64,000 bases of DNA from Solibacillus sp. FSL R5-0449. Lineage in GTDB: Bacteria; Bacillota; Bacilli; Bacillales_A; Planococcaceae. The notes beneath the pieces were generated by a model, which had not been told where the DNA came from, made no database searches, and worked only from the letters and a program-made list of their open reading frames with translations. The translations under genes and the position numbers were made by a program. The stretch is from assembly GCF_037975215.1 (NCBI RefSeq), contig NZ_CP150239.1:534001-598000 (forward strand). Direction: 5' to 3'. This document shows positions 1 through 64,000 of this stretch, piece after piece; position 1 is the stretch's first letter, and each line of letters opens with the position of its first letter.

Positions 1-2
1 TC

Positions 3-881
3 GAGTATTATTTAAGCCGCGGTATGAATATCGATGATTTTGCACCGAACCTAAGTTTCTTCTTCTCGAACGGTCTGGACCCTGAGTATACAGTCATCGG
101 TCGTGTAGCCCGCCGCATCTGGGCTGTTGTTATGCGTGAAAAATACGGCGCAAATGAACGCTCGCAGAAGCTGAAATACCATATTCAAACATCGGGCCGC
201 AGTCTGCACGCACAGGAAATCGACTTCAATGATATTCGTACAACATTACAGGCATTAATGGCATTGCAGGATAACTGTAACTCACTGCATACAAATGCGT
301 ACGATGAGGCAATTACAACGCCTACAGAAGAATCGGTACGCCGCGCGATGGCAATTCAAATGATTATTACAAAAGAACACGGCTTATCGAAAAATGAAAA
401 CCCGTTACAAGGGGCATTTATTATTGAGGAGCTTACACAGCTGGTGGAGCAAGCGGTGCTGGAAGAGTTCGACCGCATGAATGATCGCGGCGGGGTGCTT
501 GGTGCGATGGAAACACAGTATCAGCGCGGAAAAATCCAGGAAGAATCGATGCATTATGAGCATTTAAAACATTCAGGACAACTGCCGATTATTGGCGTGA
601 ACACATATTTAAACCCGAATCCGCCATCAGAAGAAGCAATCAATAACATGGAGATCGCACGTGCTTCAAAAGAAGAAAAAGATTTGCAAATTGCAAACTT
701 GGCAAGCTTTAAAGAGGCGAATGCGGACAATAGCCAAAAAGCGCTTGACCGTTTAAAGGAAGTTGCTAAAACAGGCGGCAATATTTTTGAAGAATTAATG
801 GAGACGGTGAAAGTAGCGAGCCTTGGCCAAATTACTCAGGCGCTTTATGAAGTAGGCGGGCAGTACCGCCGAAATATGTAA
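3..881 (+). CDS. icmF: IcmF-type acyl-CoA mutase, C-terminal part (5' end cut by window)
   Basis: The reading frame is open from base 3, so the gene starts outside the window; only about 292 C-terminal residues are present. The motifs [28 protein letters not shown] and [11 protein letters not shown] are those of the substrate-binding barrel of B12-dependent methylmalonyl/isobutyryl-CoA mutases. The tail ([23 protein letters not shown]) looks most like the fused isobutyryl-CoA mutase IcmF, which carries its own G-protein chaperone domain; those upstream domains cannot be seen here. Expected role: adenosylcobalamin-dependent carbon-skeleton rearrangement of isobutyryl-CoA to n-butyryl-CoA in branched-chain catabolism. 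A stand-alone methylmalonyl-CoA mutase large subunit is the alternative. A 9-bp inverted repeat (914-922/935-943) follows but has no U-tract. Confidence 0.85.
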
Positions 882-1043
882 GTTTTATTGATAGTAGCAT
901 GCGGAAAACAACTTAATAACTAGCCTTATTTACTTAGTTATTAGAAAAAAATGCAAAAAAATGAACTTAGAATACCACGAGTGCGGGAAATTTCGTTATA
1001 CTAGTAACTACATGGACGATCTGATGAAGGAAGGTGCGTAATA

Positions 1044-1202
1044 GTGCAACAGTATGTACATTATATTTTAATTTTAGCATGCCTAATCGCCACCTTCTTT
1101 TTATATAACCGACAACTAGCAGCAATCCCTTTGCTGCTTTTATCCTTCATTTTATTTTATGTTGCGTATAAAAAAGTAACAAATTTAAAAAACAAGAAAT
1201 GA
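1044..1202 (+). CDS. small two-helix membrane protein, unknown function
   Basis: A 52-codon frame starts with GTG at 1044, seven bases after a strong Shine-Dalgarno (AAGGAAGGTG, 1027-1036). The product has two hydrophobic stretches (about residues 5-20 and 26-42) separated by a short polar turn (YNRQ), and ends in a lysine-rich tail (YKKVTNLKNKK), as expected for a hairpin membrane protein with a cytoplasmic basic end. A possible -10 (TATACT) lies about 45 bases upstream. I do not recognise a family. The good ribosome site, coherent topology and position between two conserved genes make it more likely real than chance, but there is no homology evidence. Confidence 0.55.
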   Translation: MQQYVHYILILACLIATFFLYNRQLAAIPLLLLSFILFYVAYKKVTNLKNKK

Positions 1203-1338
1203 AACTAGCATAGTGATAGCATGTTTGTATATAATGGGTATTATGCTTATATCCACCCAGTTGATGTACAAGCTTCAGCGGAAGAACGGGTATAAGATTT
1301 TCGGCAGATGTTAAGGATTTGGAAGACGAATCCAAACG

Positions 1339-1360
1339 CAATTACGCCGAGTCGTAATTG
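1339..1360. repeat. dispersed palindromic repeat, copy 1
   Basis: An imperfect 22-bp palindrome (CAATTACG...CGTAATTG) lies 38 bp upstream of the rpoE start. A closely matching copy is at 50798-50819 upstream of tagA, and the matching stretch continues on both flanks for a few bases. Sequence further upstream here (about 1250-1290) has the look of a longer repeat body. It could be a mobile REP/MITE-like unit or a regulatory palindrome. Confidence 0.5.
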
Positions 1361-1398
1361 ATAAATAGACATGTAAGAATGGAAAGGACGTGCACGAT

Positions 1399-1980
1399 TT
1401 GAACTTTCGTGGTATGACAGATGAACAATTAGCAGAAGAGTCATTAATCGACTTAGCATACGCACTACTAGAAGATAAAAAACAAGCAATGCCGTTAAAT
1501 GAATTATTAAAAGGAATTCAAGCTTTAAATGGTATTTCGGATGAAGAATTAAAATCTCGTTTAGTACAATTTTATACAGACTTAAACGTAGAAGGCCGTT
1601 TCTTATTGAACCATGAAAATGGCTGGGGTTTACGTGAGTGGTATAAAGTAGAAACAATCGAAGAAGAAACAGCGCCAACAATCAAGACACGTAAGAAGAA
1701 AGCAAAAGCTGTTGACGACGAAGACGAAGATGAAATTATCGACCTTGAAGAAGAGGATGTATTATTCGAGGAAGACTATGATGAATTCGTTGACGACGAT
1801 GAAGAAGAGGAAGAAGTGGATGAGGACATCGACTTCGTTGAAGAAGACATTGAAGAAATCGATTCTGACATCGATGAAGAAATAATCGATGAAGATGATA
1901 CATTTATCATCGAGGATGATGAAGAAGAATTAGAAGAAGAGCTAGATGAGGAATTAGAAGAAGACGAAGATATAAAATAA
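1399..1980 (+). CDS. rpoE: DNA-directed RNA polymerase delta subunit
   Basis: Delta is a Firmicute RNA polymerase accessory subunit that promotes recycling and selectivity. The N-terminal half (to about residue 90) is the folded HARE-HTH domain, with YALLEDKKQAMPLNELL and QFYTDLNVEGRF. The C-terminal half is an almost uninterrupted Asp/Glu tract that competes with nucleic acid for the polymerase. TTG at 1399 is preferred because it sits 11 bases after GGAAAGG. An in-frame GTG at 1390 is only two bases from that site, and an ATG at 1414 is a third option. The first codons lie shortly after a palindromic dispersed repeat (1339-1360). pyrG follows, as in Bacillus. Confidence 0.93.
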   Translation: MNFRGMTDEQLAEESLIDLAYALLEDKKQAMPLNELLKGIQALNGISDEELKSRLVQFYTDLNVEGRFLLNHENGWGLREWYKVETIEEETAPTIKTRKKKAKAVDDEDEDEIIDLEEEDVLFEEDYDEFVDDDEEEEEVDEDIDFVEEDIEEIDSDIDEEIIDEDDTFIIEDDEEELEEELDEELEEDEDIK

Positions 1981-2007
1981 GATTTCCGCATTGGAAATTG
2001 AAAGTGC

Positions 2008-2034
2008 TTGACTTCTATTTCAGTTCCGTATAAT
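2008..2034 (+). promoter_or_regulatory. candidate SigA promoter of pyrG
   Basis: TTGACT (2008-2013) and TATAAT (2029-2034) are near-consensus but only 15 bp apart. Ten bases downstream is GGGCTCC (2044-2050). A transcript starting with GGGC is the feature needed for CTP-sensitive reiterative initiation at pyrG in Bacillus. Confidence 0.55.
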
Positions 2035-2043
2035 CTTTTACTT

Positions 2044-2119
2044 GGGCTCCTTTAAAAAGGAGATTGACCGTATAAGTTATACGCTCCCCCTGCAAAATAG
2101 TGCAGGAGGAGCGTTTTTT
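2044..2119 (+). promoter_or_regulatory. pyrG leader with CTP-responsive attenuator
   Basis: The leader begins GGGCTCC, forms a small hairpin (CTCCTTT/AAAGGAG, 2048-2063) and then a terminator: a 13-bp stem with one mismatch (2082-2094/2101-2113) followed by TTTTTT. The 5' arm of the stem contains CTCCCCC. In B. subtilis pyrG, low CTP causes addition of extra G residues at the 5' end, and the poly-G pairs with such a pyrimidine run to block termination. The parts needed for that mechanism are visible here; function is inferred by analogy. The same hairpin would also end rpoE transcription. Confidence 0.7.
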
Positions 2120-2136
2120 ATTTTTTCATGCGTTTT

Positions 2137-2189
2137 AATTAGAAAAACATTCCCTTGCATGTAAGTAGCAAAAGAGTGTTTTTCTAATT
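2137..2189. repeat. 13-bp perfect inverted repeat before pyrG
   Basis: AATTAGAAAAACA (2137-2149) and its exact complement TGTTTTTCTAATT (2177-2189) flank a 27-base loop, ending 25 bp before the pyrG start. There is no U-tract, so it is not a plain terminator. The arms carry the ATTAGAA word seen in the 21-bp arrays, but only once each. Confidence 0.55.
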
Positions 2190-2214
2190 TGTTTTAAAAG
2201 AAGGAGGAATTTGT

Positions 2215-3819
2215 ATGACAAAGTATATTTTCGTAACAGGTGGGGTAGTTTCATCACTTGGTAAAGGGATTGTAGCAGCATCTTTAGGTCGTCTATTAAA
2301 AAATCGTGGATTGGAAGTAACAATTCAAAAATTTGATCCATATTTAAATATTGATCCAGGTACAATGAGCCCATACCAGCATGGTGAAGTTTTCGTAACA
2401 GATGATGGTGCAGAGGCGGACTTAGACTTAGGTCACTATGAGCGTTTCATCGACATTAACCTTGGTAAACACTCAACTGTTACTTCAGGTAAAGTATATC
2501 AATCGGTACTAAACAAAGAGCGCCGCGGTGATTACAATGGTGGTACTGTTCAAGTAATTCCTCACGTAACAAATGAAATTAAAGATCGTATTCAGCGTGC
2601 TGGCCGTGAAACTTCTGCTGATGTTGTCATTACGGAAATCGGCGGTACTGTAGGTGACTTCGAATCACTTTCTTTCCTTGAAGCGATTCGTCAAATGCGC
2701 CGTGATTTAGGTCATGAAAATGTTATGTATATCCACTGTACGTTAATGCCTTATATCGCAGCAGCCGGTGAAATGAAAACGAAACCGACACAACACTCTG
2801 TAAAAGAGTTACGTTCATTAGGTATTCAGCCAAATATCATCGTTTTACGTACAGAACAACCTGTACCACAAGACATGAAAGAAAAAATCGCGTTATTCTG
2901 TGACGTACGACCTTCTGATATTATCGAATCACGTGATGCAGAGCATTTATATGAAGTGCCATTAAATCTTCATGCACAAGGCTTTGACCAAATCGTTCTT
3001 GATCATTTTGGCATTACAGCGCCAAAAGCGGATATGACAGATTGGAAAGAGCTTGTACATTTAGTGAAAAACTTGGAGCACAAAACACGTATCGCTTTAG
3101 TAGGTAAATACGTAGAATTGCAAGATGCGTATATTTCAGTTGTAGAAGCATTGAAACATGCTGGATATGTATACAATTCAGATATCGAAATCGACTGGAT
3201 CAATGCAGAACACGTTACAGCGGAAAATGTGGATGAATTATTAGGACAAGCAGACGGTATTTTAGTACCAGGTGGTTTCGGCGACCGTGGTGTTGAAGGG
3301 AAAATCGAATCAATCCGTTATGCACGTGAAAACGATGTACCGTTCTTCGGTATTTGCCTAGGCATGCAAATGGCAACAGTAGAATTTGCACGTAATGTTA
3401 TGGGCTTGGAAGGTGCACACTCAACAGAACTGGACAAAAACACGAAGTACCCGATTATCGATTTCCTACCGGATCAATCAGAAGATACAGATATCGGCGG
3501 AACATTACGTCTTGGTTTATACCCATGTAAGTTAAAAGAAGGATCTCGTGCACGCGCGGCATACAATGGTGAAGAGCTAGTTTATGAACGTCACCGTCAC
3601 CGTTACGAGTTCAACAATGAATTCCGTGAAGCAATGGAAGCGGAAGGTATGGTATTCTCAGGTTTATCTCCTAACAATAAGTTAGTAGAAATCGTTGAGT
3701 TACCGGAAAAGAAATTCTTTGTGGCTGGTCAATTCCACCCAGAATTAATTTCACGTCCACAGCGTCCACAACCATTATTCCGTGAGTTCGTTGGCGCGGC
3801 ATTTAACAATAAAAAGTAA
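2215..3819 (+). CDS. pyrG: CTP synthase
   Basis: Converts UTP to CTP using ATP and glutamine, the last step of pyrimidine nucleotide synthesis. The N-terminal amidoligase domain begins [16 protein letters not shown] (nucleotide-binding loop) and runs to about residue 265. The class I glutamine amidotransferase domain follows, with the nucleophile in FGICLGMQ (about C381) and the His-Glu pair in QFHPELIS near the C-terminus. The length of 534 residues is typical. ATG at 2215 follows GAAGGAGGA. Expression is probably set by the upstream attenuator (2044-2119), and a strong terminator follows at 3846. Confidence 0.98.
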
Positions 3820-3845
3820 TTGATTTGAGGTTAGGACAAAACCCC

Positions 3846-3884
3846 AAAAAGCTATTTTTCTCTTTGAGAAAAATAGCTTTTTTT
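3846..3884 (+). terminator. Rho-independent terminator of pyrG
   Basis: GCTATTTTTCTC (3851-3862) pairs with GAGAAAAATAGC (3866-3877) around a TTT loop, followed by a run of seven T. Confidence 0.9.
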
Positions 3885-3978
3885 GCTGAGCGTTTTCTTA
3901 ATAAGGATGTTCTTATTATCCAACAGGGTTTCTATTTCTGTCCCACCACCTTTTTCTTGAAAATTGTTTCATTACATA

Positions 3979-4020
3979 AAAAGACGACTCTCAAGCCAAC
4001 AGGCCATAAGAGTCGTCGTT
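3979..4020 (-). terminator. terminator of the minus-strand ywjG gene
   Basis: GACGACTCT (3984-3992) and AGAGTCGTC (4010-4018) form the stem. Read on the minus strand it follows the ywjG stop codon directly and ends in TTTTT. Confidence 0.8.
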
Positions 4021-4023
4021 AAA

Positions 4024-4596
4024 TTATGCGAATGGTGACGGGTGGCTGTCCATTAATTCGTCATCTTCTTCATCATCGTCCACGAGCATTTCATCGAATT
4101 CCATCTTAATCGCTTCATAAATATATAAAGCTGCTATAAGGTGCGGGAATACGATGCGTTCGCCGAGTTTTGCAGGATGCGGTAAAATGCCGCCGCGAAC
4201 TTTCAATGAAATATACGTATAAGCAAGATCGCTCAACGGATTGTCATCACCGGCCACTTCACTTGCGACAGCCGCAAATGGAATGAACTCTGCATGCAGT
4301 TGCTGTGCAAGGTTTAAAGCCTGTTCATCTGTTGCGTGACGCGTAAAAATAATGACACGGTCAGCAGGCAAAAGTTCAACGTTTTCTGTATAGCGGGCAA
4401 ACTTGGCAAATTTACCTTCCCCAAGCTCTGCATTGATTGCAACAGCTTCCATTTCACCAAATGCCGCAAAGTAAATTGTTCCTTGCCCAATTGCTGCCTG
4501 TGCCAATAATCGTGCAGTTTCTTCAATAGATTCTTCTTCAGTTTGCTGAATGCGCTGCAGAAGACCTGTTAATTGCGTAGTTAAAATTTTAGACAT
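4024..4596 (-). CDS. ywjG: DUF2529 family protein (YwjG)
   Basis: A 190-residue protein placed between pyrG and spo0F and on the opposite strand, exactly as ywjG in B. subtilis. The fold suggested by the family is SIS-like: short hydrophobic strands (GTIYFAAFGE, RVIIFTRHA, FIPFAAVASE) alternating with helices, with the segment LKVRGGILPHPAKLGERIVFPH near residue 140. The C-terminus is acidic (DDDEEDDE). Biochemical function is unknown. It is divergent from spo0F across a 133-bp gap and ends at its own terminator (3979-4020). Confidence 0.85.
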   Translation of the reverse strand: MSKILTTQLTGLLQRIQQTEEESIEETARLLAQAAIGQGTIYFAAFGEMEAVAINAELGEGKFAKFARYTENVELLPADRVIIFTRHATDEQALNLAQQLHAEFIPFAAVASEVAGDDNPLSDLAYTYISLKVRGGILPHPAKLGERIVFPHLIAALYIYEAIKMEFDEMLVDDDEEDDELMDSHPSPFA

Positions 4597-4729
4597 ATTT
4601 ACACCTCAAAGTTATTATAAAATTGTGTACATAAAAAAGCAAAAACACAAACTCTCTACATAAAAGAGGGGAAAGCAATTTATAATCGAATGTAATTAGT
4701 ATAAATTATTATTATAATGGGGGATCACA

Positions 4730-5101
4730 TTGAAGGGGATATTAATAGTAGACGATCAGCAAGGAATCAGGATGCTTCTAAATGAAGTATTTAAAAAAGA
4801 AGGATTCACAACATATTTAGCCGCAAACGGATTTGATGCGATAAAAATTGCACAGGAAAATGCACTTGATTGCGTTTTGCTGGATATGAAAATACCCGGA
4901 ATGGATGGACTGGAGATTTTAGCCCGTTTGAAAGAAGATCACCCGGAGCTGCCTGTAATGATGATGACTGCCTATGTGGAGCAGCATATGATGGACAGAG
5001 CGAACGAATTAGGGGTAGTGAAATATTTTACAAAACCTTTTAATATTTTTGAAGTACGGGATGAGGTTAATAAATTAGTAGAAAAGACTGAAAAAATATA
5101 A
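4730..5101 (+). CDS. spo0F: sporulation phosphorelay response regulator Spo0F
   Basis: A single-domain receiver protein (123 aa) with no output domain. It carries phosphate from the sporulation kinases to Spo0B and so to Spo0A. The acidic pocket is D8-D9, the phosphoacceptor is D52 in LLDMKIPGMDG, the switch threonine is in MMTAY and the conserved lysine in FTKPF. The start is TTG at 4730, eight bases after GGGGG. Family members often begin with a few more residues (MMNEK), which are absent here. The upstream region holds TATAAT-like sequence and a weak SigH-like pair (AGGGGAAA, 4667-4674, and CGAAT, 4687-4691) with shorter than usual spacing; SigH control is known for spo0F but is only suggested here. 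Confidence 0.95.
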   Translation: MKGILIVDDQQGIRMLLNEVFKKEGFTTYLAANGFDAIKIAQENALDCVLLDMKIPGMDGLEILARLKEDHPELPVMMMTAYVEQHMMDRANELGVVKYFTKPFNIFEVRDEVNKLVEKTEKI

Positions 5102-5115
5102 ATGAAACAGGCGAG

Positions 5116-5143
5116 CAGGCAGTAGCGCATACTGTCTGTTTTT
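5116..5143 (+). terminator. terminator of spo0F
   Basis: CAGGCAGTA (5116-5124) pairs with TACTGTCTG (5130-5138) with one G-U, followed by five T. Confidence 0.85.
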
Positions 5144-5287
5144 GTTATGATTAATCTAAATGTTTTTGTCATTTCATGTGATTTTGCATAGAATTGACGA
5201 TGAAAAAATACTTAAAAAAAGCATTTTGTGCAAACTATGTTTTTATAGCAGCAAACTAATTATGTATCTTCGAGGAGGATTTTAATA

Positions 5288-6142
5288 ATGGCATTAGTTT
5301 CAATGAAAGAAATGTTAATTAAAGCAAAAGCGGAAGGTTATGCAGTAGGTCAATTCAATATTAATAACCTAGAGTGGACACAAGCCATTTTACAAGCGGC
5401 AGAAGAAGAAAAATCACCGGTAATTCTAGGTGTCTCTGAAGGTGCCGGGAAATATATGGGCGGTTTCATCGCTGTCGTAAAAATGGTTGAAGGCTTAATG
5501 GAAAGCTACAAAACAACTGTGCCAGTAGCAATTCATTTAGACCATGGTTCAAGCTTCGATAAATGTAAAGAAGCAATCGACGCTGGTTTCTCTTCTGTTA
5601 TGATTGACGCTTCACATCATCCATTCGAAGAAAATATTGAAACGACTAAACAAGTTGTTGACTATGCACATGCAAAAGGCGTATCGGTTGAAGCAGAACT
5701 TGGTACTGTAGGCGGCGAAGAAGACGGTGTCATTGGCGGCATTATGTACGCAAACCCGCAGGAGTGTAAAGCACTGGTTGAAGCTACAGGTATTGACTGT
5801 TTAGCTCCAGCATTAGGTTCTGTTCACGGTCCATACAAAGGTGAACCAAACTTAGGATTCGCTGAAATGGAAGAAATCTCTACATTAACAGATGTACCGT
5901 TAGTATTACATGGTGGAACTGGTATTCCAACAAAAGATATTCAACGTTCAATTTCTTTAGGTACAGCAAAAATTAATGTCAACACTGAAAACCAGATCTC
6001 GGCTACGAAAGTAATCCGTGAATTTTTAGAAAATGATAAGAAAACATATGATCCACGTAAATATTTAGGTCCAGCTCGTGAAGCGATTAAAGCTACAGTA
6101 ATCGGTAAAATGCGCGAATTTGGCAGCTCTGGAAAAGCTTAA
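5288..6142 (+). CDS. fbaA: class II fructose-1,6-bisphosphate aldolase
   Basis: A zinc-dependent aldolase cleaving fructose-1,6-bisphosphate to DHAP and glyceraldehyde-3-phosphate, and working in reverse for gluconeogenesis. Visible motifs: AIHLDHGSS (catalytic Asp and zinc His), [30 protein letters not shown] and KINVNTENQ. The 284-residue length is normal for the Bacillus FbaA type. ATG at 5288 follows a clear GAGGAGG. It lies between spo0F and tal as in B. subtilis. A long hairpin (6236-6249/6265-6277) and a terminator (6300) separate it from tal. Confidence 0.97.
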
Positions 6143-6299
6143 TTGATAGAATGAAGCTTCTTTCACAGAAGTCTTTCTAAAGCTTTGCTTAAAAGACAGC
6201 TAAATTATTACCTATTTAATGCGTAATAATGAATCCACAAAAGAAAAGTGCACAAAATAAACGTACTTTTCTTTGTGAACACGTGTTTTTCAACATAAG

Positions 6300-6335
6300 A
6301 CATCTCGTTCACAACTTGAGCGAGATGTGTTTTTA
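6300..6335 (+). terminator. terminator between fbaA and tal
   Basis: ACATCTCGTTCA (6300-6311) pairs with TGAGCGAGATGT (6317-6328) with one G-U and a 5-base loop, followed by a T-rich tail. Confidence 0.85.
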
Positions 6336-6368
6336 TAATCAAATGTAAATCAATCGGAGGCTATTATA

Positions 6369-7019
6369 ATGAAATTTTTTATCGATACAGCAAACTTTGA
6401 CGAAATTAAAGAAGCATACTCTTGGGGGATTCTTTCAGGTGTAACGACAAACCCATCATTAGTTGCAAAAGAATCAGGCGTGAACTTCCACGACCGCTTA
6501 CGTGAAATTGCAGAGCTAGTAAACGGCTCAGTTTCTGGTGAAGTCATTTCTTTAGACGCTGAAGGAATGATTCGTGAAGGGGAAGAATTGGCAGCGATTC
6601 ACCCGAATATTACTGTTAAACTTCCAATGACTCCGGAAGGATTAAAAGCATGTAAACATTTCTCTGAAAAAGGGATTAAAACGAACGTAACATTAATTTT
6701 CTCTGCTAACCAAGCATTAATGGCAGCACGCGCAGGCGCATCTTATGTATCTCCTTTCTTAGGACGTTTAGATGATATTGGTCAAGATGGCGTAGAATTA
6801 ATCCGTGAAATTGCTGAAATGTTTGCTATCCACGAAATTGACACGGAAATTATCGCCGCTTCTATTCGTCACCCGCAACATATTACGCAAGCTGCATTAG
6901 CTGGCGCACATATTGCAACAACTCCATACAAAGTTTTACAGCAACTGTTTAATCATCCATTAACAGACAAAGGAATTGAAGGATTTTTAGCGGATTGGGC
7001 AAAGCGTGAAGGGAAATAA
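6369..7019 (+). CDS. fsa: transaldolase-like fructose-6-phosphate aldolase
   Basis: A small (216 aa) class I aldolase of the MipB/TalC group. The Schiff-base lysine lies in [11 protein letters not shown] (about K83), with the family opening [14 protein letters not shown] and the later motifs [22 protein letters not shown] and AASIRHP. Members act as transaldolase in the pentose phosphate pathway or as fructose-6-phosphate aldolase; sequence alone does not settle which. It corresponds to B. subtilis ywjH (tal) by position. ATG at 6369 follows GGAGG. murAB starts 64 bp downstream with no terminator evident, so co-transcription is likely. Confidence 0.93.
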
Positions 7020-7083
7020 TAAGAATACCTCACAGCAGTCTAATTTACTGTGAAATCTTTTCCAATGTAAGGGAGAACACAAA

Positions 7084-8361
7084 ATGGATGTTTATAAAAT
7101 TCAAGGCGGAAATCGTCTAAAAGGTAAAATAACCGTTAGCGGTGCAAAAAACAGTGCAGTTGCTTTAATTCCTGCATCAATTTTGGCTGATTCTTCCGTT
7201 ACCATTGGAGGAATTCCAGAGATTTCAGATGCATGGACGTTAAAGGCACTACTCGAAGAAATTGGCGGCGAAGTAACATTTGAAAATGGCAAGATGACGA
7301 TTGATCCATCAAAAATGGTTGCAATGCCGCTGCCAAACGGTAATGTTAAAAAGTTACGTGCTTCCTATTATATGATGGGTGCGATGCTCGGCCGTTTTAA
7401 ACAGGCGGTAATCGGCATGCCAGGCGGATGTTTTTTAGGGCCGCGTCCAATTGATCAGCATATTAAAGGTTTTGAAGCTTTAGGAGCAAAAGTAACAAAT
7501 GAGCACGGTGCAATTTATTTACGCGCAGAAGAACTAATCGGTGCGAAGATTTATCTGGACGTTGCAAGTGTCGGCGCCACAATTAATATTATGTTGGCGG
7601 CAGTGCGTGCAAAAGGGAAAACTACAATCGAAAATGCAGCGAAAGAGCCTGAAATTATTGATGTTGCAACACTATTAACGAATATGGGTGCGAACATTAA
7701 AGGGGCAGGAACGAGCGTTATTCGTATTGAAGGTGTCGATGAGTTAAAAGGCACAAAACATACAATTATACCGGACCGGATCGAAGCAGCTACATTTATG
7801 ATTATGGCTGCAGCGATTGGTGATGGTGTACTCGTCGATAATGTTATCCCGCTTCATATGGAAGCCGTCACAGCGAAACTTCGTGAAATGGGTGTAAGTG
7901 TTGAAGAGAATGAGGAAAGCATCTTCATTTCCAAGCAAACGAAACTGCAGGCAGTTGATGTGAAAACACTTGTCTACCCAGGATTCCCGACCGATGTTCA
8001 ACAGCCTTTATCTGTATTAATGACACAGGCAGAAGGCACATCGATGATTACAGATACGATTTATTCTGCCCGTTTCAAGCATATAGATGAACTGCGCCGT
8101 ATGAATGCAAAAGCTCGTGTTGAAGGCAATACAGCCATCATTCAAGGACCTGCATCTTTGGAAGGATCCACGGTAACGGCAACAGATTTACGCGCGGGTG
8201 CGGCATTAGTATTAGCTGGACTTATCGCAAAAGGTGAAACAGAAATTCACGATATTTACCATATTGAGCGCGGCTATAGTTCATTAATTGAAAAGCTGTG
8301 TGCAATCGGTGCAAATATTCGTAAAGAGTCCATTGTCATTAATACAAAGAATAATGCATAA
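7084..8361 (+). CDS. murAB: UDP-GlcNAc 1-carboxyvinyltransferase, second paralogue
   Basis: Transfers enolpyruvate from PEP to UDP-GlcNAc, the first committed step of peptidoglycan synthesis. The opening ISGAKNSAV-type motif ([16 protein letters not shown]), the catalytic cysteine in [13 protein letters not shown] (about C116, the fosfomycin target) and [12 protein letters not shown] are present; length 425. By synteny (tal-murA-glpX-rho) it is the MurAB (MurZ) paralogue. The main MurA is encoded at 32420, so the strain has the two-copy arrangement usual in low-GC Gram-positives. ATG at 7084 follows AAGGGAGAA. Confidence 0.96.
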
Positions 8362-8481
8362 ATTTGCTATTATTCGTGATCAGAATCGCGCAACGATGAG
8401 AGTATGATAATATATATTTGGGTAATAAAAATATGTTAGTTCATAATACAATTCAAAAAAGCAGTTAATTTAGGCTGTTAA

Positions 8482-8499
8482 AATCGGTTTTAACCGATT
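8482..8499. promoter_or_regulatory. inverted repeat abutting the glpX ribosome site
   Basis: AATCGGTT (8482-8489) and AACCGATT (8492-8499) form a perfect 8-bp inverted repeat with a 2-base centre, one base before CAGGAGG. As DNA it would make a good dimer operator; as RNA it would stack against the Shine-Dalgarno. Confidence 0.45.
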
Positions 8500-8517
8500 A
8501 CAGGAGGCAAACACAAA

Positions 8518-9483
8518 ATGGAACGTAGTTTATCAATGGAAGTAGTACGTGTAACAGAAGCAGCAGCGATTGCATCAGCGAAATGGATGGGACGCGGACT
8601 TAAAAATGAAGCGGACGACGCAGCAACAACAGCGATGCGTGTTATGTTTGATACAATCCCAATGCATGCGACAGTTGTAATTGGTGAAGGAGAAATGGAT
8701 GAAGCACCGATGCTTTATATCGGTGAAGAATTAGGGCTTCGAAATGGCGGACCTGAAGTTGATATCGCAGTAGATCCATTAGAAGGTACAAACATCGTAG
8801 CAAAAGGTACAAATGGTGCGATGACAGTACTGGCAATTGCAGACCGTGGCAATCTATTAAATGCGCCTGATATGTATATGGATAAAATAGCTGTAGGACC
8901 GGAAGCGGCAGGAAAAGTTGATATTAACGCTTCTGTAACATACAACTTATTGCAAGTAGCTAAAGCAAAAAATAAAGATATTTCCGATGTAGTAGCAACA
9001 CTTTTAGACCGACCTCGCCATCAGCATATTGTCGATGAAATTCGTGAAGCCGGTGCACGTATTAAATTCATCCAAGACGGTGATGTAGGTGCAGCGATCA
9101 ACACAGCATTCGATGAAACTGGTATCGATATTATGTTCGGTATGGGTGGTGCCCCAGAAGGTGTAATCGCAGCAGTTGCTTTAAAATGTTTAGGCGGCGA
9201 TTTCCAAGCGAAACTAGTACCTGAAGATGAAGAACAGCTTGCACGTTGCATTAAAATGGGTGTCGACGTAGATAAAGTATTAATGATGGAAGACCTGGTA
9301 AAAGGCGATGATGCGATTTTTGCAGCAACAGCTGTAACAGATTCCGAGCTTTTAAGAGGTGTTCAATATAAAGGTTCCTACGCACTTACACATTCAGTTG
9401 TTATGCGCGCGAAAACAGGAACAGTACGTTTTATCGAAGGACGCCACAGCATTGAAAAAAAACCAAAGTATGACCAAATTTAA
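8518..9483 (+). CDS. glpX: class II fructose-1,6-bisphosphatase
   Basis: Hydrolyses fructose-1,6-bisphosphate to fructose-6-phosphate in gluconeogenesis. GlpX-family signatures are [27 protein letters not shown] (metal and phosphate site), [14 protein letters not shown] and [11 protein letters not shown]; length 321. It lies between murAB and rho, as in B. subtilis. ATG at 8518 has the site AGGAGG 12 bases upstream, preceded by a small inverted repeat that could control expression (8482-8499). A terminator follows at 9556, so rho is probably a separate unit. Confidence 0.96.
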
Positions 9484-9555
9484 CTTCTCATATAATGTAA
9501 GTAGCCTCAAATAGAAAATGCCCATTTTCAAATTACTTGCACTATAATATAATAA

Positions 9556-9584
9556 ATGCCCAGTGTAAAAACTGGGCATCTTTC
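9556..9584 (+). terminator. terminator of glpX
   Basis: ATGCCCAGT (9556-9564) pairs with ACTGGGCAT (9571-9579), followed by CTTT. Confidence 0.75.
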
Positions 9585-9678
9585 AAATAAAGTGTAGTAT
9601 ACTTCTCTTACACAAATTCCTAAAATCTTTCAATAACTTAATTTTTCAAATTAAATTTTAATAGACTGGAGAAAACGT

Positions 9679-10962
9679 ATGACAGCATTAACAATTGCTC
9701 AATTAGAAAGCATGACATTAAAAGAATTATATGCTTTAGCGAAGCAATATAAATTATCAAATGCTAGTAAGCTAAATAAAAAGGAACTAATTTTTGCAAT
9801 CTTAAAAACCCGCTCTGAACAGGAAGGTTTCTTCTTCATGGAAGGTGTTTTAGAAATTATTCCTACAGATGGCTTCGGATTCCTGCGCCCGATTAACTAC
9901 TCTCCTTCAAAAGAGGATATTTACATTTCTGCTTCTCAAATTCGCCGCTTTGATTTACGAAATGGTGATAAAGTTTCAGGTAAAGTGCGTCCGCCAAAAG
10001 AAAATGAACGCTACTACGGCTTGTTGCAAGTGGATGCTGTAAATGGCGAGGACCCTGAAGTTGCAAAAGAACGTGTGCATTTCCCTGCATTAACGCCGCT
10101 TTACCCGAATCGCCACATCAAATTGGAAACGGTTCCTACAAAACTTTCGACGCGTATTATGGATTTAGTAGCGCCAGTCGGTTTTGGACAACGTGGTTTA
10201 ATTGTTGCGCCGCCAAAAGCCGGTAAAACATCTTTATTAAAAGAAATTGCCAACGCGATTACGACAAACCATCCGGAAGCGGAACTGATCGTACTACTTA
10301 TCGATGAGCGTCCGGAAGAAGTAACGGATATCGAGCGCTCAGTAAATGCGGATGTCGTATCTTCAACGTTTGATGAAGTACCTGAAAACCATGTGAAAGT
10401 CGCGGAAATCGTATTGGAACGTGCAAGACGTCTAGTAGAGCAAAAACGCGATGTTATTATTTTAATGGATTCGATTACACGTTTGGCACGTGCCTATAAC
10501 TTAGTAATTCCGCCAAGCGGCCGTACACTTTCAGGTGGTATTGACCCTGCTGCATTCCACCGTCCGAAACGTTTCTTCGGTTCTGCCCGCAATATTGAAG
10601 AGGGCGGCAGTTTAACAATTTTAGCGACTGCACTTGTTGATACAGGCAGCCGTATGGACGAAGTAATTTATGAAGAATTCAAAGGAACGGGTAACCTTGA
10701 ACTGCACTTGGATCGCAGCCTGGCAGAACGCCGTATTTTCCCTGCAATCGATATCCGCCGTTCAGGTACACGTAAAGAAGAGCTTCTTATTCCGAAAGAC
10801 CAGTTGGATAAATTATGGGCTATCCGTAAAACATTCAGCGATTCACATGACTTCGGTGAAAAGTTCTTACGCAAACTGCGCACAACAAAAACAAACGAAG
10901 AATTCTTCGAAAAGCTTGATACTGATATGAAGAAAGCAACGAACGGTAAAGGGTTGTTATAA
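9679..10962 (+). CDS. rho: transcription termination factor Rho
   Basis: A hexameric RNA-dependent ATPase that ends transcription of untranslated RNA. Domain order: Rho N-terminal helical domain (residues 1-45, [15 protein letters not shown]), cold-shock-like RNA-binding domain (about 50-115, [13 protein letters not shown]), then the RecA-type motor with Walker A in [12 protein letters not shown] (about residue 180), Walker B in [15 protein letters not shown], and the Q/R-loop region [10 protein letters not shown]. Length 427. ATG at 9679 follows TGGAGAAAA. In Bacillus rho is autoregulated; a 98-bp AT-rich leader is present but no attenuator is obvious. Confidence 0.98.
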
Positions 10963-11050
10963 ATTTTAGAAGATTTGCCGGAATGGAAATCAGGTTCTTA
11001 ATATATTGAGGAACTACATATATTCAATTTCGTAAAATAATATAAAATAG

Positions 11051-11079
11051 TTGCAACCTTTTTTAAAACTTGCTATACT
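11051..11079 (+). promoter_or_regulatory. SigA promoter of rpmE
   Basis: TTGCAA (11051-11056), a 17-bp spacer and TATACT (11074-11079). Confidence 0.7.
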
Positions 11080-11094
11080 TCTTTAAGTATGAAA

Positions 11095-11210
11095 CGTGCA
11101 CATATATAGCTGACCTCAACACATTACGTATGTAGTGACATATTCGGGCTATGTAAGGTGCAGTTCGAAAATACTCTGTTCCGGATGGTTCAGGGCGAGA
11201 GGAGAAAACG
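11095..11210 (+). promoter_or_regulatory. structured 5' leader of rpmE, possible L31 autoregulatory leader
   Basis: About 125 nt separate the promoter from the start codon. TGCAC plus ATATAGC near 11097-11110 can pair with GCTATGT plus GGTGCA near 11150-11163, enclosing a smaller stem (CACATTAC/GTAGTG). Autoregulatory leaders for L31 have been described in Firmicutes; that this is one is inference from position and foldability. Confidence 0.35.
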
Positions 11211-11213
11211 AAT

Positions 11214-11414
11214 ATGAAACAAGGTATCCACCCAGATTACAAAGTAGCAACAGTAACTTGCTCTTGTGGTAATTCTTTTGAAACAGGTTCAGTTAAAGAA
11301 AAGATCTCAATCGAGTTCTGTAACGAATGTCACCCATTCTATACAGGTCGTCAAAAGTTCGCTTCTGCTGACGGACGTGTAGATCGCTTCAACAAAAAAT
11401 ATGGTATGAAATAA
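11214..11414 (+). CDS. rpmE: 50S ribosomal protein L31, zinc-binding type
   Basis: A 66-residue large-subunit protein. It carries the zinc ligands C16-x-C18 and C36-x2-C39 (TCSCG and [11 protein letters not shown]), so it is the C+ form made in zinc-replete cells; Bacillus-type genomes often keep a cysteine-free copy elsewhere. ATG at 11214 follows GAGAGGAG. It has its own SigA promoter (11051) and a terminator (11423). Confidence 0.98.
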
Positions 11415-11422
11415 TACCTCTG

Positions 11423-11460
11423 CCCATTTCCGCATTGCCGGAAATGGGTTTTTAATTTTT
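11423..11460 (+). terminator. terminator of rpmE
   Basis: CCCATTTCCG (11423-11432) pairs with CGGAAATGGG (11439-11448), followed by TTTTTAATTTTT. Confidence 0.93.
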
Positions 11461-11478
11461 ATAGGGGTCCGTTTCGTT

Positions 11479-11651
11479 TTATTAGAAGGGATTACGCAGT
11501 TATTAGAAAATTTATATAGGTTATTAGACAATCTGAAACGTTTATTTGAAAATTGCGACCGGATATTAGAAGATGTACATATTATATTAGAAGTTCCGAC
11601 TTTTATTAGAACAAATAAAAATATATTAGAAGAAACTAGAAGATATTAGAA
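11479..11651. repeat. 21-bp-phased array A (core TTATTAGAA, nine units)
   Basis: The core ATTAGA starts at 11481, 11502, 11523, 11544 (variant ATTTGA), 11565, 11586, 11605, 11625 and 11645. The first six are exactly 21 bp apart and the last three 19-20. Spacers between cores share nothing obvious. The array begins 20 bp after the rpmE terminator and fills the gap before tdk; no gene is visible in it. Confidence 0.85.
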
Positions 11652-11757
11652 ATCTTTCGCACACGTTTCACATAAGAGAAAGATTCTCGTAAATACAGTA
11701 CCTTTAGCAATAGACGTATGGCGAAAAACTAGCTAAGATAAAAGAAGTGAAAAGTTG

Positions 11758-11787
11758 ACCTTGAGTTTGATGCTCAAGGTTTTTTAT
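11758..11787 (+). terminator. terminator-like hairpin in the tdk leader
   Basis: ACCTTGAG (11758-11765) pairs with CTCAAGGT (11773-11780), followed by TTTTTATT. It sits 48 bp before the tdk start with no gene directly upstream, so it may act as an attenuator. Confidence 0.7.
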
Positions 11788-11834
11788 TGGTGAAAAATGA
11801 ACTTGTAAACTTAATTAGAAACGAGGAAATAGAA

Positions 11835-12407
11835 ATGGCGCAATTATTTTATAAACATGGGGCGATGAACAGCGGGAAATCGATTGAAATTTTAAAAGTT
11901 GCCCACAATTATGAAGAGCAAAATAAAGCGGTACTGATTTTTACTTCTGGAATTGATACGCGCGATGAAGTCGGAACGGTTTCAAGTCGAATTGGCTTAA
12001 AGCGTCCGGCGATTGCGGTTTTTGAAGATACGAATCTATACGAAATCGTGGAAAAACACGACGAAAAATTATATTGTGTACTTGTAGACGAAGTACAATT
12101 TTTATCAAAGGAACATGTGTTACAGCTGACTCAAATTGTCGATGAGCTGAACATTCCGGTTATGGGCTTTGGCTTGAAAAATGACTTCCAGAACGAGCTG
12201 TTTGAAGGCAGCCGTTACATGATGATCTACGCGGATAAAATTGAGGAAATGAAAACAATATGCTGGTTCTGCCATAAGAAAGCGACGATGAACTTACGAG
12301 TAGATGAAAACAAAAAACCGGTCCGTACTGGTGATCAAATTCAAATTGGGGGTAATGATAGTTATTACCCTGTTTGCCGCAAATGCCATTCCAATCCGCC
12401 ACTATAA
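11835..12407 (+). CDS. tdk: thymidine kinase
   Basis: Phosphorylates thymidine with ATP in pyrimidine salvage. The P-loop is HGAMNSGKS at residues 8-16, Walker B-like [10 protein letters not shown] is near residue 80, and a zinc-binding pair occurs as CWFC and CRKC near the C-terminus; 190 residues. ATG at 11835 (MAQLFYKHG) is chosen because it places the P-loop correctly and follows GAGGAAATAGAA; an upstream in-frame GTG at 11787 would add 16 residues lying on top of the hairpin tail. The terminator-like hairpin immediately upstream suggests attenuation. It sits between rpmE and prfA as in B. subtilis. Confidence 0.93.
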
Positions 12408-12576
12408 TTTAAATAGATGAAATGTTAATGTGTAAATGATATGAAGAAAGTTCAACATAGATGTAGCAACAACCGTAAAATTTCTTTATACTAGTAAAGG
12501 TGCATTTTAACGTAACTCGTGAGAAGACGAGTGAAATACAACGAATAATAAAATAACTTTTAGAGGTGAACTATAG

Positions 12577-13653
12577 ATGTTTGATCGTTTACAGGCGGTT
12601 GAAGACCGTTACGAAAGATTAAATGAATTACTAAGCGACCCGGATGTTGTGAGCGACTCCAATAAGCTTCGTGAATATTCAAAAGAACAATCCGATATTC
12701 AGGAAATGGTGGATGTCTACCGTGAATACAAATCGGTAAAAGAACAATTGGCAGACACACGCGAATTGATGGAAATTGAAAAAGATGCAGATATGCTGGA
12801 AATGATGAAGGAAGAGTTTAACGATTTAAATAAACAAGTTCCTGAGTTAGAAGATCGTCTGCGTATTTTATTAATTCCTAAAGACCCGAACGATTCGAAA
12901 AACGTAATTATGGAGATCCGTGGAGCTGCAGGCGGGGACGAGGCCAACATTTTTGCTGGTGACCTATTCCGTATGTATACACGCTATGCGGAAACGCAAG
13001 GCTGGAAAGTAGATGTAATGGAAGCAACACCAAACCCGGCAGGCGGCTTTAAAGAAGTGATTTTCATGATTAACGGTCAAGGTGCCTATTCGAAATTTAA
13101 ATATGAAAACGGCGCACACCGTGTGCAACGTGTACCAGCGACAGAATCACAAGGCCGTATTCATACATCAACTGCTACGGTAGCATGTTTACCGGAAGTA
13201 CATGTAGAAGATGTAGAAATTCATGAAAAAGATATTCGTGTTGATACATTCGCATCATCTGGTGCGGGTGGTCAGTCGGTAAATACAACGATGTCTGCGG
13301 TTCGTATGACCCACTTACCGACAGGCGTTGTCGTTTCGATGCAAGATGAACGTTCACAAATTAAGAACCGTGAAAAAGCGATGAAAATTTTAGTTGCGCG
13401 TGTAGCGGATAAACACCGTCAAGAAGCACAGGCAGAAATCGATGCAACTCGTAAGACAGCAGTAGGAACAGGCGACCGTTCTGAACGTATCCGTACTTAC
13501 AACTATCCACAAAACCGTGTAACAGATCACCGAATTGGTTTAACGATTCAAAAACTTGACCAAATCGTTGAAGGTAAGCTGGATGAAATCATCGATGCAC
13601 TTATTTTAGATGAGCAGGCAACACGCTTATCAAATTTGAATGAAGATGCATAA
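12577..13653 (+). CDS. prfA: peptide chain release factor 1
   Basis: Reads UAA and UAG at the ribosomal A site and triggers peptidyl-tRNA hydrolysis. The GGQ motif ([11 protein letters not shown], about residue 229) enters the peptidyl-transferase centre; the PAT tripeptide in [10 protein letters not shown] is the stop-codon reader typical of RF1. The N-terminal coiled region is rich in charged heptads; 358 residues. A promoter-like TATACT with a weak -35 (TAGCAA, 17 bp) lies near 12467-12495. The prmC start codon lies inside the 3' end, so the factor and its methylase are translationally coupled. Confidence 0.98.
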
Positions 13654-14503
13654 AACTATTTTTGAGGCCCTGAATGGGGCTTCTTCTTTTTTAGAGGAAA
13701 ACGGTCGCGAAGGAAATGCCGCACGAATTTTATTGCAGCATATTTTACAGACAAGCTACTCAGGATTAATGATGAAAATGCACGACACTTTACCCGAAGA
13801 TCAGCAACAGCAGTTTGATGCTTTTATCCAAGCACATGTGGAAGGACGTCCCGTACAGTATATAACGGGTGTCGAAGAATTTTACGGAAGGTCATTTTTT
13901 GTGGATGAATCGGTACTGATTCCTCGTCCGGAAACAGAAGAACTGATTGTTGGGACGATTGAGCGGATCCGTAAATTATTCGGTGATCAGGAAAACCTGA
14001 AGTTTGCCGATATCGGAACAGGCAGTGGTGCCATTGCCATTACGATGAAAAAGGAATATCCACAGCTTGATGTTACAGCAACGGATCTTTCACCTGCAGC
14101 ACTTGCAACAGCGCAAAAAAATGCTGAGCACCTGCAGGCAGAAATTACATTTAAACTCGGTGATTTAACAGAACCGATTGCAAATGAAAAATGGGATATT
14201 GTCCTTTCCAATCCTCCCTATATTGCCTATGGGGAAATGGAGGAAATGTCTGATGTCGTTGTGGCGCATGAACCTCATCAGGCATTGTTTGCCGATGAAG
14301 ACGGACTCTTGCTTTATCGTAAACTAGCAGAAAATTTACCATCTCTCATGAACAAGCCTGCATTAATTGGTCTGGAAATCGGTTATACACAAGGAGAAGC
14401 GGTAGCAAACTTTTTCAAAAAAAGCTTCCCCGATGCCCATGTATCAGTCGTACAGGATATAAATAAAAAAGATCGTATAGTTTTTTGTGAAATTAGTGAA
14501 TAA
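13640..14503 (+). CDS. prmC: release factor glutamine methyltransferase PrmC
   Basis: Methylates the glutamine of the GGQ motif of release factors using S-adenosylmethionine. The SAM-binding fold starts at [14 protein letters not shown] and the catalytic NPPY motif is in [14 protein letters not shown]; the N-terminal helical domain recognises the factor. Two starts are possible, ATG 13640 and ATG 13646, giving 14 or 8 bases of overlap with prfA; the choice is uncertain. A SigF-like promoter for spoIIR overlaps its 3' end. Confidence 0.95.
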
Positions 14504-14505
14504 AA
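14475..14505 (+). promoter_or_regulatory. candidate SigF promoter of spoIIR
   Basis: GTATA (14475-14479), a 16-bp gap and GTGAATAAAA (14496-14505) resemble the forespore SigF consensus (GYWTA, about 15 bp, GGNRANANTW). spoIIR is a known SigF target. Confidence 0.4.
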
Positions 14506-14546
14506 AATAGATTCCTTGTAAACAATGTTTGCAAGGGGGAATGTTT

Positions 14547-15143
14547 ATGTTACATGATTACGATATTCAAAATGAATCCAATCTATTTTTAGCGATTGCT
14601 AAATTACTAATAAGTGTCCTATTTTTATATTGTGCGGCTACATTTATACCTACTTTTGTAGATGATGTCCGCATTGATCAGGGGGAAAGCAATGACCAGT
14701 TAAAATTCCGCGTCATTGCCAACAGTTCGACAAATGCCGACCAGCTTATCAAATATGAGGTTGTGGAAACAATCCAAACCTATTTGCAAAATACACCTGA
14801 ATTTTCAGAAGATATCCACAGTGTGGAAAACATGTATCAGGAAATTCAGAATAATTACCCACAATTAGAAATTACCTATAAGTTTGGGGATAACTTAATC
14901 CCACCGAAATGGACGGCGGGTCAATTCTATCCGCAAAACGAATATTATTCAGTGAATTTCATTATTGGACAAGGGCGGGGCGAAAACTGGTTCTGTGCAG
15001 TGTTCCCAACGCTTTGTACAAACAATGAGCCAATGAAAAAAGAACGTCCGCCATTTTATGTTGCGGAATGGTGGAACAAATTTAAACAAAAAAATAATCC
15101 ACAAAAAGCAGAAAAAGATATACAAAATGCATTAAGTTACTAA
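14547..15143 (+). CDS. spoIIR: stage II sporulation protein R
   Basis: A signalling protein made in the forespore under SigF and exported to the intermembrane space, where it activates the protease SpoIIGA to process pro-SigE in the mother cell. An N-terminal hydrophobic segment (LLISVLFLYCAATFIPTF, about residues 20-37) is the export signal. The family signature WFCAVFPTLC lies near the C-terminus, after LKFRVIANSSTNADQ. ATG at 14547 is preferred over ATG 14541 because AAGGGGGA directly abuts the latter. A hairpin (CCTTGTAAAC/GTTTGCAAGG, 14513-14535) overlaps the ribosome site. Confidence 0.93.
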   Translation: MLHDYDIQNESNLFLAIAKLLISVLFLYCAATFIPTFVDDVRIDQGESNDQLKFRVIANSSTNADQLIKYEVVETIQTYLQNTPEFSEDIHSVENMYQEIQNNYPQLEITYKFGDNLIPPKWTAGQFYPQNEYYSVNFIIGQGRGENWFCAVFPTLCTNNEPMKKERPPFYVAEWWNKFKQKNNPQKAEKDIQNALSY

Positions 15144-15192
15144 CACCTTGGGGATAGTTACACGAAACATCTAGAGAAAGGAGGAAAAAGTA

Positions 15193-16224
15193 ATGCACAC
15201 TTTCCAATTGAATGTGGATGAGTTTGTGGATAATTCAGAAAATTATACACAGGCTGTGGATTTATTAAATAGCGGCGAAATAGTCGCTTTCCCGACAGAA
15301 ACCGTCTATGGCTTAGGAGCGGTTGCGACAAACGAGCAGGCCGTGAAAAAAATATTTGCTGCAAAAGGACGCCCTTCGGATAATCCTTTAATTGTCCATA
15401 TTGGTACAGTGGAAGAAGTAACGTTGTATACAACAAATATTTCAGAAGTTGCCCGCAAATGTATGGACGCTTTTTGGCCAGGTCCATTGACACTTGTTAT
15501 GCATGCTAAGCCGACTGTTTTAGCGCCAAGTGTAACAGCAGGTCTCGATACAGTTGGAATTCGTATGCCTGATCATCCGGTAGCACTGGAACTTCTTCAA
15601 ACATTAAAGAAACCGTTAGCCGCGCCAAGTGCGAATCGCAGCGGCAAACCTAGCCCGACGAAAGCCGAACATGTATTTGAAGATTTGCAAAAAATTATTC
15701 CTTGTATTTTGGATGGCGGAATGACGGGGATCGGACTTGAATCGACTGTTTTGGATGTTACGCTGGATACGCCGGTTATTTTGCGTCCGGGCGGTGTAAC
15801 GAAAGAAATGCTCGAAGCGGTAATTGGACCGGTTGTTGAGCCTAGTCTGGAGCAGCAGAAAATCGAATCGACACCGAAAGCGCCCGGCATGAAATATACT
15901 CACTATGCACCGGAAGCTCCTGTTTATCTAATTGAGGCAAATAAGGAAGCGATTGAAAAGGCTATTGCCGAATTAAAGCCGGAACATAAAGTTGCCTTAT
16001 TGGCACCGGAGAGCTTTAAAAACATTGAGGCCGATTATTATTTTTCATTCGGTAATGCCAATGATCTTGATCAAATGAGTGCTTCACTATATGATGCATT
16101 GCGTGCATGCGATAAAACGGATGCCACGATTATTTTAGCGACAGCAACATCAAAAACAGGTGTTGGCACAGCGATTATGAACCGTCTGGAAAAGGCGGCG
16201 GGCAGCAAATGGTATTTACTTTAA
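15193..16224 (+). CDS. ywlC: threonylcarbamoyl-AMP synthase (Sua5/YwlC)
   Basis: Makes the threonylcarbamoyl-AMP intermediate for the t6A modification at position 37 of ANN-decoding tRNAs. The N-terminal YrdC/Sua5 domain shows GEIVAFPTETVYGLGAVA, IFAAKGRPSDNPLIVHI and PLAAPSANRSGKPSPT. A linker with PGMKYTHYAPEAPVYL leads into the C-terminal Sua5 domain, so this is the long two-domain form (343 aa). ATG at 15193 follows AAAGGAGGAAAAA. It keeps the Bacillus order spoIIR-ywlC and has its own terminator at 16231. Confidence 0.95.
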   Translation: MHTFQLNVDEFVDNSENYTQAVDLLNSGEIVAFPTETVYGLGAVATNEQAVKKIFAAKGRPSDNPLIVHIGTVEEVTLYTTNISEVARKCMDAFWPGPLTLVMHAKPTVLAPSVTAGLDTVGIRMPDHPVALELLQTLKKPLAAPSANRSGKPSPTKAEHVFEDLQKIIPCILDGGMTGIGLESTVLDVTLDTPVILRPGGVTKEMLEAVIGPVVEPSLEQQKIESTPKAPGMKYTHYAPEAPVYLIEANKEAIEKAIAELKPEHKVALLAPESFKNIEADYYFSFGNANDLDQMSASLYDALRACDKTDATIILATATSKTGVGTAIMNRLEKAAGSKWYLL

Positions 16225-16230
16225 GACTTA

Positions 16231-16264
16231 AACCACATCTTGCAACATCGGGATGTGGTTTTTA
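16231..16264 (+). terminator. terminator of ywlC
   Basis: AACCACATC (16231-16239) pairs with GATGTGGTT (16252-16260), followed by TTTAT. Confidence 0.75.
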
Positions 16265-16336
16265 TGTATAACCTAAAGGATATTTCCCGACCTGAAAGCA
16301 TAAATTACAACAGCGCTTAGTGGAAGAGGGGAACAG

Positions 16337-16834
16337 ATGCAAGAAGTAGTTGCCGGAATTTTAATGTCGTTCGATGTCGTTGCACTGTATTTAATTGCTA
16401 CAAATGTTAAGGCAAAATGGTTATTAGCTTTATGGACGGCATTTTTACATATGCTTTTTCCGTTACTGGGTTACCGATTTGGAGAATGGCTTGCCGTCTA
16501 TTTAACCAGCTGGGCATCAGGTCTTTCGACACTGTTGTTGTTTTTTGTGGGGCTGCAGTTACTGCTCTCGAAGAAAGAGGAAAGTTTTCCGGCAATGTCT
16601 CTCCCGATAATTGCGATTTTCGCCAGTATTGACACCTTTTCAGTTAGCCTATCTTTTGGTATGCTAAATTTACAAAAATATGTTTTTATCGTTAGTGCAG
16701 GCCTATCAACATTTATATTGTCATATGCTGCATTGGTAATAGCGCAAAAGTCGCCAATATTTAAAAATAATGCATTAAAAAAAGTGGCAGGAATCCTACT
16801 GATTATTATGAGTGTGATGCTACTAAAATGGTGA
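16337..16834 (+). CDS. MntP/YwlD-like manganese efflux family membrane protein
   Basis: A 165-residue integral membrane protein with about six hydrophobic segments. Two internally similar Asp-containing motifs (MSFDVVALYL near residue 11 and ASIDTFSVSLSFG near residue 97) are the paired metal-site helices of the MntP family. It occupies the place of B. subtilis ywlD, between ywlC and ywlE. It is shorter and more divergent than biochemically studied MntP, so the substrate (Mn2+) is inferred. ATG at 16337 follows AAGAGGGGAAC. The next gene starts 20 bp downstream, suggesting one transcript. Confidence 0.75.
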   Translation: MQEVVAGILMSFDVVALYLIATNVKAKWLLALWTAFLHMLFPLLGYRFGEWLAVYLTSWASGLSTLLLFFVGLQLLLSKKEESFPAMSLPIIAIFASIDTFSVSLSFGMLNLQKYVFIVSAGLSTFILSYAALVIAQKSPIFKNNALKKVAGILLIIMSVMLLKW

Positions 16835-16853
16835 ATTAGAGGGTGTGAGGAAC

Positions 16854-17300
16854 ATGAATATTTATTTTATTTGTACAGGCAATACATGTAGAAGTCCTAT
16901 GGCAGCAGCAATTTTACAAGCAAAAAACTATGAGAATATTACTGTGCGTTCAGCAGGTATTTATGCACATAAAGGCAATGAAATGTCCCTGAACGCAAAG
17001 GAAATATTACACAGGAAAAATATTTCGCAATCACACCGTTCATCGCAATTTACGGTAGAAGATGCACAATGGGCGGATTTGATTTTAACAATGACGACCG
17101 CTCATAAAGAAATGGTCCTCCGTTTGGCAGGAGAAGCGGCACATAAAACATTTACATTAAAGGAATATGTAGAAATGGAATCACTTGATATTCAGGATCC
17201 ATTCGGTGGGAACCTGCAAGTTTATGAACAAACGTATGAGCAATTGAACGAAGCAATTAACAAGCTGGAAACTAAATTGAAATTGGAGGATAAAATTTAA
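16854..17300 (+). CDS. ywlE: protein arginine phosphatase YwlE
   Basis: A low-molecular-weight tyrosine-phosphatase fold. The P-loop is [12 protein letters not shown] at residues 5-16, with the cysteine nucleophile and threonine giving preference for phosphoarginine, and the general acid lies in DPFGG. In Bacillus it reverses McsB arginine phosphorylation that marks proteins for ClpCP. ATG at 16854 (MNIYFICTG) matches family length; a GTG nine bases upstream is the alternative. The chemoreceptor gene begins one base after its stop codon, so the two are probably co-translated. Confidence 0.92.
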
Positions 17301-17301
17301 C

Positions 17302-18594
17302 ATGAACGCTCAGAAAAAGATCTTTAGTTTGCGCCGAAAGCTCGTATTGTTCGTCGGGATATTAGCGCTGATTACTTACACTAGCAGTTTTGTATTTATC
17401 GAATATTTACATCCGATGTTTTTTGAATCGACAAGCACAAGTACATTTCAGATTATTACCTATTTATTAGGAATCTTTTGGTCATGCGCATTGGCAGCTG
17501 TATTCGGTTTAGTCATTGTTCGCCCTTTACAGCAGTTGGAGCGCAGTGCAAACCATGTAGCGGAAGGTAAAATCGGACAAGATGTCGAAATGCCGAAAAC
17601 AAATGATGAAATCCGCTCTGTAGCAGAAGCATTCCAAACGATGGTGATGAATTTACGCAAGATGGTAAACGGTATTGAAGACAACTACAAGTCAACCGAT
17701 GAAACGATTTTGAAACTATCGGAAGAAAGTATTTCGGTTACGAACAACGCCGAGCAAATAACAAGTAATATTAGCCAAATTTCATTAGGGGCTGAATCTT
17801 CGGCAGTAGCCATTCAAGAAACGGTGGAAGCCATCGAGGAAGTCCGTGCATTAGCTGCGGAAGTGAACAATAAAGCATTACATACAGCAAGTCGCTCAAA
17901 AAATCTTTTAACAAACTTAACATCTACAACGGATTCGATTCATGGTGTTGTAAATAGTATTAAAAAAATCGCGACAGACAATGAAAATTCATTGGTAAAT
18001 ATTCGCGAGCTTGAAAAAAATGCGGAGCAGATTGAGCGGATTATAAGTTTAGTAGGCGATATCGCAGGACAAACAAACTTACTTGCGTTAAACGCATCAA
18101 TTGAAGCGGCAAGAGCTGGCGAACATGGAAAGGGCTTTGCAGTTGTTGCAGAAGAAGTCCGTAGTTTGGCAGACGAAAGTGCAAGCGCTGTTCAGGGGAT
18201 CACAACACTGATCCAAACGATGCAGCAAAATGTTTCGGTTGTAGTAAAACAGATGAACGAACAAGTTTCATTTGCGGTAAACGAATCTTCACGTGTTTCT
18301 GAAACAACGACAGCAGTTGAAGGTATGACAAAATCTGTTTATGAAATGGCCGATGATGTCGTTCAAATTTCAGAATTAGTCGCACAGCAAATGAAAAATA
18401 TTGAACATACATCACATCAATCGCAGGAAGTGGCGGCTATTGCCGAGCAAACATCTGCAAGTGCACAGGAAGTAACATCCGCTTCACTTGAACAGGCCGA
18501 AGCAATCAAGCAAGTGGAAGAACTGGCAAGCAACTTAAAGCAACAATCTGCCGAGCTATATCGGATGATTCAACAATTCGACCGTACGCAGTAG
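17302..18594 (+). CDS. methyl-accepting chemotaxis protein with minimal sensor
   Basis: A 430-residue chemoreceptor. TM1 is at about residues 12-33 and TM2 at about 50-75, leaving only some 16-20 residues outside the membrane. A HAMP linker follows ([20 protein letters not shown]), then a long coiled-coil signalling domain whose hairpin tip reads [36 protein letters not shown], the CheA/CheW contact site. With so small an external loop it cannot hold a classical ligand domain and may sense the membrane or an internal signal. It is inserted between ywlE and rpiB, which are neighbours in B. subtilis, and starts one base after ywlE. Confidence 0.93.
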
Positions 18595-18614
18595 AGTGGA
18601 ATATAGTTTAGAAA

Positions 18615-18648
18615 CCCCAATTGGTTTATCAGTTGGGGATTTTTGTTT
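18615..18648 (+). terminator. terminator of the chemoreceptor gene
   Basis: CCCCAA (18615-18620) pairs with TTGGGG (18633-18638), followed by ATTTTTGTTTT. Confidence 0.75.
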
Positions 18649-18664
18649 TGGGAGCGCATGAGGG

Positions 18665-18840
18665 TTTCTAATAAGTGGCGGAGATTTTCTAATAAACGCG
18701 GGGAAGTTCTAATAAAATGCTGAACTTCCAATATATCCGTTCATTGTTCTAAAAAGCTGCTCGGATTGTCTAATAAAGGTGACGGAAGTTCAAATAAACG
18801 GGGCCGATTTTCTAATATCCGAAGTAGATCTTCTAATAAA
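18665..18840. repeat. 21-bp-phased array B (core TTCTAATAAA, nine units)
   Basis: The core TCTAAT starts at 18667, 18688, 18708, 18727 (TCCAAT), 18748 (TCTAAA), 18769, 18790 (TCAAAT), 18811 and 18832; spacings are 21, 20, 19, then 21 five times. The core is the reverse complement of that in array A (11479-11651). It lies just after the chemoreceptor terminator and before the cytochrome gene. Confidence 0.85.
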
Positions 18841-18935
18841 CCTTACCCGAGGCACCGCACCCCCCTGTTTCAAATACAAAAAGTCTGGGTATGGTACACT
18901 ATTGTTTACAATAATTAGTCCTGGGGGGATTTATA

Positions 18936-19295
18936 TTGAACAAAATGAAGTACTGGTTACTGATGGGAGTAGTTGTAGCGGGTCTTGCTGGATGTGGAGA
19001 CGCAGAGGATGCGGATACGACAGATTCAGTTGACTCAACACCAGCCGAATCCACTGAATCATCAGAAGGAACGGGCTCAACGGATGTTTCTGCAGGTGAA
19101 AAAGTGGCAAATGCCAGCTGTGTAGGGTGTCATGGTGGAGATTTAACGGGAGCAATGGGACCAAACTTAACGACGACTTCTTTATCAAAAGAAGAAATTA
19201 TTGATGTATTGGTCAATGGTAAAGGCGCAATGCCACCGGGTACAGCAAATGGTGAAGAAGAAGCGGTAGCAGAATACATTCTATCATTACAATAA
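18936..19295 (+). CDS. cccB: cytochrome c-551 lipoprotein (CccB-like)
   Basis: A membrane-anchored electron carrier. The N-terminal signal ends in the lipobox LAGC, so the protein is lipid-attached at about residue 20; a flexible linker rich in Asp, Ser, Thr and Glu follows. The haem c domain has CVGCH and the axial methionine in GAMPPG. The length of 119 is close to Bacillus CccB, which passes electrons to the caa3 oxidase. TTG at 18936 is chosen because GGGGGG lies seven bases upstream; ATG 18945 is possible. In B. subtilis cccB lies elsewhere, so its position beside the chemoreceptor is lineage-specific. Confidence 0.9.
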   Translation: MNKMKYWLLMGVVVAGLAGCGDAEDADTTDSVDSTPAESTESSEGTGSTDVSAGEKVANASCVGCHGGDLTGAMGPNLTTTSLSKEEIIDVLVNGKGAMPPGTANGEEEAVAEYILSLQ

Positions 19296-19301
19296 CGGTT
19301 A

Positions 19302-19334
19302 AAGACCACTCCTCGTCTGAGCGGTCTTTTTTTG
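19302..19334 (+). terminator. terminator of cccB
   Basis: AAGACC-A-CTC pairs with GAG-C-GGTCTT (one A-C mismatch, loop near 19311-19317), followed by seven T. Confidence 0.8.
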
Positions 19335-19587
19335 TTGGAAACTAATGTTGAAAAACCCATTTCAACTTAACAAAGTCATGTAAAGCTGAACATTAACATA
19401 ATTAATAATGAAAAATTAAGCCAATATCATCAAAATATTAACGATAAGGTTCGTTTATTCGTTTATTATTCGTGTTTGTGCATGTATTTTGAAAGTTATT
19501 CGGAAAAGACGTGTTATTCTTCCGGAATAAATGGTACACTGATGGTGAATATAATAAGTATACAAAATCGAGGCAGGAGGGATCTTC

Positions 19588-20028
19588 ATGAAAATTGCAA
19601 TTTCTTCGGATCACGGCGGTAATAATTTACGTAAAGAGATTATGTCACTACTTGATGAAATGTCAATCAGTTATGAAGACTTTGGTCCACAAACGGACGA
19701 GTCAGTAGATTACCCGGACTATGCACGTCCAGTAGCTGAACGAGTAGCTGCAGGGGAATTTGACAGAGGAATTTTAATATGCGGAACAGGTATTGGGATT
19801 TCGATTGCTGCAAACAAATTCAAAGGAATTCGTTGTGCACTTGTACATGACGTGTTCTCGGCAAAAGCAACACGTTGCCATAACGACTCAAACATTTTAG
19901 CGATGGGTGAGCGCGTAATCGGTCCAGGGCTGGCACGTGAGATTGTTGCAACTTGGCTGGATACACAGTTTGAAGGCGGTCGTCATATTCGCCGTGTTGA
20001 AAAGATTACTGAAATCGAAGAAGGGTAA
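19588..20028 (+). CDS. rpiB: ribose-5-phosphate isomerase B
   Basis: Interconverts ribose-5-phosphate and ribulose-5-phosphate. Motifs of the RpiB/LacA/LacB family: ISSDHGGNNLRKEI at the N-terminus, DYPDYARPVAERV, the active-site loop GILICGTGIGISIAANK with the catalytic cysteine, and SNILAMGERVIG; 146 residues. It matches B. subtilis ywlF by position. ATG at 19588 follows GGCAGGAGGG. The 250-bp gap upstream includes a TACACT-type -10 near 19535 and otherwise nothing I can name. ywlG follows after 14 bp. Confidence 0.95.
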   Translation: MKIAISSDHGGNNLRKEIMSLLDEMSISYEDFGPQTDESVDYPDYARPVAERVAAGEFDRGILICGTGIGISIAANKFKGIRCALVHDVFSAKATRCHNDSNILAMGERVIGPGLAREIVATWLDTQFEGGRHIRRVEKITEIEEG

Positions 20029-20042
20029 CAAATGGTGATTCA

Positions 20043-20597
20043 ATGACAAACTTACACGATTTGCAAAAAGATTTAGCGCAAGCATTAACCGAATTTGAGC
20101 AACAAGTGAAGTTTTCTGAAGGTCAGCTATTTGTCATCGGCTGTTCCACATCAGAAGTAATGGGTGAGAAGATTGGAACAGCTGGTGCTCTCGATGTAGC
20201 GCAAGTTCTATACGAAGAATTTTCAATATTCGCGCAAAGACATAAAATTCACTTAGTTTTCCAAGGCTGCGAGCATATTAACCGAGCTTTAACACTTGAG
20301 GCTGCAGCCGCTAAAATGTACCATTTAGAACCTGTTTCGGTCATTCCTGTCCGTACAGCAGGTGGCTCCATGTCTGCATACGCTTTTACACAAATGGATG
20401 AACCTGTAGTTGTGGAAACCATCCAAGCACACTATGGGATAGATATTGGTCTAACATTAATCGGCATGCATTTAAAAGCAGTAGCCGTACCTTTGCGAAC
20501 ATCTGTTAAGCAACTAGGCAATGCAGTTATTACGTTAGCGACAACACGTCCGAAACTTATCGGTGGAGAACGTGCGCAATATACCGTAACACCTTAA
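20043..20597 (+). CDS. ywlG: TIGR01440/DUF436 family protein (YwlG)
   Basis: A conserved 184-residue protein of unknown biochemical role, always near rpiB and glyA in Bacilli. Recognisable family stretches are FVIGCSTSEVMGEKIGTAG, QGCEHINRALTLE, VIPVRTAGGSMSAYAF and MHLKAVAVPLR. It appears soluble. The start ATG at 20043 lies 14 bp after rpiB, so translation is likely coupled. No function should be assigned beyond conserved context with pentose and one-carbon metabolism. Confidence 0.9.
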   Translation: MTNLHDLQKDLAQALTEFEQQVKFSEGQLFVIGCSTSEVMGEKIGTAGALDVAQVLYEEFSIFAQRHKIHLVFQGCEHINRALTLEAAAAKMYHLEPVSVIPVRTAGGSMSAYAFTQMDEPVVVETIQAHYGIDIGLTLIGMHLKAVAVPLRTSVKQLGNAVITLATTRPKLIGGERAQYTVTP

Positions 20598-20662
20598 CGT
20601 TACATATATCATTTACTTGGAAACTCCGAGCGATTCGGAAGTACATTTAGGGGGATTTGAAA

Positions 20663-21907
20663 ATGGCATTTGAAAAATTAGCAGGACAAGACAAGGCAAT
20701 TTTAGACGCAATTTTATTGGAGAAAAAACGTCAAAACACAAACATCGAACTAATTGCATCAGAAAACTTCGTATCGGAAGCCGTTATGGAAGCACAAGGT
20801 TCATATTTAACAAATAAATATGCAGAAGGTTACCCTGGCAAACGTTACTATGGCGGATGTGAACATGTGGATGTAGTGGAAAATATCGCGCGTGACCGTG
20901 CAAAAGAATTATTCGGTGCAGCTTATGTTAACGTACAGCCACACTCAGGTGCGCAAGCGAACATGGCGGTTTACCATACAATCTTAAAACCAGGTGATAC
21001 AGTACTTGGTATGAACTTATCACACGGTGGTCACTTAACACATGGATCACCAGTAAACTTCTCAGGTATTCTTTATAATTTCGTAGAATACGGTGTAACT
21101 GAAGATACAAACTTAATAGATTATGAAGATGTTCGTCAAAAAGCATTGGAATCTAAGCCAAAATTGATCGTTGCTGGTGCATCAGCTTATCCTCGTGCAA
21201 TCGACTTTGCTAAGTTCCGTGAAATCGCGGATGAAGTTGGCGCATATTTCATGGTTGATATGGCGCATATTGCCGGTCTAGTAGCGGCGGGTGAGCACCA
21301 AAATCCAGTACCGTATGCAGATTTCGTAACGACAACAACTCATAAAACGTTACGCGGTCCTCGTGGCGGTATGATTTTAACAAATGATGAAAAATGGGAA
21401 AAAGAATTGAATAAATCAGTATTCCCTGGTATTCAAGGCGGCCCATTAATGCATGTCATCGCTGCAAAAGCAGTATCATTCGGTGAAGCATTACAACCTG
21501 AATTTAAAGATTACGCAAAACAAATTAAAGCAAATGCAGCGGCACTTGCAAAATCTTTAATGGATGAAGGTGTTGAGATCGTATCAGGCGGTACGGATAA
21601 CCACTTGCTTCTATTAAATGTAAAATCTTTAGGTTTAACAGGTAAAGTAGCAGAGCATGTATTGGATGAAGTGGCGATTACTACAAACAAAAACACAATT
21701 CCATTCGATACAGAATCACCATTCGTTACATCAGGTATCCGTGTAGGTACAGCAGCTGTTACATCTCGAGGTTTCAAAGAAGAGGATGTAATCGAAGTAG
21801 GTAAAATTATCGCGTCAGTTCTTAAAAACCATGAAGATGCAGCAGTAAAAGAGGAAGCACGTAAACGTGTTGAAGCTCTTACAGCAAAATATCCTTTATA
21901 CGCATAA
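20663..21907 (+). CDS. glyA: serine hydroxymethyltransferase
   Basis: A PLP enzyme interconverting serine plus tetrahydrofolate with glycine plus methylene-tetrahydrofolate, the main source of one-carbon units. The PLP lysine is in [14 protein letters not shown] (about K226); other motifs are [28 protein letters not shown] and [17 protein letters not shown] at 20663 gives 414 residues; a TTG at 20657 would add two and is less likely. GGGGGA precedes it. A small imperfect hairpin (about 20622-20643) lies in the leader. Its terminator is at 21917. Confidence 0.98.
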
Positions 21908-21916
21908 TTGAGTTTA

Positions 21917-21955
21917 AGCCCTCTATTTACAATATTGTAGATAGAGGGCTTTTTA
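21917..21955 (+). terminator. terminator of glyA
   Basis: AGCCCTCTAT (21917-21926) pairs with ATAGAGGGCT (21941-21950), with extra pairing inside, followed by TTTT. Confidence 0.93.
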
Positions 21956-22052
21956 ATAAGAAGAAATAACGAATAGATAGGCAATTACAGGAGAATGCTA
22001 CTTAAAGATAATATTTGTACTATTTTTGTATTATAAAAAGGGCAATTTTTAA

Positions 22053-22760
<708 letters not shown>

Positions 22761-22772
22761 TAAATAAACGAG

Positions 22773-22800
22773 ACGTCCGTAAGCAGTTGCGGGCGTTTTC
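22773..22800 (+). terminator. terminator of upp
   Basis: ACGTCCG (22773-22779) pairs with CGGGCGT (22790-22796) with one G-U, followed by TTTC. Confidence 0.65.
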
Positions 22801-22865
22801 TATTAAATAGCAAGTTGATTAGACATTTGCAGAAAAAATTAATTACAGATTAGACAAGGAGAAAA

Positions 22866-24023
22866 ATGATGACGAAGAAGTTTAAAGTTATGACGATTTT
22901 TGGAACAAGACCGGAGGCAATTAAAATGGCGCCTCTTGTGCTGGAACTGGGAAAACATCCGGAACAAATAGAATCGATTGTTACTGTAACGGCACAGCAC
23001 CGTCAAATGCTTGACCAAGTGTTGGAAACTTTTGAAATTAAGCCGGATTATGATTTAAATATAATGAAAGACCGTCAAACACTGGTAGATGTAGCGACGA
23101 ATGCACTATTAGGACTTGATCGAGTAATGAAGGAAGCAAAACCTGATATCGTGTTGGTACATGGTGATACGGCGACAACTTTTGTTGGCAGTCTGGCAGC
23201 TTTCTACAATCAAATTGCAATTGGCCATGTTGAAGCAGGACTTCGTACAGGTCAAAAATATTCACCATACCCGGAAGAGATGAACCGTCAGTTAACAGGG
23301 GTAATGGCAGATCTGCATTTTGCACCAACTGAACAGTCTCGTGCTAACCTGCTAAAGGAAAACAAACCGGCAGAAGCAATTTTCGTAACGGGTAATACGG
23401 CAATTGATGCATTAAAAACAACAGTAAGTGACCATTACACACATCCGGTCATTGAAAAAATTGGTTCGGACCGCATGATTTTATTAACGGCACACCGTCG
23501 TGAAAATCTAGGTGAACCAATGCGTAATATGTTCCGTGCAATTATGCGTCTGTTGAACGAGCATGATGATGTTCAAGTTGTCTACCCTGTGCATATGAAT
23601 CCTGCAGTACGTGAAGTTGCCAATGAAATTTTAGGGGACAACCCGCGTGTTCATTTAATTGAACCATTGGAAGTTTTTGATTTCCATAATTTCGCTGCCC
23701 GTTCTTACATGATTTTAACGGATTCCGGCGGTGTTCAAGAAGAAGCGCCATCGTTAGGGAAACCGGTACTAGTTTTACGTGATACAACAGAGCGTCCTGA
23801 AGGGATTGCAGCAGGTACACTGAAACTTGCGGGAACAGACGAAGAAGTTATTTACAAAATGGCTAAAGAATTATTAGTCAATGACGAAGCTTATGAAGCA
23901 ATGGCACATGCATCGAATCCTTATGGAGATGGATTTGCTTCCGAGCGTATTGTGGAAGCATTAATGCAATTTGCTCAAAAGCAGTTAGTAGATGAAATTA
24001 TCGAAAAAGCAGAGACTCGATAA
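22866..24023 (+). CDS. wecB: UDP-GlcNAc 2-epimerase (non-hydrolysing)
   Basis: Converts UDP-GlcNAc to UDP-ManNAc for wall polymers. Typical motifs: VMTIFGTRPEAIKMAPLV, TVTAQHRQMLDQVL, VHGDTATTFVGSLAAFY, GHVEAGLRTGQKYSPYPEEMNR, LTAHRRENLG and SDSGGVQEEAP-type (TDSGGVQEEAPSLGKPVLVLR); 385 residues. The next ATG, one codon on, could also serve. The product would feed the UDP-ManNAc dehydrogenase (49371) and the ManNAc transferase TagA (50851), both in this window but 26 kb away beside the S-layer gene. Confidence 0.96.
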   Translation: MMTKKFKVMTIFGTRPEAIKMAPLVLELGKHPEQIESIVTVTAQHRQMLDQVLETFEIKPDYDLNIMKDRQTLVDVATNALLGLDRVMKEAKPDIVLVHGDTATTFVGSLAAFYNQIAIGHVEAGLRTGQKYSPYPEEMNRQLTGVMADLHFAPTEQSRANLLKENKPAEAIFVTGNTAIDALKTTVSDHYTHPVIEKIGSDRMILLTAHRRENLGEPMRNMFRAIMRLLNEHDDVQVVYPVHMNPAVREVANEILGDNPRVHLIEPLEVFDFHNFAARSYMILTDSGGVQEEAPSLGKPVLVLRDTTERPEGIAAGTLKLAGTDEEVIYKMAKELLVNDEAYEAMAHASNPYGDGFASERIVEALMQFAQKQLVDEIIEKAETR

Positions 24024-24058
24024 TCCAAATTCTTACTGAAATTTACTTTAAAATGAAA

Positions 24059-24095
24059 TTGACAACAGGAGATAGCATTTCGCTCCTGTTGTCAA
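24059..24095. repeat. 13-bp perfect inverted repeat after wecB
   Basis: TTGACAACAGGAG (24059-24071) and CTCCTGTTGTCAA (24083-24095) with an 11-base loop. The stem is strong but lacks a T-run on the plus strand, so it may be a processing or stability hairpin for wecB rather than a simple terminator. Confidence 0.6.
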
Positions 24096-24288
24096 GTATT
24101 AAATTCGACATTATTGCCAAAAAATTTTTTCTTGGATACAAAAAATGTATCGACACGGAAAAAACGCATGAAATAGCGAATTTTAGCGTTAGTGAAAAAA
24201 TGCAAAAAATATTTATGCATAACTATACACAAATTTGTCAACAATTTGACAAGGAATGTATCTATGTGAAGTTTTTCACCATTACTAA

Positions 24289-24317
24289 TTGACATCAAAA
24301 ACCCCCTATTGTATGCT
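24289..24317 (+). promoter_or_regulatory. SigA promoter of the atp operon
   Basis: A perfect TTGACA (24289-24294), a 17-bp spacer and TATGCT (24312-24317). It implies a start near 24324 and a leader of about 310 nt before atpI. Confidence 0.7.
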
Positions 24318-24323
24318 TACAAA

Positions 24324-24635
24324 GGGTAAGAATGATAAGAGTTTCGCCTAGTCAAAAGACGTTGAAACGCTTGTTATATCAAGTTTCTACTAGATTGACA
24401 GTTGAAACGAAACTCGTCAATTTGCAACGTTCTATGCGCCTGGATGAAGTCCGTGAAGATTAAGAGACACTTAGAAGTATGAAATGAATGTTCACAATAG
24501 GATTTTCCTGAAGTGGAATTATTTACTACTTGTAACGGCCTCTAATTTTGTAGTGCATTTACTACGTTTTAAATTCATTTAATGGTCGATGAACACTTTC
24601 TTTACTCGAAAAAAGTTTCAGGAGATTAACTGCCA
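24324..24635 (+). promoter_or_regulatory. long foldable leader of the atp operon
   Basis: No convincing gene fills these 310 bases. Possible pairings: GAGTTTCG (24339-24346) with CGAAACTC (24408-24415); AAATGAAT (24482-24489) with ATTCATTT (24573-24580); and TGTTCA (24489-24494) with TGAACA (24590-24595), so the last two may be alternatives or stack. GTTGAAACG is repeated 40 bp apart (24361 and 24401), and ATTTACTAC twice near 24531 and 24557. It matches no riboswitch class that I recognise. Confidence 0.4.
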
Positions 24636-25007
24636 ATGCTAAATTTGCATCACGTTTTTGCAATGCAGAAGAAAGCGTTCTTTTTTTTGCTTGCTGTTTG
24701 TACGTTAGGCTGGGGATTTTCGCCATATGATTCTATATTTGCTGGTATAGCCCTAGGTGCGTTCTTTGGTACGTATAATTTTTGGATTTTACTTCGACGT
24801 ATGGAAAAATTTGACCGTTCCATTAGTGAAGGGACAAAAGTAGCATCTATCGGTACAGCGCTTCGCTTTGGATCAGGTGTTGCCGCAGTCGCAATCGCAA
24901 TATCGTTGCCACAATATTTTCACTTAATAAGCACGGTCATTGGGCTGATGATTCCGTACATCTTTTTAGTAGTAGAAAGAGTAGTACATCATATAAAAAG
25001 CCACTAA
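24636..25007 (+). CDS. atpI: ATP synthase accessory protein AtpI
   Basis: A 123-residue membrane protein with about four hydrophobic segments (FFFLLAVCTLGWG, SIFAGIALGAFFGTYNFWIL, GSGVAAVAIAISL, VIGLMIPYIFLVV), at the head of the ATP synthase operon. AtpI helps assemble the c-ring and has been linked to Mg2+ uptake in some species. It is poorly conserved in sequence; identity rests on length, topology and position directly before atpB. ATG at 24636 follows CAGGAGATTAACTGCC. Confidence 0.85.
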   Translation: MLNLHHVFAMQKKAFFFLLAVCTLGWGFSPYDSIFAGIALGAFFGTYNFWILLRRMEKFDRSISEGTKVASIGTALRFGSGVAAVAIAISLPQYFHLISTVIGLMIPYIFLVVERVVHHIKSH

Positions 25008-25763
<756 letters not shown>

Positions 25764-25801
25764 TTATAAGTTCCCGCATTCAATGTAGTGCGGTAATTTG
25801 A

Positions 25802-26065
<264 letters not shown>

Positions 26066-26093
26066 TCTTCATAAAAAGATTATTAAAATCCAG

Positions 26094-26127
26094 TGGCGAA
26101 GTAGACTTCATTTGAAACCCTTCGCCA
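26094..26127 (+). promoter_or_regulatory. hairpin between atpE and atpF
   Basis: TGGCGAAG (26094-26101) pairs with CTTCGCCA (26120-26127); only a weak TTAGTTTTG follows. It is the only sizeable stem in the 171-bp gap and could be a leaky terminator or mRNA-stability element favouring subunit c. Confidence 0.45.
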
Positions 26128-26236
26128 TTAGTTTTGTGTAAATAAGAAATACCCTTTTTTATTTAATATTAAATATGAACAAAAAGTATGACAAAATATA
26201 GATTTTATTCAAGCTCTTGAAGGGAGTGAAACAATC

Positions 26237-26758
26237 GTGTTTTTAGACTATCTTGTACTAGGTGCAGGCGCTACTGGCATTAACTTAGGTGATGCTATTG
26301 CGACGTTAGTGATTTTCTTAGGTTTAATGGCACTTCTTAAAAAGTTCGCTTGGGGTCCTTTAATGGGTATCATGCGCGAGCGTGAAGAGTTAGTTGCAAG
26401 CGGTATCGATGCAGCTGAAAAAGCTAAAAAAGAAACACAAGCACTATTAGAAGAACAAAAGAGCCTTCTTAAAGAAGCTCGCACTGAAGCGCAATCAATT
26501 ATTGAGAACGCTAAAAAGCAAGGCGAAGCAACTCGCGAAGAAATCGTGGTAACTGCACGCGCTGAAGCGAACCGTCTAAAAGAATCTGCTGTTCGTGATA
26601 TCGAAGCAGAAAGAGAAAAAGCAATCGCTGCTGTACGTGAAGAAGTAGTTTCATTATCAGTACTTGCTGCGTCTAAAGTTCTTGGGAAAGAAATTTCTGA
26701 AGCAGACAATAGCGCACTAATTAAAGAAACGATTGCGAAGGCAGGCGAAGCGAAATGA
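26237..26758 (+). CDS. atpF: F0F1 ATP synthase subunit b
   Basis: The peripheral stalk subunit that ties F1 to subunit a. One N-terminal membrane helix ([19 protein letters not shown], about residues 17-35) is followed by a long charged coiled coil with many Ala, Glu, Lys and Arg ([20 protein letters not shown] onward), 173 residues in all. GTG at 26237 follows GAAGGGAGTGAAACAATC. The stop codon overlaps the atpH start (ATGA), so the two are translationally coupled. Confidence 0.97.
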
Positions 26759-27291
26759 GTCAATCGACTGTAGCAAATCGCTATGCTCAAGCAATTTACG
26801 AATTAGCATTAAGCAAAAACCTTCTTGCTGAAGTAGGTGCAGATTTACGTGAGATCAAAACAGTAGTAACTACAAACGAAGAGTTTATGGCATTACTTAC
26901 TGCTCCGAAAATCTCTACTGACCGTAAGAAAGAGCTTATCGCTCAAATTTTAACGGGTGCACAGCCAATTGTTGTTAATATGGTTCAATTCCTAATCGAA
27001 AAGAAACGTCTTAACGAATTAACAGCTGTTGCAGACCAGTATCAAGCATTATCAGCTGCCGCTCAAGGCACTGCAGATGCTAAAGTATACTCTACGCGTG
27101 AATTAACTGATGGCGAACGTGCAGAAATTTCTGCTGCTTTCGGCAAGTTAGTCGGCAAAGGGCAACTTAACATTACAAACATTATCGATGCGTCATTAAT
27201 TGGTGGCGTACGCGTTCAAATCGGCAACTACATTTTCGACAGCACTGTAGCGTCTAAGCTAGAGGACTTAAAACGAGTATTAGTTGGCTAA
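26755..27291 (+). CDS. atpH: F0F1 ATP synthase subunit delta
   Basis: Joins the top of the alpha/beta hexamer to the b-subunit stalk. The N-terminal helical domain begins [16 protein letters not shown]; the C-terminal part has the family ending [32 protein letters not shown]; 178 residues. It starts inside the last codons of atpF and is followed 29 bp later by atpA. Confidence 0.97.
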
Positions 27292-27314
27292 ATCTTAAGA
27301 AATGTGAGAGGTGA

Positions 27315-28829
<1,515 letters not shown>

Positions 28830-28904
28830 GAATTGAACGGTTTTTCACGCACATTATTGTAGCGTGAAAAACTGGACAACTCTTTTTTAATAAGAGCTTG
28901 ATAA

Positions 28905-31250
<2,346 letters not shown>

Positions 31251-31273
31251 TTAGCTGACGAGGAGGAAAAAAT

Positions 31274-31681
31274 ATGAAGACAGTTACAGTCAATATTGTC
31301 ACTCCCGACGGCTCAGTATACGATTCAGAAGTAACGATGGTAATCGCTAAAACGACTTCAGGTGAAATTGGTGTCTTAGCTGGCCATATTCCTATGGTTG
31401 CTCCACTTACAATTGGTTCTGTGAAGCTTAAAAAAGCAGACGGCACTACAGATGTCGCAGCGGTTAGCGGTGGTTTCATTGAAGTTCGCCCTGAAAAAAT
31501 CTCGATTTTAGCTCCTTCTGCAGAAGTTGCTTCTTCGATCGATGTTGCCCGTGCTAAAGAAGCTTTAGCCCGTGCTGAAGGTCGCCTTCAAAAGAAACAA
31601 GATGACATCGATTTCCAACGCGCGGAATTATCTTTAAAACGTGCGATGAATCGTATCAATGTTCATGAGGGTAATATCTAA
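31274..31681 (+). CDS. atpC: F0F1 ATP synthase subunit epsilon
   Basis: Regulates F1 and couples gamma to the c-ring. The N-terminal beta sandwich ([38 protein letters not shown]) is followed by the two-helix C-terminal domain ([17 protein letters not shown]), whose extension can inhibit ATP hydrolysis; 135 residues. Last gene of the operon, with a strong terminator 11 bp after the stop. Confidence 0.97.
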
Positions 31682-31691
31682 TGTTTAACAA

Positions 31692-31721
31692 GCGGGCAGA
31701 TTCTTTCTGCCTGCTTTTTTT
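31692..31721 (+). terminator. terminator of the atp operon
   Basis: GCGGGCAG (31692-31699) pairs with CTGCCTGC (31707-31714) with one G-U, followed by seven T. Confidence 0.93.
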
Positions 31722-31809
31722 ATAGTCATGAAAAAAACACAGGAAGTTAAACTGGCTGAAACACAAATCGCCAATATTTGAGGTAAGGTGTTTAAAAGGA
31801 GCGGGGAAA

Positions 31810-32052
31810 ATGGATTTATATGTCGAGGCTGGCCAACAAGCAATCGTTAATGTATTAGCATATATTATATTTATAGGAATTGCCCTTTATGCATTACAAG
31901 GACTAAGAATCGAACAATTATTTAAAAAAGGGAAAACTTTTCAAATTCAGCTCTTTTATATTTTGACGAGTATTGTTATTGGTTCAATTGTAGCGGATTT
32001 CTTTTTAAACTTTTTAAGATGGTCGCAAACGATTCCCTATATTTTTAGTTAG
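31810..32052 (+). CDS. ywzB: DUF1146 family membrane protein (YwzB)
   Basis: An 80-residue protein with two membrane helices (about residues 14-32 and 46-66) joined by a basic loop (KKGKTFQ). The words ALQGLRIEQLFKKGK and FLNFLRWSQ are those of the YwzB family found between atpC and murAA in Bacillus. Function unknown. ATG at 31810 follows AAAGGAGCGGGGAAA. Confidence 0.85.
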   Translation: MDLYVEAGQQAIVNVLAYIIFIGIALYALQGLRIEQLFKKGKTFQIQLFYILTSIVIGSIVADFFLNFLRWSQTIPYIFS

Positions 32053-32419
32053 TACAGGAAATAGCTGCGGTTTTATTTCTTGTAAAGGGGAATAAATGTT
32101 TGTTTTCCACTACAAGAAATAAAAATTTCCTAGGAAATATTACAGGTTTGCAAAGTTACATGTTTTGGGTAGTTATTAAAGGAAGATACTTTTATGTGAA
32201 AATTTGTCTATTCACACTAAATAGTTACGCTGCGTATTATAATTTAATAGCCTTTTTAAACAAATTAGCTTAAAATAGTAATTTGGGTGCTTGAATTGCC
32301 GCCCTAATAAATGTAGTATATTTTTGTGTGTAAATTGAGTCAAATGAAGTTTAAAATAATTTAAGTTTAATTGAACTTATTCCTTTATTATATGAGAATT
32401 GAATTCGGAGGGACGAATT
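32053..32419. other. ywzB-murAA intergenic region
   Basis: No gene is visible in these 367 bases. They hold a 13-bp perfect inverted repeat with a 26-base loop (TTTATTTCTTGTA, 32072-32084, and its complement 32111-32123), which lacks a T-tract, then a perfect 14-bp palindrome ATTTCCTAGGAAAT (32125-32138), and a TATAAT near 32238-32243 that may be the murAA promoter. The palindrome would suit a dimeric regulator. Confidence 0.5.
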
Positions 32420-33721
32420 GTGGAGAGAATTATTGTTACTGGAGGTCAGACACTAAAAGGCACAGTACGCGTTGAAGGCGCAAAAAATGCTGTATTACCG
32501 ATTTTGGCTGCTTCTCTATTAGCTTCTAAAGATAAAAATATGATTAAAGATGTACCAAACTTAGCAGATGTCGGTACGATTGGTGAAGTGTTAAAAAGTT
32601 TAAACGCGATTGTCGAATACGATGTCGAGAAAAATGAAATGATGATTGATGCCTCTATGAAGCTATCTAGTGAAGCTCAATTTGAGTTTGTAAGTAAAAT
32701 GCGTGCTTCCATTTTAGTAATGGGTTCATTATTGGCACGTAATGGCTATGCACGCGTAGCATTACCAGGCGGCTGTGCAATTGGATCTCGTCCAATCGAA
32801 CTTCATTTAAAAGGCTTCGAAGCTATGGGTGCAGAGATTTCCTTTGGACATGGTTATGTCGAAGCTAAAGTAAAAGGTGAACTAAAAGGCGCAGAAATCT
32901 ATTTAGACTTCCCAAGTGTTGGGGCTACTGAAAACATTATGACAGCAGCATCTTTAGCAAAAGGGACGACGATTATTGAAAATGCAGCGAAAGAGCCTGA
33001 AATAGTTGATTTGGCAAACTTTATTAACGCTATGGGCGGCCGTGTAATTGGTGCCGGTACTGATACGATCCGTATCGAAGGCGTTAAAGAATTAAAAGGT
33101 TGCGAACATTATATTATTCCAGACCGTATTGAAGCCGGAACATTTATGGTAGCGGCAGCAATTACTCGCGGAGATGTTTTAATCGAAAACGCCGTACCAG
33201 AGCATATGACAGCACTAACTGCAAAAATGCGTGAAATGGGTGTAGAAGTTATCGAAGAAGATGAAGGCATCCGTGTGCGCGCAAATGACCCGTTAAAAGC
33301 GGTTGATATTAAAACGATGCCACACCCAGGTTTCCCGACAGATATGCAATCACAAATGATGGCATTAATGTTAACGGCAAACGGAACAAGTATCATTACA
33401 GAAACAGTTTTCGAAAACCGTTTCATGCATGTTGAAGAATTCCGTCGCATGAATGCTGATGCAAAGATCGAAGGGCGTTCTGTTTTCATTGAAGGCGGCA
33501 AAAAACTTCAAGGTGCCGAAGTATCAGCAACAGATTTACGTGCAGCAGCTGCACTGATCTTAACTGGTCTAGTATCTGAAGGCGTAACACGTGTTACAAA
33601 GTTACACCATTTAGACCGTGGTTATGTCGATTTCCACAAAAAACTAGCTTCTTTAGGTGCAATGATCGAACGCATCGATTCAGAAGAAGAAGTGTTACAA
33701 GAAATCGTTGTGACAGTTTAA
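32420..33721 (+). CDS. murAA: UDP-GlcNAc 1-carboxyvinyltransferase, main copy
   Basis: First committed enzyme of peptidoglycan synthesis. It opens [28 protein letters not shown] and has the catalytic cysteine in [24 protein letters not shown] (about C117). GTG at 32420 is the start because CGGAGGG lies eight bases upstream and it matches MurAA N-termini; an upstream TTG (32399) would put that site inside the gene. 433 residues. By synteny with spoIID it is MurAA, the major paralogue; MurAB is at 7084. Confidence 0.97.
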
Positions 33722-33752
33722 AAATTAGATTCATATAAACATATAAAGTATT

Positions 33753-33790
33753 CAGAAAGTGAGATTTACGCTTTCTGGGTGCTTTTTTGT
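33753..33790 (+). terminator. terminator of murAA
   Basis: CAGAAAGTG (33753-33761) pairs with CGCTTTCTG (33769-33777), followed by GGTGCTTTTTT. Confidence 0.8.
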
Positions 33791-33810
33791 TTATGGGGGA
33801 TCGGACGATA

Positions 33811-33967
33811 ATGTAGAATGATTCATGGAGAAAGTGGAACATAGCGCTGCAAAAGGAGAACGAAGCACTCTATAAGTAGAAAGTTCCGGCAGTAATGGAG
33901 AACAATCTACATCAAAAGTAGAACCCGGCGCTAGTAAAGTAGAATAACCTCATTCAAAAGTAGAGTC
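33811..33967. repeat. 21-bp-phased array C (core AAGTAGAA, eight units)
   Basis: The core GTAGAA/GTGGAA/GGAGAA starts at 33813, 33834, 33855, 33876, 33897, 33918, 33939 and 33960 (last GTAGAG): eight units at exactly 21 bp, with variable 13-15 bp spacers. It begins about 22 bp after the murAA terminator and ends about 80 bp before the spoIID promoter. Confidence 0.88.
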
Positions 33968-34044
33968 CTTTTATATCTCTCACTGTAGAGCTACTCCCCA
34001 AATCCGGTCCCGCAAAAAATAGAAATTCTCTCTCCAAATTGAAC

Positions 34045-34072
34045 TCATATTCTTCCTGTGTGTTCATATACT
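34045..34072 (+). promoter_or_regulatory. SigE-like promoter of spoIID
   Basis: TCATATT (34045-34051), a 13-bp gap and CATATACT (34065-34072) closely fit the mother-cell SigE consensus (KMATATT, about 14 bp, CATACANT). spoIID is a SigE gene in B. subtilis. Confidence 0.65.
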
Positions 34073-34077
34073 GTCTC

Positions 34078-34980
34078 ATGAAAAAAATTATCATTTTCTT
34101 TATCATTGGCGTCCTATTGTTTTTAGTCCCATTCACTTTAAAATCTAAGAAACAAACTTCCATTATTGAACAAACAGAATCTACTTCTTGTCCTTTATTT
34201 ATTAAAGTGAATAATACTGATGTTCCAATTGAAGATTATTTAATTGGTGTAATTGCAGGGGAAATGCCGGCAAGTTTCCATATGGAAGCTTTAAAAGCTC
34301 AGGCGATTGCCTCCCGAACTTATGTATTGAAGCAGACCAATTACGGAAAAAAGCCGATTCTCACAACGACAGCCCACCAAGTTTACAATGATCAGCAATT
34401 ACGAGAAGAAAAATGGAAAACTACTTTTGCCGAAAATGAAGAAAAAATAACAGAGGCCGTCAAACAAACCGCCAACCAAATTCTTACCTATAATGATGAA
34501 CTGATTACAGCCATGTTTCATGCATCATCCTTTCAATATACCGAGTCCGCGGAAAACTACAGCGGAAATCCGATTCCCTACTTAACAGCAACCACTTCGC
34601 CTGAACAATTAAACCAAGAACAGACTACTTATACATTTGAAGAGATCAATAAAAAACTTAAACAGAATTTCTCGAAGGCTCAGCTTCAAAATGCAAAACT
34701 GCAGCGAAATGACACGAACCGCATCGAGCAAATTACGATCAACAAAAAAACATGGCCTGGCAGAGAACTGCGCACACTTTTAAACTTGCGCTCAACGAAT
34801 TTCACATGGGAACCGTCAGCAACCGGTATAACGATTAAAACTTATGGATACGGGCATGGGGTAGGTATGAGCCAGCATGGGGCAAATACGATGGCACAGG
34901 GGGGAATAACGGCGGAAGATATCCTATCTCATTACTATCCATCGACTACAATAAAATCGATAAATTATTGTAAAAAATAA
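34078..34980 (+). CDS. spoIID: stage II sporulation protein D
   Basis: A membrane-anchored lytic transglycosylase of the SpoIID-IIM-IIP machine that remodels septal peptidoglycan during engulfment. An N-terminal membrane anchor (IIIFFIIGVLLFLVPFTL, residues 3-20) is followed by the SpoIID/LytB domain: PIEDYLIGVIAGEMPASFHMEALKAQAIASRTY, where the glutamate of GEMP is the catalytic acid, and GYGHGVGMSQHGANTMAQGG near the C-terminus. ATG at 34078 (300 residues) places the anchor at the N-terminus as in the family. Oddly, it lies only five bases past the SigE -10 and no Shine-Dalgarno is visible, so the message may be nearly leaderless. Confidence 0.94.
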   Translation: MKKIIIFFIIGVLLFLVPFTLKSKKQTSIIEQTESTSCPLFIKVNNTDVPIEDYLIGVIAGEMPASFHMEALKAQAIASRTYVLKQTNYGKKPILTTTAHQVYNDQQLREEKWKTTFAENEEKITEAVKQTANQILTYNDELITAMFHASSFQYTESAENYSGNPIPYLTATTSPEQLNQEQTTYTFEEINKKLKQNFSKAQLQNAKLQRNDTNRIEQITINKKTWPGRELRTLLNLRSTNFTWEPSATGITIKTYGYGHGVGMSQHGANTMAQGGITAEDILSHYYPSTTIKSINYCKK

Positions 34981-34981
34981 T

Positions 34982-35011
34982 GTTTAACTTTCCAATTTCT
35001 TGTACACACTT
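34982..35011 (+). promoter_or_regulatory. SigF-like promoter of spoIIQ
   Basis: GTTTA (34982-34986), exactly 15 bp, and GTACACACTT (35002-35011) fit the forespore SigF pattern at most defined positions. spoIIQ is a known SigF gene. Confidence 0.55.
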
Positions 35012-35029
35012 CCATTTGAGGTGATGAAT

Positions 35030-35683
35030 ATGAGAGAAGTTAAACAAAAGCCTTCTCAGAAACCAGTTATGCAAAGACGGTGGTTTTGGCCGGCTGTATA
35101 CGGTGGTATGGCAGTAATGATTGTGGCAGTTATTTTTAGTTTTAATGCATTGTACGAAAGTCAGAACGAGCAGGAATTGATGGAAGAAGTTTCTGCACCG
35201 GCCGATCAGTCGATTGTTCCAACAACAGCGACTGTTACGGAATCTTTGAAGTATCCATTCAAAGAAGAATACTTAAATGAAGTAACGATTTTACAGGATT
35301 TTTATGACGTATCAAAAGATGAAGCGACACGAGAAAACTCATTACTTGTATTTAATCAAGTGTTCACGACATCTACAGGCGTCTCTATCGCAATTAACAG
35401 CGAGCCTTTTGAAGTTGTTGCTGCAATGAGCGGTGAAGTGACAGAAGTAAAAATGGATGCATTTACAGGTAACAGCATTACAATTACACATCCAAATGGT
35501 ATGCAAACACGTTATAACTCCGTGGCAGATATTCTTGTAAAACAAGGTGATCAAGTTACACAAGGCGATCAGCTAGCTACTTCACAAGAAAATGAATGGA
35601 ATCCAAACATTGGCGTTCATTTACACTTTGAAGTAATGGAAGATGGTGTACTGGTGGATCCGAACAAATATTTATCCTTTTGA
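35030..35683 (+). CDS. spoIIQ: stage II sporulation protein Q
   Basis: A forespore membrane protein whose outer domain binds SpoIIIAH across the intermembrane space to form the feeding-channel complex and aid engulfment. One membrane helix (WFWPAVYGGMAVMIVAVIFSF, about residues 22-42) is followed by a LytM-like peptidase fold. The fold is degenerate: the first zinc motif (normally HxGxD) reads STGVSIA, with Ser at both ligand positions, while HLH near the C-terminus is kept, so catalysis is not expected. ATG at 35030 follows GAGGTGATGAAT. Length 217, shorter than in B. subtilis. Confidence 0.92.
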   Translation: MREVKQKPSQKPVMQRRWFWPAVYGGMAVMIVAVIFSFNALYESQNEQELMEEVSAPADQSIVPTTATVTESLKYPFKEEYLNEVTILQDFYDVSKDEATRENSLLVFNQVFTTSTGVSIAINSEPFEVVAAMSGEVTEVKMDAFTGNSITITHPNGMQTRYNSVADILVKQGDQVTQGDQLATSQENEWNPNIGVHLHFEVMEDGVLVDPNKYLSF

Positions 35684-35832
35684 TTATTTAGCGAAATGGA
35701 TGAATTCGGATATATTTTTAGTAAGTTAACAACGAATCCTGCAATCTACTTCGAATAATTAAGAGCCTACTCACATAAGGTGAAATATTAAGAAGCAAGG
35801 CTCTTTAGATTAGACGTAGAGAGGGAGAGGAC

Positions 35833-36099
35833 GTGCACGAACATATTCGGCAACGCTGCGTTCGTTTGGGTGAACTGTTGGTAGAGACAGGTGAAACCGT
35901 GCGTGCACTCGCGAAAATGACGGGATTCTCTAAAAGTACTGTACACAAAGATTTGACAGAGCGGCTAAAACAAGTGAATGAACCACTTGCGCTACAAGTA
36001 CAACAAGTTTTAACCTATAACAAATCGATTCGCCATTTACGCGGTGGTGAAGCAACACGTAAAAAGTGGATTACAAAGCAACAAGAAAAAAGCATTTAG
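35833..36099 (+). CDS. spoIIID: sporulation transcription factor SpoIIID
   Basis: A small DNA-binding regulator of mother-cell genes between the SigE and SigK stages. A helix-turn-helix lies at about residues 20-45 (VRALAKMTGFSKSTVHKDLTERL), followed by the conserved SIRHLRGGEATRKK basic tail needed for DNA contact; 88 residues. GTG at 35833 matches the start of B. subtilis SpoIIID (MHDYIKERT versus MHEHIRQRC) and follows GAGGGAGAGG. It is followed by mbl as in Bacillus. The terminator stem overlaps the stop codon. Confidence 0.96.
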   Translation: MHEHIRQRCVRLGELLVETGETVRALAKMTGFSKSTVHKDLTERLKQVNEPLALQVQQVLTYNKSIRHLRGGEATRKKWITKQQEKSI

Positions 36100-36130
36100 T
36101 CTGTTTTTATAACAACTAAATGCTTTTTTT
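36086..36130 (+). terminator. terminator of spoIIID
   Basis: AAGCATTTAGT (about 36090-36100) pairs with ACTAAATGCTT (36115-36125), followed by more T. The stem includes the spoIIID stop codon. Confidence 0.85.
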
Positions 36131-36290
36131 AGTGCTTTTCACTTTATATTTTTACCATTTTAAACCATTATAAAGGAAAATCCTTCCCACAATATTGGTG
36201 TAATTCAACACTGTATATGATAAAATAACTAAGATAGACATATATAGAATCGTATGCATGTTCAAATGGGCGGAAGGAGAATAAAGAAAC

Positions 36291-37283
36291 ATGTTTTCTA
36301 AAGATATTGGGATTGATTTAGGTACTGCAAATGTGCTGATTCATTTAAAGGGCAAAGGAATTGTTCTGAATGAGCCTTCTGTAGTAGCGATCGATAAAAA
36401 AACAAATAAAGTACTGGCAGTCGGTGAAGAGGCGCGTCAAATGGTGGGACGTACACCAGGTAATATTATCGCAATTCGTCCATTGAAAGATGGGGTAATT
36501 GCAGATTTCGATGTAACAGAAGCGATGTTAAAACATTTTATCAATAAATTGGACGTTAAAGGTTTCTTATCAAAGCCGCGTATTTTAATCTGCTGTCCGA
36601 CAAATATTACTTCGGTTGAGCAAAAAGCAATTCGTGAAGCAGCTGAAAAATCAGGCGGTAAAAAAGTTTATTTAGAAGAAGAGCCAAAAGTGGCAGCAAT
36701 CGGCGCAGGTATGGATATTTTCCAGCCAAGCGGTAATATGGTCGTTGATATCGGTGGAGGTACAACGGATGTTGCAGTATTATCGATGGGTGATATCGTA
36801 ACGAGCGAATCGATTAAAGTTGCCGGAGATGTATTCGATAATGATATATTGCAATACATAAAGAAAGAATACAAGCTGTTGATCGGCGAACGTACAGCAG
36901 AAAATATTAAAACAACAATCGGTACAGTATTCCCTGGTGGACGCGATGATACGATGGAAATCCGCGGTCGTGATATGGTTACGGGATTACCGAGAACAAT
37001 TGAAATCAATTCAGAAGAGATTGAGCATGCATTGCGTGAATCGGTTAGTATGATTGTACAGGCAGCAAAAGATGTCCTGGAAAAAACGCCACCTGAATTA
37101 TCGGCCGACATTATCGATCGGGGCGTTATTTTAACAGGCGGCGGCGCATTACTTCATGGCATCGATCAGCTGTTAATCGAAGAGCTGAAAGTACCTGTAT
37201 TTGTTGCAGAAAACCCAATGGACTGTGTGGCAGTTGGGACTGGAATTATGCTGGACAATATCGATCGCGCGGTAAATAAATAA
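36291..37283 (+). CDS. mbl: MreB-like cytoskeletal protein Mbl
   Basis: A bacterial actin homologue that organises lateral-wall synthesis in rods. Actin-fold motifs: phosphate 1 at IGIDLGTANVLIHLKGKG, phosphate 2 at VVDIGGGTTDVAVLSMG, adenosine motif at GVILTGGGALLHGID; 330 residues. Its place after spoIIID and before flhO identifies it as Mbl rather than MreB or MreBH. ATG at 36291 follows GGAAGGAGA. Confidence 0.95.
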   Translation: MFSKDIGIDLGTANVLIHLKGKGIVLNEPSVVAIDKKTNKVLAVGEEARQMVGRTPGNIIAIRPLKDGVIADFDVTEAMLKHFINKLDVKGFLSKPRILICCPTNITSVEQKAIREAAEKSGGKKVYLEEEPKVAAIGAGMDIFQPSGNMVVDIGGGTTDVAVLSMGDIVTSESIKVAGDVFDNDILQYIKKEYKLLIGERTAENIKTTIGTVFPGGRDDTMEIRGRDMVTGLPRTIEINSEEIEHALRESVSMIVQAAKDVLEKTPPELSADIIDRGVILTGGGALLHGIDQLLIEELKVPVFVAENPMDCVAVGTGIMLDNIDRAVNK

Positions 37284-37361
37284 ATAAATAAATTATATTA
37301 CTTATAATTATCAGTTTTTGGTCGATAAATGATAAATACAGCATAAATAGAGGTGAATTGA

Positions 37362-38204
37362 GTGTTTAAAGGTTTTTATACAGTAGCTACAGGAATGGTT
37401 GCACAACAACGTAAAACTGAAATTTTAACGAATAATATGGCCAATGCCAATACACCTGGTTTTAAATCAGATCAAACGACAATTCGTTCTTTTCCGGATA
37501 TGTTGATGTCGGCAGTGAATTCGACATCAATTCCGACTGAAAACGGGTTTACAGTAAAGAATCTTAATCCGGTTGGTGCAGTGAATGCGGGGGTTTATTT
37601 ACAGGAAACAATGCCAAACCAAGCGCAAGGTCAGATTTATTCAACCGGCTTAAATACAGATATTGCACTGATCAATAGTTCGATGCCTACTGACGAAACA
37701 TCGGGAAATTCAGGCCAGATTTTCTTCCGCTTAGAAAATGAATCCGGAACAGAGAGCTATACACGTAACGGGAATTTCACGCTGGACGGGCAGGGGAACT
37801 TAGTAAATCCTCAAGGATTATTCGTATTGGATGCGAACGGGGAACGTCTGCAATTTGATAACGACAATATTCGCATCAGTTCGGACGGGGCGATTTTTGA
37901 CGGGAATGATGTGCAGATCGGAACATTGGGTGTCGCATTTTCCGAAAACCCGGACGTACTTGTAAAGCGTGATAATGGATTATTTAATACATTGGATGGT
38001 GCCGATCTACCGTCAGCCTATGGACAGGCAAATGTACAGTTTTCGATGCAGCAGCAATATTTAGAAGGCTCCAACGTCGATGCCTCTAGAGCAATGACAG
38101 ATCTATTAACTGCATACCGCGCATTTGAAGCAAACCAAAAAGTGCTGCAGGCTTACGATAAGAGCATGGAAAAAGCAGTGAATGAAATTGGACGAGTTAA
38201 TTAA
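37362..38204 (+). CDS. flhO: flagellar hook-basal body protein FlhO
   Basis: A rod/hook-family component of the flagellar basal body, related to FlgF/FlgG. The N-terminal flagellar rod signature reads QQRKTEILTNNMANANTPGFKSDQ and the C-terminal helix ends SNVDASRAMTDLLTAYRAFEANQKVLQAYDKSMEKAVNEIG, both typical of axial proteins that polymerise through paired terminal coils; 280 residues. GTG at 37362 follows AGAGGTGAATTGA. It lies in the order mbl-flhO-flhP as in B. subtilis. A REP-like element (38235-38346) separates it from flhP. Confidence 0.95.
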   Translation: MFKGFYTVATGMVAQQRKTEILTNNMANANTPGFKSDQTTIRSFPDMLMSAVNSTSIPTENGFTVKNLNPVGAVNAGVYLQETMPNQAQGQIYSTGLNTDIALINSSMPTDETSGNSGQIFFRLENESGTESYTRNGNFTLDGQGNLVNPQGLFVLDANGERLQFDNDNIRISSDGAIFDGNDVQIGTLGVAFSENPDVLVKRDNGLFNTLDGADLPSAYGQANVQFSMQQQYLEGSNVDASRAMTDLLTAYRAFEANQKVLQAYDKSMEKAVNEIGRVN

Positions 38205-38234
38205 TTACTTGCATTAGAAGGACTATAAAAAAAC

Positions 38235-38346
38235 GAGTTGATTGGAATGAAGAGAAGGCTACTCCACCGGGAACAAGCCCGTGGGAGAGACTACAGGCTC
38301 GAGCCGGGCCCGGGGAAAGCGTCCGAATCGGAATGGAAATCAACTC
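38235..38346. repeat. REP-like inverted-repeat element between flhO and flhP
   Basis: A 112-bp unit bounded by GAGTTGATT (38235-38243) and AATCAACTC (38338-38346). It has a GC-rich body (CCACCGGGAAC, GAGCCGGGCCCGGGGAAAGCG) that folds on itself. The wording AAGGCTACTCC...GGGAACAAGC...GGGGAAAGCGTCC resembles the dispersed GC-rich intergenic repeats common in Bacillaceae (usual form GGCGACTCCTGCGGGAA). Its base composition is quite unlike its AT-rich surroundings. Confidence 0.75.
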
Positions 38347-38408
38347 ATTCCTATAGCGATTATTTTCATTAACTGTCGAATTTTCGTATAATTAAGGAGG
38401 TGCGGGAA

Positions 38409-39248
38409 ATGTTACGTACAATGGTTAGTGCGACAAATACATTATCTCAAATACAGCATCAGTTGGACACAATCAGTACAAATATCGCAAACAGCAATAC
38501 TACAGGCTATAAAGCACAGCAGGCAAATTTTACGGAAATGCTGTATCAGCAATTTAATAATGACGAATTAGACCGCACTGTCCGTGATACACCAGTAGGC
38601 ATTCGTTACGGTGCCGGTGCACAGATCGGATTAATCCAATCCAATCAGGCACAAGGCTCATTGCAGGAAACAAACCGCGATTTAGACTTTGCCTTAACAA
38701 AAAAGAACCAATATTTTAATGTGTTAATGCAAAATGATCAAGGCGACGTGCGAACTGCATACACGCGTAACGGTAGCTTTTATGTAACACAGACTCAACC
38801 TGGCATCCTTTCACTCGTGAATAGTGACGGATATCAAGTAGCAGATGCAAATGGACAGCCAATTACATTCCCGGATAATGTAACAGGCTTTACGATGGAT
38901 TCGGATGGTTCATTGGTGGCAAACTATGAAAATGGCACACCGCTAAAGTTCCAGCTTGGGATTTCTGAACTGCAAAAACCAAACGTAATGGAAAAACTGC
39001 AAGGCGGGACATATATTGGCTTGCCGGAAAATCTGGATGCACTTGGCTTCACGCAAGCGCAAGTACTGACAGATCTGCAAGGTGCCAATCGTCAAGTGGG
39101 CATTCAAAAAGGAGCACTTGAGATGTCGAATGTAGATGTATCTAAAGAGATGACAAATTTAATTCAAGCACAGCGTTCATATCAATTTAATACACGTGCG
39201 ATTACAATTGCAGACCAAATGCTTGGGTTAATTAACGGTATTCGCTAA
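38409..39248 (+). CDS. flhP: flagellar hook-basal body protein FlhP
   Basis: The second FlgF/FlgG-type axial protein, 279 residues. N-terminus: LRTMVSATNTLSQIQHQLDTISTNIANSNTTGYKAQQ; C-terminus: GALEMSNVDVSKEMTNLIQAQRSYQFNTRAITIADQMLGLI, the standard FlgG-like end. ATG at 38409 is preferred to the in-frame GTG 38400, which is part of the strong ribosome site AAGGAGGTG. With FlhO it probably forms the distal rod. Confidence 0.95.
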   Translation: MLRTMVSATNTLSQIQHQLDTISTNIANSNTTGYKAQQANFTEMLYQQFNNDELDRTVRDTPVGIRYGAGAQIGLIQSNQAQGSLQETNRDLDFALTKKNQYFNVLMQNDQGDVRTAYTRNGSFYVTQTQPGILSLVNSDGYQVADANGQPITFPDNVTGFTMDSDGSLVANYENGTPLKFQLGISELQKPNVMEKLQGGTYIGLPENLDALGFTQAQVLTDLQGANRQVGIQKGALEMSNVDVSKEMTNLIQAQRSYQFNTRAITIADQMLGLINGIR

Positions 39249-39276
39249 ACGTGCGACATTGTTAAGGAGAAGTTTT

Positions 39277-39567
39277 ATGACGAATGAGTTAGAAACACAG
39301 ACGGAGCAAAATGAGCCTGCAGCCAAAAAGACGAGACGTCGCGTAAAGAATGTTTCGGAGCAGACGACAGATCAGCCTGTCGGTAAGGTCCGGCTTCGAC
39401 TGATTCCTATCTGGCTACGAATCATAATCGTAATTCTATTATTTTTAGTAGCGGTAGTTGTAGGACTCGTTATTGGTTACAGCGTTTTAGGGGACGGCGC
39501 AGCATCCGATGTTTTAAAGTGGGAAACATGGCAGCATCTTCTCGATATTATAAATGGTAAGGAGTAG
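39277..39567 (+). CDS. EpuA family protein (annotated as RNA polymerase beta-like)
   Basis: A 96-residue protein with a basic N-terminal cytoplasmic tail (KKTRRRVKNV), one membrane helix (WLRIIIVILLFLVAVVVGLVIGYSVLG, about residues 48-74) and a short outer tail with VLKWETWQHLLDIIN. The core IPIWLRIIIVI...GYSVLGDG is the EpuA signature. Databases often name such proteins DNA-directed RNA polymerase subunit beta, which is misleading as no polymerase domain is present. ATG at 39277 follows AAGGAGA; a longer frame upstream overlaps that site. Confidence 0.85.
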   Translation: MTNELETQTEQNEPAAKKTRRRVKNVSEQTTDQPVGKVRLRLIPIWLRIIIVILLFLVAVVVGLVIGYSVLGDGAASDVLKWETWQHLLDIINGKE

Positions 39568-39606
39568 AGGGATTGTCGGGAAGCCATTTCCGAGCAATCC
39601 CTTTAC
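39568..39606 (+). terminator. terminator after epuA
   Basis: AGGGATTG (39568-39575) pairs with CAATCCCT (39595-39602), with inner pairing TCGG/CCGA; a short T-run follows. Confidence 0.65.
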
Positions 39607-39768
39607 AACGAATAAGCAAAAAAATTTAGTTTACTGAATTGGATTGGAGCAAAAGCCTGCTGAAATTCCAGGCTCTTTCTCCAATATTTGCAGCGCTTTA
39701 CCAAAACATACATAAAAATAAATGAATATCTACATAATATTAAAGAGGAAACAAGGGGGATTTTTTTA

Positions 39769-40206
39769 ATGTTAAACGCAGAGCAAATTCAAAATATATT
39801 ACCACATCGCTATCCATTTCTATTAGTTGATCGCATTCTTGAAATCGAAGAAGGAAAGCGCGCACTTGGATTGAAAAATGTATCGATCAACGAAGAATTC
39901 TTTAATGGACATTTCCCTGGCTATCCAGTAATGCCGGGAGTCCTCATTGTCGAGGCACTTGCGCAAGTTGGCGGTGTTGCATTATTAAATGCACCTGAAT
40001 ATAAAGGACGTCTAGTATTTTTAACAGGGATTGATAGTTGCCGTTTCAAGCGTCAAGTCGTACCGGGTGATCAGTTGAAGCTTGAAGTGGAATTTTTGAA
40101 ATTGCGCGGACAAATGGGGAAAGGCCGCGGTACTGCAACAGTAGATGGCGAGCTAGTTTGTGAATGCGAGATTTTATTTGCAATTGGTCCTGTTCAGCCA
40201 AAATAA
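39769..40206 (+). CDS. fabZ: 3-hydroxyacyl-ACP dehydratase FabZ
   Basis: Dehydrates 3-hydroxyacyl-ACP in fatty-acid elongation. A hot-dog fold with the active-site histidine in [23 protein letters not shown] (about H49) and the glutamate of the same motif; it opens [18 protein letters not shown]; 145 residues. ATG at 39769 follows AAGGGGGA; the open frame continues upstream without a ribosome site. A hairpin with an internal loop (TTGGAG...AGCCTG/CAGGCT...CTCCAA, about 39644-39684) lies in the leader. I see no FapR operator. Confidence 0.96.
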
Positions 40207-40398
40207 GGCAATTTGCAATTGGAACTCAAAGATTATAAAATATAAAAGTTGAAGTAAATCTTTAACTTCTTTAAGCAGAAGTCTCCCAATGAGATAAGAT
40301 AGGTGTGGGACGATTGCCAGTGTTCACCTTTTATGGGTTTTCATTTGCCTGTAAACAATGAGCGAAGTTTGGCTTTAAACGTAGGAGGTTTAAAATAG

Positions 40399-40782
40399 AT
40401 GTATAAACAACTGTCTTCAGGCGTAAAAATTAGTATTACACGATCAATATCGACGTCGTTTGAAGCTTATTTAGCAAGCATTGGTTGGGATGAAGAAAAA
40501 TTTTCAATGGAAGACTATATGGCAAGCTGGCAAAAATATTTTAAAGAAAATGCCGCTTGGATTGATAAAATACCGGCAGACATTTTACTGAGCCCTGAAT
40601 TTCATGAAGAAATTGCTAAGAAAATGGATGAAGTCATTGCTAAAATTTTAAGCGAAGAGCCAACAGAAAAGCAAAAGCAGGAAATTGCGGAATTACAGAA
40701 ACAATTAGGCACAAATTACAAATTCGACTGCAAAGCTGAAGCCGCTTATGTTGAACAGCTCTTAAAAGATAAATTGAAATAA
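40399..40782 (+). CDS. conserved-looking hypothetical protein
   Basis: A 127-residue soluble, helical, charged protein with a perfect TAGGAGG site ahead of ATG 40399, so it is very likely translated. It begins MYKQLSSGVKISITRSIS and has aromatic-rich segments (YLASIGWDEEKFSMEDYMASWQKYF) and a C-terminal coiled-coil-like stretch (EEPTEKQKQEIAELQKQL). No signal peptide or membrane segment. I do not recognise a family. It stands alone between fabZ and a lipoprotein gene. Confidence 0.7.
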   Translation: MYKQLSSGVKISITRSISTSFEAYLASIGWDEEKFSMEDYMASWQKYFKENAAWIDKIPADILLSPEFHEEIAKKMDEVIAKILSEEPTEKQKQEIAELQKQLGTNYKFDCKAEAAYVEQLLKDKLK

Positions 40783-40887
40783 ACCCTATTTTTTTCTAGG
40801 ATAGATCCTTCTTTTCCCGGGCACTATATGTACGATCACTCGAAGTGATTGACTCATGATTGCATATGGGAAAGGAGGGAATTTTTT

Positions 40888-41265
40888 ATGCGAAAATCAG
40901 CACTACTTGTCGCACTTTCGCTTGGCTCACTGTTATTTCTCTCAGCGTGTAATACAAATGACAACGCAGGGGATGACAATCTAGGGAACGATGTCGAAAA
41001 CGGTGTTAACGATGTAATGGACGACACACGTGACGTTATCGACGACACGGTAGATACAGTCGATCCAGACGGCCAAAGTGGTCAAAACGGCAACAACGGG
41101 AACGTAAATGAGGGCACGATTCAAGACTCAAATGTCCCGGATGGTTCAAGCGGTCCGAATGGTGACAATGGCGCAACAGCACCAGGCGCTCCTTCAGTAA
41201 ACCAAGAAGATATCATCGAAGACCGTGCAGACCGAAAAGATAAAGACAAAGTGGATAATCACTAG
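40888..41265 (+). CDS. low-complexity lipoprotein, unknown function
   Basis: The signal peptide (KSALLVALSLGSLLFLSAC) ends in the lipobox LSAC, predicting lipid attachment at about C20. The rest is almost entirely Asp, Asn, Gly and Val: NDVMDDTRDVIDDTVDTV followed by QSGQNGNNGN and SSGPNGDNGA, then a charged tail (EDRADRKDKDK). ATG at 40888 follows AAAGGAGGGA. Such a chain is likely disordered and strongly acidic at the cell surface. No function can be read from it. A terminator and array D follow. Confidence 0.75.
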   Translation: MRKSALLVALSLGSLLFLSACNTNDNAGDDNLGNDVENGVNDVMDDTRDVIDDTVDTVDPDGQSGQNGNNGNVNEGTIQDSNVPDGSSGPNGDNGATAPGAPSVNQEDIIEDRADRKDKDKVDNH

Positions 41266-41279
41266 TCGAAAGAAGAAAT

Positions 41280-41313
41280 CAGTGTTCACTTAATGTGGGC
41301 ACTGGTTTTTTTT
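41280..41313 (+). terminator. terminator of the lipoprotein gene
   Basis: CAGTGTTCAC (41280-41289) pairs with GTGGGCACTG (41295-41304) with two G-U, followed by eight T. Confidence 0.85.
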
Positions 41314-41339
41314 GGTGCGCTGTGCTGGGATCGGGGGAT

Positions 41340-41460
41340 ATTCGCCACTTTCAAGCTGTTATTCGTCAATAAAGAATGGATAATCGTCAATTCTGGTAGG
41401 ATAATCGCCAATATAATTTTTTTATATCCAATTTGATTTTTTAATCGCCAATTATCGCAA
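41340..41460. repeat. 21-bp-phased array D (core AATCGCCAAT)
   Basis: The core TCGCCA/TCGTCA starts at 41342, 41363, 41384 and 41405 (exactly 21 bp apart), then a damaged unit near 41426 (ATCCAAT), one at 41445 and a half-step copy at 41455. The last units overlap the 3' end of the convergent NERD gene. The array begins about 29 bp after the lipoprotein terminator. Confidence 0.8.
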
Positions 41461-42405
41461 GCGTTTTCTTTTCCACTCAGAAATATCTTCAGGAATAATA
41501 TAATACGTCCCTTTTTTCGTACCATGGCGCTTCAAACCGAGTCGCACTAAAATTTTAGAAGCAGATTGTAAACTGTGGATTCCAAAGAACTCACGGAATT
41601 GTTTATTGGTAATTTTGCCGCTAATTAAAATCCGATAATGGTCTAATGTTTCGAAAAGAACATCCCGACTTTTAGCCCCACAAACAACGCATGTAAACGT
41701 TCCGTAATGATAATTCATAACGTTTTCATAATCACACTGTCTACAAAGAACGCCTTTCTTTAATCTGTCCAAACTAATGGAGCGTCGAGGGGGTAGGGCC
41801 TGATAAAGTCGATTCAGTTTAGCAACGATCAGACTCATATTTGCATTGGAATTTGCAGGATTACGGTATAGGTTTTCAATAAAGTTTGGGACGCCGCTAA
41901 TGTGAAAAATCGGAAACTTCTCCAATGATTCATCTAAAATAGCGTGCTGGTTTGCGATTACAACGGCAAAATACACTGGGATAGTGATCTGCCATTTTCG
42001 CAAATATTGTTCCAAAAATAGCTGATGCCGGTAAACCTGATCAAGGGGGTTGCGGAAGTTTTCACGTTTTTCGTTGTGGATGCGATAAAATTCATGCTGC
42101 GCGGATTTATAAAATAAAACACCGGACAGCAGTTTTACTTCAAAAATTACGATAAATAAAGGTGTCACTAAAATAGCGTCTATCTGATGGGAAAAGCCAT
42201 TATCATTCATGCACTCAAAATTGTAGAAGATATGATGATCAGTTTTGAAGTAAAAATCGGATAGAGCTTGCTTCAATCTGTTTTCACCGAAAAATCCAGC
42301 CTCCAAGCGTTGAAACTCTTGCTGGATTGCACTAGCTTCCATATCATCAGACAAAATCCTTTTAGCTAATACTTCTATATAAAGATGATGCTTCGACTTC
42401 TGCAT
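41452..42405 (-). CDS. NERD-domain protein with C-terminal zinc ribbon
   Basis: The N-terminal half has a nuclease-related (NERD) domain: FFGENRLKQAL, then HQIDAILVTPLFIVIFEVKLLSG, matching the restriction-endonuclease-like core (D...ExK). A central linker leads to a zinc ribbon (CRQC...CVVC, about residues 233-255), and the last 60 residues look like a winged-helix segment (ITNKQFREFFGI, SASKILVRLGLKRHG). ATG at 42405 (317 residues) is chosen because GGTGGAGGTGAA precedes it. NERD proteins are of uncertain role, some in DNA processing. The stop codon lies inside array D. Confidence 0.8.
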   Translation of the reverse strand: MQKSKHHLYIEVLAKRILSDDMEASAIQQEFQRLEAGFFGENRLKQALSDFYFKTDHHIFYNFECMNDNGFSHQIDAILVTPLFIVIFEVKLLSGVLFYKSAQHEFYRIHNEKRENFRNPLDQVYRHQLFLEQYLRKWQITIPVYFAVVIANQHAILDESLEKFPIFHISGVPNFIENLYRNPANSNANMSLIVAKLNRLYQALPPRRSISLDRLKKGVLCRQCDYENVMNYHYGTFTCVVCGAKSRDVLFETLDHYRILISGKITNKQFREFFGIHSLQSASKILVRLGLKRHGTKKGTYYIIPEDISEWKRKRLR

Positions 42406-42528
42406 TACTTCACCTCCACCTAGAATATACGATGCAAGGTGAGGAAAGACAAATGCGCTCAAAAAGGTAATTTTAGAAAAAATTACGCATCAAATTTACC
42501 CTCCTAAAATTAAATTTAGTACAAAAAA

Positions 42529-42972
42529 CTACTTTCCGCCCTCTTCATTATTTTTCTGTAATGAAGGACGATTGCGCATCCCTTGGTCAAATGCCTCAAG
42601 TAATTCATCATTTCTCAATCCATCTTCAAGCAGCTGTGCCAATAACAGCTCGGCATACTTTTTACGCTGTGCTTTTAAGCGGCCTTTGATAAGGACCGAT
42701 ATTTTATCTCCGACTTTTGTGATCGAATGTACAACAACGGCAAATGGGGCAGGCTCATTGTCCGGCAGCGAGATAATGGCACGCGCATCCAGCACTTCAC
42801 CGGAAGTAACAAAGCTTTGAAAGAAATCGTAATATGTATCTGCAGTAAACAATTCTAAAATCCACATTTTATGGCTATTTTCCTGATTGATAATAATACC
42901 GTCTATTAAAGAAATTTCTTTGACTTCATCATTAAGTAATAAATCAAAAGCAAGCATTTTAAAGGTTTTCAC
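42529..42972 (-). CDS. ywpF: YwpF family protein
   Basis: A 147-residue protein of the YwpF family, which in B. subtilis lies close to ssbB (ywpH) as here. Characteristic stretches: MKTFKMLAFDLLL, SLIDGIIINQE and WILELFTADTYYDFFQSF; the C-terminus is charged and probably disordered. Function unknown. AAGGAGGGATT-type site before the start (complement of 42981-42990). Confidence 0.85.
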   Translation of the reverse strand: MKTFKMLAFDLLLNDEVKEISLIDGIIINQENSHKMWILELFTADTYYDFFQSFVTSGEVLDARAIISLPDNEPAPFAVVVHSITKVGDKISVLIKGRLKAQRKKYAELLLAQLLEDGLRNDELLEAFDQGMRNRPSLQKNNEEGGK

Positions 42973-43115
42973 TTATAAATCCCTCCTCAATTTTCTTATG
43001 TAAAAGTATAACATACAAAAAATGTGAAACTGCCAATTTAAGCAAATTGTAATATTATCTACAAGTCCATTTACATCAGCATTCTCATTAAAATGAATGA
43101 AATACCCTATAGGCG

Positions 43116-43151
43116 AAAAAGTATTTTTGGAGCAATATTTTGCGCGGAAAA
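43116..43151 (+). promoter_or_regulatory. candidate ComK box upstream of ssbB
   Basis: A perfect AT-box AAAA-N5-TTTT (43116-43128) is followed about 19 bp later by a degenerate second box (AAAACTCAAATTC, 43148-43160). ComK binds paired AT-boxes with set spacings (8, 18 or 31 bp), and ssbB is a competence gene in B. subtilis. Confidence 0.4.
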
Positions 43152-43228
43152 CTCAAATTCGTGTTTTGCCAAAAAGGGCAGGGTTCGACTATGCTTTAGT
43201 TAATTTCCGAAAGAAGGGAGGTCAATGA

Positions 43229-43639
43229 ATGAATCATGTTGGTCTTGTAGGACGAACGACAAAAGATTTGGAGCTCAGGCACTTATCTGAAGGAAGGGTT
43301 CTGGCATACTTTAGCATTGCTACTAACCGTCCTTTCAAAAACAGTGAAGGGAAGGTTGATGCGGACTTCGTGCAATGTGTCGCATGGGGGAGGACCGCTG
43401 AATTGATGGCAAAATACTGCGGGAAGGGCTCGCTCGTCGGTATTAAAGGGCGCCTGCAGTCGAGGACATATGTAAATCGTGAAAACCAGAAAGTATACAC
43501 GATGGAAGTCCAAACAGAGGAAGTGCAGTTTTATGCATTAAAAGCCCCTGGTGATGCAGATAAACTCCAGACAGCGCCCCCGATTGCCGAAGATTTCGTG
43601 CTCCCAGAACAAGAAATCAAACTCGTCCACCAACCGTAA
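43229..43639 (+). CDS. ssbB: single-stranded DNA-binding protein, competence type SsbB
   Basis: An OB-fold protein that protects single-stranded DNA taken up during transformation. Motifs: NHVGLVGRTTKDLELR, YFSIATNRPFKN, DFVQCVAWGRTAELMAKYCGKGSLVGIKGRLQ. It lacks the glycine-rich linker and the acidic DDDLPF-type tail of replicative SSB, which fits the short SsbB paralogue; the C-terminus instead reads EQEIKLVHQP. ATG at 43229 follows AAGGGAGG. A candidate ComK box lies 100 bp upstream. Confidence 0.92.
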   Translation: MNHVGLVGRTTKDLELRHLSEGRVLAYFSIATNRPFKNSEGKVDADFVQCVAWGRTAELMAKYCGKGSLVGIKGRLQSRTYVNRENQKVYTMEVQTEEVQFYALKAPGDADKLQTAPPIAEDFVLPEQEIKLVHQP

Positions 43640-43766
43640 ACTTTCCCGTCTCCAATAAAAAAATTCTACGGGAGGTGAAACGCCCAAATCTGCTGTCTGA
43701 CCGCGCAGTAGTAATCATTCTTTCTCACAATCCTATAATAACTGAATAAAGTAGTGAAGTAAGCAT

Positions 43767-43807
43767 AAAAAAGAGTCTACTTCATGGCGTAAAAGTAGAC
43801 TCTTTTC
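43767..43807 (-). terminator. terminator of ywqA (may act on both strands)
   Basis: AGAGTCTACTT (43772-43782) pairs with AAGTAGACTCT (43793-43803). On the minus strand TTTTTT follows, ending ywqA; on the plus strand only TTTT follows, perhaps also stopping ssbB. Confidence 0.85.
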
Positions 43808-43810
43808 AAA

Positions 43811-46564
43811 TTATTTTATATTGGCCGTATCCAGAACGAGTAAATCCATCAGTTCTGTATCATCAAGTTCAGTCAACCATTTACTTGATTGAATCAATTC
43901 TTCGGATAGTGCTGATTTCATTGCAATCATTTTATCGATTTTTTCTTCGATCGTACCAATCGTTACAAATTTATGCACCTGGACAAATTGTGTTTGTCCG
44001 ATGCGGTATGCCCGGTCTGTTGCCTGATTTTCGACTGCCGGATTCCACCAGCGATCGGCATGGAGCACATGTGTAGCTGCTGTTAAGTTAAGACCTGTTC
44101 CGCCAGCTTTAAGCGACAGTAAAAATACAGGGAATTCGCCTGCCTGGAATTGGTCGACTAAATTGTCACGCTGATTTTTTGGCATACTTCCTGTTAAAAA
44201 CGGAACATCAACATTATAAAGCTCTGTCAAACAATGCTGAATTAAATTCCCCATTCCGATATACTGTGTAAAAATTAAGCATTGTTCGCCATTATCGATA
44301 ATTTCCTTTGTCATTTCAATAATGCGCTTTAGCTTTACAGAACGGGAAACCATTGCATTGGCATCTTCAAAAGGTTCTTTTAAAAACAGGGCAGGGTGAT
44401 TGCACAGCTGTTTTAATTTGTTCAGCATTTTTAAAATACGTCCCTTTTTCTCGAAGCCAGTGAGCTCTTCAAGAGTCGCTAAAGTATCTTGAATATACCC
44501 TTCATAATGTGCCGCCTGCTCAGGAGTAAGAGCACAAAATTCAAGGGATTCCTGTTTGTCAGGCAAATTCAGCTGAAGCTCGGGATCGCGCTTTGAACGG
44601 CGCAGCAGGAACGGACGAATTTTCATACGTAAAACACGCTTATGGGATTCCGACTCTTCACGTTCAATCGGTGTAATAAAGTTTTCCGTAAATCTTGTGA
44701 AGCTTCCTAAATAGCCTTTATGGATAAAATCAAAAATGGCCCATAGCTCGGAAAGACGGTTTTCAACAGGTGTTCCTGTTAATGCAATATGATGTTCGCC
44801 TTTTAATTTCCGAATTGCGCGGGACTGCAATGTTTGCATATTTTTTATATTCTGTGCCTCATCCAATGCGACCGTTGCCCAGTCGATAAGCTGTAAGTCA
44901 TCTGCATCCTGAGTAACCGTACCGTATGTCGAAAGGATAACATGCGGACGCTGTGTTGCGATAAAGCTCGTCAAATCATCACCTTTTAAACGACGCGGCC
45001 CGTAATGTGTATAAACCTCCAAATCGGGAGCAAAACGTGCAAGTTCCTTTTGCCAGTTGCCGACAACCGATGTCGGACACACGATTAAAGTCGGTTTATC
45101 GATTTGCAGATCTGTAACAGTATGGAGCATATACGTAATAAGCTGAACAGTTTTACCAAGTCCCATATCATCTGCCAGACAGGCTCCGAATTTCTGGTCA
45201 CGCATGAAAACAAGCCATTCAAAACCTTCTTGCTGGTACGGACGCAGCTCGGCATGAAGCTTTGCAGGTACCGCGACTTTCGGCAGACCTTTTTTATTTT
45301 GCAGCTGTTCGATATACGTCTCCAGGGATTGTTGCATCTCAAACGCAAATAACGGGTCATCGCGCTCGGCATCATCATCCAGATCATCTTCTATGGGTGC
45401 TGTTAACGTTTCAGGCAGTTCACGGAATAGTAAATCCCGTACTGTCCAATTTTCTTCTTTTGCCTGTTCCATCAGTGCACGCATTTCATTGAGCCATTCT
45501 GCATCAATACGGAACCATTCCGTGCCGATACGCACAAATTCACGCTTTTCATCAACGAGTTTCTGGAAGGCTTCAGCGGAGATTTCCTCGCCATTCATCG
45601 AGAACTGCCATTTGAATGTCAAAATATCATCAAGTCCTGCAACACTGCGGGCTGACTGGTTATTGGCGCTGACACGTACACGCATTTTCGATTGGCGAAG
45701 CTCTTTCAGCCATGCCGGTAAAATTACATCAAAGCCTAAAGCCTGTAATTTAGTAAGCTCTAGGCGTAAAAATTCACGTACTTCCTGATCATTGAATTGT
45801 GTATGAATAAACTGCGCACTTTCAGCATTTAATTGAATTAAATCAACTATTTGTTTTTGCAGCTCTTCAATGTCATTAGCTATCGCACTCCATTTTTTCG
45901 GCAGTGCATCCAATATCGGCAATTTCAGTTTTGATGAAGCAGGAGTCCAATGTTTTGCGGCATTCGGACTGATCAGCACCGTTTCCAACAACCAGTTCTC
46001 CTCATTTTCTTCTGGTTCACTTAAACGCAGTGCCACCTTTACACCATCAAATACATGGGAAGTTTGCATCGGCCAGCCGCCATTTTGGAAAAACGGAATG
46101 AGTGCAAGCGTATCTTCTTTAGATAGTCCAGCATCCATCAGTTTTTGTTCAACTGCATGCTGTAATAGATCATTGGCAAATGAAAAGCCTTCTTCTGTTA
46201 CATTTGCCTGCTGCCAAAGCTTTGGGTCATTCCATAGCGGCAAAGTCGTTTGGATTGTCTGAAAGTGATTCACGGTTTCGTCATCATATGCAGCGAAATC
46301 CAAAAACGGATGTCGGTTTGCAGGTGACAGAACATCCAGTAAATGAGATGCCGATATGATTAAATCACGTTCTTCCAATGAACTGTGCAGCCCGTAAAAG
46401 CTTTGCTCAAATTTGAAAAAGAAAGAAGGAATCCAATTGGCTGTCGGTAAAATTAAATCATTTTTATTGTACGCCGTAGCGCGGAAGTAACCGGGACGCA
46501 GCTCGGAAAGCTTTATTCGAAAGACTTGTAGAAAGGGTAGCTTCGTATTAAATAAATATTGCAT
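43811..46564 (-). CDS. ywqA: SNF2-family DEAD/DEAH helicase (YwqA)
   Basis: A 917-residue Swi2/Snf2-type ATPase. The N-terminal half is the bacterial SNF2 accessory region. The motor starts with the Q-like LRPYQQEGFEWL, motif I CLADDMGLGKTVQ, motif II LDEAQNIKN, motif III ALTGTPVENRLSELW, and the second lobe has FLLSLKAGGTGLNLTAATHVLHADRWWNPAVENQATDRAYRIGQ. It lies downstream of the SWIM-domain protein YwqB in one minus-strand operon, a known pairing of unclear function, likely in DNA repair or remodelling. Its start region is odd: AGGAGGTGA (complement of 46591-46599) is 26 bases from the ATG with a small hairpin between. Confidence 0.94.
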   Translation of the reverse strand: MQYLFNTKLPFLQVFRIKLSELRPGYFRATAYNKNDLILPTANWIPSFFFKFEQSFYGLHSSLEERDLIISASHLLDVLSPANRHPFLDFAAYDDETVNHFQTIQTTLPLWNDPKLWQQANVTEEGFSFANDLLQHAVEQKLMDAGLSKEDTLALIPFFQNGGWPMQTSHVFDGVKVALRLSEPEENEENWLLETVLISPNAAKHWTPASSKLKLPILDALPKKWSAIANDIEELQKQIVDLIQLNAESAQFIHTQFNDQEVREFLRLELTKLQALGFDVILPAWLKELRQSKMRVRVSANNQSARSVAGLDDILTFKWQFSMNGEEISAEAFQKLVDEKREFVRIGTEWFRIDAEWLNEMRALMEQAKEENWTVRDLLFRELPETLTAPIEDDLDDDAERDDPLFAFEMQQSLETYIEQLQNKKGLPKVAVPAKLHAELRPYQQEGFEWLVFMRDQKFGACLADDMGLGKTVQLITYMLHTVTDLQIDKPTLIVCPTSVVGNWQKELARFAPDLEVYTHYGPRRLKGDDLTSFIATQRPHVILSTYGTVTQDADDLQLIDWATVALDEAQNIKNMQTLQSRAIRKLKGEHHIALTGTPVENRLSELWAIFDFIHKGYLGSFTRFTENFITPIEREESESHKRVLRMKIRPFLLRRSKRDPELQLNLPDKQESLEFCALTPEQAAHYEGYIQDTLATLEELTGFEKKGRILKMLNKLKQLCNHPALFLKEPFEDANAMVSRSVKLKRIIEMTKEIIDNGEQCLIFTQYIGMGNLIQHCLTELYNVDVPFLTGSMPKNQRDNLVDQFQAGEFPVFLLSLKAGGTGLNLTAATHVLHADRWWNPAVENQATDRAYRIGQTQFVQVHKFVTIGTIEEKIDKMIAMKSALSEELIQSSKWLTELDDTELMDLLVLDTANIK

Positions 46565-46599
46565 TGTATCGTTGCGCAGTTAACGCAATGTCACCTCCT
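46565..46599 (-). promoter_or_regulatory. ywqA ribosome site with hairpin between Shine-Dalgarno and ATG
   Basis: On the minus strand a perfect AGGAGGTGA is followed by two bases, a stem TTGCG/CGCAA (complement of 46572-46576 and 46584-46588) with a 7-base loop, then seven bases and the ATG. If the hairpin forms, the effective spacing drops from 26 to about 9 bases. Confidence 0.6.
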
Positions 46600-46617
46600 A
46601 TTAGCAAAATACATAAT

Positions 46618-48192
46618 CTAGATGAGTAAATTGCTTTTATTTATCTCTTCTTGCAGTGCACGCAAACGTTTGTACTGCTGCTGCACGGCTTCAATATATG
46701 CTGTAAAATAGTCGAGCTTCCCGGCTTTTTTAGAAGCCGATTTCATGGCACGCCAAATGCGGACTGCCTGTTTGTAATTTTGCCGTGATTTCTGCTGAAT
46801 TTCTTCCATCGCATAGAAATGGTAAAGAGGGAGCGCAATTTCAGGTGACTGTGCGACAACGTCCTTTAAACCGCATTGATCCAAATAAGGAATCGATGAA
46901 GGATATAGCTGATGCAGTGCTATCCACTCGTCCAAACGATTTTGGCGCAGCAAATAGTTTGAAAATGACTCAATACCGTAACGCCCAAAAGAAGAGTACA
47001 GGGCGAGTTCCTCACTATCGCTTAGTTGAATTTGACCGTATAGTTGATCGAGCTTACGCGTAAATTTCTGACGACGTATCGGCAATAAGTTATCCTGCAC
47101 AAACGTCTGTAAAAATGGAAGGGCCTTTTTTAAAATAACGGTTGCCTCATCAACAAAGTTTTTCTGTAAGGCATATTGGGCTATTTCGATAAACCCTTCC
47201 ACATTTTCTTCATTCATCATTTCGACTGCTTGTTCCAGTTGTGACGGTGAACTTAATAAAATATAAAAAATGGATTTTACTACATTCAATTCGATGTCTG
47301 TGTTGCTATCATCACTTTTTTCCAAAAGGGCCAGTTCATTTTGTAAGCGTTTTGGTTCATTAAATAGTTTTGTCCAAAATTGCAAATACAATGACAGGCG
47401 GAATGCTGTTGCGCCTTTTTCTATAAAAAGAATCTCATGGACATTTTTCTGAATCGCATCAAAAAATGGTTCGGTTGCGAACAGTCTTGTTGTTTTACTT
47501 AATGCATCAATCGATCGCTGAATGCGGCTTAACGTATTTTCCAAAAAGAACTGAACATAATGATGACTCAGATCTGTTTTCGTTTTGGCTGCATGTAACA
47601 GGAAATGTTTTGAAACAGCGATATCCATATACAAGTTGAACAGCTCCTGCCATTCCTGCTCATAAGGGCGATGGCGCTGCAGTTTCGTACGGATATTTTC
47701 TATTAACCCGGATAACGTATAAGGCTCCAGTGGCTGCGGACCTTTCATTGCGTAATTAAGCACTTCGTCAGCCATCATCTGCCAGTTTTCCGGACTTCGC
47801 TCTGATGCCAATGACTGAAGCGGAATGGATCTTTTAGAACGCCAAATAGAAAGCCATTGCTGCAGTGAAATAAAATACTGTGACAGCTTTAAAATAACCG
47901 CAAGCTGATGTCGGCACAGCTCCTTTTTAGGGCAGCTGCAGCTAATCTGCTGTTCCGGAAAATTAATCGTCACTTCCGCAGTATTGACATCCTGGATCTG
48001 GCAAACGAGTATTTGACTGAATCTTGAATAGTGCGGCGGCTTGATTGCCTGATTACGGACAGAGAACATGGCGCGTGTCACTAATTCTGCATCTTCATTT
48101 GCTGAAGGGAGAAGCTGTTCTTCAAAGGCTTGTAATGTATGTTGTATAAAATCTTTATGTGCATGGGCAATCTCAGAAAAAGATAAACTCAA
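46618..48192 (-). CDS. ywqB: SWIM zinc-finger protein (YwqB)
   Basis: A 524-residue protein with a SWIM zinc finger near residues 83-96 (ISCSCPKKELCRHQLAV, pattern CxC...CxH), a fold that binds DNA or protein and often partners SNF2 ATPases. The remaining 420 residues are helical and repetitive, without a recognised domain. The start is TTG at 48192 behind AGGGGGAAAATCCGTT. It is upstream of ywqA on the same strand, 54 bp apart, so the two are expected to act together. Confidence 0.88.
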   Translation of the reverse strand: MSLSFSEIAHAHKDFIQHTLQAFEEQLLPSANEDAELVTRAMFSVRNQAIKPPHYSRFSQILVCQIQDVNTAEVTINFPEQQISCSCPKKELCRHQLAVILKLSQYFISLQQWLSIWRSKRSIPLQSLASERSPENWQMMADEVLNYAMKGPQPLEPYTLSGLIENIRTKLQRHRPYEQEWQELFNLYMDIAVSKHFLLHAAKTKTDLSHHYVQFFLENTLSRIQRSIDALSKTTRLFATEPFFDAIQKNVHEILFIEKGATAFRLSLYLQFWTKLFNEPKRLQNELALLEKSDDSNTDIELNVVKSIFYILLSSPSQLEQAVEMMNEENVEGFIEIAQYALQKNFVDEATVILKKALPFLQTFVQDNLLPIRRQKFTRKLDQLYGQIQLSDSEELALYSSFGRYGIESFSNYLLRQNRLDEWIALHQLYPSSIPYLDQCGLKDVVAQSPEIALPLYHFYAMEEIQQKSRQNYKQAVRIWRAMKSASKKAGKLDYFTAYIEAVQQQYKRLRALQEEINKSNLLI

Positions 48193-48507
48193 AACGGATT
48201 TTCCCCCTAATAGTTAATTACATTGGAAATTTTAACTCCCATCACATGAAGGGAGAAAAAAAGTCGTTCCTTCCATTATAATACGAATCCGGACAAATCG
48301 GTAATATGAAGAGACATTGTATAAATTTTTTAAGCGAATAGCAATTTTTAAAAGGTTTGAAATGTGGAAACTGTGGGGAAACTATAAGCAACAGAGAAAA
48401 TGATTTAATATTCAAGAACACCTGAACGATTGCATCCATATGATAAATGAAATTAGGTCTTATGACTCGGATAAATGCCAATAAAAATAAGTGAAGGAGG
48501 AATTCCC

Positions 48508-48987
48508 ATGATTCAAGTACAATTTATGAAGCCTTTTTATACAAAAATGACGGGCACGAAATTACGCTTAGTCTTTGCTTATCAATACTTTTCCATTACA
48601 AAAGATGAGGAAGTCTTTCATTTCATCCCGATTGAAGGGAAAGAAATGATCATTGATTTAAACTCACTGCAAGTTGAAAACTTATCGGAAGTTTTTGTAT
48701 TCCAGCGCGGCAATCGTTTCGTACGTCTCCCGCTGTATCAGCTTTTACTCGTATCAAATGTACACGAGTATTTAATGCCGATTATTGAAAATGTATCAAC
48801 AAATGTAACACCGATGAAAAATGAAACGTCACCGGTATTCGATGAAGAAGTGGAAGGGATTGTGCGTGCTTTAGAAGAAAACAATTTATCCCGTCTCATC
48901 GATGAAGCGCTCGAATCACGTGATGAAGCTTTATTCCACAATTTAATTGCGGAAAAGGAACGATTAACTGGAGGCTATGCATCGTGA
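48508..48987 (+). CDS. IDEAL-domain protein
   Basis: A 159-residue cytoplasmic protein. The C-terminal segment SRLIDEALESRDEALFHNL (about residues 131-149) fits the IDEAL domain (ID-x-AL-x2-RD-x3-F-x2-L), found in Bacillales in proteins such as YpiB and ComK-related regulators; the N-terminal 100 residues are a beta-rich part of unknown type (FMKPFYTKMTGTKLRLVFAYQY). ATG at 48508 follows GAAGGAGGA. It is divergent from ywqB across 315 bp, which hold a CTCCC/GGGAG hairpin (about 48235-48254) and no evident gene. Confidence 0.75.
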   Translation: MIQVQFMKPFYTKMTGTKLRLVFAYQYFSITKDEEVFHFIPIEGKEMIIDLNSLQVENLSEVFVFQRGNRFVRLPLYQLLLVSNVHEYLMPIIENVSTNVTPMKNETSPVFDEEVEGIVRALEENNLSRLIDEALESRDEALFHNLIAEKERLTGGYAS

Positions 48988-49002
48988 TTGCCCATTTAAA
49001 CT

Positions 49003-49041
49003 AAACCCTGTTAGCTGATTTTAGCTAATGGGGTTTTTGTT
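49003..49041 (+). terminator. terminator of the IDEAL-domain gene
   Basis: AAACCCTGTTAGCT (49003-49016) pairs with AGCTAATGGGGTTT (49023-49036) with wobbles, followed by more T. Confidence 0.88.
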
Positions 49042-49370
49042 TATTACCGTTCATTTCTCATCAATTAGTATAACAATCCCTTTCAAAGGCAAAATTAATA
49101 GGAAAGCTTTCAACAAACTGCTTGAAAAAGAAAAACTATTTCACAGAGCGAGCAGAAAGTTGTATACTGTAATGCAGGACTAATTTTCAAGCATTTACAG
49201 GCAACCATTTGAACAACCATTCCGTCCTATAATAAAACGGAACTTTGAAATTGTATTAAATGAAGTTATTTAATTAATTGATAACGAATGCAGGCAAAAT
49301 GCGTGAAACAAATTAAACAATAATCAAACAATGAGATATAGCTTTTTTGAAAGTAAAAGGAGAAACGATC
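49042..49370. other. long leader region before wecC
   Basis: No gene is visible. A likely SigA promoter (TTCACA 49140-49145, 17 bp, TATACT 49163-49168) gives a leader of about 195 nt, which includes a TTCCGT/ACGGAA hairpin (about 49223-49245). The rest is AT-rich. Confidence 0.5.
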
Positions 49371-50639
49371 ATGACAAAATCAATCTGTGTCGTTGGCTTA
49401 GGATACATCGGTTTACCAACGGCAGTAATGTTCGCAAATCACGGCGTAAAAGTACATGGTGTTGATGTGAATCCAGCAGCTGTGAAAAGTATTCAGGATA
49501 AACAATTACATATTGAGGAGAACGGCTTACAGGAGCGCCTGAACAAAGCAGTCGATGAAGGTCTTTTAACGGCATCAACAACACCTGTCACTTCGGACGT
49601 GTATATTGTTGCGGTACCATCACCAATTAATCCGGACAATACAGCGAATTTAGAATATGTTCGTCAAGCAACAGCTTCAATCGTACCTTTCGTGAAAAAA
49701 GGCGATTTAGTTATTCTGGAATCAACAGTACCACCAAAAACAGTGGAAAATATAATGCTTCCTGAATTAGTGAAATCTGGTCTAGAAATCGGGACAGAAC
49801 TATATGTTGCCCATTCTCCGGAACGTGTTATTCCAGGGCGTATTTTCGAGGAACTTGTTAACAATGACCGTATTGTTGGCGGGATTTCACAAAAATCAGC
49901 AGAGCTTACAAAAGAACTGTACGAAACATTTGTAAAAGGGACAATCCATTTAACAGATGCAACAACAGCTGAATTAGTAAAAGTAATGGAAAACACATAC
50001 CGTGACGTGAACATTGCGTTTGCAAACGAATTAGCTAAAATGGCAGAAAAATTAGATGTGAACATTTGGGAAGCGATTAAATTTGCGAACTATCACCCCC
50101 GTGTAAACGTCCATTTCCCAGGACCTGGTGTAGGCGGTCACTGTATCGCAGTCGATCCTTGGTTCTTAGTTGAGCTAGGCGGGGAACAAGCTCAAATCAT
50201 TCATTTGTCACGTAAAACGAATGATTCAATGCCAAGCTTCACAGCACAAAAAACACAGGCAATTTTAAACAAAAACGGTATTGCAGGCGCAACAGTTGCT
50301 GCATTAGGTTTAGCTTTTAAAGGAAATGTGGATGATATGCGTGAAAGCCCATCAACAATCGTGATCGATGAGTTGGAGAAACTAGGCTTAACGGTCGTTT
50401 CACATGACCCACACATTAAGCAAAACAAACATAAAACGCAAACTCAAAGCATGCAGGAAGCATTGGAGCAAGCGGATATTTTAGTATTCCTGACAGACCA
50501 CAAAGAATTTAAAGAGCTGGATCCGTCAACATTAAACGCGAAAAGCAAAATTGTATTCGATACGAAGAACTGCCTAAACCGTGAAGTATGGGAAAAAGCA
50601 GGCTTCCAGTTCCACTTACTTGGAGATGCGAAGAACTAA
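49371..50639 (+). CDS. wecC: UDP-N-acetyl-D-mannosamine dehydrogenase
   Basis: Oxidises UDP-ManNAc to UDP-ManNAcA with NAD+. The Rossmann motif is CVVGLGYIGLPTAVMFA, the middle domain has YVAHSPERVIPGR and MENTYRDVNIAFANELA, and the catalytic cysteine is in GPGVGGHCIAVDPWFL (about C259); 422 residues. The GGHCIAVDPWF wording is that of WecC-type rather than UDP-glucose dehydrogenases. ATG at 49371 follows AAAGGAGAAACGATC. Together with WecB (22866) it supplies ManNAcA, and with TagA next door points to a ManNAc-containing secondary wall polymer. Confidence 0.92.
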   Translation: MTKSICVVGLGYIGLPTAVMFANHGVKVHGVDVNPAAVKSIQDKQLHIEENGLQERLNKAVDEGLLTASTTPVTSDVYIVAVPSPINPDNTANLEYVRQATASIVPFVKKGDLVILESTVPPKTVENIMLPELVKSGLEIGTELYVAHSPERVIPGRIFEELVNNDRIVGGISQKSAELTKELYETFVKGTIHLTDATTAELVKVMENTYRDVNIAFANELAKMAEKLDVNIWEAIKFANYHPRVNVHFPGPGVGGHCIAVDPWFLVELGGEQAQIIHLSRKTNDSMPSFTAQKTQAILNKNGIAGATVAALGLAFKGNVDDMRESPSTIVIDELEKLGLTVVSHDPHIKQNKHKTQTQSMQEALEQADILVFLTDHKEFKELDPSTLNAKSKIVFDTKNCLNREVWEKAGFQFHLLGDAKN

Positions 50640-50651
50640 TATTGTAAATTT

Positions 50652-50686
50652 GGCAGTGCGTCTAAACGTACTGCCTACTGTTTTTT
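50652..50686 (+). terminator. terminator of wecC
   Basis: GGCAGTGCG (50652-50660) pairs with CGTACTGCC (50667-50675), then TACTG and TTTTTT. Confidence 0.8.
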
Positions 50687-50731
50687 ATCTTCATTCAACA
50701 GGCGTTCAAAATCCCTGTTGAATGAAGATAA
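50685..50731. repeat. 18-bp perfect inverted repeat
   Basis: TTATCTTCATTCAACAGG (50685-50702) and its exact complement (50714-50731) with an 11-base loop. It directly follows the wecC terminator and has no T-run of its own; a second hairpin (TTTTTTGAGT/ACTCAAAAAA, 50767-50788) and the dispersed palindrome follow. Confidence 0.7.
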
Positions 50732-50797
50732 GCCCCAGGCGGATATCACAGATTTTTTAAAGAATGTTTTTTGAGTGGACTCAAAAAAATCTGGACG

Positions 50798-50819
50798 TAA
50801 TTACGCCGAGGCGTAATTG
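50798..50819. repeat. dispersed palindromic repeat, copy 2
   Basis: AATTACGCC-GA-GGCGTAATT (50799-50818) is a near-perfect palindrome 31 bp before the tagA start; the copy at 1339-1360 sits at a similar distance from rpoE. Confidence 0.5.
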
Positions 50820-50850
50820 ATTGATGGAATATTAGAAGGGAAGACCATAT

Positions 50851-51573
50851 ATGAAAGAAACCGTACTCGGTATTCAAGTAAATACTGAAAGCTATGATGA
50901 ATTACTTCCGAAAGTATTTGATCAAATCGAGAAACAGCAAAAATCGTTAATCGTAGCTATTAACCCGGAAAAAATTATTAAAGCAAAAGAAGATCCGGCA
51001 CTAAAAACTCTTCTTAACAACGCGGAGTTTCAAATTCCGGATGGCATCGGGGTAATTTTGGCTTCAAAAATCCAGAAGGGTCAAATTACATCGCGTGTAA
51101 CGGGAGTCGATATGATGCTGCGTCTATGTGAGGAAGCATCTCAGCGTAAAAAGCCTATTTTCCTTTATGGCGGGAAGCCGGGAATCGCAGATCAGGCCGC
51201 TAAGAAATTACAAGAACTTTACCCATCTATCCAAATTGCCGGTACTCAGGACGGCTATGAAAAGGATAATCAAAAGGTCGTAGATAAAATTAATGAAGCG
51301 AAACCGGATTTACTGTTTGTTGCGATGGGGTCGCCAAAGCAGGAAAACTGGATTAATGCGAACCGTGATCAGCTTCACCCGACAATTTATCAAGGGGTAG
51401 GTGGTTCTTTTGATGTATTGGCAGGCAATGTGAAAAGAGCACCAGAAGTTTTCCAGAAAGTGGGGATGGAATGGTTTTACCGTTTAATGAAGGAACCGCA
51501 CCGGATAAAACGCCAAATCGCCTTGCCATTATTCTTGTTGGAAGTAGCACGTGGAACGAAAAACAACAAGTAA
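50851..51573 (+). CDS. tagA: WecG/TagA/CpsF-family N-acetylmannosaminyltransferase
   Basis: Adds ManNAc to GlcNAc-diphospho-undecaprenol, the committed linkage-unit step for wall teichoic acid and for many secondary wall polymers. Family motifs: LIVAINPEKIIKAKEDP, FQIPDGIGVILASKI, TGVDMMLRLCEEA, FLYGGKPGIA, LLFVAMGSPKQENWI and YQGVGGSFDVLAGNVKRAPE; 240 residues. The aspartate of PDG is the presumed base. ATG at 50851 follows AGAAGGGAAGA. Its neighbours (wecC and an SLH-domain S-layer gene) suggest the product anchors the S-layer rather than being classical teichoic acid. Confidence 0.93.
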   Translation: MKETVLGIQVNTESYDELLPKVFDQIEKQQKSLIVAINPEKIIKAKEDPALKTLLNNAEFQIPDGIGVILASKIQKGQITSRVTGVDMMLRLCEEASQRKKPIFLYGGKPGIADQAAKKLQELYPSIQIAGTQDGYEKDNQKVVDKINEAKPDLLFVAMGSPKQENWINANRDQLHPTIYQGVGGSFDVLAGNVKRAPEVFQKVGMEWFYRLMKEPHRIKRQIALPLFLLEVARGTKNNK

Positions 51574-51608
51574 AAGAAAAAAAATAGTGTAATCTTTGTA
51601 ATATTTGA

Positions 51609-51637
51609 TTGTTTATTTGTAATGTTAATGATACACT
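51609..51637 (+). promoter_or_regulatory. SigA-like promoter of a short transcript
   Basis: TTGTTT (51609-51614), a 17-bp spacer and TACACT (51632-51637), implying a start near 51644. Confidence 0.5.
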
Positions 51638-51643
51638 AAATTC

Positions 51644-51765
51644 AGTAGTGAGATTTCCTCTACGATATATATTAAATTTTAACTTTTCCCTGCAAGGAAA
51701 AACTCGGTTGGTAGCCCGAGAAAAAGGCTTTAGCATATAAATGCTAAAGCCTTTTTCTTTTTTTA
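51644..51765 (+). ncRNA. candidate small structured RNA between tagA and the S-layer gene
   Basis: About 120 nt from a promoter to a strong terminator with no coding frame. Three hairpins follow each other: TTTTCC/GGAAAA (51684-51701), CTCGG/CCGAG around TTGGTAGC (51703-51720), and the terminator. It could be a small RNA or an attenuator for read-through into the S-layer gene. No known riboswitch consensus is met. Confidence 0.35.
51721..51765 (+). terminator. strong terminator upstream of the S-layer gene
   Basis: AAAAAGGCTTTAGCAT (51721-51736) pairs with ATGCTAAAGCCTTTTT (51741-51756) around ATAA, followed by CTTTTTTT. Confidence 0.93.
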
Positions 51766-52266
51766 TTTTTGTCGAATTTTAGCGAACCGGTTCTATTAAT
51801 TCGTATCATACATACACTAACCAGGTAGGAAAAAAATCGGTTACATAAATAATAATTATATTACAAAAGTAATACATTAGTAATATATGTAACTTTAAAA
51901 TTATGTTTAAACCATTGGTATTATTACAATTTATAACCATTTGTTTGTCTATCAAATTCAAATCAAACCATTAATTACCACATTTTATAGTTATATTTAA
52001 ATAACAATTGGAATTTATTGGTGAAGAAAATGTTGTCTTTATGAGTATATGTGTGTCATAATTAAAGAAATTTTAAGTTATCTGAATATATTTACGTATT
52101 AATCTCTTTAATGCCTTACAAAACAGGTTAAATGTGGTTTAAATGGTAAAAAAAGATTGACATAGTAAATGTATACTAATAGAATTTATGTGTAGTTAGT
52201 TTTTCTGCACATTTTTCGTGTGGGTAACTAAAATATTATTTTCACTTATGAGGAGGAAATTTTTCA
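51766..52266. other. AT-rich upstream region of the S-layer gene
   Basis: Five hundred bases with no gene. AACCATT occurs three times (51910, 51935, 51966) and AATGGT-type complements lie nearer the promoter (about 52140). The promoter at 52157 leaves a 5' UTR of about 75 nt. Long AT-rich upstream regions are usual for strongly expressed S-layer genes. Confidence 0.5.
52157..52185 (+). promoter_or_regulatory. SigA promoter of the S-layer gene
   Basis: Perfect TTGACA (52157-52162), a 17-bp spacer and TAGAAT (52180-52185). Confidence 0.75.
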
Positions 52267-54846
52267 ATGGCTAACCAACCAAAGAAATACACAAAATTCG
52301 TAGCAACAGCTGCGACAGCTACATTAGTAGCATCTGCAATCGTACCAGTTGCATCTGCTGCATCACTATCTGACATCTCAGGTAACACACACGAAGAGGC
52401 GATCAACGCATTAGTTGATGCTGGCGTAATTAACGGTTACCCAGATGGCACTTTCAAGCCTAACAAAGAATTAACTCGTTCTGACGTTGTTAAATTATTA
52501 GGTAAATACTTAGAAGCAGAAGGTTATGCACCAGCTTCTACTTGGAAAACTAGCCCAGCTTTCGCTGACTTAAAAACAACTTCTAACGAAGAGTTATTAA
52601 AATATGCTTCAGTAGTTAAAGAAGCAGGCGTTTTCGTAGGTTCTCACGGTAACTTATTACCAGGTGATTTAATCACTCGTGAAAACATGGCATTAACTTT
52701 AGTGCGTATGGTTAACACTTTAAAAGACCTTAGCTTAGAAGAATTCGTTGCTGATCAAGATTTCACTGGTGATGTAAAAGATACTAACCAAGCAAAAGCA
52801 GAAGCTCGTTCTGCAATCGCTGTATTAGACTTCTTTGATATTACAAACCCAGCAGTATCTAACTTCAATCCAAAAGGAAACACTACTCGTGGTCAATTTG
52901 CTACTTTCTTATACAAAACAGCAAACACTGACTTCGGTAAAGCTCCATCAAATGAAGCTTCTGAAGTAGTACCAGAAAAATTAGAGTTAGTGGAAAGATC
53001 AGTTCAATCAAATGATGGTGAATTTGTTACATTAAAAGTTAAAGTTACTACAAAAGCTGGGGAATCTGCAGCTAATATTCCAGTAACTATTACTATCGAT
53101 CCAGGTAATGACCAACTATTAACTCCACAAATTAAAGAAGAAGTTCTGACTGATGCTGAAGGATTCGCTACTTATACTTATACTCGTGAATATTCAAAAT
53201 CATTTGAAGATACAGTAGTAGCATATTCATCTGTTAAATCTACAGTAAGAACAACTGGCGTAGTTTACTGGAATCAATCAGTAGCTATTAAAGACGTAAC
53301 TGAAAAAACTGAATTAGCTAATGGTGAGCAAAAAGTTTATCAAATTACTGGTGAAGAAAATGCTCAGTATTATGTAACGTTTAAGGAAAATTTAAATGTT
53401 ACACCTGATAAAGCTGTTAATGCTAAAGTGTTAGGTTTAGGCGGTTTCGTTGGCGGTATTGCAACTAATAAAGTAGAATCTTTATATGAGTTCACAACTG
53501 GCGGACATAATGTAGCACTTGTTACATTAGATGAAAATGGTAAAGCTAATATTGTAATTACAGGAACAGATGCATCTGTTACACCTGTAGTTTATGCTTC
53601 TGGTGGTACTCGTAAGTCTCCAGTATCAACTGCTAAAAAGTATAGTGCGTCAGCTTTACAAGCACAAGGTACAACAGCTAAATTTACTGCAGAAGCTTTA
53701 TATGACTTAACAATTCAAGCAGAAGGTAAACAAGAATCTGCTTACCGTGTTTCCACTCCATCAACTTTAACTTCAACATCTGAAATTGGTGGTCGTGATT
53801 ACGTAGTTACTTTAAAAGATAAAGCGGGTAAAGTATTACCGAATACAGAAGTTAAAGTAGGATTCAGTAAAAATACTGGTACTTCAACTCCAACGGATGT
53901 AGTTGTATATGCAAATAAAACGGCACAAACTGTTACATCAGATAGCGGTTACGTAACAGTAAAAACAGATAAAGATGGTAAGGCTAAATTTACTGTAACA
54001 GGTTTATTAAATGGTTATGCAACACCTGTAGCATTTATTGGGGATTCTTTAACTGATAATAAAATTTCTAAAACTGGTGAAATTACTTACTTCCGTTCTG
54101 TATATTCAAATGAATATACAAGTGCATTAAAAGTTACTGATTCAGAAGGTAATGAAATCACAAAAGCTGGTCAAGGAAACGATGTTAACTTCACTTATCA
54201 GTTATCTGATCAAAATGGTAAGCCACGTTCTTATACATCACCAGTTGGCACACCATCGGAATTAAGAAATACACCGGTTACATTTACAGTTCGTGCAGGG
54301 TCTACACCAGTTACAGTAACAGTACCAGCGACAACAAATGTAGTATCAGGTCAAGCTAGAACTGTTGTAATCCCAGCATTTGAAACAAAAGAAATTTCAA
54401 CAATTTTATTAGATGGCTCTGTTAATACAGCAATTCAATTAACAACAGTTAATCCTTCAGAAGTAACTGTAACTGCAACACCTACAAACTCTGGTTTATC
54501 TGGATTAACATCAATCAGTAAATCAATTGAATTTATTTCTGGCGCAGCTACTCCAACATTTACTGTTAATGCAAATGTTGTAAATAATGTTACGACAACA
54601 GTCGATTCTGTTACATTAACATTTAGTGAAGCTGTTTCTACAAATGAAATCATTGTTACTGGCTTTAATGGTGGAACAACATCAGTAAGTCCAACAGCTG
54701 ATAACAAAGTTTTAAATGTATACTTCTATGGTACAAAGTTATCTGCTACACCTAATAATACATTCTCAATTTCTTATAAAGGTAAAACTTATAATTTTGA
54801 GTATAATGTAACTAATGGTGCAGTTAGACTAATTTCTACTAACTAA
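52267..54846 (+). CDS. S-layer protein with three SLH domains
   Basis: An 859-residue exported surface protein. The signal peptide (residues 1 to about 31) ends at the AxA site VASA. Three S-layer homology domains follow (about 33-85, 98-150, 155-210), with motifs INGYPDGTFKPNKELTRSDVVKLL, LLPGDLITRENMALTL and FNPKGNTTRGQFATFLYK; they bind pyruvylated secondary wall polymer. The rest is beta-rich Ig-like sequence (KAGESAANIPVTITID, KDKAGKVLPNTEVKVGF, VDSVTLTFSEAVS) that would form the lattice. Strong promoter, GAGGAGGAAA site and highly biased codons point to massive expression. It is shorter than the roughly 1200-residue L. sphaericus proteins. The wall-polymer genes wecC and tagA are directly upstream. 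Confidence 0.95.
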   Translation: MANQPKKYTKFVATAATATLVASAIVPVASAASLSDISGNTHEEAINALVDAGVINGYPDGTFKPNKELTRSDVVKLLGKYLEAEGYAPASTWKTSPAFADLKTTSNEELLKYASVVKEAGVFVGSHGNLLPGDLITRENMALTLVRMVNTLKDLSLEEFVADQDFTGDVKDTNQAKAEARSAIAVLDFFDITNPAVSNFNPKGNTTRGQFATFLYKTANTDFGKAPSNEASEVVPEKLELVERSVQSNDGEFVTLKVKVTTKAGESAANIPVTITIDPGNDQLLTPQIKEEVLTDAEGFATYTYTREYSKSFEDTVVAYSSVKSTVRTTGVVYWNQSVAIKDVTEKTELANGEQKVYQITGEENAQYYVTFKENLNVTPDKAVNAKVLGLGGFVGGIATNKVESLYEFTTGGHNVALVTLDENGKANIVITGTDASVTPVVYASGGTRKSPVSTAKKYSASALQAQGTTAKFTAEALYDLTIQAEGKQESAYRVSTPSTLTSTSEIGGRDYVVTLKDKAGKVLPNTEVKVGFSKNTGTSTPTDVVVYANKTAQTVTSDSGYVTVKTDKDGKAKFTVTGLLNGYATPVAFIGDSLTDNKISKTGEITYFRSVYSNEYTSALKVTDSEGNEITKAGQGNDVNFTYQLSDQNGKPRSYTSPVGTPSELRNTPVTFTVRAGSTPVTVTVPATTNVVSGQARTVVIPAFETKEISTILLDGSVNTAIQLTTVNPSEVTVTATPTNSGLSGLTSISKSIEFISGAATPTFTVNANVVNNVTTTVDSVTLTFSEAVSTNEIIVTGFNGGTTSVSPTADNKVLNVYFYGTKLSATPNNTFSISYKGKTYNFEYNVTNGAVRLISTN

Positions 54847-54888
54847 TAATCTTTAGTATTCGAATTAAATTTATTGATTTTTGAATAG

Positions 54889-54940
54889 AGCTGCACTCTA
54901 ATTGTTAGGGATATCTAATGATTAGAGTAGCAGCTTTTTT
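54889..54940 (+). terminator. terminator of the S-layer gene
   Basis: AGCTGC-A-CTCTAAT (54889-54902) pairs with ATTAGAG-TA-GCAGCT (54921-54935), followed by TTTTTT. Confidence 0.9.
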
Positions 54941-55078
54941 ATGCGCTGTTAATGTATTCTGGTTCTATAATTATCATTTAGATATTCAAACAATTTCATA
55001 ATAAAAAAGCACAAAATCACACTTTTTTATATACTTGAATTGTCGAGAAACAAGCAATAGAAAGGTGATTTGTGCTGT

Positions 55079-55247
55079 ATGAATTTTAACATGAATATTC
55101 CAAGATTAAAAGGTGTAGATATTACAAGAGTTGGAGATGGGTATGACGATTTCGTTTGAAATGCCGCTTCGTGTGCATCAATGTCCCGCATGGGAACAAC
55201 GGACAACGAAAGAGCACGACTGTCGCATTCAAAAGATTAAGCATTAA
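55079..55247 (+). pseudogene. ISL3-family transposase, N-terminal remnant
   Basis: ATG at 55079 opens MNFNMNIPRLKGVDITRVG and breaks at a frameshift near 55155; the next frame continues EMPLRVHQCPAWEQRTTKEHD to a stop. This is the zinc-finger N-terminus of an ISL3-type transposase, with one cysteine of the finger replaced (CPAW instead of CPAC-type). Upstream, AGCACAAAATCAC (about 55009) and GTGATTTGTGCT (about 55065) form an inverted repeat. Not functional. Confidence 0.8.
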
Positions 55248-55353
55248 AAATCGTAGGGTAGTAAATTCTTACAAAATCCGTCGTTAAAACGAATCTAAGG
55301 AAGATTAAAGAGGAATTATTCTAATTTTATAAGCAAGTTGAATAATTTGGAAT

Positions 55354-55569
55354 ACTAGTATTCAAGCGTCACATCCTGACCTTTTGAATTGGCAAACAGA
55401 AATCCTAAACAGTTTTTCATTTGGCTATTCTAATGGCTTTTTAGAAAGCATTAATAATAAAACAAAAGTGATGAAACGGGAGGCTTATGGAATCAGACAT
55501 TTCCATCACTTTAAAGCAAAGATTTTATTAAATTTAAAGTGTAAAAATATAGGTGGTCATGTTGGATGA
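55354..55569 (+). pseudogene. ISL3-family transposase, C-terminal remnant
   Basis: An open stretch reading SIQASHPDLLNWQTEILNSF...GYSNGFLESINNKTKVMKREAYGIRHFHHFKAK to a stop at 55567 is the conserved C-terminal end of ISL3 transposases (NNKTKVMKR). The central catalytic part is missing, so about two thirds of the gene has been deleted between this and the N-terminal remnant. The sequence up to about 55612 (CACCCCAACATTTGACTTAGAACC) looks like the right inverted-repeat end. Confidence 0.8.
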
Positions 55570-55612
55570 AATAAGTTTAGAAAAGATTTCACCCCAACAT
55601 TTGACTTAGAAC

Positions 55613-56063
55613 CAAAAAAAGAGATCGAAAAATAGTTGAATTCACTTTCAAAATTTGATCTAGAGGTGCAGTAATCAAATAAAGACAGTCAACACTTTTA
55701 GAGGAATTACAGTGGTTTGACATTATAATTTTGCTCTTTTAAATCACTACCTGCCGTTTGCGTTAGGTAAAATATTTTTAGTCATAAGACATGAATGAGA
55801 AGTAATTTATAAAGGGTTCATGCTTCATTTTGTGACAAAGGGTGAGTTGCTTTATCGCCTTAAAATAGAAGAATATACCCATAAATCTCAAATCACCTTA
55901 AGCCAATATAAAGTGAAGATTTGATTATTTTTAACGATATAATTTATATAGGTAATGGACCAACTTGAAGCTAATTTATTGTTTCAGAATATTATTAATT
56001 TATAGGTAAAAACTACGGGTTATTTTAACTTCAAATAAGAACCCAAAGTAATGGAGGGAATCG
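55613..56063. other. degenerate region between insertion-sequence remnants
   Basis: About 450 AT-rich bases with stops in all frames. No gene or clear transposase fragment could be recognised; it is probably eroded mobile-element DNA. Confidence 0.4.
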
Positions 56064-56204
56064 ATGGGAAACAAAGGTATTACAACGGCTACTCTAGACC
56101 ATTTACTGGGCAGACTGGAAGTTGTACATATGGATGGCGTTAATTATCGAAAAAAAGTTGCCGGTAGCTTTAAAGAAAAAAAGGAAAAGGGTATCTTAGC
56201 GTAA
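56064..56204 (+). pseudogene. IS21-family IstB helper ATPase, C-terminal remnant
   Basis: A 46-codon frame reads GNKGITTATLDHLLGRLEVVHMDGVNYRKKVAG, which fits the C-terminal end of IstB-type transposition ATPases (ITTATLDRLLH...DGxSYR). Everything before it, including the P-loop, is gone. GGAGG precedes its ATG by chance or as a relic. Confidence 0.6.
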
Positions 56205-56570
56205 AGTGTAAAAAACTGCTTGAAGATTGCACTTAATTATATTGAAATTTACCAATAAAGTGAATCGTGTATTAAGTATTCTTGCTTGTAAAGTAAATAT
56301 GAAAATGATAGAAAGTGAGTAGGGCAAAAAAAAATTATTTTTTGGTCTCAGATTTGAGTTATCGAAAGCTTAGGTAGATCGTTCGTTAGATAGATTTATC
56401 AAGCTCAGACAAAATCATATAAGATTCAAAGGATCCATTAAGTAAATGTAGGGTAAAGGGTGACAATAATTTGTTCTACCGGAATATGTATATATAATTG
56501 TGTAAAAGTGAAAAGTCATATCAATTCCAGGGTAAATTATTGTGCCACCAAAACATTAGGAGGAATTATT

Positions 56571-57455
56571 ATGACTCAACTTAATCTTAACCTAAATCTT
56601 GAAGAAATTGAAGCGGCGATACTCGGATCTGATATTGACAACATCATTAAATTTTCGGTTATTTTAATATTAAATCAATACATGGAACATGAACGTGACG
56701 CCTATCTTCAAGCAGAAGCCTATGAACGAAACGATACACGGGTAACACAGCGCAATTCTGTCGATGATGGAAATGGTTGTACAGGGCGTTTCCACACGTC
56801 GCGTGACAAAAATCGTAGAGGAACTCATTGGCCTAACGGTATCAGCATCTATTATTTCTACACTAACGAAGCGTTTGGATCTGCTTAATAAAGAGTGGGC
56901 CAGCCGTAAACTTGACCATTGTCATTTTGCGTTTTTATAAGTAGACGCCATGTATATCAAAGTGCGGGAAAAACGCAAAACAAGCCTGAACTGGTTATTT
57001 CGGATGCGAATGTAGGCTTGAAGAAAGCCACTTCCGAAAGCTTTTTAGGGACAGGCTGGAAACACTGCCACTTCCATTTCTAACGAAATATTTTTACAAA
57101 ACTTCCGAAAAAAGATACCCGAGCTTTTCGTCGCAAAGTATCCGCGATTTTCCGGGAAGATACATTAAAAGGTGCCAAGTTAAAATACCAGGCTCTCCAT
57201 GATGAATACAGCGAAGTGGATAAATACGAAAAAGCGATGGATGTATTGGAACAAGGTTTCGATGAAGTGACACAATATTATCAGTTTAAACCGGCGATTC
57301 ACCGCTTTATCCGTACAACGTATCGAGTAGAAAATATCAATCAACAGATTAGACGGAGAGAAAAGGTGATTCGAATATTCCTGAATTATAACTCGGCAAT
57401 CCATCTAATCGGCGAAGTATTAATGGATATTGATAACGTGTATGTAGAAGAATAA
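56571..57455 (+). pseudogene. IS256-family (Mutator) transposase, multiply broken
   Basis: ATG at 56571 behind TTAGGAGGAATT opens MTQLNLNLNLEEIEAAILGSD, the usual IS256 start. Frameshifts then interrupt it: the segment KIVEELIGLTVSASIISTLTKRLDLLNKEWASR lies in another frame, a stop falls just before VDAMYIKVREKRK (first catalytic Asp), then a deletion, and the last 80 codons (YEKAMDVLEQGFDEVTQYY...RRREKVIRIF...IHLIGEVLMDID) are open to the stop at 57453. The left end ATAATTGTGTAAAAG (about 56494) is IS256-like; no matching right end is seen. Not functional. Confidence 0.88.
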
Positions 57456-57479
57456 AAAAGTGAATAGTAAAGCGCGAAA

Positions 57480-57525
57480 TATTGGAGATCTAGGAAAGGG
57501 CTAGCCCTTTCCTAGATCTCCAATA
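57480..57525. repeat. perfect 46-bp palindrome without loop
   Basis: Bases 57480-57502 (TATTGGAGATCTAGG then AAAGGGCT) are exactly complementary to 57503-57525, with no central spacer. It lies 25 bp after the IS256 remnant and before the polysaccharide cluster. No T-run follows, so it is not a standard terminator. Confidence 0.9.
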
Positions 57526-57686
57526 CCAAATAACAAAGAGCACATACAAAAACCGGAAATACATTTTGGACATATATTGTTGTTTTCTCACAGTGGAAGA
57601 GAGAATATTGTGATTGTACGGATAGGGATATAAATTTAGTGTATAATAGAAACGTCATTTTAAATTAATATAAAGGATTGTGAAAA

Positions 57687-58184
57687 ATGAGGCTAACAGA
57701 AAACATTAGAAGATATATATTATTAAGTATAGTAGCGTTTATAATCATTGGAGTTTTTACTGCGAAATATATTGGTAATAAGCAAGATGAGCAATTTATG
57801 TATGAAGAAATGTTATATAACCAAGCGAGTAATACATATCAAGAAGGTGATTTTAGTGAGGCTTTATTATATATTAATGAATTATTAAAGTTACAGCCTA
57901 GCTCAGAAGCAGTTAATTACCTAGGGGCACTAATTACAATGAATAATAGTGAATTTAAGCAAGCTTCTATTTTATTTCAAAAAACTTTGGATATAAATCC
58001 TTATAAAGTAGAAGATTCAATATTCCTAGCCCAGTACGGTGAAGTATTATTAAAATTAAAGCAATATGATGATGCAAAATCTGTTTTTGAAAAATCTTAT
58101 GAATGGTCTTGGAAACTAGATAATTCACAAGAATTTCAAGAGTATTTAAAACAGAATTTAACTCAAATAGAAAAATATAGTTAG
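57687..58184 (+). CDS. membrane-anchored TPR protein
   Basis: A 165-residue protein with one N-terminal membrane helix (YILLSIVAFIIIGVFTAKYI, about residues 10-29) and then tetratricopeptide-like repeats (NTYQEGDFSEALLYINELLKLQPSS, and FKQASILFQKTLDINP, YDDAKSVFEKSYEWS). It starts an AT-rich operon and is 14 bp from a WaaL/Wzy-like gene. TPR partners are common beside O-antigen ligase-type enzymes, where they help oligomerise or recognise substrate; that role is inferred. A TATAAT lies near 57641-57646. Confidence 0.8.
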   Translation: MRLTENIRRYILLSIVAFIIIGVFTAKYIGNKQDEQFMYEEMLYNQASNTYQEGDFSEALLYINELLKLQPSSEAVNYLGALITMNNSEFKQASILFQKTLDINPYKVEDSIFLAQYGEVLLKLKQYDDAKSVFEKSYEWSWKLDNSQEFQEYLKQNLTQIEKYS

Positions 58185-58198
58185 AAAGGGGAATTAAT

Positions 58199-59746
58199 GT
58201 GACATTATTTTATGAAGAACTACATAAATCCAAATCTTTTGATGACGAGCAAGAAAATGAGCAAGCAAGAGCTAATATCGATAAATGGATTTTTAGAATA
58301 TTATTGTTTTTAATTGGCTTTATGCCCTTACTAGTATTAGCGAACGGAGAAGAAGTAATTAGTTCTATAATTTCAAATATAGATGTGTTATCTTCAGGAG
58401 TAAAAGGAGAATTATTCACACATTATAAGGCATTATTACTTAGTTATGGAACGATTATTACAGGGGGATTATTTTTAGCTAAAATAGTTTTTATGAGAGG
58501 TACAATTCGTAAAACAAAGCTAAATTATATATTAAGTCTATTCTCTGTTGCCCTTATCTTGTCGACGATTACTTCTCCGAATGTAACAATTTCTTTAAAT
58601 GGCCAATATAATCGATCAGATGGTGCAATTAGTTGGTTATGTTATTTAGTATTAATATTTGTAGCTATGAATATAGAATATCCTAAAAATGTTGTGCGTT
58701 ATATTATGTATACAATGATGCCTTTTGTTTATGTTAACTTTTATATTATTACAATGAACTTTTATGGCAAAAATTTATTAGAACAGAATTGGCTTCAAAA
58801 GCTAGTTTCTATTACAATTCCTGCAGGAGCTTCTATTTCAGAGGGAGCAGTACTTGTCGGAACGCTTAATCAGTGGAATTATATGAGTGGTATGTTTGCG
58901 ATAATGACAGTAATGTTTTTAGCATGGTCCATTACTTCAAAAATATGGGCTGATTCTATTATAGGCGCAGTTACTTCCATTGTTTCAATTTTAGTGATGT
59001 TTATGGCTATGTCAACTAGTGGTTTCTTAACTATAATAACTACTATTCCATTTTTCTTTTTAATACTATTTAAAATGAAGGAAAAGAAAAAAGCTATTAT
59101 TAGTCTAATATTATTTTTGTCTGTTACTGCACCAATATTTCACGTGTTATCCATTAAAAATCCAATAATATGGTCAGAATCATTTGGCTATTTTTTAAAT
59201 TCAAATCCATATGAATTACAAGAAATATCATCATTAATTTACAAAGAAAATACAGTCTATGCTTCCAATAGTACTGTTGAGTTACCGATATTGCCTGAGA
59301 GAGATGGGAGTGCAGGTTCTGGTCGTTTATATATATGGGAGAAGGGTTTAGGCTTAGTTCAAGATAGGGCTCTTTTAGGTTATGGAATGGATACTTTTAT
59401 GTATCATTTCCCTCATTATAATATTGATGCAAGATCAGGGAACTGGAATGAAGAAATAATAGTGGACAAACCCCATAATACTTATTTAGGAGTTTTATAT
59501 GGAGCAGGATTATTCGGGTTTTTACCATTTATTTTAATTGCAGGATTTACGTTAATCAAATTTATAAGGGTATTATTTAAAGGTAAAGAAAATTTAGTGG
59601 TGTTAGGTATTGGAGGAGGAGCGTATTTTATTCAAGCTCTATTCAATGATTCATTGCCAAGTACTACAGGAGTAATATTTATAATATTGGGGATTTTCTT
59701 TGGCGTGATATTAAAATTAAATGTTTCTGAAGGAGAGAAGGTATAG
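58199..59746 (+). CDS. O-antigen ligase family (WaaL/Wzy-like) membrane protein
   Basis: A 515-residue polytopic protein with about 12 membrane segments. A large outer loop between late helices contains SGRLYIWEKGLGLVQDRALLGYGMDTFMYHFP and DKPHNTYLGVLYGAGLFGF, the arginine- and histidine-bearing pattern of the Wzy_C/O-antigen ligase family. The start is GTG at 58199 behind AGAAAGGGGAATTAAT; the stop overlaps the next start by one base. It could be the repeat-unit polymerase, or, given the TPR partner and nearby S-layer gene, a WsfB-like ligase that transfers glycan to protein. The other candidate polymerase is at 60767. Confidence 0.85.
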   Translation: MTLFYEELHKSKSFDDEQENEQARANIDKWIFRILLFLIGFMPLLVLANGEEVISSIISNIDVLSSGVKGELFTHYKALLLSYGTIITGGLFLAKIVFMRGTIRKTKLNYILSLFSVALILSTITSPNVTISLNGQYNRSDGAISWLCYLVLIFVAMNIEYPKNVVRYIMYTMMPFVYVNFYIITMNFYGKNLLEQNWLQKLVSITIPAGASISEGAVLVGTLNQWNYMSGMFAIMTVMFLAWSITSKIWADSIIGAVTSIVSILVMFMAMSTSGFLTIITTIPFFFLILFKMKEKKKAIISLILFLSVTAPIFHVLSIKNPIIWSESFGYFLNSNPYELQEISSLIYKENTVYASNSTVELPILPERDGSAGSGRLYIWEKGLGLVQDRALLGYGMDTFMYHFPHYNIDARSGNWNEEIIVDKPHNTYLGVLYGAGLFGFLPFILIAGFTLIKFIRVLFKGKENLVVLGIGGGAYFIQALFNDSLPSTTGVIFIILGIFFGVILKLNVSEGEKV

Positions 59747-60669
59747 TGAGGGAATCGTTGGAACTGCGTGAGCTTATCGACATTATTTTTAAAGGCAAAT
59801 GGATTATTGTTTTAACCATTATTATAGGTATTGTAATTGCATTTGTAATTAGTTGGTATTTTATGGAAGATAGATATGAGTCAAAGGCAGTAGTACAAGT
59901 AGCCAGTGGAACACAGGATACGGGGATTATGTCTAATTTTATAGCCACTGAATTTACACCCCTGGTATATATTCAAAGAATCCAAAATGAAACGAAAATG
60001 AACGAAGCGTTTAGTAAAAGTAATTTTGAAAGTTTTAATCAGGAAAATTTGTTAATAAAAAATGAACCAAATTCTAACTTAGTTGAATTAGTATATACTG
60101 GGTTAACACCCCAAGAAACACAACAAGGTTTACAGGTTCTAATTAATGAAACTAAATCTGATATGAATAATTCTGTTAAGAAAACTCTGGATGATTTGGA
60201 AGCTACTTATTTAAGTGAATCGGAAGTGCTATCAAGTGAAATTGAAAACTTAATGGTTACATATAACAACCTAATTAGTTCTAATGAACTGCCGGAGATT
60301 TTAATATTACAAACTATTTCAGATACACAATTTGTAATAGATTTAAATGAGCAACAGAGTGCAGCTTTAGCAAATATTGATGGCAATGTACAAAATCAGT
60401 TGTTACAAATAAAAGCTAAGATTGATGCAAAATCTGATGAATATAGAAGTGTATTGGCAAAATACCAATCTGTTAAAACAGGATTAGATAGTTTCAATCC
60501 TGATCCATTTATTCGAATTATTATTGAACCAACATATGCTGAAAACCCAACCAGTCCTAATAAACTTTTAAATTTAATAATCGGATTTTTATTAGCAATA
60601 ATATTGGGAACTGCAATTGTATTATTCAGAGCATATTGGAAAAGAACAGGGAATATAAATACTATTTAA
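59746..60669 (+). CDS. Wzz-type polysaccharide co-polymerase (chain-length regulator)
   Basis: A 307-residue protein with two terminal membrane helices (about residues 18-40 and 273-297) and a long coiled outer domain. The pre-TM2 motif PTYAENPTSPNKLLNLIIGFLLAIILG is the proline-rich signature of Wzz/CapA proteins that control chain length. No tyrosine kinase domain or partner kinase is adjacent. The start is GTG at 59746, sharing one base with the stop of the ligase gene, so the two are coupled. Confidence 0.88.
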   Translation: MRESLELRELIDIIFKGKWIIVLTIIIGIVIAFVISWYFMEDRYESKAVVQVASGTQDTGIMSNFIATEFTPLVYIQRIQNETKMNEAFSKSNFESFNQENLLIKNEPNSNLVELVYTGLTPQETQQGLQVLINETKSDMNNSVKKTLDDLEATYLSESEVLSSEIENLMVTYNNLISSNELPEILILQTISDTQFVIDLNEQQSAALANIDGNVQNQLLQIKAKIDAKSDEYRSVLAKYQSVKTGLDSFNPDPFIRIIIEPTYAENPTSPNKLLNLIIGFLLAIILGTAIVLFRAYWKRTGNINTI

Positions 60670-60688
60670 ATTAAATCTTACATTATGC

Positions 60689-60728
60689 ACAAAGCAGGAA
60701 ATATAATGTAACCTGCTTTGTTTATTTA
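60689..60728 (+). terminator. terminator inside the polysaccharide cluster
   Basis: ACAAAGCAGG (60689-60698) pairs with CCTGCTTTGT (60712-60721), followed by TTATTT. It would split the cluster into two transcription units or attenuate the distal genes. Confidence 0.75.
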
Positions 60729-60766
60729 TGACAGATAAATTCATTTGAATAAATTAGGAGTGTTAT

Positions 60767-61987
60767 ATGAAGAATCTTGGTAACTTTTTCTTTATATTTT
60801 CTTTATTTTTGGGGCCATATTTAGCTATAAAATCGCTTTATTTTAGTCATATTTTAATAGCATTATTTTTGGGGATAATGTTATTAAAAGTTGTTAAGTT
60901 AAAAAAAATAAATGTCCTTTATTATAAGAAATGGTATATAGTCCTTCCTTATTTTGGTGTGTTTTGGATGATAGCATCAATGCTATGGAGTGATTCCATA
61001 AGTTTTTCAATTGCATACTTCATTTATTATTTAATTGGATTATCAATTATATTTATCCTTGTTCATCATTTTTCATACAATGAGGAAATAAGTCTAATCG
61101 TAAAAAGTATTACAGTCACACTAATTATTGTAATTCCAATAGCATTTTTAGAAATGTTCACTAGTTTTAGGTTACCTTTAGCACCCTCACAATATACAGG
61201 ATCTGATACAGAGCCTACTGTGTTTTGGGGTAATCCTAATAACTTTGCTACAGTGCTAAATCTAGTTTTACCATTTGTTTTATTTTCAAAAAATAAATTT
61301 AAATGGCTAGGCGCCATTATACTTTTTATAGTCATATACTATACAAATTCCCGATTAAATTTAATAGCCTTTTTAGGAATAGTTGGACTTTATTTCCTGA
61401 TAGAAAATAAGAAGAAACTATTATATTTTGCTTTAAGTTTATGTGGAATAATAGTTTTTATGAGTATTCTTTCAGATTCATTTAAAGCTTTATTGCAAAA
61501 AGTTTATGTTAACTTTGTAGATATTTATGATGCCATATTAGAGTTTCTAGAGATGAATAATACAGCAAATTTTGATTCAATGGGAACAAGACAAAACTTA
61601 TTAATCCACGGTATAGAAGGATTAATAGATTCTAATTTAATTGGTGTTGGAGCTGGTGCATCTCCCATGTTACACATGGGTTGGTTAGGTGAAACAGGTG
61701 CTATGCATAATTTTTGGATAGAAATACTAGTGGAGCAAGGTGCTGTGTTTTTTGTTCTATTTATGGTTTGGTACATGTATTTAATTATAAAAAACTATTA
61801 TATATTTAAACAAAATAGCAGTGATTATAGAAATCGTTTTGCAGGAGCAATTTCTATTTCTTTAACAGGTTTTATAATAGGTGCTTTAAGTCCATCTAGT
61901 ACCATCTATATGTTACCAATGTGGTTGTTTTTAGGATTGGCAATGATATCAATTTTCATTAATGAGGAGAACAAAGGAGAACAATAA
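60767..61987 (+). CDS. O-antigen polymerase/ligase family protein (Wzy/TuaE-like)
   Basis: A 406-residue protein with about ten membrane segments. Outer-loop motifs FWGNPNNFATVLNLVLPFVLF and TRQNLLIHGIEGLIDSNLIGVGAGA...GAMHNFWIEILVEQG belong to the Wzy_C/O-antigen ligase group, close in layout to TuaE of teichuronic acid synthesis. It is the likely repeat-unit polymerase of this cluster. ATG at 60767 follows TTAGGAGTGTTAT. The stop overlaps the start of the glycosyltransferase by one base. Confidence 0.85.
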   Translation: MKNLGNFFFIFSLFLGPYLAIKSLYFSHILIALFLGIMLLKVVKLKKINVLYYKKWYIVLPYFGVFWMIASMLWSDSISFSIAYFIYYLIGLSIIFILVHHFSYNEEISLIVKSITVTLIIVIPIAFLEMFTSFRLPLAPSQYTGSDTEPTVFWGNPNNFATVLNLVLPFVLFSKNKFKWLGAIILFIVIYYTNSRLNLIAFLGIVGLYFLIENKKKLLYFALSLCGIIVFMSILSDSFKALLQKVYVNFVDIYDAILEFLEMNNTANFDSMGTRQNLLIHGIEGLIDSNLIGVGAGASPMLHMGWLGETGAMHNFWIEILVEQGAVFFVLFMVWYMYLIIKNYYIFKQNSSDYRNRFAGAISISLTGFIIGALSPSSTIYMLPMWLFLGLAMISIFINEENKGEQ

Positions 61988-62910
61988 TGTTTTTGACAAT
62001 TTGTATACCTACATATAATAGGGCACATACAATTATAAGAACCCTAGAAAGTTTAGTGAATCAAACTTGTAAGGATTTTGAAGTTTTAATTATTGACGAT
62101 GGATCTTATGATGATACAGAGAACCAGGTTAATCACTACCTAGATAATTTAATCAATGTATATACTGATTTTAAATATATAAAGAAAGCAAATGGAGGTA
62201 AATATACCGCTATTAATTTAGGCTTAGATAATGCTGATGGGGAGTATTTTATGATTTTAGATTCTGATGATTGGTTGCCTAATAATAGTGTTGATATTTT
62301 GAGAAATTTAGCACTTGAAATAAAGAATGAGGGTAGCTATTCAGGTATTATTGGGAAGTGTTCAGATCCTAATGGGGAATTAATAGGTGATGTATTTCCG
62401 GATGAGTCACTTACCTATATAGAAATGCATTTTCCTGAAAAACGTAGATTTAATTTTAAAGATTGTTGTGAAATCAATCGTACAGATATTTTAAGAAGAT
62501 TTAAATTTCCAGAATATAAAGATGTAAAATTCATCCCGGAAGCATATATGTTTGATCAAGTTGGATTAGAGTACAAACTATACTGTACCAATTCATTGCT
62601 AAAGATTGTTGAGTATCAAGAAGATGGGATTACGCTGAATAATCAGTTTAAACAAAATAATATAAAAGGCTATTTAATTAATTATCAATTACGTCTCAAA
62701 AAAATTATACCAAATTTAACTCATCGAAAGGTCTTTTATGAAACAATTGCTTGGTGGAGATTTTGGGATGCTTATAATCGAAGCGGAAGGCCTAAAGAAT
62801 TGAGAGTCTCTAAATTAAGCTTAATAGGTAGATTAATTAGATTGGGAATGCCAATTTTAAATTTAATATATAGATTAACACAAAAAGAACTTTATAAAAG
62901 TGGGAGATAA
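61987..62910 (+). CDS. family 2 glycosyltransferase
   Basis: A GT-A fold enzyme of 307 residues. It opens FLTICIPTYNRAHTIIRTLESLVNQT, has the nucleotide-binding LIIDDGSYDDT and the metal-binding DSDDWLP (DxD type), and GGKYTAINLGLDNADGEYFMILD between them. The C-terminal 100 residues are basic with a weak amphipathic helix. Sugar specificity cannot be read. It overlaps the polymerase gene upstream by one base and is followed after 14 bp by a flippase gene. Confidence 0.92.
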   Translation: MFLTICIPTYNRAHTIIRTLESLVNQTCKDFEVLIIDDGSYDDTENQVNHYLDNLINVYTDFKYIKKANGGKYTAINLGLDNADGEYFMILDSDDWLPNNSVDILRNLALEIKNEGSYSGIIGKCSDPNGELIGDVFPDESLTYIEMHFPEKRRFNFKDCCEINRTDILRRFKFPEYKDVKFIPEAYMFDQVGLEYKLYCTNSLLKIVEYQEDGITLNNQFKQNNIKGYLINYQLRLKKIIPNLTHRKVFYETIAWWRFWDAYNRSGRPKELRVSKLSLIGRLIRLGMPILNLIYRLTQKELYKSGR

Positions 62911-62924
62911 TAGTAGGGATAGCT

Positions 62925-64000
62925 ATGTATAAAAAATTATGGGTTTTATTTAGTGGAACAATGTTAGCACAAATAATTCCGTTATTTACATTACCAATAA
63001 TTACCCGTCTTTTCGGACCCGAAGAAATAGGTATATATTCTTTGTATTTAACCGTGGTTTCTATAGGGGTTATATTTACTACGATGCGATTTGAAATGGC
63101 AATACCTCTTGTAAGTCATAAGAAAATAAAACAAGTGCTAAAAAATATTATTTATATTAATTTTATAGCTGCTATTTTATTCGCATTTTTTTTAACTATA
63201 TTCTTAAACAATATAAATTTGTTTAGTCATTACAACCCTTATAGTATAGGCATCTTAGCATTTATTTCTGTAAATTCAGTAGGTATTTATCAAGTTTTCT
63301 ATCAGTATGGAATAAAGAATACAGAATTTAAAGTAGTGTCTACTAACAAAGTAACGAATCAAATAAATATAGCGATATTTTCCTTGATAATAGGTTATTT
63401 TTTAAATTCATATTTAATTTGGGCTGTTGTTATAGCTCAAATTCTTTGTATCATTACCTTAAAATTTAGATTAAAACTAGACTTTGTAGATACAGTTTTT
63501 TCCTTTAAGCAACTTAAAGAAACTATAATTGAATATAGAAAATTTCCTCTATTGCAATTGCCTATACAATTACTGAGTACTTTATCATCAAATTCAATAT
63601 TATTAGCTACTTCATTTTTATTTACTTCTCAAGAATTGGGATTTTATAGTCTCACGGAAAGAATATTGAGGAGTCCTATAAGTATTTTAGGAAGTGGATC
63701 AGCAGATTTATTCAAGAATATGGCTACCAAAGAGATGGAATACAAAGGTAATTGCGCAAAATCATATAAAAAAATTCTGGTATTTAATTTTATAACGGGT
63801 ATACCAATTTTTGTTGTATTGTATTTTATTATTGATTTAGTTATATATTATTTCTTTGGAGAAATATGGATGGAATCGGCGAGGTATTCAAAGATATTAA
63901 TACCTAGTTTATTTGCTATGTATATCGTTTACCCTGTTAATTACTTGTTTATTTTATATGATTATCAAAATATAGAATTTTATATACAGGCAGTTCAGCT
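62925..64000 (+). CDS. Wzx-type oligosaccharide flippase (3' end cut by window)
   Basis: An uninterrupted frame runs from ATG 62925 (behind AGTAGGGATAGCT) to the end of the window, 358 codons so far. It opens KKLWVLFSGTMLAQIIPLFTLPIITRLFGPEEIGIYSLYLTVV, the usual N-terminus of lipopolysaccharide/teichoic acid flippases of the MOP superfamily, followed by alternating hydrophobic helices (YINFIAAILFAFFLTIF, AIFSLIIGYFL, VVIAQILCIITL) and the family stretch YRKFPLLQLPIQLL. It would move lipid-linked repeat units across the membrane for the Wzy-like polymerase. Confidence 0.9.
   Translation, partial: MYKKLWVLFSGTMLAQIIPLFTLPIITRLFGPEEIGIYSLYLTVVSIGVIFTTMRFEMAIPLVSHKKIKQVLKNIIYINFIAAILFAFFLTIFLNNINLFSHYNPYSIGILAFISVNSVGIYQVFYQYGIKNTEFKVVSTNKVTNQINIAIFSLIIGYFLNSYLIWAVVIAQILCIITLKFRLKLDFVDTVFSFKQLKETIIEYRKFPLLQLPIQLLSTLSSNSILLATSFLFTSQELGFYSLTERILRSPISILGSGSADLFKNMATKEMEYKGNCAKSYKKILVFNFITGIPIFVVLYFIIDLVIYYFFGEIWMESARYSKILIPSLFAMYIVYPVNYLFILYDYQNIEFYIQAVQ

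Follow-up and report, generated by a model that had tools for sequence, protein, structure and literature searches.

Intergenic arrays phased at 21 bp across the family Planococcaceae

Introduction

Why should eight copies of a short core follow one another at exactly 21 bp in the gap between two genes? Such a series, designated array C, lies in the window, by which we mean the whole stretch of 64,000 nucleotides of the Solibacillus sp. FSL R5-0449 chromosome analyzed here. The initial annotation saw in its perfect register and divergent spacers an argument for selection on spacing, and proposed comparing indels with substitutions as a check. We examined the locus, its counterparts elsewhere in the genome and in related species, and the readings that might account for a fixed 21-bp step.

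Results

Array C (33813..33965, + strand) consists of eight G-class cores (AAAGTAGAA and variants) starting at 33813, 33834, 33855, 33876, 33897, 33918, 33939 and 33960. The annotated positions were confirmed in the sequence, with 7 of 7 steps measuring 21 bp. Read in order, the cores are GTAGAA, GTGGAA, GGAGAA, GTAGAA, GGAGAA, GTAGAA, GTAGAA and GTAGAG; the GTAGAA core originally described is exact in only 4 of 8 copies, with the remaining 4 of 8 being variants. The array begins ~92 bp from the stop codon of the upstream gene (32399..33721, +), an ORF that, from its sequence and the atp-murA-spoIID gene order, we take to be murA (UDP-GlcNAc enolpyruvyl transferase). It starts in a G-rich stretch 3' of what reads as a likely intrinsic terminator of murA (33753..33790, +; CAGAAAG...CTTTCTG plus a T run). 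It ends shortly 5' of an ORF (34039..34980, +; start at the ATG at 34079, MKKIII...) that matched one distant relative and is presumably a spoIID-like gene. An ATAGAA at 34019 sits 59 bp beyond the last core, approximately the 19 + 20 + 20 of the T-array tail described below, and the array detector joined the corresponding AATAGAA (34018..34024, +) to array C by a step of 80. As read from the sequence, this may be a decayed tail core of the array.

A period scan of the window, in which a chain had to comprise four or more sites differing from TAGAA by no more than one base, returned three chains at 21, namely arrays A, B and C. No TAGAA-like chains occurred in the window at any other fixed period between 15 and 39, and 30 dinucleotide shuffles of the window gave zero clusters. 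The sole Rfam match over the window, an L31-Firmicutes ribosomal protein leader at 11174-11204, lies just 5' of the gene preceding array A and is unrelated to the arrays. Coding DNA can give a lag-21 signal too: the one at 1719-1884 of the window apparently stems from a coding acidic repeat rich in GAAGAAGAT.

Array C belongs to a large set. Pattern searches and detection in sampled stretches of the same genome (G000) revealed at least 50 arrays with 598 units, array counts being lower bounds. The pattern TAGAA-N16-TAGAA-N16-TAGAA had 121 exact matches genome-wide versus 0 for the reversed control pattern. Two core classes were distinguished: T (TTATTAGAA; consensus [GT][AT]TATTAGAA[CG]A[TA][CT]T), to which arrays A and B belong, and G (AAAGTAGAA; consensus AAAGTAGAA[CA]NTTT), to which array C belongs. 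Core columns are near-invariant and spacers are free, with position-specific bias in spacer columns. Over all 598 units, 366 steps were 21 bp, 63 were 20 and 39 were 19 (102 for 19 and 20 together), and 2 were 22.

The shorter steps are not scattered. Gap-free alignment of T elements gives one shared register of nine sites, with five 21-bp steps followed by 19, 20 and 20, so that the 19- and 20-bp steps occupy fixed places in the tail; site 4 is usually a TATTTGAA variant, and longer elements are extended by a further block on the 5' side, with a gap of 81-82 bp. Array A (11482..11651, +) has the register 21, 42 (=21+21), 21, 21, 19, 20, 20 and array B (18666..18836, -) the register 21, 21, 42, 21, 19, 20, 21, both with orthologues in four congeners (G007, G005, G008 and G003). 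In G arrays, runs of 21 bp are interrupted where superunits meet by a step of 19 bp, or of 40 if a weak core intervenes; these arrays contain superunit duplications of 124, 145 and 166 bp and vary strongly in length. Several arrays of this genome, e.g., L039 and array C, also grade from G-rich at the 5' end to C-rich at the 3' end, in one example from 26 G versus 3 C in the first quarter to 8 versus 14 in the last.

Placement follows a pattern. Most arrays lie directly 3' of terminators, where the flanking genes are convergent or co-directional, and in this genome the first core follows the stop codon at a median distance of 82 bp. Of 47 arrays, 36 run the same way as their upstream gene; 14 of 47 lie between convergent genes, 2 of 47 between apparently divergent genes, and 9 of 47 are antisense to both neighbors. 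As array direction is largely that of the genes, a replication-arm signal of the KOPS type seems less likely. Along the chromosome (dnaA at C1:331) arrays are unevenly spread: they crowd into 0.13-2.0 Mb and 2.6-2.9 Mb, whereas 400 kb sampled elsewhere contained a single one (L436, ~3.308 Mb). Those of G008 are likewise unevenly clustered.

Comparison with congeners set array C apart from the T arrays. All 11 of 11 arrays compared in a ~200 kb stretch have an orthologous array in G007, and T arrays retain their register at orthologous sites. Rates were pooled from nine pairwise comparisons of three T arrays, G012 not included. Substitutions affected 22 of 630 core positions (3.5%), 209 of 905 spacer positions (23%) and 232 of 1362 flank positions (17%). 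Indels numbered 2 per 1,535 aligned array bp versus 37 per 1,362 flank bp (0.13 versus 2.72 per 100 bp), making them ~20-fold rarer in T arrays than in flanks. Indels per substitution were 0.009 in T arrays versus 0.159 in flanks (p = 3e-8, an optimistic value because the pairs share the G000 branch and are not independent; p-values are indicative only). The proposed indel check, carried out here between species, thus came out in favor of selection on spacing for the class, as represented by T arrays including A and B. It did not do so for array C by itself. The orthologue of array C in G007, the nearest relative, has steps of 21, 20, 43, 21..., a 1-bp slip with compensation; in G005 and G003 the array is mostly lost, with fragments remaining; in G008 it has about tripled to 21 units in superunits over ~460 bp; and in G010 and others the murA-spoIID gap is merely 137-200 bp. 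The absence of slippage reported earlier therefore holds in this genome and breaks down at the same locus in relatives. Because its register varies in relatives, the perfect register of array C in one genome is not proof of spacing selection on C, apparently a labile and degenerate representative of its class.

The class extends across the family. At least one TAGAA triple was found in 97 of 151 family genomes, the low counts among these (some 1-3, with similar control counts) being coding or chance. Strong cases carry clade-specific core extensions such as GCGCTCATAGAA, GAATAGATAGAA, TTTCGGTAGAATAAAT and GTGACGGATAGAA, and in genera g4 and g8 the control pattern itself uncovered more array families, built on different cores. 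An autocorrelation scan made without reference to any core, over 339 kb in 17 family stretches partly chosen where arrays were already known, found 28 regions at lag 21 (at least one of which, L391, looks coding), 8 at lag 42 and 0 at other lags from 14 to 60. The same scan found 0 regions in 78 kb of array-poor congeners and, in 359 kb of other families of the class Bacilli, four lag-21 signals consisting of 2 masked N runs and 2 coding-like repeats; the families sampled outside this one thus showed no arrays. The period of 21 is constant while cores differ between genera and between array families inside one genome. In the searchable literature, mostly open-access, we found nothing that describes such arrays in these bacteria.

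Architectures elsewhere in the family are varied. In genus g8 (L398 of G064, 12900-15750), tandem modules of ~230 bp contain five graded 21-bp units (GTTCGTTAGATAAG ... AATCATCAGATAG) and are separated by constant GC-rich hairpins. An inverted core copy closes arrays of genus g4 (L354, L351, L358), with the palindrome GAGCGCTCATAGAATTCTATGAGCGCTC in L354. In arrays of genus g2 (L348, L349, L353), the units are preceded by a common 5' boundary, GTTTCCATAA.A.GACTTC, and the 3' boundaries, which end in CGCTCA, are alike as well. An array in genus g14 (L350 of G070, 1458-2800) runs to well over 1 kb with an 82-bp superunit and is much longer than any detected in the Solibacillus genome.

Discussion

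On balance, we consider it probable that the arrays are phased sites for one or more oligomerizing, sequence-specific DNA-binding proteins with a same-face, two-turn geometry. Invariant cores, free spacers, a near-forbidden step of 22 and a period of two turns together suggest that a protein oligomer lines one face of the helix, and core turnover at constant period suggests a fixed geometry with changing recognition. Underneath lie the observed periodicity, dispersal, constraint on cores relative to spacers, T-array indel depletion and conserved positions, along with the absence of a coding or RNA-structure signal; from these we infer that a protein binds, that its target is double-stranded DNA and that it oligomerizes. 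Each array would be a track of sites for a putative protein oligomerizing along one helix face, with a core of ~9-15 bp as recognition site. The 21-bp step, two turns of B-DNA, would put successive subunits or dimers in line and in contact, and of the 5-8 bp between cores length alone would matter. The core classes, T and G here and others elsewhere, may be read by paralogues or diverged orthologues with the same oligomer geometry. Where the step shortens to 19 or 20 bp, in the 3' tail of T arrays and between superunits of G arrays, the complex could have a defined end or turn.

Known nucleoprotein systems offer partial parallels. ParR binds parC as directly repeated sites of about two turns, e.g., the 20-bp repeats of pSK41, and Clostridium perfringens has several ParMRC families (PMC9426499). 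The arrays resemble parC in their direct repeats of roughly two turns and, under our proposal, in having related proteins with different recognition in one cell. However, parC is a single plasmid locus beside parM and parR, whereas here dozens of chromosomal arrays are dispersed, array C lies between the presumed murA and spoIID genes, and no partner gene was found; we reject a ParMRC centromere on these grounds. RemA, a ring-forming protein, occupies repeated, poorly conserved sites at the Bacillus subtilis eps promoter (PMC8481266). Those sites have a 10-bp period (7 protected plus 3), lie at promoters, and are AT-rich with no fixed core, unlike the arrays with their 21-bp period, fixed core and position at gene 3' ends; a RemA-type promoter array does not fit. 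A CRISPR array is also rejected, requiring identical repeats of at least 23 bp, unrelated spacers and cas genes, whereas the arrays have a variable 6-9 bp core, a 21-bp step and biased spacer columns.

Among alternatives, the one that survives best holds that the arrays are old mobile interspersed repeats, MITE- or BOX-like, whose cores are sites for a transposase or other mobilizing enzyme and whose relics are tolerated at gene 3' ends. T elements at different loci are 70-81% identical, and two are still 81% identical over 326 bp, which points to an ancient spread of these elements from a common ancestor. A dispersed family with homologous modules, the defined boundaries in other genera and the modular expansion of arrays agree with such an origin. 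BOX modules fold into RNA stem-loops, and boxB measures ~45 bp. REP/BIME elements of enterobacteria are extragenic palindromes that form mosaic clusters at gene 3' ends and are associated with REP-associated tyrosine transposases. Placement at gene 3' ends and between convergent genes is as in BOX and RUP, and BOX of Streptococcus pneumoniae and S. suis is likewise a modular, old and slow-moving intergenic repeat with variable internal units (PMC3049150). The arrays share its modularity, variable unit number and location, and the conserved ends in genus g2 and modules in T elements might correspond to BOX-type A and C ends around B units; they differ from BOX in their 21-bp unit, conservation of the core alone and lack of a fold signal. 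Like REP/BIME they are extragenic, mosaic and at gene 3' ends, but they are direct repeats, not palindromes, and array-rich G008 and G012 lack Y1/REP-type transposases (Y1_Tnp), which leads us to reject a REP/RAYT system. Against mobile repeats more broadly, the 11 shared positions in G007 give no sign of recent insertion, and relics should lose the core and spacing constraint that is present here. Simple inspection by eye disclosed neither a perfect terminal inverted repeat in this genome nor a target duplication, the empty sites of relatives being too diverged to read, and arrays of genus g4 do end in an inverted core. Similarity searches of plasmids and phages with three arrays gave zero matches. 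In scans of viral contigs for the triple patterns almost all of the matches listed were single, as by chance or coding, and carry no information on this point. While past mobility is likely, mobile relics as the whole account seem to us unlikely.

An RNA element, in which the array would form a 3' extension of the transcript and carry an RNA-binding protein every 21 nt, would accord with the prevailing co-orientation with the upstream gene and with the G-rich to C-rich composition. Yet arrays begin 3' of the terminator, some are antisense to both neighbors, and the 8 tested strands gave no folding signal, remaining within 1.2 sd of shuffles (z -1.2 to +1.2), which also disposes of a BOX-type stable stem-loop RNA. 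Nor is it obvious why flexible single-stranded RNA should keep a strict 21-nt step with free spacers, a step that equals two turns of DNA. We rate an RNA element as distinctly improbable. Neutral VNTR growth by slippage, with the even step as leftover register, could draw on the superunit duplications of G arrays, but in dozens of unlinked arrays, and between species, cores are fixed and spacers diverge, 22-bp steps are almost absent, and lag 21 alone is enriched in many genera with unrelated cores, leaving slippage very improbable. Least credible of all is a coding remnant, in which 21 bp would be seven codons and TTA GAA CAA TTG nnn nnn TTA a coiled-coil heptad (LEQLxxL-like in T units, VExFxxK in G units): for this genome it was rejected on the lack of stop depletion in plausible frames beyond column-shuffled expectation (one nominal P below 0.001 fell in a frame full of stops), the three in-frame stops in array C, and the conserved 19, 20, 20 steps that break frame.

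Phased protein-binding tracks are our preferred reading, with the reservation that neither a binding protein nor a co-occurring gene came to light, that the arrays partly resemble an old dispersed repeat family and that selfish spread could explain their presence even with protein bound. Whatever the function, it is dispensable, since TAGAA triple matches are few or absent (0, 0, 1, 4 and 8) in 5 of the 16 species of the genus; G000, G003, G005, G007 and G008 are array-rich, and G010, G011 and G014 array-free. Given the location of arrays at gene 3' ends, after terminators, our guess is that organizing the chromosome or stopping read-through is a likelier role than control of promoters. We tentatively raise the broader possibility of a lineage-specific, chromosome-wide nucleoprotein system in the family, in which paralogues with a common two-turn geometry and fast-changing recognition would coat intergenic tracks at gene ends, with several independent track families per genome. 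For bacterial intergenic repeats it is unusual that a 21-bp step should outlive complete turnover of the motif, as it does here across many genera and for several families within a genome. From this we predict a family of oligomeric DNA-binding proteins with rapidly evolving specificity, for which the arrays would serve as ready bait.
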